Below, piece by piece: positions 1-48,782 of a DNA stretch of 48,782 nt. Below the pieces are notes generated by a model. It worked only from the letters and a program-made list of their open reading frames with translations, did not search any database and was not told where the DNA came from. Made by a program: the position numbers and the translations under genes. Every line of letters begins with the position of its first letter. Within the stretch, counting starts at the first letter, position 1. The stretch covers positions 1-48,782 of the forward strand of contig JABWCG010000003.1 in assembly GCA_013359225.1 (NCBI GenBank), written 5' to 3'. The DNA comes from Candidatus Buchananbacteria bacterium. GTDB taxonomy: Bacteria > Patescibacteriota > Patescibacteriia > Buchananbacterales > UBA6539.

Positions 1-1163
1 TATTCCGTCGCACCAATGATTTCGTTGTTAGTCAGGCTAACTTCAGTTGGCGACAAAGCCTGCGCCCAAAGAGTGAGGGTTTGTCCGTCACCGGGGATAA
101 ACGCTGGCAAAATAGCGATGTCAAAACCACCGCCAGTGCCATCAACCGCAATGACTTTACTGGTACCAAACTGCCAAAGCAGATACGCACCGCTGACAAA
201 CTCCTGGCGCTTGTACATCACCTTAGGTTTGCTTGTATCAAAACTACCGTTAACCCAGGGATAGTGCTGCCAAGCCAACTCATTGGTGGTTGGCGCACCA
301 AAGTAAGCCGGACCATCCACCTGACTGGTGTAGTACCAACGAAAACCGCCCTGCAATAAAAACGCCTGGCCAACATCAGGGTTGTCGATGATGGCAAAGT
401 ATTCATTATTGCTATTGCGGAAATCCTGGATGGTCACATAGAACCGGCCATCTTGACTGTACCAGTCATGGACATAGGCTCCTCCTCCGTTATCGAACGG
501 ATTGCCGACGACGGAAGAAAATTGGTTGTAACACGAAACAATCCGCTGATTGACCGTGCCATCGGAGAGTTGTCCGGGTAAAACCGTGGTGGCCAGATGA
601 TCGGCAATGAACAGAGAAGGTTCGAGGTAATTCTCTGGCCATACTGACTGAGAAGCATACCCTTTTGCCCACGCCGGATATTGACCAACTGACACTCCAT
701 AGGAACCATTGTAGACTCCAAAGTGTAAGTGGTCAGACCAGCAAGAAGCGCTGATTACTTCTCCGATCTTTTGGCCAACATTAACCCATTGACCCTCAGT
801 AATACCAACAGGCTTGGTATGGCCGTACAAGGTGCACACCTTTTTGCCATCAGGCAACATATGCTCAATGATGATGAGATAGACCCAGTTATCCACACAA
901 GTACCTCTTGCTTGAGCAAACATTACCTTACCATCGGCCGCGGATTTGACACTTGTACCTGCCACAACACAAACATCTTCTGCTACATGTTTGCCGGGTT
1001 TACCACCGACAGGGAAAGCGGCATTCAAACCACCCCACCCCAGACAACCCACTTGGTAATCTTCAAGAGGATACTGGAAACTGAATGCAGTTTGAGCCAG
1101 TGAACTTTGTGTAACCACGAATATCATAGTCACTGTCACCAAAATGATGCTTCGATACTTCAT
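1..1163 (-). CDS. Secreted M23-family metallopeptidase, 3' end beyond the window
   Basis: An uninterrupted minus-strand frame starts at ATG 1163 and runs off the left edge (387 codons seen, no stop). Residues 1-23 form a signal peptide ending in SSLA. The M23 (LytM/lysostaphin-like) zinc site is visible: H59-x3-D63, a YGH at about 113-115 and the HLH at 145-147 in SDHLHFGV. The family cleaves peptidoglycan peptides or related cell-wall bonds outside the cytoplasm. The remaining 230 or so residues are not recognised and may be a binding or beta-sandwich region. AGGAGG lies 7 bases before the start, so initiation is by a strong Shine-Dalgarno. Short frames on the plus strand here are shadows of this gene. 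The peptidase call is firm; the substrate is not known. Confidence 0.85.
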   Translation of the reverse strand, partial: MKYRSIILVTVTMIFVVTQSSLAQTAFSFQYPLEDYQVGCLGWGGLNAAFPVGGKPGKHVAEDVCVVAGTSVKSAADGKVMFAQARGTCVDNWVYLIIIEHMLPDGKKVCTLYGHTKPVGITEGQWVNVGQKIGEVISASCWSDHLHFGVYNGSYGVSVGQYPAWAKGYASQSVWPENYLEPSLFIADHLATTVLPGQLSDGTVNQRIVSCYNQFSSVVGNPFDNGGGAYVHDWYSQDGRFYVTIQDFRNSNNEYFAIIDNPDVGQAFLLQGGFRWYYTSQVDGPAYFGAPTTNELAWQHYPWVNGSFDTSKPKVMYKRQEFVSGAYLLWQFGTSKVIAVDGTGGGFDIAILPAFIPGDGQTLTLWAQALSPTEVSLTNNEIIGATE

Positions 1164-1200
1164 GATTCAATCCTCCTACTAGTTGTAATGAACATCACTT

Positions 1201-1238
1201 CCTCTCCTTCAAAGAGGTAGACTTTCCACCATGGAAAG
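1201..1238 (-). other. Two small hairpins in the leader of the M23 gene
   Basis: CCTCT/AGAGG (1201-1217) and CTTTCC/GGAAAG (1222-1238) can each form a short stem upstream of the M23 start. Neither is followed by a clear T-run on either strand. They may be leader structure; no role can be assigned. Confidence 0.3.
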
Positions 1239-1318
1239 CTTTTCTAAAGAAAAAACATAGCATTACATCCTTAGAAAAAATTTCCAGGGTTTAAGTCGCT
1301 ATGTTGATCTAAATTTTT

Positions 1319-1903
1319 TTAAATTGTTGTAATTAACCTTTCAATGATATTAATATTTTCATCAATCTTATTAAACGCCGTGATTTCAATAACGAGGTCC
1401 TTAATTCTAAATACATATATATCAGTTTCAATAATACCTGGGAAATCTATGAATTTACTTACTTTCAATTTTCCCAGCATAACTGTTTCTGGAGTCCGCT
1501 CATTAAATAAATTTATAGTCTGGGAGTTATAATAATTCTCCAAATCTAATAAATTTTCGTTTTTATAGATAGTTATAAAAATATCTCCAAAATATTTAAA
1601 ACCAAATTTATCAGGTATACCCACTTCTTTATTATTAGGGGCTAAGCTGATTCTGTTGTCATCTAATAAAAAAATTTTCCAATTCTCCGGATACTTAAAC
1701 TCAAACCCATACTCTTCATTCCGATACGTTTTCCAATCTGAAGTGTCAATCTCTTCAGTAGTGGTGGCAGTATTAACATTTTCATTCTCAACTTCTGATT
1801 CTTCTGGAACAACGCTGGTGTTTTGATTTGTCTGAGGTTTACTAAGACAACCAGTTAAAACCAGGGTAGTTAGGATTAAAATTGTGAGTAAATATTTTTT
1901 CAT
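1319..1903 (-). CDS. Putative lipoprotein with PsbP-like domain
   Basis: 194 aa. A hydrophobic signal peptide ends in the lipobox LTGC at about residues 16-19, so the mature protein should be lipid-anchored on the outer face of the membrane. A Thr/Glu/Asn-rich linker (about 20-55) follows, then a globular domain beginning with the pattern TYRNEEYGFEFKYPENW, which resembles the start of PsbP-like domains found in many CPR lipoproteins. No catalytic residues are evident. There is no Shine-Dalgarno. A copy of a 59-bp repeat ends 18 bases upstream of the start codon. Function unknown; lipoprotein status is well supported, the fold assignment is a family resemblance only. Confidence 0.75.
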   Translation of the reverse strand: MKKYLLTILILTTLVLTGCLSKPQTNQNTSVVPEESEVENENVNTATTTEEIDTSDWKTYRNEEYGFEFKYPENWKIFLLDDNRISLAPNNKEVGIPDKFGFKYFGDIFITIYKNENLLDLENYYNSQTINLFNERTPETVMLGKLKVSKFIDFPGIIETDIYVFRIKDLVIEITAFNKIDENINIIERLITTI

Positions 1904-1921
1904 CTTATTAAGCTAATAGCT

Positions 1922-1980
1922 TCTTACCAGAGTCATAGGCTCAACATAGCGCGAAAAGCTCATACGACCCTGGTAGCAAA
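1922..1980. repeat. 59-bp imperfect-palindrome repeat, copy 1
   Basis: Identical over 59 bp to 2524-2582 and in the same orientation. The ends are inverted: TACCAGAGTC on one side and GACCCTGGTA on the other (9 of 10 pair). Both copies sit just upstream of a minus-strand start codon (18 and 27 bases), here the lipoprotein. It may be a small palindromic intergenic repeat or a shared 5' leader element. Confidence 0.85.
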
Positions 1981-1983
1981 CTA

Positions 1984-2223
1984 CTAGTAAGTCACTGCCT
2001 CGAGTAACTCACACTCCAAAGTATTACCATTGGGTAGTTTTACTGTCACCCGATCGGGATAACTATGCCCTAAAATTGCCTTGGCAATCGGCGACAAATA
2101 GGAAATTACGCCTTTTTTCGGATCACCTTGCGGCAGCTCAACAATTTCAAGGCGCTTCACTTCACCATTTAATACCACTAGCACCGTATCGCCCACTTTA
2201 ATTTTATCACCTTTCTTGATCAT
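1984..2223 (-). CDS. Stand-alone GreA/GreB C-terminal domain protein
   Basis: 79 aa. The segment ISYLSPIAKAILGHSYPDRV matches the core of the C-terminal FKBP-like domain of GreA/GreB, with the usual ISYLSPLGKALLG-type signature. The N-terminal coiled coil that inserts its acidic tip into the RNA polymerase secondary channel is absent, so transcript-cleavage stimulation is not expected. Similar single-domain relatives (Rnk-like) bind RNA polymerase without cleavage activity; that comparison is inference. There is no clear Shine-Dalgarno. It lies between the two copies of the 59-bp repeat together with the GIY-YIG gene. Confidence 0.75.
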   Translation of the reverse strand: MIKKGDKIKVGDTVLVVLNGEVKRLEIVELPQGDPKKGVISYLSPIAKAILGHSYPDRVTVKLPNGNTLECELLEAVTY

Positions 2224-2241
2224 AGTCTCCCGCCTAAATTT

Positions 2242-2496
2242 TTAGATTAATAAACTTTTTTTAAGATTTCGTTTAATATAATTTCTGCCCCAACCTGTTT
2301 TAAAAAACTTTTCCCTATTTTTTGCATCAATTTCAGCTAAATATGCCTCATAATAAACCAACGTTAGAGGTATACGATTTTTAGTTGCAAGAGATTTACC
2401 ATTATTATGTTCATTAAAACGTCTTTGTAAATTTTTTGTATACCCGATATATAATTGGCAATCTTTCAAACTTTTTAGAATATAGACATAAAACAT
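2242..2496 (-). CDS. GIY-YIG domain nuclease-like protein
   Basis: 84 aa from ATG 2496. The single-domain GIY-YIG fold is clear: YVYIL at residues 3-7, YIGYT at 16-20, the Arg of LQRRFNEHN, and the metal-binding Glu in NREKFFKTGWGR. Proteins of this small family (UvrC N-terminal-like, YhbQ/Slx1-like) are predicted DNA endonucleases. The frame stays open upstream to 2670, but that extension simply translates the 59-bp repeat and neighbouring AT-rich DNA, and family members begin at MFYVYIL, so I chose 2496. No Shine-Dalgarno is present. Its cellular role is unknown. Confidence 0.85.
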   Translation of the reverse strand: MFYVYILKSLKDCQLYIGYTKNLQRRFNEHNNGKSLATKNRIPLTLVYYEAYLAEIDAKNREKFFKTGWGRNYIKRNLKKSLLI

Positions 2497-2523
2497 ATCT
2501 AAAAATTTGGGCGGGTAAAATTC

Positions 2524-2582
2524 TCTTACCAGAGTCATAGGCTCAACATAGCGCGAAAAGCTCATACGACCCTGGTAGCAAA
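2524..2582. repeat. 59-bp imperfect-palindrome repeat, copy 2
   Basis: Exact second copy of 1922-1980, located 27 bases upstream of the GIY-YIG start codon. Because it happens to lack stops in one frame, it produces a false N-terminal extension of the nuclease. Confidence 0.85.
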
Positions 2583-2613
2583 ATTCTACCTTCAGACTTA
2601 TCAACAGATTTTT

Positions 2614-2637
2614 GCGACGGCTCTTTAAAGTGACGGC
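2614..2637. repeat. Paired GCGACGGC/GTGACGGC octamers, pair A
   Basis: GCGACGGC at 2614-2621 and GTGACGGC at 2630-2637 repeat with a 16-base period, separated by AT-rich sequence. Similar pairs occur at 2724-2749 and, on the other strand, at 4330-4354. Possibly operator half-sites; nothing else explains them. Confidence 0.4.
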
Positions 2638-2723
2638 GCAACTTTTTATTTTTAAAAAAATATCTACCAATCGGCATTTCCGAGGTAGATAGTTGTAAGG
2701 TTCTTATTTAATTTTTAATTTTT

Positions 2724-2749
2724 GCGACGGCGCATATATGTGCGACGGC
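2724..2749. repeat. Paired GCGACGGC octamers, pair B
   Basis: GCGACGGC at 2724-2731 and 2742-2749, 18-base period. The spacer region contains the near-palindrome GCGCATATATGTGC. It lies just downstream of the NDT-like/RHH gene stop. Confidence 0.4.
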
Positions 2750-2789
2750 TTTATTTCTGTTATTCAGTATAGCATGTCAAACAATGTTG

Positions 2790-3395
2790 TCAAGACTTTT
2801 TAACAAACTTTTGATACTCTTCATCTTCGTCAATCATCTTTTCAATCATCTCACGCAAAAAGTCAGCCTTTGATATTTTAGTATTATGGGTTCGCCAATG
2901 CAAATACCGTTCAATCCGAGAAGTAATACGTAAAGTAAATTTAATATTAGGAACTTCACGGCCTTCGCCGCGTTCAACCTGTGCCAAGAACTCAGTGATT
3001 ATTTTTGATAAGTTACCTTCAGTATAATATTCAAGATTCAATAATTTTGAAGCGTCCTTGTTTTTTTTCAGATGCAGTAAATTTTTATTGATCGGCCGCG
3101 TCTTGTCCGACAAATATAACACCGGCTTCTTATGCGCCAAAGCAATGGCGATCAAATAGCCACTTTCCGGCAAGTAACTAGTACCTTCAATAATCAAACC
3201 GTCCATTCGCTCAAGCATTCCTTCGCCGGCCTGATCCATGCGGTCCAAGTCGGCGCCGGAAAAACCTTTCAAGTGCGAACTGATCAAATTACTCATCACC
3301 AAAACTCCGGTTTCCGAAAGCAAATCCATAATCCGCGAAAAGCGTTTTTGTAATTTATCTTCGGCCTGATTGTCGGCAGTAAAATAAATTCTCAT
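2790..3395 (-). CDS. Nucleoside 2-deoxyribosyltransferase-like domain fused to a ribbon-helix-helix-like domain
   Basis: 201 aa. Residues 1-140 look like the Rossmann-type nucleoside 2-deoxyribosyltransferase family: MRIYFTA at the N-terminus, a D-G-L-I-I-E strand, and ESGYLIAIALAHKKPVLYL, where the Glu matches the family nucleophile position. Residues 148-195 (NIKFTLRITSRIERYLHWR... KADFLREMIEKMI) read as a beta-strand plus two helices like a ribbon-helix-helix DNA-binding domain. The stop overlaps nothing; the start codon abuts the stop of the upstream asparaginase-like gene, so the two are probably co-transcribed. A nucleotide- or ligand-sensing regulator is plausible, but neither catalysis nor DNA binding is shown. 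Confidence 0.65.
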   Translation of the reverse strand: MRIYFTADNQAEDKLQKRFSRIMDLLSETGVLVMSNLISSHLKGFSGADLDRMDQAGEGMLERMDGLIIEGTSYLPESGYLIAIALAHKKPVLYLSDKTRPINKNLLHLKKNKDASKLLNLEYYTEGNLSKIITEFLAQVERGEGREVPNIKFTLRITSRIERYLHWRTHNTKISKADFLREMIEKMIDEDEEYQKFVKKS

Positions 3396-4318
3396 TACAG
3401 CGTTTCTCCCGCCAAATCTTTAAACATTAGTTCTTTGATTTTCTTTGGCTTATCGGCCTGGGTTAACGACCACATTAACTTTAATACGGTTGATTCCCAG
3501 CCCATATTATTAACTAAAATCAGATTGTTTGAAATAATCATCGGCTGATTTGATTGTTTGGTCCAAATCACTACCGGCTTGTCAGAAATGACTTTATCAA
3601 GAAGGAAAATTAAATTGCGGGGCAAGCTTTGATTGTTGCCCGCGTTAATGACAACGCCATCCCGATCGGCTAGGCGCTTATTCAAACTTTTTAAATCTAA
3701 AACCGGATTAATGTTGATAATCTCAATATTGCTATTTAAATTTTTAGATACTTGCAATTTGGTTTTAGCGGTTAAAATATTTTTTTCAAAAATTCTAATG
3801 CTAAAATCAATGCGCCCCAAAATTCCGCTTGGAGGTGCATTAAAAACATTTAGTGACTCTTCTGTCGTTAAAAATGACTGATTTGCTCGCAGTAACCGGT
3901 TACCAAACATCAGCGCCACTTCACCAAAACTATAATTGGCGGCCTGGCAGGCGTTAATGATATTAGCTCTGATTTCCGGGTTTTTACCATCTAATCTTTT
4001 CTGATAGGGTCCCGTGATAATAATCGGCTTAGTGAGATTTTGCAGCAAGAAAGATAAAGCTGACGCCGTATACAAAATGTTATCAATATCATGTAAAATC
4101 ACAAAACCATCGGCCTGGCTGAACCGTTGAGCAATTTCGTCGGACAGCTTTAACCAAATTGAAGGTGTAATATCCGAAGAAGGTTCGTTAAAAACAACCA
4201 CTGGTTCAACATCGGCAATAATGCCAAGCTCAGGCATTGACGTAAGCCAGTCACGCTTTTGCAAAATTGGCAGATCGCTTGCCACTAATAAATAAATTTT
4301 TTTACGAGTTTTTATCAT
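3395..4318 (-). CDS. Asparaginase-like protein lacking catalytic threonines
   Basis: 307 aa from ATG 4318. Residues 45-125 align by eye with type I L-asparaginases: PSSDITPSIWLKLSDEIA, then DGFVILHDIDNILYTASALSF and KPIIITG. In active enzymes the second block reads HGTDT and the N-terminus has TGGTI; here they are HDIDN and a VASDLPI stretch, so both catalytic Thr residues are missing while the SSD pair remains. The protein is therefore probably a binding or regulatory pseudoenzyme. An ATG at 4339 is the alternative start; the longer frame runs through an upstream terminator and is rejected. It is contiguous with the NDT-like/RHH gene. Confidence 0.65.
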   Translation of the reverse strand: MIKTRKKIYLLVASDLPILQKRDWLTSMPELGIIADVEPVVVFNEPSSDITPSIWLKLSDEIAQRFSQADGFVILHDIDNILYTASALSFLLQNLTKPIIITGPYQKRLDGKNPEIRANIINACQAANYSFGEVALMFGNRLLRANQSFLTTEESLNVFNAPPSGILGRIDFSIRIFEKNILTAKTKLQVSKNLNSNIEIININPVLDLKSLNKRLADRDGVVINAGNNQSLPRNLIFLLDKVISDKPVVIWTKQSNQPMIISNNLILVNNMGWESTVLKLMWSLTQADKPKKIKELMFKDLAGETL

Positions 4319-4329
4319 ACTTTTAAAGC

Positions 4330-4354
4330 GCCGTCGCATATTGAAAGCCGTCAC
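4330..4354. repeat. Paired GCGACGGC/GTGACGGC octamers, pair C
   Basis: On the minus strand GTGACGGC (4354-4347) and GCGACGGC (4337-4330) repeat with a 17-base period immediately upstream of the asparaginase-like start at 4318. Same motif as pairs A and B, in a promoter-proximal position. Confidence 0.4.
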
Positions 4355-4379
4355 CATTATTGTACCACTTTTAACCTTT

Positions 4380-4415
4380 AAAAAACAAACCCCAAAGCTT
4401 TGATAAAGCTTGGGG
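4380..4415 (-). terminator. Rho-independent terminator after the STAS-like gene
   Basis: On the minus strand CCCCAAGCTT and AAGCTTTGGGG form a strong stem around TATCA and are followed by TTTGTTTTTT. It ends the STAS-like transcript and separates it from the asparaginase-like gene. Confidence 0.85.
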
Positions 4416-4898
4416 TTAAGCGGTGTTGTCGGCCTCGGACTCATGCGTCAACAGACGCGGCGGCCGAAGAACAATCTTGCGGTTAAGGCCAAACGACCGG
4501 CGCTCATAAAAAATGTGCCCCTCAAAGGTCTTTTCCAGTTTGACTATCGCCAAAACTTTGGTTTGTTCCCGCATCCGGAAACGAAAACTCCAGTCAGGAC
4601 AATGACCCAAAGTATTTGCCCGCTCGGTCACCAAGCGCACCAAGCGCACCATCGTGGCGACAAAGGCCGTATCAAGCACTTGGCGGTCAAGCGGCCGCAC
4701 CCGGCGACAATCAACCCGTAGCGATGTCCAACTCTGCTTTAGTAGCTTGGCAATCGCCTGTTCCATAACCAGCGGCGCCTGATCCATGTCCCAAGCGCCA
4801 TACAAAGCAAGGTGGCAAGTTGAACCGACCACCTCAAGGCGGTAACGGAAGCGCAGGTGCTTTCGGCGAAGCAGCAATAACCAGTTAGTCAAAGACAT
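4416..4898 (-). CDS. Unknown protein, possible STAS-like fold
   Basis: 160 aa from ATG 4898, which has AAAGGAGGC six bases upstream; the open frame before it lacks any such signal. The order of secondary structure in HLALYGAWDMDQAPLVMEQ, a following helix, SLRVDCRRVRPLD and REQTKVLAIVKLEKTF resembles STAS domains (anti-sigma antagonist type: 'GAWDMDQAP' for the first strand-helix, 'VDCRRVRPLD' for the strand before the phospho-serine loop). The usual phosphorylatable Ser/Thr after the 'LD' is not in the standard place. Codon use is GC-rich and Arg-rich compared with neighbours. If STAS-like it could be a signalling adaptor; this is tentative. It has its own terminator. Confidence 0.5.
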   Translation of the reverse strand: MSLTNWLLLLRRKHLRFRYRLEVVGSTCHLALYGAWDMDQAPLVMEQAIAKLLKQSWTSLRVDCRRVRPLDRQVLDTAFVATMVRLVRLVTERANTLGHCPDWSFRFRMREQTKVLAIVKLEKTFEGHIFYERRSFGLNRKIVLRPPRLLTHESEADNTA

Positions 4899-5000
4899 GT
4901 TTTTGCCTCCTTTCTCATGCCAAAACCGAACTACCAAAAATCAAAGAACGTATCTTTATTATAACATTGACAGCAGGACCGGTCATTGTTAAGATAAAAT

Positions 5001-5033
5001 ATCAAGAAAACTCTTGATTTTAAAGGGTTTTTT
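5001..5033. terminator. Hairpin with T-run between the STAS-like gene and argS
   Basis: ATCAAGA (5001-5007) pairs with TCTTGAT (5012-5018), followed on the plus strand by TTTAAAGGGTTTTTTT. It may be a weak terminator or part of the argS leader; no upstream plus-strand gene needs it. Confidence 0.35.
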
Positions 5034-5131
5034 TGTGATTATAGATCTTTGATCCTTTACAAGTTGAGTTTAAAGTAACAACCGCAAGCAACCACGCCCA
5101 AGAGCCTCAGCCAAGAGGTCTACTAGGGATA

Positions 5132-5138
5132 TGGAGGT
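5132..5138 (+). promoter_or_regulatory. Shine-Dalgarno that decides the argS start
   Basis: TGGAGGT directly touches the first ATG (5139) but lies about 9 bases before the second ATG (5148). Normal spacing therefore favours 5148. Confidence 0.6.
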
Positions 5139-5147
5139 ATGAAAGCC

Positions 5148-7055
5148 ATGAGTTGGAGTATGATCGAGGTACTCGAAACCCGTGACGATCTCATCAAGCT
5201 GATCGTCGAAGTGATTGGTAAGCTGTTTGGCCAGGAAATCAAGCCCGACAGCCTGGAATTCTCCGAGCCGCCAAACCCGGAGTTAGGCGACCTGACCCTG
5301 CCCTGCTTTTTTCTGGCGAAAATCGCCAAAACCAGCCCGGCAAAAATCGCCGTGTCGTTAGCTGAAGCGCTTCGGCCTCAACTGCCCGCGGATTTCACCG
5401 AGGTGAAAAACACTGGGCCCTACCTGAATTTTACTGTGCGACGAGGTCGCAGCATCCAACGAGTCTGCGATCTTGTGCTCCAGGAAGTTGACCGATTTGG
5501 CACCGTCACTGACGGCGTTGGCCAAACAATGATGATTGAATACAGCGGCCCGAATTCCAACAAGGCCCTGCATCTTGGTCATCTGCGCAACAACCAGCTT
5601 GGCATCAGCCTGCTTAACATCATGGCTGCTGCCGGTTACCGGGTAATTCCGGTGAACATCATCAACGACCGTGGAATTGCTATCTGCAAATCCATGGTCG
5701 CCTACCAGCTATGGTACCAGCCGCAGACGCCGCAAAGCGTCGGCAAAAAAGGCGATCACTTTGTCGGCGAATGTTACGCTAGGTTCCAGGAAGAGCTCGA
5801 CAACGAGTACGCTGCCTGGCTTGCCGAGTGTAAAGCGCTGACCCTGCAAGAGGTCGAAGCCCTGGCCGAAACTGATCAAGACACCTTGCGCGCCGAATTT
5901 GACCAGCAGTCGAAGTTGCTCAAGCAGGCAAACCAGATGCTGATTGAATGGGAAGCCGGCAATCATCAGGTACGCCAACTCTGGACAACGATGAACAGTT
6001 GGGTCTATGACGGATTCAGCCAAACCTACCTCCGCCAAGGCGTGCACTTCGACAAGGTCTATCTGGAAAGCGACACCTACGACCAAGGTCGCGCCATTGC
6101 CCTGCAGCACGAAGCTGCCGGCACCTTGGCCCAAGCTGGCCTGATGTTTCGCGATGAGCGCAACAATCTGGTCTTTGACCTTGAACGTTTCGGCCTGACG
6201 CAACCAGGCAAACCCAAAGTGCTGATCCGCGGCGACGGGACAACCATTTACATCACCCAAGACATCGGCACCGCCGTTCAACGCTTTGAGGAGTTCGCGC
6301 CGCTAAACCAGCTAGTCTACGTCGTCGCCCGGGAACAGGAACTGCACTTCAAGCAACTGTTCAAGATGCTTGAGCTGTTTGGTTACCCGTGGGCCGCACA
6401 GCTGTTTCATCGCAGCTACGGCATGGTTCGACTGACCGACGGCAAAATGAGCTCCCGGCGTTTGAAGGAAGGCGGCGTTTTTCTCGCCGACGACCTGATG
6501 GATCATCTTCACGATTTGGCCCGCCAGGAAATCCTGAAACGTTATGGTGACACTGGCGACGAATATGACGCCGACGATCTCGAGCGCCGCGCCGAACAAA
6601 TCGGTTTAGCCGCGCTCAAGTATTTTCTTCTGCGCACCAGTGCAGAAAAAGACATGATCTTCGAGCCGGCCGAATCGCTCGCGTTTGAAGGCAATACCGG
6701 GCCGTACCTGTTGTACGCCTATGCCCGAATCAAAAGCATTCTGCGCCGCGCCGAAGTTATCAGCGAAACCGCTGACCTGACTGTCTTGAACGAGACGGTT
6801 GAAATCATGTTGGCCAAAAAGCTAGCGCAACTGCCCTCGGTAGTCAGCCAAGCCGCGCGGGAATTCAATCCCACGCCGGTAGCAAGCTGGTGCTACGAAG
6901 TTGCCAAGGCTTTCAGCCAATTCTATAACCACTGCCAAATCATCGGCAGCGGTGACACCCTCGAACCGGCTCGTCTTCGCCTGGCTTTCGCCACGGCCGT
7001 TGCCTTGGGCAATGGCCTGAAGCTGCTTGGCATTGAACCGCTGGAGCGAATGTAG
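5148..7055 (+). CDS. argS: Arginyl-tRNA synthetase
   Basis: 635 aa from ATG 5148; class I synthetase charging tRNA-Arg with arginine in the cytoplasm. Seen: the N-terminal Add-1 domain (about 10-110), the HIGH-type motif ALHLGHLRN near residue 140 after YSGPNSNK, the KMSSR loop near 432, and a C-terminal alpha-helical anticodon-binding domain with NTGPYLLYAYARIKSIL. Length is slightly above the family norm because of a charged insert around residues 185-265. Codons are GC-rich with a strong Shine-Dalgarno, unlike the AT-rich genes further on. An unknown gene follows 22 bases later, and argA, argE and two tRNA-Arg genes are within 4.5 kb. Confidence 0.97.
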   Translation: MSWSMIEVLETRDDLIKLIVEVIGKLFGQEIKPDSLEFSEPPNPELGDLTLPCFFLAKIAKTSPAKIAVSLAEALRPQLPADFTEVKNTGPYLNFTVRRGRSIQRVCDLVLQEVDRFGTVTDGVGQTMMIEYSGPNSNKALHLGHLRNNQLGISLLNIMAAAGYRVIPVNIINDRGIAICKSMVAYQLWYQPQTPQSVGKKGDHFVGECYARFQEELDNEYAAWLAECKALTLQEVEALAETDQDTLRAEFDQQSKLLKQANQMLIEWEAGNHQVRQLWTTMNSWVYDGFSQTYLRQGVHFDKVYLESDTYDQGRAIALQHEAAGTLAQAGLMFRDERNNLVFDLERFGLTQPGKPKVLIRGDGTTIYITQDIGTAVQRFEEFAPLNQLVYVVAREQELHFKQLFKMLELFGYPWAAQLFHRSYGMVRLTDGKMSSRRLKEGGVFLADDLMDHLHDLARQEILKRYGDTGDEYDADDLERRAEQIGLAALKYFLLRTSAEKDMIFEPAESLAFEGNTGPYLLYAYARIKSILRRAEVISETADLTVLNETVEIMLAKKLAQLPSVVSQAAREFNPTPVASWCYEVAKAFSQFYNHCQIIGSGDTLEPARLRLAFATAVALGNGLKLLGIEPLERM

Positions 7056-7077
7056 CAACCAACCAACCGGAGGTAAT

Positions 7078-7770
7078 ATGAACCCTCAGCAAGAACACGA
7101 GTTCGGAAAGTTGGTGCGCTACCTGCAGCACCGACGAATTGAGGCCGTTGCCATTGAGGCCGGCCACATCTATGTTGACGAAATGCCCGGCGACAAACAT
7201 CTTAGGTCGTTTGTAGTCGGCGCTGAAGTGTTAAGCGCCTTAGTCGCGCACGGCATCAGACCGATGCCGATTGTCTTTATCGACAATTACAATCCGCCGA
7301 CAAACGGGTTGTGCCTGAGAAGCTATCTTAGCCTGGCGCGAGGATCCGGATTCTTCCAGCCCCACTGCGAGCCCGAAGGCCTGATCTTCTGGGAAGCCGA
7401 CATGGTTAGCGGTGCCGAAGAAATTCTGGCAAACTTGCGCGGGCAACACTTGGTCCAGGAAGGGCCCAACGGCGAACTGCTTACCGCCGGCCACGGCAAC
7501 ATCATGTTGCGCAAAGCCGACGGCAAGTTAAGCTGTGCGCTCTTGGATGCGGCCTTTTGTCTGCATCGCTTTAATCAGTTTCCCTATCACCTGACCGTTC
7601 TGCCCAAAAAAGACGAACACTACGACTACAAACACCAACAGCGTAACGTCCGCAAGCTGTTGCGTCTGCTGGGCTGGGACGACATTCCGGTGGCAAACGT
7701 CTTCTTCCAGTCCGAGACTGACTGGATTGTTGTTCGCAGCGAACCGACTCTGCGGCCCCAGAATCTTTAA
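7078..7770 (+). CDS. Unknown protein, downstream partner of argS
   Basis: 230 aa. GGAGGTAAT directly precedes ATG 7078, so the longer frame opening inside argS is rejected. No domain is recognised. It is a soluble, mixed alpha/beta protein with several His and aromatic residues (GFFQPHCEPEGLIFWEADM, CLHRFNQFPYHLTVLPKKDEHYDYKH). An AGHGNIMLRKADGK stretch resembles no motif I know. The gene follows argS by 22 bases and is closed by a strong terminator, so argS and this gene form one transcript. That makes a link to tRNA or arginine metabolism possible, but there is no direct evidence. Confidence 0.8.
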   Translation: MNPQQEHEFGKLVRYLQHRRIEAVAIEAGHIYVDEMPGDKHLRSFVVGAEVLSALVAHGIRPMPIVFIDNYNPPTNGLCLRSYLSLARGSGFFQPHCEPEGLIFWEADMVSGAEEILANLRGQHLVQEGPNGELLTAGHGNIMLRKADGKLSCALLDAAFCLHRFNQFPYHLTVLPKKDEHYDYKHQQRNVRKLLRLLGWDDIPVANVFFQSETDWIVVRSEPTLRPQNL

Positions 7771-7784
7771 CTCAACCCCATCAC

Positions 7785-7816
7785 CGGCCAGACGTTTTCA
7801 CGTTTGGCCGCTTTTT
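7785..7816 (+). terminator. Rho-independent terminator of the argS operon
   Basis: CGGCCAGACG and CGTTTGGCCG pair around TTTTCA, followed by CTTTTTA. The T-run ends 2 bases before the -35 box of the next gene. Confidence 0.9.
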
Positions 7817-7817
7817 A

Positions 7818-7846
7818 TTGACTTTAAGCAATATTTCTTCTATAAT
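7818..7846 (+). promoter_or_regulatory. Sigma-70-type promoter for the threonine-synthase-like gene
   Basis: TTGACT at 7818-7823, 17-base spacer, TATAAT at 7841-7846. The expected transcript start (about 7853) lies only about 10 bases before ATG 7863, leaving no room for a normal Shine-Dalgarno. Confidence 0.85.
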
Positions 7847-7862
7847 GAAACGGTATTAAAGT

Positions 7863-9002
7863 ATGAAATGTTACTGGCGTTGCGTTACTTGTGGCGCAAC
7901 CACCGACAACCTGGATAACCGACCGTGTCCTCATAATTCCTATTACGATTATTTTGAGGCCGTTTTTGATTACAACACCATCACCGAATTTCCGGTTAAA
8001 AATCAAATCGGGCTCGCGAAATATCTGCCGCTGTTGCCGATTGATGAAATAAAAATTTCACTCGGCGAAGGCAGTGCACCACTGATCCGGCTGCATAATT
8101 ACTCAAATCAGCTCGGCCTGACTGACCGGGAAATCTACGTTAAAAATGAAGCTCAAAATCCAACCGGCTGTTTTAAAGATTTGGAGAGCATGGTGGTTAT
8201 TAATAAAGCGCTGGAAGACGGCCACCAAAAATTGTTAATTGTTTCTTCCGGCAACGCCGCCTCTTCAGCCGCCGCTTACGCCAATAAAGCCGGACTGTCA
8301 TGTGTCTGCGTCATTTTAAAAAAAACCCATCAAATTAAAAAAGAAGCACTCAGCACTTTTGGCGGTGAGTTGCAGGAATTTTCCGGCACCTACGAAGAGG
8401 CTTACCGACATTTTTCTGACCAGCCCTTGCCAGATCATTGGAATATTACCTCCGGCAAAAATCCGCTGCGGGTAGAGGGTGATAAAATTATCGCTTTTGA
8501 AATCTGGGAACAACTGGGTGTTCCTGATCAAATTATTGCTCCAGTCGGTAATGGCAGTTTGATAGCCGGCATTTGGAAAGGCTTTGTTGAGTTACAAACA
8601 ATCGGCAAAATCAAAACCCTGCCGCGCTTAATCGGCGTTCAGGTAAAAGATGCCGCGCCCCTGAAGTCAGCCCTGGCTACCAATCAGGATTTTGTTATCT
8701 TGCCTGATGTTCATGATTCAATTGCTGAAGGCATTGTCGCCACCGAATCATACTGTTCACCTAAAGCAGTGCGGGCAATTAAAGAGAGCGGCGGCGAAGT
8801 AATTGAAGTCACCGATCCCGAAATCAAACAAGCACTAAGCGACATCATGAAAACTGAAAGCCTAGAACCAGAGCCAACCTCGGCGGCGGTTTACGCGGCG
8901 CTATCAAAAGTAAAAACTGAAGCAGGGCAAAAAGTTGTCTGCATTCAAACCGGCAACGGCCAGCGCAACATTGCTTATCTCGCCAAATTACTTAAACGTT
9001 AA
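7863..9002 (+). CDS. thrC: Threonine synthase-like PLP enzyme
   Basis: 379 aa, fold type II PLP enzyme of the threonine synthase family (O-phosphohomoserine to threonine). Seen: an N-terminal MKCYWRCVTCGATT zinc-ribbon-like Cys cluster, the LGEGSAPLIRL substrate entry motif, the PLP lysine in NPTGCFKD near residue 105, VSSGNAASSAAAYANKAG, the PVGNGSLIAGIWKG phosphate loop and a closing CIQTGNGQ. The usual motif is NPTGSFKDR, so the Ser-to-Cys and Arg-to-Leu changes next to the lysine are unusual. No thrA or thrB is nearby; the true substrate could differ. The start follows a consensus promoter by about 17 bases and has no Shine-Dalgarno. Confidence 0.8.
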   Translation: MKCYWRCVTCGATTDNLDNRPCPHNSYYDYFEAVFDYNTITEFPVKNQIGLAKYLPLLPIDEIKISLGEGSAPLIRLHNYSNQLGLTDREIYVKNEAQNPTGCFKDLESMVVINKALEDGHQKLLIVSSGNAASSAAAYANKAGLSCVCVILKKTHQIKKEALSTFGGELQEFSGTYEEAYRHFSDQPLPDHWNITSGKNPLRVEGDKIIAFEIWEQLGVPDQIIAPVGNGSLIAGIWKGFVELQTIGKIKTLPRLIGVQVKDAAPLKSALATNQDFVILPDVHDSIAEGIVATESYCSPKAVRAIKESGGEVIEVTDPEIKQALSDIMKTESLEPEPTSAAVYAALSKVKTEAGQKVVCIQTGNGQRNIAYLAKLLKR

Positions 9003-9011
9003 ATAACAATA

Positions 9012-9050
9012 AATAAAAATGGCGCTTCCGTATTACCCGGAAAACGCCAC
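9012..9050 (-). terminator. Terminator of the argE-argA operon
   Basis: On the minus strand GTGGCGTTTTCCGGG and the matching GGAAGCGCCA form a stem followed by TTTTTATTTATTG. It sits between convergent argA and the threonine-synthase-like gene. Confidence 0.85.
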
Positions 9051-10343
9051 TTGCTCCAAATGCTTAACCAGCACTTTGGAGTTTCTTGTTTTATCGTAGG
9101 TTTGCCGCTTAGCCGGCGGCAACAAGTCGGGATTGCCCAACTGGTAACCTCGATTAATGAACCAACTTTCCGATCTTGTAGTTAGCGCAAACACCATTCC
9201 GATCCGACCGGACTTAACCGCCTCACGCTCCAGATACTCCACCAACAAAATGGCAATGTGGTGATGACGATATTGCGGATCAACCACCAAGTGAGCAATT
9301 TCCGCCGAACGATGTTCCGGCCAAGGTACCAGCTGACAGCAGCCGATGACCTGGCCGTCTTTTTCGTACACGTAAAATTGTTCAATCACCGCCTGCACCT
9401 GTTCAACGGTTCGGTGGATCAGGCGACCCTGACTCACTGGCTCGGCTGCCATCTCCATAATCCGTTGGATGTCGCTGAGTGTCGCCTGACGGATGTCGGC
9501 ATAAACGTCGTTATAGACCATCGTGCCGGATCCGTCGCGCGAAAACATCTCGACTAACAACGAACCGTCACGGTGACCGTTAATAAGGTGAACGCGCGGC
9601 ACACCCTGTTCGCAGGCTCTGATCGCTTGCTTGAGCTTGATCAGAGTAGTGCCTCGAACCAACCCAGTATTCACCAATTCACCGGCCTCGTGCGGTGTTA
9701 ACTGCCGGATAAGTTCCTGGCGGGCGAAAATGCCGTTACCTTCCATCAGGTAAACCAGTTTCTTTGCGCCAAGGCGAATCGCCACTTCAGCAGCCAATTC
9801 ATCGGGAAACACATACAACATTTCGCCGGACTTACTGGTTGCTAACGAAGAGATAATCGGCATGACTCCCGACTGAATCAGGTCGGTTAAACCGGCGACG
9901 TCAAGTGTTTCAAGTTCGCCGATCAACTGAAAGTCAAAACCGTCAATCACACCTTTGCGGCGCGCCGTGATAAAATTGCCGCTCAACACCCGCAAAGGTG
10001 CGCGACTCTGACTGACACGCGTCAGACTTTCGGTGACTTCCAGCGTTGTCAGAGCGCACGCCTGTCGCACTGCTGAAGCGTGCGCCGGCTCAATCACCAT
10101 ATACCCCTGATGAAGCTTGATCTTGCCGCCGGTTGCCGCAACCGCCGACTCAATCTGGCTGTTTGCTCCGTAAACCAGCACCGGTCTGATGCCCAACGCC
10201 GCCAGCAAAGCAGCGTCAACAATGATGTTAGCAAAGGCTTGCGTGTCGGCGATCAGCCGGCCGCTTACCTTAACGACAAAGACAGTCCCCCGATACATCG
10301 GAATGTACCGTAAGACCTCGCGCAAGACCAGCGGATTCTCCAT
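9033..10343 (-). CDS. argA: N-acetylglutamate synthase (amino-acid N-acetyltransferase)
   Basis: 436 aa, close to the 443 aa of the Escherichia coli enzyme. It makes N-acetylglutamate from glutamate and acetyl-CoA, the first step of arginine synthesis. Residues 1-285 form the amino-acid-kinase fold (TVFVVKVSGRLIAD, VLVYGANSQIE). Residues 290-430 form the GNAT domain, with AEIAHLVVDPQYRHHHIAILLVEYLE and a C-terminal ALTTRSESWFINRGY ... NSKVLVKHLE that matches ArgA closely. AAAGGAGGCG precedes the start. The argE stop lies only 4 bases upstream, so the two are co-transcribed. Other arg genes are not in this window. Confidence 0.92.
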   Translation of the reverse strand: MENPLVLREVLRYIPMYRGTVFVVKVSGRLIADTQAFANIIVDAALLAALGIRPVLVYGANSQIESAVAATGGKIKLHQGYMVIEPAHASAVRQACALTTLEVTESLTRVSQSRAPLRVLSGNFITARRKGVIDGFDFQLIGELETLDVAGLTDLIQSGVMPIISSLATSKSGEMLYVFPDELAAEVAIRLGAKKLVYLMEGNGIFARQELIRQLTPHEAGELVNTGLVRGTTLIKLKQAIRACEQGVPRVHLINGHRDGSLLVEMFSRDGSGTMVYNDVYADIRQATLSDIQRIMEMAAEPVSQGRLIHRTVEQVQAVIEQFYVYEKDGQVIGCCQLVPWPEHRSAEIAHLVVDPQYRHHHIAILLVEYLEREAVKSGRIGMVFALTTRSESWFINRGYQLGNPDLLPPAKRQTYDKTRNSKVLVKHLEQVAFSG

Positions 10344-10347
10344 AAGG

Positions 10348-11505
10348 CTAATCGCCTCCTTTCACGCACAGTTCCTCGATGATCGTCGAGAGAACCGTAA
10401 CCGTTCGGTCCAAATACTCAGCGGCGATAAACTCGTTAGGTTGATGAGCCTGAGCAATATCGCCGGGACCAAGTACTATTGTCTCTAGTCCAGCAGCATT
10501 GTAGATGGCCGCTTCCGTCGCAAACGGCACGCCAATCGCCGACTGACCGGTAACGGCCTGAGCGACGTGAACAATGCGGGACTGCTCAGAAGTTTCCATC
10601 GGTTGTGTGGGCGCTGACGTAACCCGTAAGCTAGCCAAGCAATGACTATTGCCATTGGTCATGTTGTCGGCAATCCTTTGCAAATCGCCGATTAAATCCT
10701 GGACGTCTTGTCCGGGAATCGGCCTGATTTCCAGTTCCAGTTTGCACGACGCCGGAATTCGGTTAACGCCTTCGCCGCCCTTGATCAGGCCGACGTTCAA
10801 CGTCGGGTATTCCGGTCGCAACAGCGGTTGCCGAAAGTCAGTCAGCTCATCGCGATAGCGATACAGCTGACTAAGTAGTTCGCTCGCCAGCTCAATGGCG
10901 CTAGTGCCGCAACCCGGATCACTGGCGTGACCGGCTTTGCCATGAAGCGTGAATTCCGCTCCCAGCCAACCTTTATGCATCCGCACCGGAACTAGTTTGG
11001 TCGGTTCGCCAACTACTGCGTAGTGAACTGACTTAAACACGTCATCTCGTCGCAAGCGTTTGGCGCCCGCCATGCTCGTTTCTTCGTCGTGCGTAAACGC
11101 CAGCACTAGCGGCCGGCGCAAAGTTGAAGACGAAAAATTTCTGGCGGCCGCGATTGCTGCTGCCAGAAAAAACTTCATGTCACAGGTTCCAAGACCATAG
11201 TACTTGTCGTGTTTCAATGTCAGCTCAAAGGGGTTAGAGTCCCATCGCGCCAACGGTTCGGCCGACACCGTGTCGATATGACCGGCAAGCATCAAGCCGC
11301 CGTCACCCGCACCAATTGTCGCAACGACGTTACACTTCTCCTGGCCTTCGGTTGAGTCCTGGCTTGTCACGTAAATCGCCGACTCCGAGAGTTTAAGCGA
11401 TTCCCGTAAAACCTCACACAGAAAATCCGCTGCTGCTCGGTTGCTATTGGCGCTGACGGTATTAAAACCGACAAGCCGCCGAAATATTTCCATCATCAGC
11501 TCCAT
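10348..11505 (-). CDS. argE: Acetylornithine deacetylase (M20 family)
   Basis: 385 aa from ATG 11505, near the 383 aa of E. coli ArgE. It hydrolyses N-acetylornithine to ornithine. The M20 di-zinc site is visible: GHIDTVS (His and Asp), GLGTCDMK (bridging Asp), THDEETS (catalytic Glu pair), VGEPT, and a late His in AQAHQPNEF. A dimerisation 'lid' with HGKAGHASDP lies in the middle. GGAGGT at 11514-11519 with 8-base spacing fixes this start; the frame before it is the 5' leader, starting at a promoter at 11601-11629. Substrate could be another acylated amino acid, but the argA partner supports arginine metabolism. Confidence 0.9.
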   Translation of the reverse strand: MELMMEIFRRLVGFNTVSANSNRAAADFLCEVLRESLKLSESAIYVTSQDSTEGQEKCNVVATIGAGDGGLMLAGHIDTVSAEPLARWDSNPFELTLKHDKYYGLGTCDMKFFLAAAIAAARNFSSSTLRRPLVLAFTHDEETSMAGAKRLRRDDVFKSVHYAVVGEPTKLVPVRMHKGWLGAEFTLHGKAGHASDPGCGTSAIELASELLSQLYRYRDELTDFRQPLLRPEYPTLNVGLIKGGEGVNRIPASCKLELEIRPIPGQDVQDLIGDLQRIADNMTNGNSHCLASLRVTSAPTQPMETSEQSRIVHVAQAVTGQSAIGVPFATEAAIYNAAGLETIVLGPGDIAQAHQPNEFIAAEYLDRTVTVLSTIIEELCVKGGD

Positions 11506-11513
11506 GGCTAAAT

Positions 11514-11519
11514 ACCTCC
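11514..11519 (-). promoter_or_regulatory. Shine-Dalgarno that decides the argE start
   Basis: GGAGGT on the minus strand, 8 bases before ATG 11505. No such signal precedes the longer GTG-started frame at 11586. Confidence 0.8.
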
Positions 11520-11600
11520 AGTACCCGCGATCGGGCAGTATGGTTGTGTGGTGATATAGGTGGTAAAAAGAACCAACTGAAAACACAATTTCAGCCTTTC

Positions 11601-11629
11601 AACTTACCAATAAACACCCGCACTGTCAA
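11601..11629 (-). promoter_or_regulatory. Promoter of argE-argA
   Basis: On the minus strand TTGACA (11629-11624), 17-base spacer, TAAGTT (11606-11601). It predicts a leader of about 90 bases before argE and faces away from the tRNA-Arg promoter next to it. Confidence 0.65.
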
Positions 11630-11651
11630 CTTACTATGTTGTCCCCACGGC

Positions 11652-11680
11652 TTGACATAATTTCCCCAAAGACTTAAGAT
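11652..11680 (+). promoter_or_regulatory. Promoter of the tRNA-Arg pair
   Basis: TTGACA (11652-11657), 17-base spacer, TAAGAT (11675-11680); the tRNA begins about 11 bases after the expected start point. Confidence 0.75.
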
Positions 11681-11698
11681 AAAAAACCAATTACGGCC

Positions 11699-11775
11699 GT
11701 GTCTATAGCTCAATTGGATAGAGCACTGGCCTCCGGAGCCAGGGGTTGTGGGTTCGAATCCCGCTAGACACACCA
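11699..11775 (+). tRNA. tRNA-Arg (anticodon CCG), CCA encoded
   Basis: Cloverleaf with acceptor GTGTCTA/TAGACAC, D-stem GCTC/GAGC, anticodon stem CTGGC/GCCAG and loop CTCCGGA giving anticodon CCG at 11733-11735, T-arm with GTTCGAATC, discriminator A and encoded CCA. It reads CGG. It is immediately followed by a second tRNA-Arg. Confidence 0.95.
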
Positions 11776-11794
11776 TTTTGCACCCTGTTTCGGT

Positions 11795-11871
11795 GTCCCT
11801 GTAGCTCAACTGGATAGAGCGTTTGGCTACGGACCAAAAGGTTGGGGGTTCGAATCCTCTCAGGGACGCCA
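11795..11871 (+). tRNA. tRNA-Arg (anticodon ACG), CCA encoded
   Basis: Acceptor GTCCCTG/CAGGGAC, anticodon stem TTTGG/CCAAA, loop CTACGGA with anticodon ACG at 11829-11831 (A34 normally edited to inosine, reading CGU/CGC/CGA), discriminator G and encoded CCA. It is 19 bases after tRNA-Arg(CCG) and probably in the same transcript. Confidence 0.95.
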
Positions 11872-11900
11872 TTATTTCATAGATCTTTAGCTATCATCTT

Positions 11901-11932
11901 TGGGATCGAAAACTTTCTTCGATCCCTTTTTC
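11901..11932 (+). terminator. Terminator of the tRNA-Arg pair
   Basis: GGGATCGAA and TTCGATCCC pair around AACTTTC, followed by TTTTTC. Confidence 0.9.
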
Positions 11933-11939
11933 ATTTTAT

Positions 11940-11994
11940 AAAAAACCGGCAAGAATCAAGTCGTACATATGTACGAGCGAAAAATTCATGCCGG
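11940..11994 (-). terminator. Large hairpin with T-run on the minus strand
   Basis: CCGGCAaGAAT (11946-11956) pairs with ATTCaTGCCGG (11984-11994). The loop region contains a perfect 16-bp palindrome, TCGTACATATGTACGA (11961-11976). On the minus strand the hairpin is followed by TTTTTTATAAAA, as in an intrinsic terminator. No gene that would need it is recognised in 11995-12145. Confidence 0.65.
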
Positions 11995-12145
11995 CGGGGC
12001 CGCAGAATATACCATGAAGTCGAGGGGTGTTTGCTTGTAGCTAGCCCAAATATTCGACAACACAGTAATAATCATAACTTGAACGGTTTCTCCCAAATGG
12101 GAGCGGACCGCATTGCTGACCTAAAGAACAAAGACAAAGAACAAA
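11995..12145. other. Short stretch with no recognised gene
   Basis: Between two minus-strand terminators. It contains a small hairpin CTCCCAAATGGGAG and a 29-codon minus-strand frame without a Shine-Dalgarno. No promoter is clear. It could hold a small RNA ending at the 11940-11994 terminator, but I cannot support one. Confidence 0.3.
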
Positions 12146-12176
12146 TAAAAAAGTCCCGAAGAAATTTCCGGGGCCC
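12146..12176 (-). terminator. Terminator of the 40-codon mini-gene
   Basis: On the minus strand CCCCGGAAATTTCTTCGGG forms a stem and is followed by ACTTTTTTATTTG. Confidence 0.75.
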
Positions 12177-12185
12177 TAGCCTATA

Positions 12186-12308
12186 TTAAAGCACGCTCAT
12201 AGAGTTAAGCGGAATGTCATCTTTGATGAAAGCGTTGTGTTTGGATAGAGTCTGAGCAATCATTGCCGTCTTGTCTTGATTCGCGGTTCGCGAATCGTGA
12301 CCGTACAT
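12186..12308 (-). CDS. Candidate 40-residue small protein
   Basis: ATG 12308 to TAA 12186 encodes 40 aa beginning MYGHDSRTANQDK and ending IPLNSMSVL; no membrane segment, no cysteine, no known motif. Support for expression: GGAG 7 bases before the ATG, TTGCGT-16-TACAAT promoter at 12324-12351, and a terminator 10-40 bases after the stop, so this is a compact self-contained unit. The predicted transcript start falls at the Shine-Dalgarno itself. Codons 5-11 contain an 8-bp perfect stem, GATTCGCG/CGCGAATC, which could hide or regulate the start, or could mean the product is a small RNA instead. It is upstream of and co-oriented away from the tRNA-Arg pair. Function unknown. Confidence 0.5.
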   Translation of the reverse strand: MYGHDSRTANQDKTAMIAQTLSKHNAFIKDDIPLNSMSVL

Positions 12309-12323
12309 TAATTAGCTCCAACT

Positions 12324-12351
12324 ATTGTAACACACAAGCGCGATGACGCAA
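12324..12351 (-). promoter_or_regulatory. Promoter of the mini-gene
   Basis: On the minus strand TTGCGT (12351-12346), 16-base spacer, TACAAT (12329-12324). Confidence 0.6.
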
Positions 12352-12368
12352 TAGCACATATCCACAAA

Positions 12369-14099
12369 TTACTGATACATCCGCTCAATTAAATTGTGAT
12401 ATTTTGAAACAATCACCTGACGCCGCAATTTTAGCGTTGGCGTCAACTCGTCTTTATCCTGAGAAAATTCAGCCGGCAGAAGTTGAAACTTACGAATTTT
12501 CTCCCAATCGGCAAACTGCTCGTTGATATTTTCAAGCCGATCGGCAAAAATTTTAATCAGCTTTTCTTCTTTCACCAAACTGTCAGGCTCCTTACTTGCC
12601 AGGCCGATCGCTTCAAGGTTACGGTTGACTTCTTGCCAATCAGGAACAATCAAAGCTGTTAAATAGCTGCGGCCGTTGCCATAGACAAACGACTGGGCAA
12701 TGAACCGATCAGCGTCAAGCATTAGTTCAATTTGTTCCGGCCAAGCAATTTTACCATTTGACATTGAAATCATTTCTTTCTTGCGACCGATGATCACCAA
12801 AAATCCTTCACTGCTCATAAAGCCTAAGTCTCCTGTATGAAACCAGCCGTTTTCATCAATCACTTCTCTGGTTAATGCTTCATTATTATAATAACCCTTC
12901 ATCAATCCGGCACCGCGAACCAAAATTTCTTTGTCCGGCGCAATCATCACCTCAACGCCGGGCAGCTGAGTTCCCACCGTGCCAAACTTCACATTATCAG
13001 GCCGATTGACGGTAATCACCGGCGAGGTTTCGGTCAGACCGTACCCTTCCAAAATTTTTATGCCAAGCCGGGCAAAAAATCTAGCTAGTTTATGGTTGAG
13101 CGTGGCGCCGCCGGAAATCACTAGGCGTAATCGTCCGCCAAATCTCGCTCTAATTTTGCGAAATACCAATAAATCAGCAATTCGATATTTCACCGTCCCT
13201 GGCTCTTGTTTTAACGCCCAAATAAACATGTTGTAAGTTAGTCCCCCGCTATGTTTAACTTTATCCCAAAGACCGCTATGAATTTTTTCAAACACCCGCG
13301 GCACCGAAACTATGATCGTGGGTTTTACTTCTTTAAAATTTGTAGTCAATGTTTTAATGCTTTCAGCATACGCAATGCAGGAACCGTGACAAACCAACGG
13401 CGCGTAATATCCGGCTGTTCGTTCCAAAACATGAGACAGCGGTAAAAATGAAAGTAAGACATCATGATGATCAATCGGCACGGCAGTCGTAGCCGCTACG
13501 GCATTACTCATCAAATTTTCATGGGAAAGCATCACGCCCTTGGGCAACGCCGTAGTTCCCGAAGTATAAATAATGCTTGCTACGTCATCGGGGTGAATGG
13601 CAATATTTAATTTCTGAGTTGATTGTTCTCCCAAGCTCATCACCTCATCAAGGCTCAAAAGTTTTTTGGAAAAATCTTTTGGTCTGTCATCAAGCGTAAA
13701 AAAAATAACCGTTGAAAGTTTCGGCAGGTCATTGATTACCAACTGCAGCTTATTGAACTGCTGTTGATTGCTGACAAAAATCACTTCGGTTTGTGAATCA
13801 CTCAAAATATGTTTGATGATATTTGCCGACATCGTCGTATGAATCGGCACTGTCACAGCGCCGATCATCAAGCTTGCCAGGTCTGCTCTCACCCACTCCG
13901 TTCTATTCTCCGACAAGATGGCGACTTTTTCATTTTTTGTAATACCTAATTCCAGCAATGCTTTAGCTAACGTTTCAACTCGGTGTAACAGCTCACCAAA
14001 TGGAATAGAAATATAGGCTCCATGATATTTAAATTTCAAAGCGGGCCGACGACTAAATCGGGTTGCAGTTTCTCTAAACCTTTGGGGGATAGTTTGCAT
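12369..14099 (-). CDS. Long-chain acyl-CoA synthetase, AMP-forming
   Basis: 576 aa, ANL superfamily (FadD15-like). It activates fatty acids to acyl-CoA with ATP. Seen: the P-loop-like IIYTSGTTALPKGVMLSHEN near residue 175, the A5 motif GYGLTETSPVITVNRP near 355, the HTGDLGFMSSEG motif near 420, IIGRKKEMISMSNGKIAWPEQIE with the hinge, and KLRRQVIVSKY near the C-terminus carrying the late lysine. The length fits the family. A -10 box TATAAT (14116-14111) leaves only about 4-5 bases of leader, so the message looks leaderless. It would let the cell use scavenged fatty acids; which lipid pathway receives the product is not visible. Confidence 0.9.
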   Translation of the reverse strand: MQTIPQRFRETATRFSRRPALKFKYHGAYISIPFGELLHRVETLAKALLELGITKNEKVAILSENRTEWVRADLASLMIGAVTVPIHTTMSANIIKHILSDSQTEVIFVSNQQQFNKLQLVINDLPKLSTVIFFTLDDRPKDFSKKLLSLDEVMSLGEQSTQKLNIAIHPDDVASIIYTSGTTALPKGVMLSHENLMSNAVAATTAVPIDHHDVLLSFLPLSHVLERTAGYYAPLVCHGSCIAYAESIKTLTTNFKEVKPTIIVSVPRVFEKIHSGLWDKVKHSGGLTYNMFIWALKQEPGTVKYRIADLLVFRKIRARFGGRLRLVISGGATLNHKLARFFARLGIKILEGYGLTETSPVITVNRPDNVKFGTVGTQLPGVEVMIAPDKEILVRGAGLMKGYYNNEALTREVIDENGWFHTGDLGFMSSEGFLVIIGRKKEMISMSNGKIAWPEQIELMLDADRFIAQSFVYGNGRSYLTALIVPDWQEVNRNLEAIGLASKEPDSLVKEEKLIKIFADRLENINEQFADWEKIRKFQLLPAEFSQDKDELTPTLKLRRQVIVSKYHNLIERMYQ

Positions 14100-14121
14100 A
14101 CGCTTTCACTATTATATAACA

Positions 14122-14182
14122 AATCCGCGACTTAGGCCTACCTATCGTCTCGAGGGCGATAGGCAAGAATAAATCGCGGATT
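14122..14182. other. Nested inverted repeat upstream of the acyl-CoA synthetase
   Basis: AATCCGCGA (14122-14130) pairs with TCGCGGATT (14174-14182), and inside it CCTATCG (14141-14147) pairs with CGATAGG (14157-14163). It covers the place of the -35 element of the acyl-CoA synthetase promoter. It may be an operator, a cruciform or a transcribed hairpin from an upstream start. Confidence 0.5.
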
Positions 14183-14246
14183 AAATCATGGTTATTAAAA
14201 AATAGCTTAATTTAGAGCACCAGTAAAGAGGAGAAATTGTAGACAA

Positions 14247-14276
14247 GTTGTTTACAAAGCTAGTATTTGCCAGTAT
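14247..14276 (+). promoter_or_regulatory. Possible promoter for tRNA-Arg(CCU)
   Basis: TTTACA, 17-base spacer, TATTAT near 14250-14280. It would leave about 70 bases of leader before the tRNA. Confidence 0.4.
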
Positions 14277-14353
14277 TATTACTTTATTATTTAGGAAAAG
14301 CATCTGCGCGGTCTAATATATAGAACAAATAAAAGACTTTTACTCCGTCATAT

Positions 14354-14427
14354 GCTCCTGTAGCTCAACTGGATAGAGCAGGTCCGTCCTAAGGACAAGG
14401 TTGTAGGTTCAACTCCTACCAGGAGCA
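14354..14427 (+). tRNA. tRNA-Arg (anticodon CCU), CCA not encoded
   Basis: Acceptor GCTCCTG/CAGGAGC, D-stem GCTC/GAGC, anticodon stem GGTCC/GGACA (outer G:A mismatch), loop GTCCTAA giving CCT at 14388-14390, T-arm GTAGG/CCTAC. It reads AGG. The acceptor stem is extended by flanking CATAT/ATATG into a 12-bp helix in the precursor. Unlike the first two tRNA-Arg genes the 3' CCA must be added after transcription. This is the third Arg tRNA within 2.7 kb. Confidence 0.88.
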
Positions 14428-14589
14428 TATGATGGGGCCTAAGCCTTAAACACAGATCAAATCTTTTTAGATCTCTACCAAAGACTTTAAAAGTATATGC
14501 TATATTACTATTAAGATAGCATCATGATCTTTAGACTCATAGTTGATTGCCGTCCCTCAATTTTAGAGACATTACCCGCCATGACCCAT

Positions 14590-14660
14590 GGGCCTATGGT
14601 CCAGTGGTACGACGCCACATTCGCATTGTGGAGACGGGAGTTCGATTCTCCCTAGGTCCA
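14590..14660 (+). tRNA. tRNA-Ala (anticodon CGC), CCA not encoded
   Basis: Acceptor GGGCCTA/TAGGTCC containing the G3:U70 pair that identifies alanine tRNAs, anticodon stem CCACA/TGTGG, loop TTCGCAT with CGC at 14622-14624, T-arm GGGAG/CTCCC with TTCGATT. The D-arm is short. No CCA is encoded. It reads GCG. Confidence 0.88.
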
Positions 14661-14945
14661 AGGGCTATGGCAGGTTAAGAAGCTTTTTCTTCTATGAGTC
14701 TAGTGATTTTGATGCTATTTTTATTATTTTATATAAATTTTTTATATTGTGCGACACTATTTTTATTCTAATTTAAGCTAAAAATATTAAATTACAAAAA
14801 TATACAAACGGAAAATGTTTGTATTTTTTGTTATTTTTTCTCAAAAATTAGCTAAAAATATTAAATAAAATAATAAATCTATTTTTTATCTAATTTTAAA
14901 TAAATATAAGTGTCGTAAAATATTATCAATATTTTTTTATGCAAC
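14661..14945. other. AT-rich intergenic stretch
   Basis: Very AT-rich with several repeats of the phrase AGCTAAAAATATTAAAT. No gene, DnaA box or iteron array is evident. A 17-bp direct repeat, TAATTTAAGCTAAAAAT, occurs at 14769-14785 and again at 15204-15220, bracketing the GC-rich hairpin block. The nearness to parS and parB makes an origin-proximal location possible. Confidence 0.45.
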
Positions 14946-14950
14946 TAATC

Positions 14951-14979
14951 TTGACAAAATTTAAAACTAGCAGTATAGT
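14951..14979 (+). promoter_or_regulatory. Promoter reading into the GC-rich hairpin block
   Basis: TTGACA (14951-14956), 17-base spacer, TATAGT (14974-14979). No credible coding region follows, which suggests a non-coding transcript. Confidence 0.65.
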
Positions 14980-14985
14980 AATCAA

Positions 14986-15200
14986 GCTTTACAGCATTTT
15001 GCACCTAAATTACCCATGTCTCGCCCCCAGTGGCGAATTTGGTTGCCGGTACCCCTACCTGTCCTGCCGGGGGTGCCTGGCAAAGCGTTTCTCAAACCAA
15101 GCGGTACTTGGTGCGAGAACGCTCCTTCCTTGGGGCCGACAAAAAACACTAGATTCCACACTGCAATGGCGCAAGAGGGTCACGGTGCTTGTCGGCCCTA
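14986..15200 (+). ncRNA. Candidate structured RNA: four consecutive hairpins
   Basis: A GC-rich island inside AT-rich DNA. Four stems follow almost without gaps: TCGCC/GGCGA (15021-15036), TTGCCGGTACCCC/GGGGTGCCTGGCAA (15043-15083), AGCGTTTCTC..ACCAAG/CTTGGT..GAGAACGCT (15084-15123) and GGGCCGACAA/TTGTCGGCCC (15133-15198). A consensus promoter lies upstream. It does not carry the conserved cores I know for RNase P RNA, tmRNA, SRP RNA or 6S RNA. It could equally be a palindromic repeat cluster or an origin-linked element; no terminator T-run follows. The strand is assigned from the promoter only. Confidence 0.45.
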
Positions 15201-15229
15201 CTTTAATTTAAGCTAAAAATGGAACGATT

Positions 15230-15258
15230 TTGACTTTTTCATAAATTTCTTTTATACT
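15230..15258 (+). promoter_or_regulatory. Promoter of tRNA-Ala(GGC)
   Basis: TTGACT (15230-15235), 17-base spacer, TATACT (15253-15258); the tRNA starts about 12 bases after the expected start point. Confidence 0.8.
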
Positions 15259-15276
15259 CATTCATATTGAAAATTT

Positions 15277-15352
15277 GGGCCCGTAGCTTAGTTGGTAGAG
15301 CGCTTCCATGGCATGGAAGAGGTCAGGAGTTCGAGTCTCCTCGGGTCCACCA
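15277..15352 (+). tRNA. tRNA-Ala (anticodon GGC), CCA encoded
   Basis: Acceptor GGGCCCG/CGGGTCC with the G3:U70 alanine identity pair, anticodon stem CTTCC/GGAAG, loop ATGGCAT with GGC at 15310-15312, T-arm GGAGT-region and encoded CCA. It reads GCC/GCU. Confidence 0.95.
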
Positions 15353-15370
15353 GACTGATAAATTACTAAA

Positions 15371-15386
15371 TGTTTCACGTGGAACA
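15371..15386. promoter_or_regulatory. parS: parS site 1
   Basis: TGTTTCACGTGGAACA, a perfect copy of the canonical chromosomal parS palindrome bound by ParB/Spo0J. It lies about 90 bases downstream of the parB stop. Confidence 0.93.
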
Positions 15387-15411
15387 TTTTTTTGTTTGTT
15401 TAAAATTAAAA

Positions 15412-15427
15412 TGTTTCACGTGGAACA
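15412..15427. promoter_or_regulatory. parS: parS site 2
   Basis: A second perfect TGTTTCACGTGGAACA, 41 bases from site 1 centre to centre (about four helical turns). Confidence 0.93.
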
Positions 15428-15471
15428 TTTTTTATAAAAAGAAAAAGAACCGCTCCACTCACGAAATCGGC

Positions 15472-16638
15472 TCATGACGCTTTTACAGCATCAGGCATTT
15501 TAATGCCATTGATTAATTTTTCAACCAGACGCAGGTTATTGATCGCCCTGGTGACCCGCTGCTTAGTTAGTTCCAGATCGGCAGGGGACATAAAGGCAAA
15601 CATACGATCAAAAACCTCTTGGCCAAAGTCCGAAAATGCGACGGCATCATCAGCAGTTCGGGCAAGAAATGCGTCTAATACCCGACGATCATCGGAGGGT
15701 TTACGGTTACGATTCTTGTCCAATGGATCACGATCTTTTCCCAGCTTGGCACGAATTGCCCGCCGCGCATGAGTGATCTTCATTCCCTTAGTCTCTTGGG
15801 CCAAACCAAATTGCATATGCCTTGGCGCCGAAGAAATCTCATAGCCAACCGCTGGGCCTAAACGTTCATTTTCGGGAACACTCAGGCTCATCATTGCCAA
15901 CACCGCCGGATCAAGCTTCAAGAGCGCTAGACGTTGGTAGATCCACGGCTCAGATCTGTTGTAGGTCTCGCAGATCTTTTCCATGGAACATCCAAGGTCT
16001 AACAAATCCTGAATGTTCTGCGCGTCATCTGGCGGAGAAAGGTCTTCCCGATTTCCGTTGGAAAGAGTTTGTTCAAGCCGTTTGCGAAGCTCGCTTCTTG
16101 GCTCAGGCTTTACTAAAACCAAAAACGGCAATTTCTTCAGCTTGCAGGCACGCCAGCGGCGCTCGCCGTTCTTCAAAATCCAGTCAGTGTTTGGCACACC
16201 AATCGCTTGATACACTTGCGCCGGCTCTTCCTGACCGTCGTCATAGATTGATTGCGCCAACTGGGCAATCGTTGCCGGGTCAAAGCTCTTGCGAGGTTGT
16301 TTGGGATCTTTTTGAACCCGCTGAGGATCCACATAAACGACTTGACCAACTTCTGCCGTTTTAGGGTTGGCCAAAACAACGCGCTCCATCCAGTGAGGCT
16401 CACTGGAAACAGAAACAACCGGCACAGGCTCTGTTTTTGAAACAGTTGCTGCTGCCAGAACAGGGGATTGGACAGCCTTAGGTGCCGGAACTGACGGCGC
16501 CACCGTCCCAGCGTTACCGTTGCTGGGTTCATCTGGCTGGCGAGCTTCATTACGCGCACGACGAGCTTCACGTAACTGAGCTTGTTTTCTTCGTTTCCCT
16601 TCCTTTTTTTCCAGCTTCTGCTGTCGTCTGCTAAGCAT
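15472..16638 (-). CDS. parB: ParB/Spo0J-family partition protein
   Basis: 388 aa; DNA-binding CTPase that loads at parS and organises the origin region. Seen: a charged Lys/Arg/Ala/Pro-rich N-terminal 90 residues, the ParB N-terminal domain (DPQRVQKDPKQPRKSFD, IAQLAQSI, then NGERRWRACKLKKLPF, the CTP-binding GERRxRA box) at about 105-190, and a helix-turn-helix region (MEKICETYNRSEPWIYQRLALLKL) near 215-245. AAGGAGGG precedes the start. Two perfect parS sites lie next to the stop and a degenerate one upstream of the start, which strongly supports the role. No parA is adjacent, unlike most chromosomal par loci; the long N-terminal extension is also unusual. Confidence 0.88.
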   Translation of the reverse strand: MLSRRQQKLEKKEGKRRKQAQLREARRARNEARQPDEPSNGNAGTVAPSVPAPKAVQSPVLAAATVSKTEPVPVVSVSSEPHWMERVVLANPKTAEVGQVVYVDPQRVQKDPKQPRKSFDPATIAQLAQSIYDDGQEEPAQVYQAIGVPNTDWILKNGERRWRACKLKKLPFLVLVKPEPRSELRKRLEQTLSNGNREDLSPPDDAQNIQDLLDLGCSMEKICETYNRSEPWIYQRLALLKLDPAVLAMMSLSVPENERLGPAVGYEISSAPRHMQFGLAQETKGMKITHARRAIRAKLGKDRDPLDKNRNRKPSDDRRVLDAFLARTADDAVAFSDFGQEVFDRMFAFMSPADLELTKQRVTRAINNLRLVEKLINGIKMPDAVKAS

Positions 16639-16767
16639 ACACGTCCCTCCTTAGTTGACACTGCGTCAATCGATGAAATGAACACCCCCTCTCTATTCAG
16701 ATACACAAAAACTAAAAGCAGTGTACATCGCTACCTTTTATTTTTCAAGCGAATAAAAAATCTTAAT

Positions 16768-16783
16768 TGTTTCACAGGAAACA
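16768..16783. promoter_or_regulatory. Degenerate parS-like site
   Basis: TGTTTCACAGGAAACA matches parS at 13 of 16 positions and keeps the TGTTTC/GAAACA arms. It lies between parB and the TetR-type gene. Confidence 0.4.
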
Positions 16784-16800
16784 TTTTGAATCTTTACATA

Positions 16801-16838
16801 ATTTATAGTTTACTATAAAATTATACTAAACTATAAAT
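16801..16838. promoter_or_regulatory. 38-bp operator palindrome upstream of the TetR-type gene
   Basis: The arms ATTTATAGTTTA and TAAACTATAAAT pair perfectly and the symmetry continues inward with TATAA/TTATA; only the positions 13/26 and the centre fail. It covers the likely promoter and ends 8 bases before ATG 16847, as expected for a TetR self-repressor site. Confidence 0.8.
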
Positions 16839-16846
16839 TTATTACT

Positions 16847-17494
16847 ATGACAATCAAAAATACCCCGTCTTTACGAGAAAAAAAACACGCCTGGACTAGA
16901 AAAAATATTCTTGACGCTTTTTTAGAAAAACTTAAAACTAAAAATATTCAAGACATTTCTATTCGTGAACTCTGCGAAACAGCTCAAATCTCACCAGGAA
17001 CTTTTTTTAACTATTTTTCTCACAAACAAGAACTGTTGGCCTATTTCATCTGGCTTTGGAGGGTTAAAGCTACCCAACAAATTGAACAGGAAAAAACTCC
17101 GACCAAAGCTATAGAAATAATTTTTACCGCCGCTGCCGAAGACCTGTTTTGCTATCACCACAATATCAATGAAATTATCGCCTGCCTGGCACCGGGTGCT
17201 ACGGCGACTGAGCCGCAAAAAATTTCTCATGCTAAAACCACACAAACTTTTTTTGACCAAAATAAAACTAATCACTCTGCGTCACAAAATCTTGATGCCA
17301 CGCTTTTAACTTTAATTAAAAAAATAATCAAAAATAATAAATCTCGAAAAAATGTATCTGAAGAAACATTGCTGCTAATGGTGCAAACGATTTTTTTCGG
17401 CGTGCCACTTATGATCAAAAAAAATTCCGATAAAATAAAAAAGTCATACCAACAACTCCTTGCCAAAACTTGGCACTGCCTTGAACTGCAGTAA
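16847..17494 (+). CDS. TetR-family transcriptional regulator
   Basis: 215 aa. The N-terminal TetR helix-turn-helix is clear at residues 15-62: TRKNILDAFLEKL, ISIRELCETAQISPGTFFNYFSHKQELLAYF. The rest is a helical ligand-binding/dimerisation domain with no assignable ligand. It is preceded by an excellent 38-bp palindrome overlapping its promoter, so autorepression is very likely. No Shine-Dalgarno is present and the leader must be short. No effector gene such as a pump or enzyme sits beside it, so any other target is elsewhere. Lys/Asn/Ile-rich, more AT-biased than the neighbouring parB. Confidence 0.88.
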   Translation: MTIKNTPSLREKKHAWTRKNILDAFLEKLKTKNIQDISIRELCETAQISPGTFFNYFSHKQELLAYFIWLWRVKATQQIEQEKTPTKAIEIIFTAAAEDLFCYHHNINEIIACLAPGATATEPQKISHAKTTQTFFDQNKTNHSASQNLDATLLTLIKKIIKNNKSRKNVSEETLLLMVQTIFFGVPLMIKKNSDKIKKSYQQLLAKTWHCLELQ

Positions 17495-17515
17495 TAATTT
17501 TTTAGCTATCCAACA

Positions 17516-17544
17516 TTGACAAATATTTCAAAAAATTGTAGTTT
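17516..17544 (+). promoter_or_regulatory. Promoter of the three-gene aroK operon
   Basis: TTGACA (17516-17521), 17-base spacer, TAGTTT (17539-17544); transcript start expected near 17551, 48 bases before the first gene. Confidence 0.6.
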
Positions 17545-17598
17545 AAAACGTTACTAAATGATCCTTAACTAACAACCTAGAGAAGGGGAGATGAAGCC

Positions 17599-17844
17599 AT
17601 GAAACGTTTCACTCTTGTTCTGATCAATAGCGCCGAAGACCCTGAGGTAGCGAGGCGCAAAAGTACCAGACGCCGCCGGCGCCTGGAAAATGGCTGGCCG
17701 ATTGATTCGTCCCAGTCATCGCCACAGACTCAGCGTTGGTGGCAACGTCAAGGTCGCTACGACCACGAAGTTGAAGTGGTATACGGTCCCGACGGACAAT
17801 ACCAAACTCAGTACTATACCGGCTGCAGCCGTGCTGCCGGGTAA
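17599..17844 (+). CDS. Unknown small basic protein
   Basis: 81 aa, no recognised domain. It begins MKRFTLVLINSAEDPEVARR and has an Arg-rich stretch KSTRRRRRLENGW (21-33), then a Gln/Tyr/Trp-rich tail (RWWQRQGRYDHEVEVVYGPDG). No signal peptide or membrane helix. AAGGGGAG lies 10 or so bases upstream. The next gene starts 15 bases after the stop and aroK overlaps that one, so this is the first gene of a three-gene unit. The basic patch suggests nucleic-acid or anionic-surface contact, which is only a guess. Confidence 0.65.
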   Translation: MKRFTLVLINSAEDPEVARRKSTRRRRRLENGWPIDSSQSSPQTQRWWQRQGRYDHEVEVVYGPDGQYQTQYYTGCSRAAG

Positions 17845-17859
17845 CAAAAGGAAAGTTCA

Positions 17860-18171
17860 ATGGATGGAAAACTGACCCTGGGCAACGGTGCGGTTGTTGA
17901 TAGCGTTCGCGCTATTGCGACCACCATTTCGCTCGCCAACCTTTTGAAAGAAGGTTCGGCGGCAATACTGCTTTCTTTTGGTCAATTCTGCCGGGAAAAC
18001 ATCTCGGCGCTTGATCCAAACTTAATTGATGTCGAACTTTTATGCAGACTCAAACTCTGCGATGAGCACGGCGAAATTGATGAGGACGTCAGGAATGTCA
18101 CAATCTGTACGGTTCGGGGCTATACGGTCGCAAACCTCAAGCTGGTTTCACCAACCGAAAAGATTACATGA
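17860..18171 (+). CDS. Unknown protein, middle gene of the aroK operon
   Basis: 103 aa, no recognised domain. Alpha/beta composition with a helix AIATTISLANLLKEGSAAILLSFGQFCREN in the first half and short strands in the second (VTICTVRGYTVANLKLVSP). Acidic overall. AAAGGAAAG precedes ATG 17860. The last 4 bases overlap the aroK start (ATGA), so translation of the two is probably coupled. No function can be assigned. Confidence 0.7.
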   Translation: MDGKLTLGNGAVVDSVRAIATTISLANLLKEGSAAILLSFGQFCRENISALDPNLIDVELLCRLKLCDEHGEIDEDVRNVTICTVRGYTVANLKLVSPTEKIT

Positions 18172-18659
18172 GTAACCTGATCCTGATCGGCATGCCCGGC
18201 GTTGGCAAAACCACGGTTGGCAAACGCGTTGCCTGCGAGCTCGGCTGGCGGCTACTGGATGTTGATGCCGTCATTGAAGGCCGAACCGATAAACCGTTAT
18301 CGCAGGTTGTCGCCGAACTGGGAACTGAAAAGTTCTGCGACCTTGAGGCGCTCACCGTTCAAAGCCTCTGGTGTGATCAACTGGTGATTGCTCCCGGCGG
18401 CAGCGTCGTTTACCGCGAAGCGGCAATGGTACACCTCAAACGCCTCGGATCGGTGATCTATCTAGAAGCCAACTTGGAAGAACTGGCCAGGCGCATTGCT
18501 GCCAAGCCCGACCGAGGCATTGTCTGGTTTGGACAACCGAACCTCAAAACGTTGTGGCAAGAACGCCACCCTCTCTATCAAAAATATGCCGACTTGGTCA
18601 TCCACCAAGACGGCATGTCTTTAACCGACTGCAGTCAAGCAATCTGCGCGGCGCTATGA
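18168..18659 (+). CDS. aroK: Shikimate kinase-like protein
   Basis: 163 aa, the usual shikimate kinase length. It would phosphorylate shikimate to shikimate 3-phosphate in the chorismate pathway. Seen: Walker A GMPGVGKTTVGK (8-19), the substrate-binding DVD at about 32-34 (LLDVDAVIE), the APGGSVVYRE glycine-rich loop near 77, and the lid/adenine region ending in QERHPLYQKYADLVI near 130-145. The position-60 region FCDLEALTVQ corresponds to the usual FRxxE, with the Arg replaced. No other aro gene is nearby, so a different small-molecule kinase role is possible. It overlaps the upstream gene by 4 bases. Confidence 0.82.
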   Translation: MSNLILIGMPGVGKTTVGKRVACELGWRLLDVDAVIEGRTDKPLSQVVAELGTEKFCDLEALTVQSLWCDQLVIAPGGSVVYREAAMVHLKRLGSVIYLEANLEELARRIAAKPDRGIVWFGQPNLKTLWQERHPLYQKYADLVIHQDGMSLTDCSQAICAAL

Positions 18660-18879
18660 CACGATCATATCAGTGTCTTAGCTCCTCGCCTCGACTGACT
18701 TCAGCCGGTTTTTATTTTGATTTTTTTACAGCGCTAGATAGCGAAGCCATCATGATGCAAACACTATGTATGCACTTAAGCTTTTGCTAACGACAATATG
18801 TAATAATTTCTATTTCGTGCGGATTAATCGCGCACAGCATTATCTCCGGAGCCAATTAACGCGCAGTCAATTTTATTAA

Positions 18880-19803
18880 TTATAATCCCTTAGTCACCGT
18901 CTTTAGCTGAGCCGCGGACTTTTGAAGCTGTTTTTTCTCTTGAGCCGAAATTTCTGGGTTTACTTTTTTAATAACTCCTGCGGCACCGACAATCGCCGGC
19001 ATACTAAGACAGATGTTACGAATACCGTATTCGCCTTCAAGCAAATGAGAAATTGGCAAAACAGTTTTTTGATCAAATAAAATAGCGCGAACGATTGAAG
19101 TGATGCCCGAAGCAATCGCATAGTAGGTGGCTTGCTTGCCGGCAATAATGGCATAGGCCGCATTTTTGGCGGCGTCAAAAATTTGTTTCTTTTCGCGGTC
19201 GGATAATTTATGAAACTTATCAAGGAAGGTGTTGCCAATCATCGCCGTTGACCAAAGCGGCAGCTCGCTGTCGCCGTGTTCGCCGACAATATAGGCATGA
19301 ACGCTGCGCGGATTAACATCAAGCTTCTGACCAATCAAAAAACGAAAGCGCGCTGAATCAAGCACTGTACCCGAACCAATGATCTGATTTTTTTTAGCCG
19401 GAAACATTTTAATGATTTGATAGGTCAACACATCAACCGGATTGCTGACTACCACCACAATCGCTTTGGGATTTTGTTTGAAGATATGGGGTGCAATCTC
19501 GCCGATAATCGCTGAATTTTTTTTGACTAAGTCCAGCCTGGTTTCGCCTGGCTTTTGAGCGGCCCCGGCGGTTATCACTACTACCTTACTGTCTTTAATA
19601 TCGCTATACGAACCAACCTTCACTTTCGTGAAACTGCCAAACGGCACTGAGTGTTGCAAATCCATAACCTGTGAGGCAACTAGCTTGCGGTTAACATCAA
19701 CCATCGCGATTTCCTGAGTTGAATCGTCACCAATCAGCGAATAAGCGGCCGTGGACCCGACCATGCCGGCGCCGATAATCGTAACTTTGTTTTTAGTAGA
19801 CAT
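18880..19803 (-). CDS. ldh: L-lactate dehydrogenase
   Basis: 307 aa, NAD-dependent, interconverting pyruvate and lactate. Seen: Rossmann motif IGAGMVGSTAAYSL, the substrate-specificity loop GAAQKPGETR with Gln at the position that is Arg in malate dehydrogenases, catalytic Arg in the same loop, SGTVLDSARFR with the Asp/Arg pair, and the active-site His in VGEHGDSELPLWS. These make lactate rather than malate dehydrogenase the better call. No FBP-site judgement is possible. A -10 box TATACT lies upstream but there is no Shine-Dalgarno. It would regenerate NAD+ in fermentation. It stands alone on the minus strand. Confidence 0.93.
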   Translation of the reverse strand: MSTKNKVTIIGAGMVGSTAAYSLIGDDSTQEIAMVDVNRKLVASQVMDLQHSVPFGSFTKVKVGSYSDIKDSKVVVITAGAAQKPGETRLDLVKKNSAIIGEIAPHIFKQNPKAIVVVVSNPVDVLTYQIIKMFPAKKNQIIGSGTVLDSARFRFLIGQKLDVNPRSVHAYIVGEHGDSELPLWSTAMIGNTFLDKFHKLSDREKKQIFDAAKNAAYAIIAGKQATYYAIASGITSIVRAILFDQKTVLPISHLLEGEYGIRNICLSMPAIVGAAGVIKKVNPEISAQEKKQLQKSAAQLKTVTKGL

Positions 19804-19863
19804 AATAAAAAGCTATGATTTAAACCACTTAAAGTATACCAAAAATCCTAAAAAATTATTAGC

Positions 19864-19892
19864 TTGCCAGACCAAGTCCTTGGAGTTATAAT
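19864..19892 (+). promoter_or_regulatory. Promoter of trxA-trxB
   Basis: TTGCCA (19864-19869), 17-base spacer, TATAAT (19887-19892); transcript start expected near 19899. Confidence 0.7.
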
Positions 19893-19904
19893 GGGTAATA
19901 TCAC

Positions 19905-19927
19905 TTAAGCCATCGGGCTATTTTTTA
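19905..19927 (+). promoter_or_regulatory. Small terminator-like hairpin in the trxA leader
   Basis: AGCC (19908-19911) and GGCT (19916-19919) form a short stem followed by ATTTTTT, between the promoter and ATG 19947. The stem is weak; it may attenuate transcription or merely hold the 5' end. Confidence 0.35.
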
Positions 19928-19946
19928 ACTCTTTAAGCGAACTATT

Positions 19947-20273
19947 ATGGCCGAACTTACTTTTACTGACGAAAACTTCTCTCAAGAAGTTCTTAATTCA
20001 CCCGTACCGGTGTTGGTTGATTTTTGGGCACCTTGGTGCGGTCCGTGCAAGATGCAGGGTCCGATTATTGAAGAGCTAGCGCGCGAATACGAAGGTAAAA
20101 ACATCAAAATTGGCAAATTGAATGTTGACGAAGCGCCAAACGCTGCCAGCCGATTTCAAGTAATGAGCATTCCAACCCTCATGATTTTTCGAAACGGCCA
20201 GCCGATTGGTCAAATGATCGGCGTTCAGGACAAAAACACTCTTGCCAGCAAGCTCCAAGAACTCACTCAATAA
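19947..20273 (+). CDS. trxA: Thioredoxin
   Basis: 108 aa, standard length. Reduces protein disulfides in the cytoplasm. The active site WCGPCK is at about residues 29-34 in [14 protein letters not shown], the cis-Pro is in SIPTLMIF near 74, and the structural Asp is at the start of strand 3 (LVDFWAPW). The stop overlaps the trxB start by one base (TAATG), so it is co-translated with its reductase. No Shine-Dalgarno. Confidence 0.97.
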
Positions 20274-21214
20274 TGTCAGAAACTATTTATCAATTAATCG
20301 TTATCGGCGGCGGTATTTCAGCTCATACCGCTGCTTTGTATACTGCTCGTGATGGCATTAAAACACTGGTACTGACCGGATTGGAGCCTGATCAGTTAAG
20401 CATGACAACACTAGTAGAAAATTTTCCCGGTTTTCCCGACGGCATCATGGGTCCGGACTTGATTAGCAACGCCAAAAAACAGGCGGAAAAGTTTGGCGCT
20501 GAATATAAAAGCGAAAAAGTGCAAAAACTTGTCCCTGACCAAGGTGAATTTGAAGTCGTAACCGATCGCGGCACTTACCGCGGAAAAACTGTTATCATTT
20601 CAACCGGTGCGTCGGCCAACTGGCTTGGCGTCAAAGGTGAAAAAGAGTACATCGGCAGGGGAGTATCGGCTTGTGCCACCTGCGACGCCGCTTTCTTTCG
20701 TGATAAAAACGTTGTTGTCGTCGGCGGTGGCGATACCGCTATGGAAGAGTCGCTTGTTTTGACGCGGTTTGCGAAACATGTCACCATCATTCATCGCCGG
20801 GATTCCTTTAAAGCCAGCAAGATTATGCAAGACCGGGTGTTTGCTAAATCAGATCAGATTGCTATCGTTTGGAACACTGAAGTGGTAGAGGTAGTCGGCG
20901 ACGGCAAATTTATTACCGGCCTAGTAATCAAAAACAATCAGACCGGCAATGTATCAGAAATAAAAACTGACGGCGTTTTTGTAGCGATTGGACACAAAAC
21001 CAACGTTGAAGTGTTTAAAGATATCATTACCCTTGACGAACGCGGCTACATCGCAACTGATAAACTTGGCCAAACCAACATTCCGGGCGTATTTGCCGCC
21101 GGTGATGTTCAAGATCCCCACTTCAAGCAAGCCATCACGGCTGCTGGTTCCGGCTGTGCCGCCGCCTTGAGCGTTGAACGATATTTGGAAGATCTCAAAG
21201 AAAAAACCAAATAA
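20273..21214 (+). CDS. trxB: Thioredoxin reductase
   Basis: 313 aa, low-molecular-weight FAD/NAD(P)H-dependent type. Seen: FAD-binding GGGISAHTAALYTAR (where GPAGYTAA is usual), redox-active CATC followed by DAAFF near residue 135, NAD(P)-binding VGGGDTAMEES, the phosphate-binding HRRDSFKAS that favours NADPH, and the C-terminal GVFAAGDVQDPHFKQAITAAGSGCAAA. It keeps the adjacent thioredoxin reduced. It is ended by a very strong terminator 8 bases later. Confidence 0.96.
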   Translation: MSETIYQLIVIGGGISAHTAALYTARDGIKTLVLTGLEPDQLSMTTLVENFPGFPDGIMGPDLISNAKKQAEKFGAEYKSEKVQKLVPDQGEFEVVTDRGTYRGKTVIISTGASANWLGVKGEKEYIGRGVSACATCDAAFFRDKNVVVVGGGDTAMEESLVLTRFAKHVTIIHRRDSFKASKIMQDRVFAKSDQIAIVWNTEVVEVVGDGKFITGLVIKNNQTGNVSEIKTDGVFVAIGHKTNVEVFKDIITLDERGYIATDKLGQTNIPGVFAAGDVQDPHFKQAITAAGSGCAAALSVERYLEDLKEKTK

Positions 21215-21221
21215 ACCACCC

Positions 21222-21254
21222 AGCACCCTCACCAAAATGAGGGTGCTTTTTTTT
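21222..21254 (+). terminator. Terminator of trxA-trxB
   Basis: AGCACCCTCA and TGAGGGTGCT pair perfectly around CCAAAA and are followed by TTTTTTT. Confidence 0.95.
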
Positions 21255-21269
21255 ATCGGTCAAATAAAC

Positions 21270-21275
21270 TATAAT
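21270..21275 (+). promoter_or_regulatory. -10 box just upstream of the aminotransferase
   Basis: TATAAT lies only 9 bases before ATG 21285, so transcription would start within about 3 bases of the start codon: a leaderless message. No good -35 is seen. Confidence 0.6.
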
Positions 21276-21284
21276 TGACTTATT

Positions 21285-22481
21285 ATGCAACCAATTTTAT
21301 CAAAAAGATCCAGTCGCGTATTAGCATCACCAATCAGAAAATTTCTACCGCTGGTGCGACAAGCCGAACACCAAGGTGTTGAAGTGATCAAACTCAACGT
21401 TGGCGATCCTGACATCCTGCCCCCGGCTGCATTTTTACAAACGGTTAAACAGTACCGTTCAAAAAATCTTGGATATGCTCCGTCGCCGGGCATCATTGAA
21501 CATAACCAAGCCTGGGTCAAATATTATAAAAATTTTAACCTCCACTTAAAACCGGAAAATATTATTCCGACCGTCGGCTGTGCTGAAGCAATGTTGCTGG
21601 CGATGATTGCCGCCGCCGACCCCGGAGAAGAAATTTTAGTTTTTGAACCGCTCTACACCAGCTATAAAGGATTAGCCGCCAGCCTGAATATAAAACTTGT
21701 TCCCGTCACTCTCACCTTAGATAATAATTTTACCTTACCCAGGCGTTCTGAAATCATCAAAAAAATTTCCAAAAAAACCAAAGCAATCCTAATCGTCAAT
21801 CCTGCAAATCCCAGTGGTAAAGTGCTCACCATACCCGAACTAAAAATGATTGGTGAGATTGCCACCAAATATAACCTGCTGGTCTTAGGTGACGAAACCT
21901 ACCGCGAAATTGTTTTTGATACTAAGCCGTCCAGCTTGCTAACCATGACTAAAATTAGAAACCGCCTAATTGTTTTAGACAGCGCCTCAAAAAGATTTTC
22001 ATTGCCCGGCGCGCGCATCGGCTGCTTGGTAAGTTATAATCAAGAAATCATGGCCACCCTGCTTCGCTTGGCGATGATTCGACTTTCCGCACCAACCCTT
22101 GAACAACTTGGCTTAATTCCGTTGCTCAACAACGCCAAAGGCTACACTAGAAAAATCACTAGTGAGTACCGCACTCGCCGCAACGTGCTCACCAAATCTC
22201 TGTTGCAAATCCCCGGCGTCGCTTGTCACAAACCTCAAGGCGCCTTCTACTTAATTGCCCGATTGCCAGTCAAAAACAGCGAAGACTTTATTAAATTTTT
22301 AATCACTGATTTTCGTCACCATAATCAAACAGTGATGTTAACGCCGGCCAAGGAATTTTATCTCACGCCCGGACACGGTACCAATGAGGTACGAATTGCC
22401 TATGTCCTTAACAGCACCAAACTGAAACGGGCGGCAACAATTATCGGCGAAGCATTAAAGAAATATCAAACCAAGCCATGA
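21285..22481 (+). CDS. Class I/II aminotransferase, probably aspartate aminotransferase
   Basis: 398 aa, PLP enzyme of fold type I. Seen: an N-terminal KLNVGDPDILPP substrate-recognition loop, VGCAEAMLLAMIAAADPGEEIL, VNPANPSGKVL (Asn binding PLP), LGDETYREIVFD (Asp and Tyr), the PLP lysine in LDSASKRFSLPGARIGC near residue 236, and the carboxylate-binding Arg in NEVRIAYV. Among subfamilies it resembles AspB/ArAT-type enzymes; exact substrate is inferred. Its last 4 bases overlap the PEP carboxylase start (ATGA), so the oxaloacetate made next door would be the natural amino acceptor, giving aspartate. No Shine-Dalgarno. Confidence 0.88.
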   Translation: MQPILSKRSSRVLASPIRKFLPLVRQAEHQGVEVIKLNVGDPDILPPAAFLQTVKQYRSKNLGYAPSPGIIEHNQAWVKYYKNFNLHLKPENIIPTVGCAEAMLLAMIAAADPGEEILVFEPLYTSYKGLAASLNIKLVPVTLTLDNNFTLPRRSEIIKKISKKTKAILIVNPANPSGKVLTIPELKMIGEIATKYNLLVLGDETYREIVFDTKPSSLLTMTKIRNRLIVLDSASKRFSLPGARIGCLVSYNQEIMATLLRLAMIRLSAPTLEQLGLIPLLNNAKGYTRKITSEYRTRRNVLTKSLLQIPGVACHKPQGAFYLIARLPVKNSEDFIKFLITDFRHHNQTVMLTPAKEFYLTPGHGTNEVRIAYVLNSTKLKRAATIIGEALKKYQTKP

Positions 22482-23980
22482 GACTGATCCCGGCCACCAT
22501 GGCCACTCAACACCCCGACAATGCCTGTGCGCCGTATTGGGAAAAAGACGGCGACGGATTTGTTTCTACACGAGAGGAAACTTTAGAATGCTATTCAGCA
22601 TTCAAGGATTTGGGTTGCCAAGAATTTATGTGGGACTGGGAAGGCAAATATGTTGATGAAGCTGTTGCCGACCGTCTGTTTTATAAATACCATCATTATT
22701 TTAAAGCCCAGCAGTTGGGGCGGGATAAGTTTTTGACTTTTCGCATCCCAAACATTCGCCACGAAAAAGGCTACGGCTTAGCCCGGGCGATGATGGGAAT
22801 TTTAACGGCCGAAAACTTTGCCCGCGATCTCGGACTCCACACACCGCCAATCTTTGAGGTGATCTTGCCCATGACCGATCAGGCCAGCGACATTATACAT
22901 ATTCAAAAAACTTTCAGGCGTCTGGCGGAATTTAAAGCTAAGCTGTTTGGCGATGTCTGCAATTTCAACCAGCTTCACATCCTTCCTTTAATTGAAGACA
23001 TCCCCGGACTGATCAATTGCCGCCAACTACTTGCCGAGTATCTTAAACTGTACCAAAAAGAATTTAAGCACCGTCCGCCGTACCTGCGGTTGCATATTGC
23101 CCGAAGCGACCCAGCCCTAAACAGTGGTCTAGTTCCCGCGGTTGTGGCTGGAAAAATTGCGCTTTCTGAATACCACCGATTTGGCCGGGAACATAAAATT
23201 AAAATCTTTCCGGCAATTGGTGTTGGCACTCTGCCATTTCGTGGCAGCTTGTCACCTAAACGCATTGATGACTTTCTCAAAGAATATCCGGGCATGAGAA
23301 CCGTATATATCCAGTCGGCCTTTCGCTATGACTTCAAATTAAAAGAAGTAACGTCAGCAATTAAAAAGCTAAACACTAAGCTACCGCAGACTCCAATTAA
23401 AATCTACAGCCGCGCCGAACTCGTAGAAGCTAAAACCGTTTGTGAATTGTTTATGCCGCCCTACAAACAAACCGTTGAGGGTCTGGCTAACACCATCAAC
23501 CGTCTCTCAAAACAGGTGCCAAGTAGGCGGGAGCGAAAATTACATATTGGGCTGTTTGGATATTCCCGGGGCATCGGCAAAAAACGTCTACCTCGAGCAA
23601 TTCCGTTTACTGCCGTTTGCTATTCACTAGGATTGCCGCCGGAGCTGATTGGTACCGGGAGGGGATTAAGCCTGCTAAGCAAAACTAATATTGATATTGA
23701 AAAATACTACCGCAACTTTAAAAAAGATATTGTCTTAGCCGGTCGATTTTTAAATAAAAACAACCTGGCAATATTAAGTAAAAAAAATCGCCACTTTAAG
23801 GCCATTCAAAAGGATATATTTTTAATTGAGAAACATCTTGGCATCACCCTGGGACCCAAAACCAAGGCTGAGTGGCAACACCAAAAAATTTCTGCCGCCG
23901 TTCTAGCGCGCTGGCAGCAAAAAAAATCAATCAGTAAAAAAATTATTGCTTCCGGCAAATTGCGTCAGAGCTTAGGTTAA
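22478..23980 (+). CDS. ppcA: Archaeal-type phosphoenolpyruvate carboxylase
   Basis: 500 aa, the short PEP carboxylase form typical of Archaea and a few bacteria, unlike the roughly 900-residue bacterial enzyme. It adds bicarbonate to PEP to give oxaloacetate. Diagnostic N-terminus IPATMATQHPDNACAPYW, then QEFMWDWEGKYVDEAV, LTFRIPNIRHEKGYGLAR, EVILPMTDQASD, RLHIARSDPALNSGL and GLFGYSRG ... RAIPFTAVCYSLGLPPELIGTGRGL. It overlaps the aminotransferase by 4 bases in the same operon. The product fits aspartate supply for proteins and pyrimidines. Likely acquired laterally at some point in the lineage, which is inference. Confidence 0.95.
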   Translation: MRLIPATMATQHPDNACAPYWEKDGDGFVSTREETLECYSAFKDLGCQEFMWDWEGKYVDEAVADRLFYKYHHYFKAQQLGRDKFLTFRIPNIRHEKGYGLARAMMGILTAENFARDLGLHTPPIFEVILPMTDQASDIIHIQKTFRRLAEFKAKLFGDVCNFNQLHILPLIEDIPGLINCRQLLAEYLKLYQKEFKHRPPYLRLHIARSDPALNSGLVPAVVAGKIALSEYHRFGREHKIKIFPAIGVGTLPFRGSLSPKRIDDFLKEYPGMRTVYIQSAFRYDFKLKEVTSAIKKLNTKLPQTPIKIYSRAELVEAKTVCELFMPPYKQTVEGLANTINRLSKQVPSRRERKLHIGLFGYSRGIGKKRLPRAIPFTAVCYSLGLPPELIGTGRGLSLLSKTNIDIEKYYRNFKKDIVLAGRFLNKNNLAILSKKNRHFKAIQKDIFLIEKHLGITLGPKTKAEWQHQKISAAVLARWQQKKSISKKIIASGKLRQSLG

Positions 23981-23995
23981 CTGACTTGGGAATAC

Positions 23996-24021
23996 ACAAA
24001 AAGGCCTTCAGACTGGCCTTA
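23996..24021 (-). terminator. Terminator of the small helical gene
   Basis: AAGGCC (24001-24006) and GGCCTT (24015-24020) form the stem; on the minus strand it is followed by TTTTTGTG. On the plus strand it is followed by A residues, so it acts for the minus-strand gene only. Confidence 0.7.
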
Positions 24022-24083
24022 AAAAAAATAAAGATGTGTTCCTTAGATTGTAAGGGTATCAACGTTGATTATCTCAACAATAG

Positions 24084-24272
24084 CTATGCAGTTAAATTCT
24101 TGTTCAGCGATCGTAGCAATACCTCATTCATCTCTTCCATCAGCAACAAATCGTGCAGAATCGCTCTCACCTTCGGATTGGTCGCCTGATTTTTCATCCG
24201 ACGGTAACAATCCTGCAGCTCAAGTTCAGCGCTGATTGCTTGGCGCGCCGACTCAATAATTTTTCGAGACAT
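24084..24272 (-). CDS. Small two-helix protein, possibly ferritin-like half-domain
   Basis: 62 aa with a strong GAGGAGGG Shine-Dalgarno and its own terminator, so it is a real gene. It is predicted to be almost all helix: AISAELELQDCYRRMKNQA then VRAILHDLLLMEEMNEVLLRSL. This resembles one helical hairpin of rubrerythrin/ferritin-like proteins (pattern E..  Y..A, P.VR..L, E..H). The expected His of the ExxH metal motif is Asn or Glu here (LMEEMNEVL), so iron binding is doubtful. A dimer of hairpins would be needed for a four-helix bundle. No membrane segment. It could instead be an unrelated coiled-coil adaptor. Confidence 0.65.
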   Translation of the reverse strand: MSRKIIESARQAISAELELQDCYRRMKNQATNPKVRAILHDLLLMEEMNEVLLRSLNKNLTA

Positions 24273-24483
24273 ACACCCTCCTCGAAAAAATTAATATTAA
24301 GGTTGTCTCTTAAATCTAGCCCCGGAAAATACTAAAGTCAACGGCTAAAAAATAGCTAGTTAAAGCTAAAAAATAATGACTGCCATAAAATCAAGACGCC
24401 ATAGACACCAAACAACCTGTTATGATTAGCTTAATCACCATTCATCCATATTTTTTCCACATCTTATCAACTGCTAACAAATT

Positions 24484-25095
24484 ATGAGGTACCCAAACAA
24501 ACGGCAAGAAAAAAAATTACACCGCCACGGCTATAAGCTAATTGTCGGCATTGACGAAGCCGGCAAAGGCTCATGGGCTGGACCCATTGTTGCCGGAGCA
24601 GTTATCCTTAACCCGGATATTAAAATTAAAGGAATTAAAGATTCTAAACTACTACGCCGGCCTGACCGGGAGCGACTCTTTAAAGAAATAACTGCAAGCG
24701 CTATCGGTTGGTCTGTTGGAGTCGTCAGCAATCAATCGATCGATCGCCTGGGAATCACCGAGGCAAACAAGCTGGCGATGACCCGAGCTTTAAAAAAACT
24801 CGTCCCTCAACCGGATTGTCTTTTGATTGATGCCGTAGTTTTAGAATACAACAACATTAAAACCATTCCGATTATCGACGGCGACCATAAAGTTACCTCT
24901 ATTGCCGCCGCCTCCATCATCGCCAAAGTCAGCCGCGACGCCTTAATGGACGAATTCGACGAGTCGTTTCCACAGTGGGGTTTCAAACAGCATAAAGGAT
25001 ATGGTACCGCTCACCATTTTCACATGATCAATGAACACGGCATCTGCGACCTTCACCGAAAAAGTTTTCGCCCAATTAAAGATTTCCTTAATTGA
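24484..25095 (+). CDS. rnhB: Ribonuclease HII
   Basis: 203 aa, normal length. Cleaves RNA strands and single ribonucleotides in RNA-DNA hybrids. Catalytic carboxylates are visible: DEAGKGSWAGP (first Asp and Glu), LLIDAVVL and IIDGDHKVTSIAAASIIAKVSRD (third and fourth Asp region), and the GYGTAHH motif near residue 170. The start ATG 24484 has no Shine-Dalgarno. A methyltransferase gene begins 43 bases later with a TATAAT -10 box between, so the two may be separate transcripts. Confidence 0.95.
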   Translation: MRYPNKRQEKKLHRHGYKLIVGIDEAGKGSWAGPIVAGAVILNPDIKIKGIKDSKLLRRPDRERLFKEITASAIGWSVGVVSNQSIDRLGITEANKLAMTRALKKLVPQPDCLLIDAVVLEYNNIKTIPIIDGDHKVTSIAAASIIAKVSRDALMDEFDESFPQWGFKQHKGYGTAHHFHMINEHGICDLHRKSFRPIKDFLN

Positions 25096-25138
25096 AAAAC
25101 TGTTATATAATTAATGCTAGATAAAACCAACTGACCTT

Positions 25139-25690
25139 ATGGTTTACATCTCCGGAGGCAATGAATTATTAGACCCAACCGAGATTCTAGCGCGGCTCGG
25201 GGTTAAACGCGGCTCACGCCTGGCCGATTTAGGCTGCGGGGGAGCTGGTCATTTTATTATTCCCGCCGCCCAAATAGTTGGCAGTAATACCACAGTCTAT
25301 GCCGTTGACATCATGAAATCAGTTTTACGTTCAGTCACCAGCAAAGCAGCAATTGAGGGCGTAAACAATATCAAACCGATCTGGTCGAACCTGGAAGTTT
25401 TTAACGCCACCAAAATTCCCGACCAAAGCCTTGACTTCAGCCTGCTGATTAATATACTATTTCAATCAAAGGACGACGAAAGCATTATCCGCGAAGCGGT
25501 TCGCCTTCTGAAACCGGGGGGCAAATTGCTCGTCATTGACTGGAACAATGTACCATCTACTATTGGTCCGGCCGTCGATGACCGCATCAGCCCGGATGAA
25601 GTAAAAAAGATCTGTGCCAGACTAAAGTTAACACTGACTGATGAGTTTGATGCCGGCAATTACCACTTTGGATTAATTTTTACAAAATGA
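25139..25690 (+). CDS. Class I SAM-dependent methyltransferase
   Basis: 183 aa, single Rossmann-type methyltransferase domain. Motif I is LADLGCGGAGHF near residues 23-34, the acidic end of strand 2 is VYAVDIM, motif post-II includes LDFSLLINILFQ, and LLKPGGKLLVIDW is motif III. The closest look is UbiE/Methyltransf_11/31-type proteins. The substrate cannot be inferred. TATAAT sits about 30 bases upstream. The last 4 bases overlap the next membrane-protein gene (ATGA). No Shine-Dalgarno. Confidence 0.88.
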   Translation: MVYISGGNELLDPTEILARLGVKRGSRLADLGCGGAGHFIIPAAQIVGSNTTVYAVDIMKSVLRSVTSKAAIEGVNNIKPIWSNLEVFNATKIPDQSLDFSLLINILFQSKDDESIIREAVRLLKPGGKLLVIDWNNVPSTIGPAVDDRISPDEVKKICARLKLTLTDEFDAGNYHFGLIFTK

Positions 25691-26091
25691 TTGACTATCT
25701 AAAATACTTTTTTGATCCCGCCCACTTTTTAACGGTCCGGCCGCCGGCCATGAGTTTTCGCGCCATTGCCGTTTTGGCCATATTTTTTGCGGCCATCATA
25801 CTCGTTGGCGTGGCCGGAAAACTGATTGAACGTAAAACCAAAGACGGTTTAAAAGTTAAGGCATACCGCCGAATTTTCAACTTCGGGCTGACGATGGGTA
25901 TCTTGGGATACCTTTATTTATTCTTCGCCTGGCAAGGGGTAGTGCTATTATCCGCTCGATTCTTGCTGGCCATTTGGTTGCTGACGCTCTTACTCTGGCT
26001 TGGATTCATTATCAAATATTTAGTGCTTGACGTGCCAAAGCTTAGAAAAAATATTGACGAAAAACGGGCATTCAATAAATACATTCCGTAA
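25687..26091 (+). CDS. Small integral membrane protein of unknown function
   Basis: 134 aa with three hydrophobic helices: about 22-45 (SFRAIAVLAIFFAAIILVG), 66-85 and 89-112 (FLLAIWLLTLLLWLGFIIKY). A basic loop ERKTKDGLKVKAYRR follows the first helix, suggesting a cytoplasmic side there. No motif is recognised. It is translationally coupled to the methyltransferase by a 4-base overlap, so a membrane-linked substrate for that enzyme is possible. Found as a short orphan type in CPR-like genomes; no function known. Confidence 0.75.
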   Translation: MIDYLKYFFDPAHFLTVRPPAMSFRAIAVLAIFFAAIILVGVAGKLIERKTKDGLKVKAYRRIFNFGLTMGILGYLYLFFAWQGVVLLSARFLLAIWLLTLLLWLGFIIKYLVLDVPKLRKNIDEKRAFNKYIP

Positions 26092-26107
26092 CTCCTGTCT
26101 TCAACAT

Positions 26108-26135
26108 AGCGCACTCACCAAAGTAAGTGCGTTTT
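26108..26135 (+). terminator. Hairpin directly before yraN
   Basis: GCGCACT and AGTGCG pair around CACCAAAGTA and are followed by TTTT and then ATG 26136. It may terminate the preceding operon or act in the yraN leader; the T-run touches the start codon. Confidence 0.5.
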
Positions 26136-26501
26136 ATGTTTTCCAAAAAAACTGTTGGCCGGCTAGGAGAAGATTTAGCTGCCAATTTTCTTAGAGATCA
26201 AGGTTACACAATTTTAGCCCGCAACTACGTTACTCGGCGCGGCGAAATTGACATTGTCTGCAAAAAAAATAAAACGATTATTTTTGTTGAAGTCAAAACT
26301 AGATCAAATAACACCTGCGGATATCCCGAAGAGGCGATCACCAAAACCAAGGCCGCTCATTTAATTAACAGCGCCTTTGAATATATGAAATACACTAAGC
26401 AGTCCTGGCAGATTGACCTGATAACCGTAGAATTATTTCGTCATCAGCCGCCAGTAATTACCCACTGGCCACAAATCATTGATGAAACCGCCCACTCTTG
26501 A
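26136..26501 (+). CDS. yraN: YraN/UPF0102-family putative endonuclease
   Basis: 121 aa from ATG 26136 (an in-frame GTG at 26127 lies inside the upstream hairpin and is rejected). The restriction-endonuclease-like fold shows GEDLAANFLRDQGYTILARNY, GEIDIVCKKNKTIIFVEVKTR (the D..EVK metal-binding core at about 41-56) and a C-terminal LITVELF strand. The family is widespread and its role is not settled, with links to DNA processing. It often lies beside rnhB, which is 1 kb upstream here. No Shine-Dalgarno. Confidence 0.93.
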   Translation: MFSKKTVGRLGEDLAANFLRDQGYTILARNYVTRRGEIDIVCKKNKTIIFVEVKTRSNNTCGYPEEAITKTKAAHLINSAFEYMKYTKQSWQIDLITVELFRHQPPVITHWPQIIDETAHS

Positions 26502-26527
26502 CAGGATCAGGCTAGGATTGCTATACT
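26498..26527 (+). promoter_or_regulatory. Promoter of nusA
   Basis: TTGACA (26498-26503) overlapping the yraN stop, 18-base spacer, TATACT (26522-26527). Transcript start near 26534, about 80 bases before nusA. Confidence 0.75.
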
Positions 26528-26562
26528 AAAAACACCTTAATTACTGAAACGGTTAGTATCAT

Positions 26563-26589
26563 GGTAGCTCACGGCTGCCACTTTTTTTT
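26563..26589 (+). promoter_or_regulatory. Terminator-like attenuator in the nusA leader
   Basis: GGTAGC and GCTGCC form a stem around TCACG and are followed by ACTTTTTTTT. Because the nusA promoter is upstream of it, the hairpin lies inside the nusA leader and could terminate nusA transcription early. Confidence 0.6.
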
Positions 26590-26614
26590 AAAAAACAATT
26601 AATAAAAATAATTT

Positions 26615-27892
26615 ATGATGAACCAATCTTCTATTGCCGAAGCGGTTAAGCAGATTTGCGATGAAAAAGGCATCACTGTTGAATCAGTGGTCCAAACCAT
26701 TGAAGCTGCTTTAGCTGCAGCCTACCGTAAGGATTTCGGCGAAAAAAATCAAAACATTAAAGTTGAATTTGATCTGGAAACCGGCAAAGCCAAAGTGTTT
26801 GACGTTAAAACCGTGGTTGAAGATCAGCCCGAAGAAGACCTCACAGAAGAAGGCGAAGGTGAAACACCAGAAAAAAAGGCTGAAAACGAAGTTGACGAAA
26901 ATGGCGAAGAGGTAAAACGATTCAATCCAAAAACTGATATTCAGATTACCGACGCCAAAGTAATCAACAAAAAATATGAACTGGGTGACGAAATTAAAAC
27001 ACCTCTAGAAATTCCTGGCGATTTTGGTCGGATGGCAGCCCAAACCGCCAAACAAGTTATTGTTCAGAAGCTGCGCGAAACCGAACGAGAAACCATCTAC
27101 GAAGAATTCAAAAAGTTAGAAGGCGAAATTATGGTCGGCACTGTCCAGCGACGAGAAGGCCATTTAGTTTTAATGGATTTAGGCCGAACCACCGCCCTAT
27201 TACCGCCTGAAGAACAAATTCGAAGCGAAAATTATGTTCCGGGAGCTCACTTTAAAGTGTTTATCTTAAGTGTTAACCAAACTACTAAGGGTCCGGAAAT
27301 TATCGTTTCCCGCTCGCATCCGGAAATTGTCAAAAAATTGTTCTCGCTGGAAATTCCAGAAATCGCTAGCGGTGCAGTGCAAATCAAAGCTGTTTCTCGC
27401 GAAGCCGGCTCACGTTCCAAAATTGCTGTTCACACCGACCAGGAAAATATTGATCCAATTGGTTCATGTATTGGTCAGCGCGGCGCTAGAATTCAAACCA
27501 TTATCTCAGAGCTCAAGGGAGAAAAAGTTGATATCATTAAATACAGCGAAGACCCGCAGGAATATATTGCTAACGCCTTAAGCCCCGCAAAAATCTTAGA
27601 CATCAAAACCGATGACAGCGAAAAAATCGCCACCGCCAAAGTCGCTGAAGATCAATTGTCGCTCGCCATTGGTAAATCCGGCCAAAACGTCCGGCTCGCC
27701 GCCAAACTTACTGGCTGGAAAATTGACATCATTTCTGAAGCCGGAAAAAAAGTTGAGGAAGAAGCTGATGATGAGATAAACGACGAAGACGAGGCAACAG
27801 GTGAAGAATCGGCTGAAACTAAAGAGGAAAAAACGGGCGATATTAAGGCCCCTAAAGAGAAAAAAACCAAAAAATCTAAAAAAGATTCTTAA
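26615..27892 (+). CDS. nusA: Transcription termination/antitermination factor NusA
   Basis: 425 aa. Binds RNA polymerase and nascent RNA, promoting pausing and intrinsic termination. Seen: NusA N-terminal domain (IAEAVKQICDEKGITVESVVQTIEAALAAAYRKDF), an acidic insert EDLTEEGEGETPEKKAENEVDENGEE (about 75-105) that is not in standard NusA, the S1 domain (GEIMVGTVQRREGHLVLMDLG ... VPGAHFKVFILSV), and two KH domains (DPIGSCIGQRGARIQTI and LSLAIGKSGQNVRLAAKLTGWKIDI). The C-terminal tail is a low-complexity acidic then Lys-rich segment instead of E. coli-type acidic repeats. No Shine-Dalgarno; an attenuator-like hairpin lies in the leader. Confidence 0.95.
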   Translation: MMNQSSIAEAVKQICDEKGITVESVVQTIEAALAAAYRKDFGEKNQNIKVEFDLETGKAKVFDVKTVVEDQPEEDLTEEGEGETPEKKAENEVDENGEEVKRFNPKTDIQITDAKVINKKYELGDEIKTPLEIPGDFGRMAAQTAKQVIVQKLRETERETIYEEFKKLEGEIMVGTVQRREGHLVLMDLGRTTALLPPEEQIRSENYVPGAHFKVFILSVNQTTKGPEIIVSRSHPEIVKKLFSLEIPEIASGAVQIKAVSREAGSRSKIAVHTDQENIDPIGSCIGQRGARIQTIISELKGEKVDIIKYSEDPQEYIANALSPAKILDIKTDDSEKIATAKVAEDQLSLAIGKSGQNVRLAAKLTGWKIDIISEAGKKVEEEADDEINDEDEATGEESAETKEEKTGDIKAPKEKKTKKSKKDS

Positions 27893-27898
27893 TTCATA

Positions 27899-29905
27899 AT
27901 GTTTGATTTTGCCATGTCTCAATTTATTTTATGGTCGGCCGCGATCGCGGTTATTGGACTGATCGTCGCCATTTGGCTAGCCACACGCATTAAAGCCATT
28001 GAGGTGACTAATGAACGTGCGAAAGAAATTTCGTCATACATTCGCGAGGGAGCAATGACATATCTTAATAAACAATATCGCGTACTCGGCGCGTTCATCA
28101 CTGTTGTTGCGTTGCTAATTTTCTTTATCCCGGGATTCAGCTGGCAAACCGCTGTTCAATTTGTATTCGGAGCGGTCATTTCAATCGTTGCCGGTAATAT
28201 CGGCATGCGAATTGCCACCAACTCAAACGCCAAGACTGCCGAAGCGGTCAAAGACGACATTGCCAAAGGTCTGCAAGTTGCGTTTTTTGGTGGTAGCGTT
28301 GCCGGTCTTTCAATTGTTGCGCTGGGACTATTGGGTGTGATTACTTGCTTTATTTTATTTTTTGACGCCGCTAATCCAGAAAGTATGTTTGGATTTGCCT
28401 TTGGTGCTTCTTCAGTCGCGCTCTTTGCCCGTGTTGGTGGAGGTATCTACACTAAAGCCGCTGACGTTGGTGCAGACTTGGTTGGAAAAGTTGAGGCCGG
28501 TATCCCGGAAGACGACCCAAGAAATCCAGCTGTAATCGCCGACAATGTTGGTGATAATGTTGGTGATGTAGCTGGCATGGGCGCTGACTTATATGAAACA
28601 TACGTTGTGGCCATCATCTCGGCTACCGCGTTGGGCGCTTTGAGCGCTGCCACCTTTGGCGAACAAGCAATTTTTGTTCCAATGCTATTGGCCGCAATGG
28701 GAATCTTAGGAACTTTAGCTGGTAATTTAGTAGTAAAATTTTACAAAAATCCAAAACCGCATATCGTTATGAACACCGCCATTATGGTGGCCAATGTTAC
28801 TACGATTATACTTGCCATCCCGATTATTCAAAACTTATTACCGGGAAACTTTAATGCGTTCTGGGCATTGGTTGCCGGACTAGTTGCCGGCGTGGTTATC
28901 TCGGCTGGTACTGAATATTTCACCTCTGACCGTTACCGCCCAACCCAAAAAATTGCTGAAGCCGGTGAAACTGGTGCGGCAACTGTTATCATTTCAGGGC
29001 TCGCCAGTGGCATGTTATCAACCATTGTTCCGATTGCCTGTGTTTCCGCCGCCACTTTGATCTCATACGAATTGGCCGGACTCTACGGCATTTCAATCGC
29101 TGCCATTGGTATGTTGGCATCGCTTGGTATTACTTTAGCAACTGATGTCTATGGTCCGATTACCGACAACGCTGCCGGTATTGCCGAAATGGCTGATATG
29201 GGGGCTGAAACCAGACAAAAAGCTGAAGTGCTTGATGCAGTCGGCAATTCAACCGCCGCCATTGGTAAAGGTTTTTCCGTTTCAGCGGCCGCTCTCATTG
29301 GCTTGGTATTATTAATCAGCTACTCCGAATTAGTTCACCTGGAAGTTATTAACTTGCTTAATGCTAAAGTGTTGGTTGGTTTATTTATTGGCGGCTTGTT
29401 GCCATTTGTGTTCGCCGCCCTCACCATGCAATCAGTTGGCAAGGCCGCTTATGCCATGGTTAAAGAAGTACGCCGACAGTTCAAAGAAATTCCCGGACTA
29501 ATGGAAGGAACCGGCAAGCCAGATTACAAAAATTGTGTTGCTATTTCTACAAACGCCGCCATCAAAGAAATGATGCTGCCTGGCATTTTAGCCATCGTCA
29601 CCCCGATCTGTGTCGGTTTTGGGCTCGGTCCAAGCGCTCTTGGTGGTTTCCTGGCCGCCTCCATGACCGTTGGCTTCTTAATGGCAATTTATATGGCTAA
29701 CGCCGGGGGCTCCTGGGACAATGCCAAAAAATATGTTGAGGCCAATCATCTTGGCGGCAAAGGTTCGGCTGTCCATAAGGCCACCGTTATTGGCGACACG
29801 GTTGGTGATCCGTTCAAAGACACTTCCGGTCCGGCTGTAAATATTATGATTAAGGTTGTTGCGACCACTTCCGTTGTTATCGCTCCGCTACTGCTGTTAT
29901 TCTAA
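27899..29905 (+). CDS. hppA: Membrane-bound ion-translocating pyrophosphatase
   Basis: 668 aa, about 16 membrane helices; couples PPi hydrolysis to H+ (or Na+) export. Seen: the substrate-site cluster GGGIYTKAADVGADLVGKVEAGIPEDDPRNPAVIADNVGDNVGD near residues 185-230, DVYGPITDNAAGIAEMA near 420, and GDTVGDPFKDTSGPAVNIM at the C-terminus. The sequence VGNSTAAIGKG has Ala where K+-independent enzymes carry Lys, which points to the K+-dependent subfamily; H+ versus Na+ cannot be told by eye. An in-frame ATG at 27914 is an alternative start. It begins 6 bases after nusA and is followed by a strong terminator. Confidence 0.95.
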   Translation: MFDFAMSQFILWSAAIAVIGLIVAIWLATRIKAIEVTNERAKEISSYIREGAMTYLNKQYRVLGAFITVVALLIFFIPGFSWQTAVQFVFGAVISIVAGNIGMRIATNSNAKTAEAVKDDIAKGLQVAFFGGSVAGLSIVALGLLGVITCFILFFDAANPESMFGFAFGASSVALFARVGGGIYTKAADVGADLVGKVEAGIPEDDPRNPAVIADNVGDNVGDVAGMGADLYETYVVAIISATALGALSAATFGEQAIFVPMLLAAMGILGTLAGNLVVKFYKNPKPHIVMNTAIMVANVTTIILAIPIIQNLLPGNFNAFWALVAGLVAGVVISAGTEYFTSDRYRPTQKIAEAGETGAATVIISGLASGMLSTIVPIACVSAATLISYELAGLYGISIAAIGMLASLGITLATDVYGPITDNAAGIAEMADMGAETRQKAEVLDAVGNSTAAIGKGFSVSAAALIGLVLLISYSELVHLEVINLLNAKVLVGLFIGGLLPFVFAALTMQSVGKAAYAMVKEVRRQFKEIPGLMEGTGKPDYKNCVAISTNAAIKEMMLPGILAIVTPICVGFGLGPSALGGFLAASMTVGFLMAIYMANAGGSWDNAKKYVEANHLGGKGSAVHKATVIGDTVGDPFKDTSGPAVNIMIKVVATTSVVIAPLLLLF

Positions 29906-29918
29906 CAATAATTTTCAA

Positions 29919-29955
29919 AACGAGGCCGAAAAAAGATCTAGGCCTCGTTTTTTTT
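29919..29955 (+). terminator. Terminator of nusA-hppA
   Basis: AACGAGGCC and GGCCTCGTT pair around GAAAAAAGATCTA, followed by TTTTTTT. Confidence 0.95.
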
Positions 29956-29995
29956 ATCTGCTATAATGAAAATCTAACTTCTAAATTAAGATCTA

Positions 29996-30349
29996 ATGAA
30001 AGACTTACATTCCGTTTTTAGCCAAACTCAAAAATTAAAAAAAGAACAAAAAGAGATTCGCGGTGCCTACAAAGATGCCCTAAAAAGTTCTGACTCCTAC
30101 CAAAAAATCCTAGACGAAATTGCTGATTTAAAAACCCGTAAAAAAGAAATTGAAGATGGCATCAAGCTTGAAATGAAGTCCTCCTTTGAAAAGTTAGAAA
30201 ATTTAAAATATGACATTGAAACCAATAATGAACTAATGAGCGACATCGCCTTAAACCAATTCGTGAAAGGCGAACCAATTCAGCTCAAGGACGAATACGA
30301 TAACGAGTATGAACCGATTTTTTCTGTCCGGTTTAGAAAACTAAGCTAA
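29996..30349 (+). CDS. Unknown coiled-coil protein
   Basis: 117 aa, cytosolic, no known domain. Residues 1-80 are a long charged helix with heptad character (QKLKKEQKEIRGAYKDALKSS, LDEIADLKTRKKEIEDGIKLEMKSSFEKLENLKYDIE). Residues 85-117 are a short C-terminal part with KGEPIQLKDEYDNEYEPIFSVRFRKL that could form a beta hairpin. TATAAT lies about 30 bases upstream and a perfect palindromic terminator follows, so it is monocistronic. Similar short helical proteins are common in CPR genomes without known function. Confidence 0.8.
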   Translation: MKDLHSVFSQTQKLKKEQKEIRGAYKDALKSSDSYQKILDEIADLKTRKKEIEDGIKLEMKSSFEKLENLKYDIETNNELMSDIALNQFVKGEPIQLKDEYDNEYEPIFSVRFRKLS

Positions 30350-30352
30350 TCT

Positions 30353-30393
30353 GATAAAAAATAAGATTATTTTAAATAATCTTATTTTTTATC
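30353..30393. terminator. Palindromic terminator, both strands
   Basis: A 41-base perfect inverted repeat with arms of 20 bases (GATAAAAAATAAGATTATTT and its complement around a single A). The built-in A-run and T-run let it work in either direction. Confidence 0.85.
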
Positions 30394-30401
30394 ACAAATC
30401 A

Positions 30402-30430
30402 TTGACTTACCAGGCCTTTTTTGTTAGGCT
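30402..30430 (+). promoter_or_regulatory. Promoter of tig
   Basis: TTGACT (30402-30407), 17-base spacer, TAGGCT (30425-30430). A short GCGT/ACGC hairpin with TTTTTATTTTT follows close to the expected start point. Confidence 0.6.
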
Positions 30431-30477
30431 AAGGAGGCGTATAAAACGCTTTTTATTTTTAAAATCTGTTAACTATC

Positions 30478-31761
30478 ATGAAAGTTGAAGTTAAAAAACT
30501 CGAACGGGGCACTGCGGAACTAACTATTGAACTGACCGTCGAAGAATACCAGCCGTTTTTGGAACAGGCCGCCAAAGAAATTTCCAAACACACCAAAATT
30601 CCTGGATTTCGTCCGGGCAAAGCTGATTTAGAAACCGTTAAAAAGAAGGTTGGCGAAGCTGAAATCTGGAACCAGGCATTGGAACCGGCCATTCATAAAA
30701 CGTTTGTTCAGGCGCTTGATGAACAACAGCTAATTACCGTTGGAAATCCGCAGGTTGATATTGTAAAACTCGCACCCGGTAATCCGGTAGTGTATAAAGC
30801 AATTGTCAGCTTGTTGCCAAAAGCGGAAATCGCCGATTATAAAACCATTACTGTTGCCAAAAAATCGATTACCGTCAGCGATGAGCAAATCAACAAAATT
30901 ATTGATGACATCCGCAAGGGTCGTAGCGCCGAAGCAGTGGTTAATCGTGAAGCCAGAATGAATGACAAGGTTGAAATCGACTTTGAAACTTTTATGGATA
31001 AAGTACCGATTGAACACGGCGAACAAAAAAAATTCCCGCTCGTGATTGGTGAAAAAACTTTTATTCCTGGTTTTGAAGAACAACTGGTCGGCATGAAAAA
31101 AGGTGAAACCAAAAAATTTCAATTAGAATTTCCAAAAAACTACCACCAAAAAAATCTGGCTGGACGTCTGGCAGATTTTTCAGTTGTGTTGCACGAAGTC
31201 TATGAACTAAGCTTGCCGGAAATTAACGACGAATTTGCCGCTACCCTTGGCAACTTTAAAACAGTTGCCGATCTAAAAGATCAGATTAAAAATAACCTCA
31301 CGCTTGAAGAAGAACACAAAGAATCGCGCCGGCTGGAAGAAGAAATTTTGGATAAAATTATTGAGCAGTCAAAATTTGAGGACATTCCCGATGTACTCAT
31401 CGATTCGGAAACCAAAAAAATGGTTGATGAGCTTGAACATAACTTAAGCCATCAGGGAATTAAATTTGACGAGTACCTCACTCACCTCAACAAAACCAAG
31501 GCTGACCTCTTGCTTGATTTTGTCCCTCAGGCTATTAAACGAGTGAAAAGCGCTTTAATCATCCGCAGTGTCGCTGACAAAGAACACGTCAAAGCAACTG
31601 ATGAAGATATTCAAAATGAAATCATGAAAACGCTTGAGGCCTATGGTGGTAATCCGGACGTTGAAAAACAACTCAGCTCTCAGGCATACCGCGATTACCT
31701 CAAAAATATTATTGCCTCACAGAAAGTAGTTGAACACCTCAAGTCAGTGATGGTAAAATAG
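30478..31761 (+). CDS. tig: Trigger factor
   Basis: 427 aa, full length. Ribosome-associated chaperone and peptidyl-prolyl isomerase. Seen: the N-terminal ribosome-binding domain with the signature PGFRPGKADLETVKKKVG near 42-58 (usual GFRxGKxP), the FKBP domain around residues 155-240 (FPLVIGEKTFIPGFEEQLVGMKKGETKKFQLEFP), and the helical C-terminal arms (LPEINDEFAATLGNFKTVADLKDQI onward). The Pro after GFRPGK is replaced by Ala. Its leader has a small hairpin and no Shine-Dalgarno. The neighbour nfo starts 25 bases after the stop. Confidence 0.95.
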   Translation: MKVEVKKLERGTAELTIELTVEEYQPFLEQAAKEISKHTKIPGFRPGKADLETVKKKVGEAEIWNQALEPAIHKTFVQALDEQQLITVGNPQVDIVKLAPGNPVVYKAIVSLLPKAEIADYKTITVAKKSITVSDEQINKIIDDIRKGRSAEAVVNREARMNDKVEIDFETFMDKVPIEHGEQKKFPLVIGEKTFIPGFEEQLVGMKKGETKKFQLEFPKNYHQKNLAGRLADFSVVLHEVYELSLPEINDEFAATLGNFKTVADLKDQIKNNLTLEEEHKESRRLEEEILDKIIEQSKFEDIPDVLIDSETKKMVDELEHNLSHQGIKFDEYLTHLNKTKADLLLDFVPQAIKRVKSALIIRSVADKEHVKATDEDIQNEIMKTLEAYGGNPDVEKQLSSQAYRDYLKNIIASQKVVEHLKSVMVK

Positions 31762-31786
31762 AATTGTTATTCTTCAAACTAACATT

Positions 31787-32632
31787 ATGGAGTTTGGACA
31801 TCACGTCTCAATTGCCGGCGGCGTTTTTAATGCCCCGGCCAATGCCGCAACTGTGGGTGGTGAAATCTTTCAAATGTTCACCCGGTCACCGCGCGGCGGC
31901 AATGCCCCAAAACTGACCGATGACATCGTTGATTTGTTCAAAACCAACTGCCAAAAATTTGGTTTTAAACATTACTATGTTCATACTCCGTACTACATTA
32001 ATTTTGCTTCAACAAATCAAAAAATTTACCAGGCATCGATCAGGATTATTCGCGAAGAACTTGAACGAAGTTCGCTCCTAGGAGTCAAGGCCGTCATGAC
32101 TCACCTCGGCAGTTCAAAAGATACAACTCGCGCCAAAGCGATTGATTTGGTTGCCGCCGGATTAATCAAAGCTTTAACCGGCTACCAAGGCACTGCGCAA
32201 TTCTTGATTGAAATTGCCGCCGGCTCAGGTAATGTTATTGGCGACACTTTTGATGAAATAGCAACTATTATCAAAAAAGTTCAACCAAAAGTAAAAACTA
32301 CGCTTGGTGTTTGTTTTGACACCGCTCACGCCTTTGCTTCCGGCTATGATTTACGAACCAAGCAAGCGGTCAATAAAACTTTTGATCAGTTTGATCAGCT
32401 AGTCGGCCTGGAAAAACTTATTTTGATTCACGGTAACGACAGCTTGGTTGATTTTGGCGCTCGCGTTGATCGACACTGGCACATTGGCCAAGGTAAAATC
32501 GGTCTGGAAGGTTTTCGTAGCATCATCAATCACCCCAAACTAAAAAAAGTTGATATGATTCTTGAAACCCCTGATTACACCTGGGATAAAAAAAACTTAA
32601 TGACTGTAAAAAAAATCCGCGATGCTCGATAA
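31787..32632 (+). CDS. nfo: Endonuclease IV (AP endonuclease)
   Basis: 281 aa TIM-barrel zinc enzyme of base-excision repair that cuts at abasic sites. Seen: GHHVSIAGG near the start, FTRSPRGG, the zinc ligands in MTHLGSS, IEIAAGSG, GVCFDTAHAFASGYDL, LILIHGNDS, DRHWHIGQGKIG and ILETPDY. All normal family landmarks are present. The last 11 bases overlap the start of the transporter gene, so the two are co-transcribed. No Shine-Dalgarno. Confidence 0.96.
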   Translation: MEFGHHVSIAGGVFNAPANAATVGGEIFQMFTRSPRGGNAPKLTDDIVDLFKTNCQKFGFKHYYVHTPYYINFASTNQKIYQASIRIIREELERSSLLGVKAVMTHLGSSKDTTRAKAIDLVAAGLIKALTGYQGTAQFLIEIAAGSGNVIGDTFDEIATIIKKVQPKVKTTLGVCFDTAHAFASGYDLRTKQAVNKTFDQFDQLVGLEKLILIHGNDSLVDFGARVDRHWHIGQGKIGLEGFRSIINHPKLKKVDMILETPDYTWDKKNLMTVKKIRDAR

Positions 32633-33296
32633 CAGCGTTCTTTTTATTTTAGAGGCACTGGTAACACTACTATTTGTTCTCATCGCTTTTAGGCTCGGCA
32701 AAACCTGGCTCATAGCTTTAATAGCCGTCTCTGTTGTTTTAATGAATATTTTTGTTATTAAAGGGATGTATTTATTTGGCTTGGCAGTTACCGGTGGCAA
32801 TGTACTCTACGGTTCAACTTCACTGGCAATTGACGTGATTAATGAGCATTATGGCAGAAAAGAAGCAACTAAGGCCGTAATGACCGGATTTTTTGTCACT
32901 GTTTTTTTTCTTATCAGCAGTCAATTTATTTTACATTTTCAACCAGCCGATTATGATATTGCCCAAAGCTCATTGGCAACTTTATTCACTCTGACACCAA
33001 GAATTGTCATTGGTTCAATGATTGCCTATTTGGTAGCTGAAAATTTAGATGTTTGGTTGTTTACTAAAATTAAAAAACTGACCGGCGAAAAATATTTATG
33101 GTTACGCGCCACTGGCTCAACTTGGATTTCACAACTAGTTGACTCAATTACTTTTACCGTCATTGCTTTCGCTGGTGTTTATCCGCTATTTGATTTAATT
33201 TTATTTACTTACCTCATTAAAATTATTGTTTCGATATTAGACACTCCTTTTATTTACCTTACTCGTCATTTTAAACCAAAAGAATTATGCAACTAG
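32622..33296 (+). CDS. yhhQ: Queuosine precursor transporter (YhhQ family)
   Basis: 224 aa with about six membrane helices. The family (DUF165/VUT_1) imports queuosine precursors such as preQ0/preQ1. Family features: GLAVTGGNVLYGSTSLAIDVINEHYGRKEA in the second helix region and RATGSTWISQLVDSITFTVIAF near residue 165. Presence suggests the cell salvages a deazaguanine for tRNA modification; no tgt or queA gene is visible here. It overlaps nfo by 11 bases and the next gene by 10 bases. Confidence 0.92.
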   Translation: MLDNSVLFILEALVTLLFVLIAFRLGKTWLIALIAVSVVLMNIFVIKGMYLFGLAVTGGNVLYGSTSLAIDVINEHYGRKEATKAVMTGFFVTVFFLISSQFILHFQPADYDIAQSSLATLFTLTPRIVIGSMIAYLVAENLDVWLFTKIKKLTGEKYLWLRATGSTWISQLVDSITFTVIAFAGVYPLFDLILFTYLIKIIVSILDTPFIYLTRHFKPKELCN

Positions 33297-33787
33297 CCAT
33301 CTGGTCGGACTCCCACGACAACATCCCCAACATCCAAAAAGCTTTAGCCTATCTTAAACAAAGAAATATTACTTTTATGATCCACTGCGGCGATTTAGCC
33401 GCGCCGGCCGTAATCAAAAAAGAGCTTGGCCCAAACTTTAATGGTGAAGTTCATTTTATTCACGGCAACGTCGCCGATCGCGAACTAAACCAAAAAGTTG
33501 CCGCTGAATTTAAAAATATTACCTGCCATGGGGACCAAGGTGAATTAGCAATTGACGGCAAAAAAATTGCTTTCAATCACTACCCCGAAGAAGCCAAAAA
33601 ATTAGCCGAAACTGGTAAATATGATGTTGTCTTTTATGGCCATAATCACATTCCCTGGGAAGAAACTATTGGTCAAACTAAACTATTAAATCCGGGAACG
33701 CTGGCCGGAATGTTTGCCAAAGCAACTTTTGCTGTTTATGACACCAAAACCAATACTGCGGAATTAATCTTATTAGAAAAAATATAA
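33287..33787 (+). CDS. YfcE/MJ0936-family metallophosphoesterase
   Basis: 166 aa, compact calcineurin-like fold. Metal-binding motifs: SDSHDN (8-13), HCGDL near 36, HGNVAD near 62, HYP near 102 and GHNHIPWEE near 122, followed by LNPGTLAG. Family members hydrolyse phosphodiesters in vitro; the physiological substrate is usually unknown. It overlaps the transporter gene by 10 bases and the Nudix gene follows 2 bases after the stop, so all belong to one operon of small housekeeping functions. Confidence 0.92.
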   Translation: MQLAIWSDSHDNIPNIQKALAYLKQRNITFMIHCGDLAAPAVIKKELGPNFNGEVHFIHGNVADRELNQKVAAEFKNITCHGDQGELAIDGKKIAFNHYPEEAKKLAETGKYDVVFYGHNHIPWEETIGQTKLLNPGTLAGMFAKATFAVYDTKTNTAELILLEKI

Positions 33788-33789
33788 TT

Positions 33790-34200
33790 ATGACTCCCAA
33801 AATTTTTGTTGCCACTAAAGCATTTATTGTTCACCAAGGAAAAGTTTTAATTGTTCGTGAATCTACGAATTATGGTGAGGGGACGAATGCCGGAAAATAC
33901 GACGTCGTTGGCGGTCGCGTTAAACCAGGCGAAAATTGGAGTGACAGTTTAAAACGTGAAGTCAAAGAAGAAACCGGACTCGATATCCAAATCGGTAAAC
34001 CGTTTTATGTCGGTGAATGGCGACCAGTTGTTAATAATGAACCGTGGCAGGTGGTTGGAATATTTTTTGAGTGTCACGCTACCACCGACCAAGTTCAACT
34101 CAGTCAGGATCATGACGATCACCAATGGATTGAACCGGCCAATTTCAAAGAGTATGATTTAATTCCCAATCTCAATGAGGCATTTGAAGCCTATCTATAG
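33790..34200 (+). CDS. Nudix hydrolase
   Basis: 136 aa. A complete Nudix box, GGRVKPGEN followed by REVKEETGLDI (about 38-62), fits Gx5Ex7REUxEExGU, so it should hydrolyse a nucleoside diphosphate linked to some moiety. A C-terminal DDHQWIEPANFKEYDLIP is typical of the fold. Substrate is not inferable; cleaning of damaged nucleotides is one option. It lies between the phosphodiesterase and a YggU-family gene with only a few bases between them. Confidence 0.93.
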   Translation: MTPKIFVATKAFIVHQGKVLIVRESTNYGEGTNAGKYDVVGGRVKPGENWSDSLKREVKEETGLDIQIGKPFYVGEWRPVVNNEPWQVVGIFFECHATTDQVQLSQDHDDHQWIEPANFKEYDLIPNLNEAFEAYL

Positions 34201-34203
34201 AAT

Positions 34204-34431
34204 ATGCCTAAAACTATTACCGTCAAAGTCACTCCGCGTTCAAGTAAAACTGAAATCATTGAGGAGTCGGATACCTTTCTAAAAATTAAACTCAAATCTT
34301 CGCCGCTCAAAGGGGAGGCAAATACTGAATTAATAAAATTTCTATCCAAACACTACAAAATTGGCAAATCTCAAATTGAAATAGTTAAAGGCTTGACCTC
34401 TCGGGAAAAATTGATTAGAATCTTACAATAA
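34204..34431 (+). CDS. YggU/DUF167-family protein
   Basis: 75 aa, the small UPF0235 fold. Signature: ITVKVTPRSSKTEI at the N-terminus and LKSSPLKGEANTELIKFLSKHYKIGKSQIEIVKGLTSREKLIRI, matching the family's KVxPxA..G...G / PxxGKAN / SR.K pattern. The function is unsettled in all organisms. Last gene of the nfo operon; a terminator follows. Confidence 0.92.
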   Translation: MPKTITVKVTPRSSKTEIIEESDTFLKIKLKSSPLKGEANTELIKFLSKHYKIGKSQIEIVKGLTSREKLIRILQ

Positions 34432-34452
34432 AGTTTTAAAGTCAAAAACAAA

Positions 34453-34506
34453 AACCGCCCAAAAGCGGACAAATTATAAAAAAATCGCCTAATTAAGCGG
34501 TTTTTT
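34453..34506 (+). terminator. Terminator of the nfo operon
   Basis: ATCGC and GCGGT pair around CTAATTAA and are followed by TTTTTT; an upstream CCGC/GCGG hairpin could compete. Confidence 0.75.
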
Positions 34507-34527
34507 CGTTTTCCTAAGGAAAAACTA

Positions 34528-34556
34528 TTGACAAAGTCTGGCCTTTGTGCTATTAT
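34528..34556 (+). promoter_or_regulatory. Promoter of the isolated RNA gene
   Basis: Consensus TTGACA (34528-34533), 17-base spacer, TATTAT (34551-34556); transcript start expected near 34563. Confidence 0.8.
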
Positions 34557-34562
34557 GACCAG

Positions 34563-34887
34563 TTACCTTGAAAACTAAAAATCTGTCTAGAAGTCTGCAG
34601 ACTGCCCAAACAGGGTCATCCTCCGGAGTGCTTCTTGTGCGCTACACAAGGAGGGGCTTCATTGTGTCTGTGGAATTTTGGGTAGCAGGTATGAAACCTT
34701 GTACCTTTTCAACAACAAACCTCCTTTCATCTGCTATCCAATGTTCTGCAGGCACGACAAGCACGAAGTTTCTTTTCTGGAAAATCTGGCTCAGGCTCGA
34801 TTTTTCCAAAAAATAACCTTCTTGTCTGCAGACTTCTGAACAGATTTCTGTTCTTACTACGGAAGTCGCCTACTGGCGGCTTTTTTA
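34563..34887 (+). ncRNA. Candidate structured non-coding RNA, about 320 nt
   Basis: An isolated unit with a consensus promoter and a terminator but no convincing coding frame. A long closing helix joins 34581-34602 to 34824-34845 (20 of 22 pair, including AGAAGTCTGCAGAC with its complement). Inside it are CTTCTTGTG/CACAAGGAG (34631-34655), GGGTAGCAG..ATGAAA/TTTCATCTGCTATCC (34680-34739) and TGGAAAATC/GATTTTTCCA (34778-34808). CTGCAG occurs three times. The architecture is multibranched with paired ends, as in RNase P RNA or tmRNA, yet none of their conserved core sequences, nor SRP or 6S landmarks, can be recognised. Expression strand is from promoter and terminator. Confidence 0.65.
34863..34887 (+). 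terminator. Terminator of the candidate RNA
   Basis: AGTCGCC and GGCGGCT form a 7-bp stem with loop TACT, followed by TTTTTT. It overlaps the stop of the convergent VanW-family gene. Confidence 0.88.
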
Positions 34888-36756
34888 GTTATTAACGTCC
34901 GCTGCGGCACCCGGATCAACAACCGCCTCGGTTGTTGTTGCGGCTACCGGGTCAACACCAACCATCCAAACTTCTGGCCATGCCACATAATGACTCTTAA
35001 ATTCCTGCTCTTTAACTTCGCCGTTTGGATAGATAATGGTGTATTTAAAATAGGTGTCGGCTCCCGGATGGGCTGATTCAACTTTTTTCTTTTCGCCAGG
35101 CGCCAACTCCGTTGTTTCAATGTAGCGCGGCGCACCAGGACTGGTAACGTTATAAATTGTTGGCGGATCAGGATCAATAATTGCCTGGCGGCCGTCTTTG
35201 GTGCCGTAGAATTCGAAAACCAAAGTATCGCCTTCCATTTTAGCAATAAACAAAATATGGTACCCGGTGTCATTTAAAAATTTCAAATCCGGCGCGGGGT
35301 CATAAATGGTGGCATCCATGCCCGCCGGTTCATAATAGACAACTCGATATGAATGATTGCGGCGCTGCACAATCGGCAAACCAGAGTATAGCGCTGCCCG
35401 AAATGTTGTGGTACCAATTTGGCATAAGCCGCCGCCGTATTCCGGAACGGTTCGATTACCTTTAATCACTAACTCCTGCAAATACCCATTTTCACCGTCG
35501 ATTTCTCCCAACGCATCGAGCAACGAAAATTCTTCGCCGGGGGCAATCAAAATACCGTCCAGACTCTTTGCACCGGTAGCGATATTATGCCGGCGATTTT
35601 TCGGACTGCCGGCAAAATTTGATGTGCCGCGCCCGATCAATTCCTTGATGCCTAAATTATTTAATTCTGAAGTTGCGACTTTAGCCGGATCAACTTCCAC
35701 CACCAATTCAATCGGCAGGGCGCTGCCAATAATAATTTGTTGATTAATCTTCTCATAGCTCGCATCAACGCTCAGCTTTTTACCATCTTGGCTGCTTTGA
35801 AATTCCGTAACACGATCACCTTCAAGCGTAAACTTAGCATCACTGGCCGGCACGTCAATATCTTTTGCCAAAGGTGTTAAAAACTCAACAACTTTATCTT
35901 TATTAAAACCGACAACAATTTCGCCTTCTAATTCCTGGAACTCAAGCCAATTAACAAACTCCGCTTTTGGCACTGTCCAGCTTTGATCTTCATAAGCCAA
36001 AGTCAATTCATCAATCACTAAAATCTTTTCGATACTGTTGACAGCTGACGCGGTTTGATTTTTTTTGATTGCCGGCTCCTGGAACACTAAGTCCATTTGG
36101 ATTGGTTCAAAATTCAAGGCTGTAATCTGATTAACCAGTTTATCAACTGCCAAATCATAATCAAACAAATATCCGGATTCTTCGCCAGTCACTGCAACGC
36201 TATCGCCGTCAATTTTTAAACCGGCATTTACTGGTGGCTTTTCCATTTCCGATAAACTGGAGCGCAGCGCATTCAACAGCTCGGCTCGATCAAGATTGTA
36301 ACTAATTTGCACGCTAGTACCCGACACTAAAGCCTTAGCCTGAGCGGCAAGGTCGCCAAACCAGCTGCTGCGCCGACCGACTTGCCAGGCCTCGTCTGCC
36401 GTTTTATTCCAGTCAAAAGTCAAAATCGGCTTGGCTAAATCGGGATCAGCCGCTGTGATAGTAATGGGGTTAATCACCACTTCTTTTTCTAAAGTTTTAA
36501 AAACTAAACCTTTAGTTTGAATATTTTTTTCAATGCTATCCAAATAGCCCAAGACCTGCTGTCGCGATTGTCCGCCAACATCCAGATAGCCAATTTTTAC
36601 CCCCCGATAAAACTTCTTAGCATAAGACTGTTCATACACTACTACTCCCGTAATCAACACTGTCACGAGAACCAAAAAAAAGACGGCGAAAATCAACCAT
36701 CTTTTTTTACTTACAACCATCTTTTTGTTTTCCTCGCTATGCTTGCTTGGCGTCAT
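34885..36756 (-). CDS. VanW-family protein with N-terminal membrane anchor
   Basis: 623 aa. A short charged N-terminus is followed by one membrane helix (about 19-42), then two repeats of a putative peptidoglycan-binding type domain (GVKIGYLDVGGQSRQQVLGYL and a later copy), and the VanW domain at about 390-510: NIATGAKSLDGILIAPGEEFSLLDALG, PEYGGGLCQIGTTTFRAALYSGL, RRNHSYRV and YDPAPDLKF. A beta-rich (G5-like) C-terminus and an Ala/Val/Asp-rich tail follow. The protein faces outside. VanW proteins occur with glycopeptide-resistance loci but also broadly in Gram-positives and CPR; biochemical role unknown. Start overlaps the DUF3006 gene by 4 bases. Confidence 0.9.
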   Translation of the reverse strand: MTPSKHSEENKKMVVSKKRWLIFAVFFLVLVTVLITGVVVYEQSYAKKFYRGVKIGYLDVGGQSRQQVLGYLDSIEKNIQTKGLVFKTLEKEVVINPITITAADPDLAKPILTFDWNKTADEAWQVGRRSSWFGDLAAQAKALVSGTSVQISYNLDRAELLNALRSSLSEMEKPPVNAGLKIDGDSVAVTGEESGYLFDYDLAVDKLVNQITALNFEPIQMDLVFQEPAIKKNQTASAVNSIEKILVIDELTLAYEDQSWTVPKAEFVNWLEFQELEGEIVVGFNKDKVVEFLTPLAKDIDVPASDAKFTLEGDRVTEFQSSQDGKKLSVDASYEKINQQIIIGSALPIELVVEVDPAKVATSELNNLGIKELIGRGTSNFAGSPKNRRHNIATGAKSLDGILIAPGEEFSLLDALGEIDGENGYLQELVIKGNRTVPEYGGGLCQIGTTTFRAALYSGLPIVQRRNHSYRVVYYEPAGMDATIYDPAPDLKFLNDTGYHILFIAKMEGDTLVFEFYGTKDGRQAIIDPDPPTIYNVTSPGAPRYIETTELAPGEKKKVESAHPGADTYFKYTIIYPNGEVKEQEFKSHYVAWPEVWMVGVDPVAATTTEAVVDPGAAADVNN

Positions 36757-37007
36757 TTTGTTTTTCCGTCTTTTAAAATCTCATTAAGGATTGCTTTGGC
36801 AATCTGTGTCTGCTCTTCCTGATCGGTCACGGCGGTTGAAAGAGTTATCCTGACATTGCTACCGACTTCACAATCAGCCGGCAAATCTTTAATTGGCCAG
36901 GTCAGGCGCTGACCGTCATCGGTAATAATCACTGCATCTTTATTTTCAAACTTTTCCAGACGAGCCGATAAAAACCGACGACTACGATTATGCTCTAGGT
37001 GTTTCAT
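36753..37007 (-). CDS. DUF3006-like small protein
   Basis: 84 aa from ATG 37007; a TTG further upstream overlaps hsp20 and is less likely. Residues 12-60 (LSARLEKFENKDAVIITDDGQRLTWPIKDLPADCEVGSNVRITL) match the beta-barrel pattern of DUF3006 proteins: a strand with the conserved E, 'A-V-I', then 'W-P-..-L-P'. The C-terminal helix is QTQIAKAILNEILK. Function unknown. It lies between hsp20 (7 bases upstream) and the VanW-family gene (4-base overlap) in one operon. Confidence 0.8.
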   Translation of the reverse strand: MKHLEHNRSRRFLSARLEKFENKDAVIITDDGQRLTWPIKDLPADCEVGSNVRITLSTAVTDQEEQTQIAKAILNEILKDGKTK

Positions 37008-37014
37008 GGTAATG

Positions 37015-37422
37015 TTAGTCTTGCGAAACCTCAATCGGAATAGTAGTCCGTCGCTGGGTTTTTGGCAAGGTAATTGTTAAAACCCCATTTTTCAAAGTTG
37101 CCGATATCTTATCAGTTTTTACTTCAACTGGCAAAATAATCGACCGCGAAAAGCTCCCCCAGTAACACTCTTGATAAAAATAATCAACCGCTTCGTCATT
37201 AACCACCTCCGAACGACGCTCGCCCCGGATGGTAAGCATGTCATTATTCAAAGATATTCTCAGGTCTTCTGCCTTTACCCCAGCAATCGCTGACTTGATA
37301 TAAATATTCTTCTGATCCTGATAAACATCAAGCAACAACTGGCCCTCCGTTTCGTCTTCAAACCAGTCGGATGAATTATCAAAATTAACTACCTCCAATT
37401 TTTGTTTTCCCCCGTTTGTCAT
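37015..37422 (-). CDS. Hsp20/alpha-crystallin small heat-shock protein
   Basis: 135 aa from ATG 37422. The alpha-crystallin domain runs from about residue 28: LLLDVYQDQKNIYIKSAIAGVKAEDLRISL, LTIRGER, YWGSFSRSIILPVEV and the signature ATLKNGVLTITLPK. A C-terminal IPIEV gives the IxI/V motif used in oligomer assembly. It holds unfolding proteins. A consensus promoter at 37451-37479 would start transcription near 37444, so the longer frame from 37506, which would need transcript from upstream and adds a spurious hydrophobic N-terminus, is rejected. First gene of the hsp20-DUF3006-vanW operon. Confidence 0.93.
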   Translation of the reverse strand: MTNGGKQKLEVVNFDNSSDWFEDETEGQLLLDVYQDQKNIYIKSAIAGVKAEDLRISLNNDMLTIRGERRSEVVNDEAVDYFYQECYWGSFSRSIILPVEVKTDKISATLKNGVLTITLPKTQRRTTIPIEVSQD

Positions 37423-37450
37423 TTTTGATTTTAACGCGTAAGTTACCCTT

Positions 37451-37479
37451 ATTATAAAAAAAATAAAAAGAAAAATCAA
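37451..37479 (-). promoter_or_regulatory. Promoter of the hsp20 operon
   Basis: On the minus strand TTGATT (37479-37474), 17-base spacer of mostly T, TATAAT (37456-37451). No CIRCE-type repeat is visible. Confidence 0.75.
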
Positions 37480-37593
37480 GGTGAGTACGGTAGAAAAAAT
37501 CGTCATTTTATGCTATACATAACCTACGAACGTTGACAAAAGTACTGTTGGAATATAAAGGACACAACCATTACCAGAAAGGAGGCTGTTGCC

Positions 37594-39663
37594 TTGGACA
37601 AAACCGAAACTGCCATCAGGCGTCGGGTGGTGGTGTTGCTAGTGCAACCAACCACCTATGACGACCGCGGCTATCCGCTCTCGTTTTGGCGGGGCGTCTT
37701 ACCGTCAAATACCTTGAGAGTTATGGAAAGCCTTACGCACCAAGCGTTTAGCGAATCGAATGTTCCGGTCACCGACTGGGAAGTGCACAGTTTTAATGAA
37801 ACGGTCTCGGCCGAGAGAATTAAGCGGCCGCGCCGACTAGTCCAGCGCTATCGTCAAAGCGGCGCGCAAGTCATTGTCGGACTCGTTGGTGTTCAGACCA
37901 ACCAGTTTGTTCGGGCCCGCGATTTAGCCCGCGACTTTCTTGCAGCCGGCGTGCAGGTGGTCATCGGAGGATTCCACGTCAGCGGCTCAATCAGCTCAAT
38001 GACCTGGGGCATTTCAACCGACGACACCAAACGCCAGGGCATTCCGTGCCCCGGTATTGTGCCGCCAGAAATTCTGGGCCTAATCAGTGAAGGCGTTATC
38101 GTCTTTCACGGTGAAGCCGAAACTGTCTGGCGCCAGACCCTGATTGATTTAGTGTCAGACAATATGCCCGCCAAACCAACGCTGGCCGAGATCGAACGCT
38201 TGATCAAAAGTCGGCAGACCATCCCCGGCGTGTTTTATATCGGCGGACGACCGGCACTAACTGACGCGCCACTGGCAGCCTACCCGGTTGATCGCGGACG
38301 ATACGCTGCCACCATGGGCACCATCGACACTGGCCGCGGCTGCCCGTTTGCTTGCAGTTTTTGTACCATTATTAATGTTCAGGGACGCGACCCCCGTTGG
38401 CGGGATCCGCAACTGATCATCCAAATGGTCAAAGACATTTGCCGGCAACATGGTAGCTTCTGGGCATTTTTCACCGACGACAACCTCGCGCGCAACCCAC
38501 ACATGCGCGAACTGCTTGAAGGCCTTGCTAGCCTGCGCCGCCAAGGCTATCAAGTCTCTTTCATGGCCCAGGCCGATCTGGCAAGCTTTCACAATATTCC
38601 CGGTTTCGGCGAAGCGCTTGCCCAAGCCGGCTGCCGCCAAGTGTTTTTAGGGATGGAAACGGTTAACCCTGAAAGTCTCAAACAAGCACGCAAGCGGCAA
38701 AACCGTCCCGAAGATTATGCCTGGCTGTGTGAACATCTGCACCAGCTAGACATTATGGTTCATGTCGGCTACATCGTTGGTTTCCCCAACGACACGCCGC
38801 AAAGCGTCATTGAAGACGTCAAAACAATTCGCTCGCTAGGAGTTGATATGGCGTCGTTTTACATCCTGACGCCGCTACCAGGTTCGGAAGACCACGTTCG
38901 CCTGGTCAACGCCGGTGTCGCGATGGATGACGACTTCGATCGGTACGATTCGTTTCATGCGGTGACCGATCATCCGCTGATGACTCGCAAACAACTGGAA
39001 GCAACCCATCGCCAGGCGTTCAAAGAGTTTTATCGGTCACACCATATGATCAACTCGCTACGACTGGCAAGCCAGCAGCGTTTCCGGGGTTTGTTTGGCG
39101 GTTACTTATGGTACCGTAACAGCATTTTGGGTGAACGCATTCACCCGATGATGTGCGGCTTTTGGTCAGTGCGCCGGCGTCGTGAACGTCGAGTCGACTG
39201 GCCGAAAGAAAGCTTCGTGACATTTTGGTCGCAGGAGTTGTGGCACCGCCTGCGCTACTTCGGCCAAACCATCGCCAACTTCTTTATTTTCCAGCATGTC
39301 TACTTTGAATCTCGACTGTCGGAAGAAATCGCTCGCTTTGCCGCAGACAATCGTTCGGCGCTTGGTCGCTGGCTAAAACGAAAAACCAAGCTGCCAATCG
39401 AAAAACTCCGGCTGGAAAAAGAGCCTGTTCTCAAAATGATGTCGCGTGAACTCACCGGCATTTCTGACTGGGTAGTCCGTACCTTTAGCCTCCCGCCGAG
39501 TCGAGCCTGGCTGAATGCCTTTTGGGTCAAGTATGGCCGCCAAAAGTGGGGACTTCTCTGGAAGCCTCATTGGCACCTCAAAATGGTGCCCTATGCAGTC
39601 ACCGAAGTGATCTTTGCCTTACGGTTTGGGCTAACCTTGGCCCACCACTTTAGTTGCCGCTAA
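37594..39663 (+). CDS. Radical SAM protein with B12-binding-like N-terminal domain
   Basis: 689 aa starting at TTG 37594; AAAGGAGG is 8 bases upstream and no ATG is suitably placed. Residues 8-190 look like a cobalamin-binding-type Rossmann domain (VVVLLVQPTTYDDRGYP, QVIVGLVGVQTNQF, VVIGGFHVSG) though the DxHxxG cobalamin motif is absent. The radical SAM core begins at DTGRGCPFACSFC near 246-257 (Cx3Cx2C for the 4Fe-4S cluster) and includes FTDDNLARN, GCRQVFLGMET and LGVDMASFYILTPLPGSED. The C-terminal 200 residues are Arg/Trp-rich and unassigned. Substrate unknown. Promoter TTGACA-15-TATAAA lies upstream; a strong terminator follows. Confidence 0.88.
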   Translation: MDKTETAIRRRVVVLLVQPTTYDDRGYPLSFWRGVLPSNTLRVMESLTHQAFSESNVPVTDWEVHSFNETVSAERIKRPRRLVQRYRQSGAQVIVGLVGVQTNQFVRARDLARDFLAAGVQVVIGGFHVSGSISSMTWGISTDDTKRQGIPCPGIVPPEILGLISEGVIVFHGEAETVWRQTLIDLVSDNMPAKPTLAEIERLIKSRQTIPGVFYIGGRPALTDAPLAAYPVDRGRYAATMGTIDTGRGCPFACSFCTIINVQGRDPRWRDPQLIIQMVKDICRQHGSFWAFFTDDNLARNPHMRELLEGLASLRRQGYQVSFMAQADLASFHNIPGFGEALAQAGCRQVFLGMETVNPESLKQARKRQNRPEDYAWLCEHLHQLDIMVHVGYIVGFPNDTPQSVIEDVKTIRSLGVDMASFYILTPLPGSEDHVRLVNAGVAMDDDFDRYDSFHAVTDHPLMTRKQLEATHRQAFKEFYRSHHMINSLRLASQQRFRGLFGGYLWYRNSILGERIHPMMCGFWSVRRRRERRVDWPKESFVTFWSQELWHRLRYFGQTIANFFIFQHVYFESRLSEEIARFAADNRSALGRWLKRKTKLPIEKLRLEKEPVLKMMSRELTGISDWVVRTFSLPPSRAWLNAFWVKYGRQKWGLLWKPHWHLKMVPYAVTEVIFALRFGLTLAHHFSCR

Positions 39664-39681
39664 TAAGGTAACTTCTCCTTA

Positions 39682-39717
39682 CCGTCGCACGTTACATAAC
39701 GTATCCGACGGTTTTTT
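39682..39717 (+). terminator. Terminator of the radical SAM gene
   Basis: CCGTCG and CGACGG pair, with an inner ACGTTA/TAACGT stem, followed by TTTTTTATTT. Confidence 0.93.
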
Positions 39718-39739
39718 ATTTAACCAAATGCCTAAACTA

Positions 39740-39768
39740 TTGACAAAATTCTAACTATATGATATAAT
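39740..39768 (+). promoter_or_regulatory. Promoter of the surface-protein gene
   Basis: TTGACA (39740-39745), 17-base spacer, TATAAT (39763-39768): a full consensus promoter about 26 bases before ATG 39795. Confidence 0.92.
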
Positions 39769-39794
39769 CATTTATTAGAAAAATAAGCCAAACT

Positions 39795-42020
39795 ATGAAT
39801 TTAAAAAATCATAACAATTTGCTAATTTTAGCCAAAAAGTTAGTTATTATTCAACTACTTATTGCTGTATTTGCCTCAATTTTATTGCCGTCTGGACCAG
39901 TTTTAGCGCAAGAACCGCTGACTATTTCTAATATTGAGGTGGTACAAAACGATAAAACTGCCACCATTTCCTGGCGCACTAACCGCGCTGCGTATGGCAA
40001 AATTCAGTGGGGTATTACCACCAATAACTATAAGTGGAGCCTCCAAAGTGGTAAAAAAGACGTTGTCCAGTCTATGACTATCACCGGACTTTTTTCTGAG
40101 ACTAACTATTACTTCCGTATTACCGCTTGGGATGATACCACCGAAGTCACCTCTTTTGAACAGACTTTCCAAACTAAAAAATTAAGTGATAACAAGGCAC
40201 CGACAATTTCCAATGTGACGGTTGCTTACTTAACCGGTAGAACCGCAACAATCCAGTGGGAGACCGATGAGCCGGCAACGACCGAAGTTGAATATGGCTT
40301 GACTTCCGGACCGTATAACCAAAACAAGGGGGACGGCGCTCTTAAAAGAATTCATGATATCACTTTAACCGGTCTGCTTGATGGGTCACACTATCACTTC
40401 CGGGTCAAATCAAAAGATAAAGATAATAATGTCACCACTTGGTATGACATGACATTCCAAACTAAGCTGACCGAAAAAACTGACAAAGACGCTTTAATTA
40501 TCTACGACATTAAACCAGCTGCCGAAAATGACGTAAGCATTACCCAAACTACTGCTGTTATTTCCTGGCGCACTAATAAATTAGCAGAAGGCTGGGTTCG
40601 TTACGGTACAACCAGCAATTTAGGAACAACGGTTTCAACCAACCCGCCACGCGATTTCACCCACACTATCACCTTAGCCGGATTAACGGCGGGGCGTACC
40701 TATTATTTTGAAATCCAGGTTCGTGATGTCTTGGGCAAAGAAATTAAAACCGAAAAATATACCTTCACAACCAAATCAACTCCGCAGTACCAAACAACCA
40801 ATCAGCCCGGAACCATCGGTTCGGGTTCTGTACTTGGTGCTACCGCTTGTAATATTGATTTCAAAACTGATCTTGGTTTCTTCGGCGCTTACTACAACCT
40901 GCCGGAAGGTCACCCTGACGTTGGTCTGCCACTTGGTGGCTGGTCAAAAGTTGGCCGCGAAAATGATTGGTATAGTTCACAATATTTTTCCATGAACCGT
41001 GTTGACGGTAATCTGGTTTTTGGTACCAACTTCTTCCCGTTAAACGAGGGCAAGCCAGGAGACCCAAACTACTTTGCTGTTAACTGGCGTGCCATTATTT
41101 CCGTGCCACAGGACGGTTACTACAACTACGAAATTAGTTCAGACGACGACTCTTGGTTATTCATTGACGACGAATTAACTTCAAACTTAAACGGTATTCA
41201 CCCGGCCAAGCCGGAAACCAGACAAGTATACTTAACAGCTGGTTACCACAAACTTGAAATCTTTTATGCCGACCGCGCTAAGCGTAATGCTTGGTTTGAG
41301 TTCAAGCCGGATAACCGCCTGAAATTTCATCCGTTACCAACCAGTTGTGAAATTGAAGACGTCTTAGACTACAATAATTCGGGAGTCGGCGGAGGCGCTA
41401 CCACTTCAACTGGTTCAACCGGCCAAGTCCTAGGTGTTAAAACCACATCAGGAGCAACTACAACTTCAGTTAGTCCGTATGTCTGTAATCCAAACTTAGG
41501 CTACACTAAATTCAAGGCTTTATACAAAACCGCCGACAGTCCGGACATCTGGGCAATTCTTGAAACCGGCCAAAAACACTATATCACCAGCCCGGAAGCA
41601 TTCAACAAATACCAGTGCGATTGGTCAAAAGTCAAAACTGTTTCAAAATCTTACCTAAACAGTTTTCCGAATGCTAACCTGGTTCGCACGCCACAGGACC
41701 CAACTGTTTATCATTTATTCCAACGCGCTGATGTGAAGTGGTTAAAAATCAACATTCCGTCACCAACTGTCTTTGTTAGCTATCCGAATAACTACTGGGG
41801 CAACGTTGCTCGTATTGATATTCTCGACATTCAATCATATCCGGATGTTAAGCTCATCAGTGTTAAAAATGACCCTAAAGTATACTTGATTGAAAACGGT
41901 AAGCGCCGCTGGATTCCAACCGCCGCCGTGTTTGAGAAATATAACTATGAATGGGCTGAAGTGGTTGAATTAAATCAAATTCACTTAGATTACTACGAAG
42001 AAGGCGCAACCTTAAACTAA
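39795..42020 (+). CDS. Secreted surface protein with Fn3-like repeats and a PA14-like domain
   Basis: 741 aa. A signal peptide ends near residue 38 (PVLAQ). Three fibronectin-III/purple-acid-phosphatase-N-like repeats follow (about 40-128, 132-225, 232-327), each with a TISN-type start, a 'T-A-T-I-S-W-R-T' strand and a 'Y-Y-F-R-I' strand. Residues 352-515 resemble PA14/fibro-slime carbohydrate-binding domains (ISVPQDGYYNYEISSDDDSWLFIDDE). After a Gly/Thr/Ser linker, residues 565-741 carry three related repeats ending in pattern 'VYLIENGKRRWIPTAAVFEKYNYEWAEV', common on CPR surface proteins. Likely attached or secreted adhesin; no sortase motif or C-terminal anchor helix is seen. A very strong promoter suggests abundant expression. 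Confidence 0.85.
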   Translation: MNLKNHNNLLILAKKLVIIQLLIAVFASILLPSGPVLAQEPLTISNIEVVQNDKTATISWRTNRAAYGKIQWGITTNNYKWSLQSGKKDVVQSMTITGLFSETNYYFRITAWDDTTEVTSFEQTFQTKKLSDNKAPTISNVTVAYLTGRTATIQWETDEPATTEVEYGLTSGPYNQNKGDGALKRIHDITLTGLLDGSHYHFRVKSKDKDNNVTTWYDMTFQTKLTEKTDKDALIIYDIKPAAENDVSITQTTAVISWRTNKLAEGWVRYGTTSNLGTTVSTNPPRDFTHTITLAGLTAGRTYYFEIQVRDVLGKEIKTEKYTFTTKSTPQYQTTNQPGTIGSGSVLGATACNIDFKTDLGFFGAYYNLPEGHPDVGLPLGGWSKVGRENDWYSSQYFSMNRVDGNLVFGTNFFPLNEGKPGDPNYFAVNWRAIISVPQDGYYNYEISSDDDSWLFIDDELTSNLNGIHPAKPETRQVYLTAGYHKLEIFYADRAKRNAWFEFKPDNRLKFHPLPTSCEIEDVLDYNNSGVGGGATTSTGSTGQVLGVKTTSGATTTSVSPYVCNPNLGYTKFKALYKTADSPDIWAILETGQKHYITSPEAFNKYQCDWSKVKTVSKSYLNSFPNANLVRTPQDPTVYHLFQRADVKWLKINIPSPTVFVSYPNNYWGNVARIDILDIQSYPDVKLISVKNDPKVYLIENGKRRWIPTAAVFEKYNYEWAEVVELNQIHLDYYEEGATLN

Positions 42021-42033
42021 CTGACATAAAATC

Positions 42034-42062
42034 TTGACTAAACCCCAAGACTAAGATATAGT
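42034..42062 (+). promoter_or_regulatory. Promoter of tRNA-Glu
   Basis: TTGACT (42034-42039), 17-base spacer, TATAGT (42057-42062). Confidence 0.75.
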
Positions 42063-42080
42063 AGTTTACGTACAATTTAA

Positions 42081-42111
42081 CTTAAATCCCGCCAAGCGTG
42101 CGGGATTTAAG
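42081..42111 (+). other. Perfect hairpin between promoter and tRNA-Glu
   Basis: CTTAAATCCCG and CGGGATTTAAG pair perfectly around CCAAGCGTG, followed by TTTCTC. It could end transcripts from the surface-protein gene, but it also lies downstream of the tRNA-Glu promoter and so in its 5' leader. Confidence 0.6.
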
Positions 42112-42117
42112 TTTCTC

Positions 42118-42192
42118 GCCGCCATCGTCTAGTGGTTAGGACATCAGGTTTTCATCCTGGTAACCGGAGTTCGATTCTCCGTGGCGGTACCA
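42118..42192 (+). tRNA. tRNA-Glu (anticodon UUC), CCA encoded
   Basis: Acceptor GCCGCCA/TGGCGGT, anticodon stem TCAGG/CCTGG, loop TTTTCAT with TTC at 42151-42153, T-arm CCGGAG..CTCCG with TTCGATT, discriminator A and encoded CCA. Confidence 0.95.
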
Positions 42193-42194
42193 GA

Positions 42195-42226
42195 AAAAAT
42201 CTCCGACTTGTCGGAGGTTTTTTCTT
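42195..42226 (+). terminator. Terminator of tRNA-Glu
   Basis: CTCCGAC and GTCGGAG pair with a 2-base loop (TT), followed by GTTTTTTC. Confidence 0.92.
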
Positions 42227-42235
42227 TAATTTTTT

Positions 42236-43186
42236 TTATAATGGCTTCAGTCCCGCTTCAATCTGATTCCGCCGCGGTTCCAAAAATGGCGGCAAGGCCA
42301 AAGTCTCTCCTAATTTTTCGACTGACTCGTCAGCACTAAATCCTGGCTCGTCAGTAGCCAGTTCAAATAAAATACCGTAGGAAATACGAAAGTATACTGA
42401 TTTAAAATAAAACCGATCAACCACTCCAGAGTTAGACCAACGAAATTCAGATAAACGCTGCAGCCATTGCTTTTGATTTTGCTCATCACCAATACGAAAC
42501 GCCACGTGATGAACACCACCGGCGCCAACCAGACCAAAATTTCCCCGACGCTCAACCACGTGAACTTCCTTGCCTGGGCCGCCACCATCAAGAGAAAACA
42601 CGACAACACTTTCTTCAGCGCGATCAAGACTAGGATAGCTGTCTTCCTTTTTAAAATTTAATAACTGAGTTAAAACCGGCTCCAAATCAGTCAAGGATGG
42701 CGTCGCCAATTGTACGGCGTAAAATCCCCGCAGGGCATGTTCGGCCGGCACGTCCGTTTTAGTCCACGGCGTCCCAGCAAACGGCAAGCCGTTGTCATTA
42801 ACCAGCGCTAATTTTTGTCCTTCTGGATCAAGAAAAAATAAAGCCTCACGACTACCAAGTTGGTGGATACCAAAATGCTCAACGCTATATTTTTCCAAAC
42901 GCTCAATCCAAAAATTAAGCGCTTCTTTGCTAGCCACTCGAAACATTGTCCTAATAATGCCATCATTAGTTTCGCTATTTGGTCCAGCCTGCGGCCAATC
43001 AAAAAAAGTCATGTCCGTGCCAGGCGTTCCTTTGGCATCGGCGTAAAAAAGGTGGTACGCCGTCACATCGTCTTGATTAACGGTTTTTTTAACCAACCGT
43101 AAACCCAACACTTCTGTATAGAATGAAAGGTTCTTTTTAATTTGGCCAGTGACAGCAGTAACATGATGAAGTCCTAATAATTGCAT
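42236..43186 (-). CDS. VOC-superfamily ring-cleaving dioxygenase-like protein (MhqO-like)
   Basis: 316 aa with two tandem glyoxalase/VOC modules. The first begins LGLHHVTAVTGQIKKNLSFYTEVLGLRLVKKTVNQDD with YHLFYADAKGTPGTDMTFFDWP; the second includes GVHHVAFRIGDEQNQKQWLQRL and the late ligand region YFRISYGILFELATDEPGF. Metal-ligand candidates are His8 of LHHVT, His of GVHHVAF and Glu of LFELATDEP. The length and the two-module plan match MhqO/MhqA hydroquinone dioxygenases of Bacillus. The divergent neighbour is an MhqD-like hydrolase, supporting quinone/electrophile detoxification. The reaction is inferred from the family. Confidence 0.85.
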   Translation of the reverse strand: MQLLGLHHVTAVTGQIKKNLSFYTEVLGLRLVKKTVNQDDVTAYHLFYADAKGTPGTDMTFFDWPQAGPNSETNDGIIRTMFRVASKEALNFWIERLEKYSVEHFGIHQLGSREALFFLDPEGQKLALVNDNGLPFAGTPWTKTDVPAEHALRGFYAVQLATPSLTDLEPVLTQLLNFKKEDSYPSLDRAEESVVVFSLDGGGPGKEVHVVERRGNFGLVGAGGVHHVAFRIGDEQNQKQWLQRLSEFRWSNSGVVDRFYFKSVYFRISYGILFELATDEPGFSADESVEKLGETLALPPFLEPRRNQIEAGLKPL

Positions 43187-43252
43187 AAAAATAGATAATT
43201 ATATACGATTGATACAGTTCAGCCATTATAACTTGATTATCAATTTTCATCA

Positions 43253-43891
43253 ATGAGCACCTCGGCCACTTTACTAGAAAATTATTTCCATCTTTTTATA
43301 CCAGGTTCGTCCAATGCCGCCGAGACTCTATTTTTATTACACGGCACTGGTGGCGACGAATATTCATTGCTTGATATTGCTAAAATGCTCATGCCACAAG
43401 CCAACATCTTAAGTGTCCGTGGCAACGTTCTTGAAGGTACCTATAACCGTTTTTTTCAACGATACGCCGACGGTACTTTTAACCAAGCTGATTTAAAACG
43501 ACAAACCCAAGCACTCAAAAATTTTATTATCACCGCCGCCAAACACTATCAACTTAATCAAACTAAAATTTGCGCCATTGGTTATTCTAATGGTGCTAAC
43601 ATCACCGCCAACCTACTATTAACGTCACCCCAGACTATCACAACTGCTATTTTGTTTCGACCAACTTTGCCGGCTAAACCAGCCATCAGTCCAAACCTTC
43701 AAACAACCAAGGTTTTGATTGTTAGTGGCACTAACGACCAGCTAGTTCAGCCGGAATTAGCAACCGAATTATCAACTCTTCTTAAAAATGCCGAAGCTAA
43801 TGTTAAGCTTGTTTGGCGCGAGGCTGGTCACCAGCTCGATTACCAAGATATTGATATCGCTCACCAATGGCTAACCGAAACCGTCTTATGA
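43253..43891 (+). CDS. Alpha/beta-hydrolase, MhqD-like carboxylesterase
   Basis: 212 aa. Alpha/beta-hydrolase fold with FLLHGTGGDE (oxyanion region), nucleophile Ser in GYSNGA near residue 111, catalytic Asp in VSGTNDQLVQPE near 164 and His in EAGHQLDYQD near 191. It belongs to the phospholipase/carboxylesterase group that includes MhqD. It is divergent from the MhqO-like gene with a 66-base gap that must hold both promoters. It overlaps the following flavoprotein by 4 bases. Substrate unknown; quinone-adduct detoxification is inferred from the pair. Confidence 0.87.
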   Translation: MSTSATLLENYFHLFIPGSSNAAETLFLLHGTGGDEYSLLDIAKMLMPQANILSVRGNVLEGTYNRFFQRYADGTFNQADLKRQTQALKNFIITAAKHYQLNQTKICAIGYSNGANITANLLLTSPQTITTAILFRPTLPAKPAISPNLQTTKVLIVSGTNDQLVQPELATELSTLLKNAEANVKLVWREAGHQLDYQDIDIAHQWLTETVL

Positions 43892-45129
43892 AAAATAATA
43901 TTTACGATGTAATCGTCATCGGTGGAGGAGCCTCCGGCATGATGGCCGCTGGACGAGCGGCTGAACGCGGCAAACGCGTTTTGCTTTTGGAAAAAAATAA
44001 AACCCTTGGTGAAAAGCTAAAGATCACTGGTGGTGGCCGATGTAACATCGCCAACGCCGAAGAATCGGTCCAACTGCTTTTAGGTCATTATGGCGCCGCC
44101 AAGCAATTTCTCTTTTCCTCATTTTCTCAGTTCGGCGTGTCAGATACGTTCACGTTTTTTGAATCAAAGGGCTTACCCTTAGTAATTCAGGAGCGCCAGC
44201 GCGTATTTCCCAAAACCGAAAAAGCGGCTGATGTTTTAAAAGTATTAGAGCAATATCTCAAACAACACAACGTTGAAATAAAAACTAATGTCCGGGTCAA
44301 TGAGATTGTTGGCGTCAACGGAAAAATTAAAAACATTATCGCCGACAAAAAAATTCTTCAAGCCAATTCCTACATCGTCGCCACCGGCGGCAAATCGCAT
44401 CCCGAAACCGGTTCTACCGGCGACGGTTTCAAATGGCTGGCCAGCCTTGGCCACACGGTCACGCAACCAACACCAAGCATCGTACCATTGGCAGTTGATG
44501 ACAGCTGGGTTAAAAAACTCGCCGGCGTGACATTGCCTGAAATGAAAATCACTTTTTTTCTTAATGACAAAAAAAGTTTTAGTCTCAAGGGACCGCTACT
44601 TTTTACCCATTTTGGTTTATCAGGTCCGCTTATTTTAAACGCCGCTAAAAAAGTCGCTGATTTGCTGCATGCCGGACAAGTTACTGCCACAATCGATATT
44701 CATCCGACAAGCGACTTGGGCAGTTTTGATAAACAGATAATAAAAATTTTTGATGATAATAAAAATAAAACGTTAAAAAATGTTTTTAAAGAAATCACTC
44801 CTGCTGGCACCGCTGGCGTTATTTTATCACTAATAAAAAATGTTGATTCAGAAACAAAAGTACACAGCATTACTAAAGATCAGCGCAGACAAATTGTTTA
44901 TTTATTAAAAAATTTACCAGTCACCATTAAGGGTTTAATGGGAGATGACCGGGCCGTCATTAGCGACGGCGGTGTTTCGCTCAAAGAAATTGATGCTAAA
45001 ACCATGCAATCAAAACTCTATTCCAATCTCTTTGTCACTGGTGATTTACTCCACATCAGCCGGCCGTCAGGCGGCTACTCATTGCAACTTTGTTGGACTA
45101 CTGGCCACATTGCCGGATCATATTGTTAA
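43888..45129 (+). CDS. HI0933/YhiN-family flavoprotein
   Basis: 413 aa from ATG 43888, which overlaps the previous stop (ATGA); the frame before it is a run-on. FAD-binding GGGASGMMAAGRAAERG, family box GEKLKITGGGRCNIAN, VFPKTEKAADVL, ATGGKSHPETGSTGDG, the THFGLSGP motif and the C-terminal GDLLHISRPSGGYSLQLCWTTGHIAG. It is a predicted NAD(P)/FAD oxidoreductase of uncertain role (BaiN group). Co-transcription with the MhqD-like hydrolase suggests it takes part in the same redox detoxification. No Shine-Dalgarno. Confidence 0.92.
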   Translation: MKNNIYDVIVIGGGASGMMAAGRAAERGKRVLLLEKNKTLGEKLKITGGGRCNIANAEESVQLLLGHYGAAKQFLFSSFSQFGVSDTFTFFESKGLPLVIQERQRVFPKTEKAADVLKVLEQYLKQHNVEIKTNVRVNEIVGVNGKIKNIIADKKILQANSYIVATGGKSHPETGSTGDGFKWLASLGHTVTQPTPSIVPLAVDDSWVKKLAGVTLPEMKITFFLNDKKSFSLKGPLLFTHFGLSGPLILNAAKKVADLLHAGQVTATIDIHPTSDLGSFDKQIIKIFDDNKNKTLKNVFKEITPAGTAGVILSLIKNVDSETKVHSITKDQRRQIVYLLKNLPVTIKGLMGDDRAVISDGGVSLKEIDAKTMQSKLYSNLFVTGDLLHISRPSGGYSLQLCWTTGHIAGSYC

Positions 45130-45199
45130 ACCGGTTTGACAGCCGGCGCTCGCTTGGTTAGGATAACCATACTTTTGGACAACCACGGGAGGTACCTTT

Positions 45200-45646
45200 A
45201 TGCCAAAAGCCCTGACCAGCACCTTGAAATTTCTTTTTGCCCGAGGCACCGAAGCCGATGCCGTTACCAAGGCAAACGAATACTGTAAAATGACGCCCTG
45301 TCATCGCGTCAAATACCACAAAATGCCAAAAACTGGCGGCGAAGAATCAATCACCCGGCTTTCGCGGGAACTGGCCGCCGGTGGCAGGGGAGCAGTCCCT
45401 AATGCCGGGGACATTTGGCTCGCTGTTGTCGAGCAAAAAATACCCTCAACGGCCGAAGTTAATGTCGGTCAAGAAACCATTCAAACCCATGAAGTCAAAG
45501 TGACTGACGGCAACTTCGACAACCTGGAACGCCTGGTCAACGAATTTGCCCGCGATCACATTGTCATCAAACACGACCTATTGTGGGACCGCGAAAATCC
45601 CAAAACCTGGATTGTCATGATCACCTATGCTGTAAAGTATCAATGA
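45200..45646 (+). CDS. Unknown protein
   Basis: 148 aa, no recognised domain. GGAGGT lies 6 bases before ATG 45200. N-terminus MPKALTSTLKFLFARGTEADAV is helical; a C-x(6)-C pair (CKMTPC) sits near residue 30; the second half alternates strands and helices (IWLAVVEQKI, LERLVNEFARDHIVIKHDLLWDR, TWIVMITYAVKY). Soluble, no signal peptide. Monocistronic with a terminator after it. GC-richer codons and a strong Shine-Dalgarno group it with the other SD-led orphan genes in the window. Confidence 0.75.
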   Translation: MPKALTSTLKFLFARGTEADAVTKANEYCKMTPCHRVKYHKMPKTGGEESITRLSRELAAGGRGAVPNAGDIWLAVVEQKIPSTAEVNVGQETIQTHEVKVTDGNFDNLERLVNEFARDHIVIKHDLLWDRENPKTWIVMITYAVKYQ

Positions 45647-45670
45647 CGAATGCTCATTGCCGTTTTGTTG

Positions 45671-45701
45671 AAACCTAGCACCAACTGGGTTTTATTTTTT
45701 T
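45671..45701 (+). terminator. Terminator of the unknown gene
   Basis: AAACCTAG and CTGGGTTT pair (one G:U) around CACCAA, followed by TATTTTTTT. Confidence 0.75.
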
Positions 45702-45763
45702 AGCGCAATCTTCGTTTTTTTGGGCTTTTTTTGATATTTATCAATAAAATGGCGTTTGGACCA

Positions 45764-45791
45764 TTGACAAAATGAAAAATGGGCATATAAT
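45764..45791 (+). promoter_or_regulatory. Promoter of the carbonic-anhydrase-like gene
   Basis: TTGACA (45764-45769), 16-base spacer, TATAAT (45786-45791); predicts a leader of about 100 bases. Confidence 0.85.
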
Positions 45792-45801
45792 GCATTAATT
45801 G

Positions 45802-45850
45802 TCAATGAGCAAACCCTGCTCCTTGATAGTAAAGGCTTTCAGGCTTTTTT
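45802..45850 (+). promoter_or_regulatory. Leader stem-loop of the carbonic-anhydrase-like gene
   Basis: TCAAtGAGCA and TGCTCcTTGA pair (9 of 10) around AACCC near the 5' end of the transcript; a T6 run follows about 18 bases later. Possible leader control element; no known riboswitch matches. Confidence 0.4.
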
Positions 45851-45901
45851 AGTTTTCGTTCATTAGTCACAATACCGCAACCGCAGAAGGAAGGAACCAT
45901 T

Positions 45902-46351
45902 ATGCCAGATAGCACCACTGCTAGTTTGGTAATCCGATGCATGGATCGCCGCATCGGAAGCCGCAAGTTTGCTGATCTGTTGGATCGGTTCGAAATTTGC
46001 CAAGAAGGCGAATATGACCTCGTGTCAGTGGCCGGTGCGGCCAAAGACATCCTGTCAGATCAGGAGGGAGAACAGGAATACCTGTTCAAACAGATCGCTC
46101 GTTCCGTAAAGTTGCACGGTACCACTCGGATATTCTTGTTCTTTCACCAGGAATGCGGTGCCTACGGCATCACTGATCATAGCCTGGAGGAAATGAAACA
46201 AGAACAAGACATCGCCGAAATCATCGGCAAAATCAAGAGCAGATTCCCGGACCTTACAGTCTACGGGTATATCATGACCGGCTTAAACGACCCGGAGCTC
46301 GACCTTAAGCCGACCACCCCCCTCAACATAGGCAAAAAAAGCCTAATTTAA
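45902..46351 (+). CDS. Minimal beta-carbonic-anhydrase-like protein
   Basis: 149 aa, shorter than usual beta-carbonic anhydrases (about 165-220). The zinc-site residues are all present: C13-x-D15-x-R17 in IRCMDRRIG and H82-x2-C85 in FFHQECGAYG, with a VSVAGAAKDI segment where the family has 'NAG'. This would allow a Cys2His-Asp zinc site and CO2 hydration, but the flanking sequence is divergent, so a related zinc protein without that activity is possible. GAAGGAAGGAACC precedes the start. A leader stem-loop lies upstream and a terminator downstream. Bicarbonate made here could feed the PEP carboxylase at 22.5 kb; that link is inference. Confidence 0.72.
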   Translation: MPDSTTASLVIRCMDRRIGSRKFADLLDRFEICQEGEYDLVSVAGAAKDILSDQEGEQEYLFKQIARSVKLHGTTRIFLFFHQECGAYGITDHSLEEMKQEQDIAEIIGKIKSRFPDLTVYGYIMTGLNDPELDLKPTTPLNIGKKSLI

Positions 46352-46370
46352 GCCAATATTTGGCAACACG

Positions 46371-46397
46371 GCCCTATCCTCAATATGGGGCTTTTTC
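46371..46397 (+). terminator. Terminator before the ATP synthase operon
   Basis: GCCCtAT and ATatGGGGC form an imperfect stem around CCTCA, followed by TTTTTCTTT. Confidence 0.65.
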
Positions 46398-46421
46398 TTT
46401 ATTTTTTATTTTTTTTGACCC

Positions 46422-46449
46422 TTGACAAAGAGCTAAAAATTTGTATACT
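46422..46449 (+). promoter_or_regulatory. Promoter of the ATP synthase operon
   Basis: TTGACA (46422-46427), 16-base spacer, TATACT (46444-46449); start expected about 30 bases before the first gene. Confidence 0.8.
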
Positions 46450-46486
46450 TTAGATAATTTTTTAAAAATAGCGAATTTTAACCCAT

Positions 46487-46786
46487 ATGCCTGAACCAAG
46501 GCAGGAAAAATGGTGGCAAGAGGGCCTGGGGCTCGCTATGGAACTAACTGGCTGGCTGATTATACCAGTTCTAGGGGCGCTCATTTTGGGCAAATGGCTG
46601 GATCAGCGCTATGACAGCGCACCATGGCTGTTCCTGCTTTGCACCGCTATAGCGTTTATTATCACCTGTTGTGGTATCATTTATAAAGCAGCTACCTGGA
46701 TGCGAGAAATCAGCACCGATCAAAATAAACAAAATAATAATTTAGAGGCAAAGAGCAAGATTAATGACTCAGACAAACGAAGCTAA
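46487..46786 (+). CDS. AtpZ/AtpI-like membrane protein
   Basis: 99 aa with two membrane helices (about 18-36 and 44-66) joined by GKWLDQRYDSAPWL, the pattern of AtpZ/AtpI-family proteins encoded first in F-type ATPase operons. These help c-ring assembly or divalent-ion uptake; neither can be decided here. A charged Asn/Lys-rich tail follows. It overlaps atpB by 23 bases. No Shine-Dalgarno. Confidence 0.82.
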   Translation: MPEPRQEKWWQEGLGLAMELTGWLIIPVLGALILGKWLDQRYDSAPWLFLLCTAIAFIITCCGIIYKAATWMREISTDQNKQNNNLEAKSKINDSDKRS

Positions 46787-47672
46787 AACTGAAGTGGCTA
46801 AAGACATTCTTGGCCAGACCGAAGGGCAGGAGACAACCTCCCAAAGCTCCGAAGTCAAACATGAATCCACCCTGTTCGCCGAACCGGTTTTTCATTTTGG
46901 GCAGTTTGCGATTACTAACGCCCTGTTGACTTCCTGGCTGGCGGTACTTATCATTATTGTTCTTTCAGTCATGGTCCGAAAAAAAATTGCATCCGTACCG
47001 CGTGGCATTCAAAACTATGCCGAATCAGTCCTTGAGGGTGCCATTAATTTAGCCAACTCTGTTACTGGGTCGTCAGAAAAATCTTTAAAATTTCTACCAA
47101 TTGTTTTCCCGCTCTTCATATTTATCCTTATTAATAACTGGCTAGGCCTGCTACCCGGTGTTGGGTCAATTGGTTTTATTGAAAGCCACGGGGGCGAATC
47201 AATATTTGTGCCACTTCTGCGCGGCGGTACTGCTGATTTAAATTTAACTTTGGCGCTTGCCCTAATGGCTGTTATTGCCACTCACATTTTTGGGGTCATC
47301 ACGGCTAACGCCTGGGGTCATCTTAATCGATTCATCAATATCAAGGTACTACTAGAAATTCCTAAAAAAATTTTTGTTGAAAAAGAATACACAGCCATTT
47401 TGGTCAACCCGATAAAATTTTTTGTCGGTTTGATTGAGGCGGTTGGGGAATTAGCAAAAGTCGCTTCGTTGTCATTTCGATTGTTCGGCAACATTTTTGC
47501 CGGCGAGGTCTTACTGGCAGCGATGAGTGCAATTTTTGCTTTCATCTTGCCGTTGCCCTTTATGTTCTTGGAAATCATTGTCGGCATTATCCAAGCGTTA
47601 ATATTCGCTATTCTGACGCTGGTATTTTTGACCGTCATGACCAGCGACCACGAACACGAAGAGGCGCATTAA
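46764..47672 (+). CDS. atpB: ATP synthase F0 subunit a
   Basis: 302 aa, membrane subunit forming the proton half-channels. After an acidic/Gln-rich N-terminus come about six helices: ALLTSWLAVLIIIVLSVMV, the IVFPLFIFILINNWLGLLPGVG segment, and the key helix VGELAKVASLSFRLFGNIFAGEVLL, which carries the essential Arg in FRLFGN, then LPLPFMFLEIIVGIIQALIFAILTLVFL. A His/Glu-rich C-terminus (DHEHEEAH) ends it. Its start lies inside the upstream gene. Confidence 0.95.
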   Translation: MTQTNEAKTEVAKDILGQTEGQETTSQSSEVKHESTLFAEPVFHFGQFAITNALLTSWLAVLIIIVLSVMVRKKIASVPRGIQNYAESVLEGAINLANSVTGSSEKSLKFLPIVFPLFIFILINNWLGLLPGVGSIGFIESHGGESIFVPLLRGGTADLNLTLALALMAVIATHIFGVITANAWGHLNRFINIKVLLEIPKKIFVEKEYTAILVNPIKFFVGLIEAVGELAKVASLSFRLFGNIFAGEVLLAAMSAIFAFILPLPFMFLEIIVGIIQALIFAILTLVFLTVMTSDHEHEEAH

Positions 47673-47699
47673 TTTAACTAACTAATTAATAATTAATAA

Positions 47700-47957
<258 letters not shown>

Positions 47958-47966
47958 TAAAAAAAT

Positions 47967-48470
47967 ATGGCCGAAATAATCAGCACGTTTCACATCGATT
48001 GGAAAATTATTATTGCCCAACTTGTTAATTTCGCCTTGGTTGTTGGCGTGCTGTGGTTTTTCGCTTTCAAACCTCTGGCAAAAACGATGAATGAACGCAC
48101 CGCCAAAATTGAGCAGGGTTTGCGTAATGCCCAGGCCGTTGAACAACAGCTTAAAGAAGCCGAACGTGAGTATCAGGTTGTAGTAACGCGCGCCAAGAAA
48201 GAAGCGGAAGGTATCATTATAAGCGCCCGTGAAATGGCTGAAACTCAACGAAACGAAACATTGACTAAAACCAAAACTGAGGCGGCAAAAATAATTGAAA
48301 CCGCCAAAGGTCAACTCGCAGCGCAAAAACAACAGATGGTCAATGACGCTCGAACTGAATTGGCGGAAATCGTCGCCCTGGCTTCTGAAAAAATCATTGC
48401 GCAAAAACTAACTGATAAAAGCAACTTGGAACTCATTGAAAAAACAATTAAAGGAGTAAAGGTATCATGA
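47967..48470 (+). CDS. atpF: ATP synthase F0 subunit b
   Basis: 167 aa, peripheral stalk. One N-terminal membrane helix (about 15-33, IAQLVNFALVVGVLWFFAF) followed by a long charged helix with coiled-coil character (REYQVVVTRAKKEAEGIIISAREMAETQRNE) and a C-terminal TDKSNLELIEKTIKGVK. Normal length. Its stop overlaps the atpH start by 4 bases. Confidence 0.95.
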   Translation: MAEIISTFHIDWKIIIAQLVNFALVVGVLWFFAFKPLAKTMNERTAKIEQGLRNAQAVEQQLKEAEREYQVVVTRAKKEAEGIIISAREMAETQRNETLTKTKTEAAKIIETAKGQLAAQKQQMVNDARTELAEIVALASEKIIAQKLTDKSNLELIEKTIKGVKVS

Positions 48471-48782
48471 GAATCTCCGACAAAAAATACGCTCGCGCCT
48501 TGTATGAAGCAACGGAAAAAATCTCTGGCGTCAAACGCGATGCGGTGGTGAAAAAATTTGTTGCTGTGTTGGCCAGACACCACGCTTTGTCGCGAATCGA
48601 AAACATCATCAATGAATATCAGCGGTATGCGATCGAGCAGCAGGGGCAGCTAAGCGTCACAGCCACATTTGCCAAAAAAATATCAAAGGCGGAAAACGAA
48701 AAATTAATTACCAAATTAAATAAAATGCTGCAGCGCAAGGTTATCCTAGAAACCGCCATCGACAGCACACTTATCGGCGGCA
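48467..48782 (+). CDS. atpH: ATP synthase F1 subunit delta, cut by the window end
   Basis: ATG 48467 overlaps the atpF stop (ATGA). 105 residues are visible with no stop. The N-terminus ISDKKYARALYEATEK and the helical pattern through LARHHALSRIENIINEYQRYAIEQQG match the delta/OSCP N-terminal domain. It connects the peripheral stalk to F1. The remaining operon (atpA, G, D, C) should lie beyond the edge. Confidence 0.93.
   Translation, partial: MRISDKKYARALYEATEKISGVKRDAVVKKFVAVLARHHALSRIENIINEYQRYAIEQQGQLSVTATFAKKISKAENEKLITKLNKMLQRKVILETAIDSTLIGG

Follow-up and report, generated by a model that had tools for sequence, protein, structure and literature searches.

Several structured RNAs that have been described in bacteria can be compared with the RNA gene reported here. 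The closest in manner of working, and in that respect only, is the raiA motif, or ModT RNA, of Bacillota and Actinomycetota, which is stand-alone, strongly conserved, structured and widespread in its lineages, and which also acts in trans, is housekeeping-like and has variable neighbours (PMC11706538), trans action being what we infer for the new RNA. However, the new RNA has no sequence or structure match to it (there is no Rfam match), occurs in a different phylum, and has a distinct core and a smaller short form. 6S RNA (RF00013) resembles it in being the product of a single gene and a rod-like hairpin with an internal loop, but the new RNA has a one-sided bulge of 10 nt instead of a large bubble, and its conserved sequence is unlike that of 6S RNA, again with no Rfam match. 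The small bacterial SRP RNA (RF00169) is also a hairpin of about 100 nt, made from one gene with a strong promoter, but it gave no match, its partner Ffh is absent from ABY1 Patescibacteria, a large class of uncultured, very small bacteria that includes the host studied here, and the domain IV motifs are absent from the new RNA. RNase P RNA (RF00010) and tmRNA (RF00023) share paired ends and, with the long form, a length of about 300 nt; their cores are not shared, however, and RNase P RNA has its own gene elsewhere in the same genome, while tmRNA exists alongside the new RNA in most ABY1 genomes.

The new RNA gene lies in a window of 48,782 nucleotides, the whole stretch analysed here, from a Candidatus Buchananbacteria bacterium (contig JABWCG010000003.1). 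Its features, and the gene that follows it, are listed below.

34528-34556, plus strand: sigma-70-type promoter, TTGACA-17-TATTAT, with TG before the -10 (sequence scan)
34562-34565, plus strand: start-site element GTTA, a G-T-Y about 6 nt after the -10 (conserved in homologous promoters)
34563-34887, plus strand: predicted RNA gene, long form, about 325 nt with the terminator (fold z-score; family- and order-level homologs)
34579-34602, plus strand: closing helix P0, 5' strand (fold)
34604-34616, plus strand: hairpin A, GCCC/GGGU (fold; seen in family-level relatives)
34619-34655, plus strand: hairpin B, UCCUCC/GGAGGG stem with a conserved GUGC in the loop (fold, alignment)
34656-34762, plus strand: helix C; the class-wide P1 5' strand is part of its 3' strand (34743-34757)
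34720-34728, plus strand: CCUCCUUUC, part of the loop of helix C and the same sequence as the anti-Shine-Dalgarno tail of bacterial 16S rRNA
34745-34833, plus strand: class-wide core, about 89 nt (covariance model match, E = 5.7e-19; covariation)
34755-34764, plus strand: near-invariant 10-nt bulge CGACAAGCAY (CGACAAGCAU) opposite a single U (columns of 74 diverse members)
34818-34824, plus strand: CUUCUUG, 3' partner strand of the bulge region (alignment, covariation)
34824-34847, plus strand: closing helix P0, 3' strand, including GUCUGCAG, the class-wide P1 3' strand (fold)
34861-34887, plus strand: intrinsic terminator, stem at 34861-34884 and then T
34885-36756, minus strand: VanW-like gene, the convergent downstream neighbour (named by sequence reading)

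The initial annotation of this DNA had described an RNA gene with a consensus promoter, a T-rich terminator and no usable reading frame, and these parts of the description held. The promoter, with TTGACA at 34528 and TATTAT ending at 34556, matches at 11 of 12 positions and was the top site across 4 kb; the terminator stem has T behind it; and the longest reading frame inside the gene is an 82-aa TTG frame, with homolog alignments displaying indels and compensatory changes rather than coding conservation. The minimum free energy of the RNA (34563-34887) was -130.5 kcal/mol, compared with -80.1 +/- 5.1 kcal/mol for shuffled sequences (z = -9.84), and none of 100 shuffles folded as low. The same annotation had placed three hairpins within a closing helix of 22 bp with 20 pairs. 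The helix exists and the fold is multibranched, but P0 was counted at 23 pairs with a 1-nt interruption (8 bp at 34579-34586/34840-34847 and 15 bp at 34588-34602/34824-34838), and four branches were found within it, namely the hairpins at 34604-34616 and 34619-34655, the long helix at 34656-34762, and the core hairpin at 34765-34821.

When the 4227 families of Rfam 15 were searched with their covariance models, none scored above its curated threshold in the RNA stretch, in agreement with the earlier statement that no family could be recognised. A search with lax filters over the element returned noise-level matches, none of them credible, the only Rfam matches in the whole window were tRNAs, and the core at 20 further loci had no Rfam match under lax filters. 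One option offered at the outset, a very divergent housekeeping RNA, is not supported for either RNase P RNA or tmRNA. RNase P RNA is encoded by a separate gene in the same genome (C1:295779-296153 of G000, 185 bits for RF00010), and therefore the new RNA is not RNase P RNA. As to tmRNA, the new RNA was recognised as such by neither RF00023 nor ARAGORN, and most related genomes carry tmRNA separately, a full RF00023 match being present in 35 of 38 sampled ABY1 genomes. The window's own genome appears to be without tmRNA: RF00023 gave tRNA-like scores only (best, 31.8 bits), and ARAGORN reported none in 970 kb. In the literature searched, there was no description of a conserved RNA from ABY1 or Patescibacteria.

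When 192 related genomes were searched with BLASTN, clear homologs were identified within the same family (E from 1e-28 to 1e-46), and in many genomes of the class a shorter match, restricted to query positions 225-320, was obtained. A covariance model (R1), built from 74 diverse cores, had matches in 251 of 286 ABY1 genomes (219 of the 242 of good quality), with E-values down to 1e-22. The RNA is usually present in one copy per ABY1 genome; most members of one family have two. The model had no match in approximately 347 genomes of non-ABY1 classes of Patescibacteria, and when 380 genomes sampled across the phylum were searched, all matches fell within ABY1. A pattern scan of GTDB species genomes yielded at least 115 stretches, an apparent chance match (L129) having been left out. 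The named records among the matches listed were mainly Uhrbacteria, Magasanikbacteria, Falkowbacteria, Kerfeldbacteria, Komeilibacteria and Buchananbacteria, lineages of class ABY1; other records among the matches listed were titled Parcubacteria, Patescibacteria or bacterium only. Some reduced ABY1 lineages seem to have lost the RNA, since a whole genome of 585 kb (G184), from a family without matches, had no match even at E <= 10, and the RNA is thus not universally essential. Conservation in relatives, which had been proposed as a check with the closing helix as the query, is class-wide for the core of about 89 nt in the 3' half, but the closing helix itself is confined to the long form, which is specific to one order.

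The core is a hairpin with strongly covarying helices on either side of the bulge, and its elements follow the order P1, CGACAAGCAUGGGR, P2, an apical part usually with a UNCG-like loop cap, UUCUU, and the P1 partner strand. Within CUUCUUG, the G closes P1, and in the class consensus the UUC pairs with the GGG of P2. Across the 74 diverse cores, 94.3% of cells were paired in this structure compared with at most 51% when it was slid along the alignment, cells with changes on both sides numbered 325 compared with 95 +/- 8 in shuffles, and the covariation score was 0.558 compared with 0.185 +/- 0.009 in shuffles; column shuffles ignore relatedness, whereas the slide control takes account of it and agrees. 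P1 has been rewritten repeatedly with the bulge fixed, for instance as CUGCAGGC/GUCUGCAG, CGCGCUC/GAGCGCG, UGCAUCC/GGAUGCA and GGUGGC/GCCACC. The covariation that the initial annotation had suggested looking for is therefore strong across divergent members, in the core as well as in the long form. With deep conservation, strong covariation and no Rfam match, the other option offered there, a new class, is the one supported: the RNA is a new stand-alone structured RNA family, near-universal in ABY1, where "new" refers to the family and the mode of action is possibly of a known kind.

The long form is a lineage-specific, order-level version of the RNA with extra helices. In it, the P1 5' strand is duplicated, with one copy in P0 and the other in helix C, and A, B and C lie between the copies. 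Alternative foldings are possible because both copies can pair with the one 3' strand. In relatives, the outer pairs of P0 are compensated and the inner 9 are invariant; in helix C, 93% of cells are paired and 6 pairs have two-sided changes; and the covariation score of ten long forms was 0.352 compared with 0.192 +/- 0.014 in shuffles. The CCUCCUUUC in the loop of helix C was kept in 7 of the 10 long forms (alignment reading), and the idea that it may serve as an anti-Shine-Dalgarno mimic has been noted. The same sequence is present in relatives L002-L004, L006, L008 and L190, with a conserved GUACCUUU close by. Two further arrangements were observed. In L005 (G004:C58), the helix C loop is broken by an insert of about 110 nt with long inverted repeats (acccgcccgaattttg...caaaattcgggcgggc), resembling a small mobile element, and in the Buchananbacteria loci L028, L030, L038, L057 and L092 two tandem cores lie about 215-240 nt apart, and several of the spacers between them, which contain a conserved UUGUCACCUUCCAU, appear to be closed off by another helix.

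At least two unrelated phage lineages also carry compact copies of the RNA, with ABY1 as a possible host; the two phages are represented by IMGVR_UViG_3300025319_000044 and IMGVR_UViG_3300009529_000046. Three viral contigs of one phage (L255-L257) contain a compact core with a P1 of 8 pairs, including wobbles, and a P2 of 10 pairs. Viral contig L304 has another, divergent core, with a P1 of 8 pairs and a P2 of 13 pairs (hand counts in both cases). In both phages the bulge is kept and the P1 and P2 helices are re-drawn, the core is located in a gap of the structural gene region, and the contigs encode the large and small terminase subunits (PHROGs matches). As a background, none of 15 other viral contigs matching looser patterns had a comparable P1 plus P2. 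Matches L293/L294, which are inside a terminase gene, antisense and without helices, and the looser-pattern matches L295-L303 and L305-L321, also without helices, were judged to be due to chance. Right behind the L304 core, on the minus strand, there is a second long hairpin (CUGUAAGCAC/GUGCUUACAG) followed by further inverted repeats, and the phage RNA may therefore be a larger multi-domain transcript.

The bulge remains unchanged while both flanking helices change completely, which makes it a candidate binding site. The reading that we favour, at a probability of about one half, is that the RNA is a trans-acting, housekeeping-like ribonucleoprotein RNA, either an RNP scaffold or a sequestering RNA, whose bulge would bind a conserved factor. 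According to this proposal, the RNA would be transcribed and act in trans, and its stems would position the bulge so that a single conserved factor of ABY1 recognises it. This factor, which the RNA would scaffold or would regulate by sequestration, is most likely either a protein that binds RNA or a complex of translation or transcription. The minimal copies in phages would capture or recruit the same factor, and in the long form the duplicated P1 strand would offer either of two partners, perhaps allowing switching. The job of the RNA is probably a basic one. A more far-reaching version, that ABY1 depends on a class-specific housekeeping RNP with the bulge as its recognition site and that phage mimics hijack or block this particle, is put forward tentatively, as we consider it possible but on balance doubtful.

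An invariant bulge could also be explained by a base-pairing target, a small-molecule ligand or tertiary packing. The first of these would make the RNA a base-pairing small RNA, with the unpaired bulge as the seed for a conserved target such as 16S rRNA or a widely kept mRNA, and we regard it as rather unlikely. The sequence ACGACAAGCAUG is complementary at 11 of 12 positions to CAUGGUUGUCGU in the 16S rRNA of the same genome. However, this 16S site varies within ABY1 (CATGGTT in 117 genomes, CATGGCT in 25), and the RNA genes read from 11 of the genomes with the CT variant all keep CGACAAG, so that compensation is absent; likewise, the window's family has CACG in the RNA where the 16S rRNA keeps CAUG. 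Because variants of the rRNA site are unmatched by changes in the RNA, pairing with 16S rRNA is not supported, and a protein, a ligand or a tertiary contact would better explain the fixed bulge. Furthermore, no other exact complement of the class-consensus 10-nt bulge was found in 970 kb of the window's own genome, near matches being scattered, and it is rare for an ordinary small RNA to have a seed that is fixed throughout a class.

A regulator that binds RNA polymerase, acting in the manner of 6S RNA, is an improbable alternative to the ribonucleoprotein RNA that we favour. The single copy, the strong promoter and the rod-like hairpin with a central asymmetric loop would all suit such a regulator, and the role could be vacant, as RF00013 was found in none of 57 ABY1 genomes. 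In contrast, the loop has 10 nt on one side and 1 nt on the other, unlike the large two-sided bubble of 6S RNA, and the absence of 6S RNA from ABY1 is not established, since the Rfam model is weak and found only 5 of 14 control genomes.

The genomic context bears on whether the RNA could instead be a cis-acting element (a riboswitch, leader or 3'-end element) of a neighbouring ClpP-like or VanW-like gene. The locus is conserved: a VanW-like gene lies at most three genes away from the RNA in 115 of 141 loci, and is immediately downstream and convergent in 81; near neighbours also include a ClpP-like gene (66 of the 141) and an Hsp20-like gene (53), all named by sequence reading. The location of both phage elements in gaps of the structural gene region could be taken in the same way. 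However, the RNA gene is predicted to be its own transcription unit, with a strong promoter and usually a U-tract or terminator. Of 132 cores, 100 have a promoter (TTGACN, 16-18 nt, TANNNT) in the 150 nt that precede them, compared with 5 of 339 control windows, and a downstream U-tract follows 111 of 131 cores compared with 146 of 340 controls. In 100 homologous promoters, the start region has the pattern G-T-Y (G 72%, T 96%, T/C 95%), which is not general: at the other strong promoters of these loci, the T is present in 44%. It is unlikely that the RNA serves as the leader of one gene, because the downstream gene is mostly convergent and the neighbours vary, the RNA persisting even where they differ; for example, in L176 (G024) the core lies just downstream of the 23S and 5S rRNA genes. 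The extra domains of long-form RNAs are a further argument against a cis-acting element, which we consider quite unlikely.

That the RNA is a divergent signal recognition particle RNA is very improbable. Its size and hairpin shape would fit, and RF00169 was found in none of 57 ABY1 genomes (E <= 0.001), but SRP RNA was equally undetected in the other Patescibacteria among 96 Patescibacteria genomes searched, which themselves lack the new RNA. The Ffh M domain (PF02978) was found in none of 54 ABY1 genomes compared with 14 of 14 controls, and no SRP domain IV motifs are visible in the new RNA. The absence of ffh and ffs from Parcubacteria, published in 2015 (PMC4508563), agrees with our result for ABY1. 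As ABY1 lacks both SRP RNA and Ffh, the new RNA is not a cryptic SRP RNA. Finally, a selfish or mobile element that has no function in the cell, to which the phage copies and the two tandem copies in one family might point, is highly unlikely, because the usual single copy per genome and the synteny kept across most of the class indicate vertical descent.

The retention of an additional RNA gene deserves attention because Patescibacteria have been stripped even of SRP. The covariance model provides a quick marker for ABY1 genomes, and the invariant bulge is a defined bait for a partner search. The phage copies give an independent handle on the function of the RNA and on phage-host links of uncultured hosts. 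A near-universal, usually single-copy structured RNA of a whole class, absent from Rfam and from the literature searched, suggests that the current annotation of Patescibacteria lacks a piece of basic biology.
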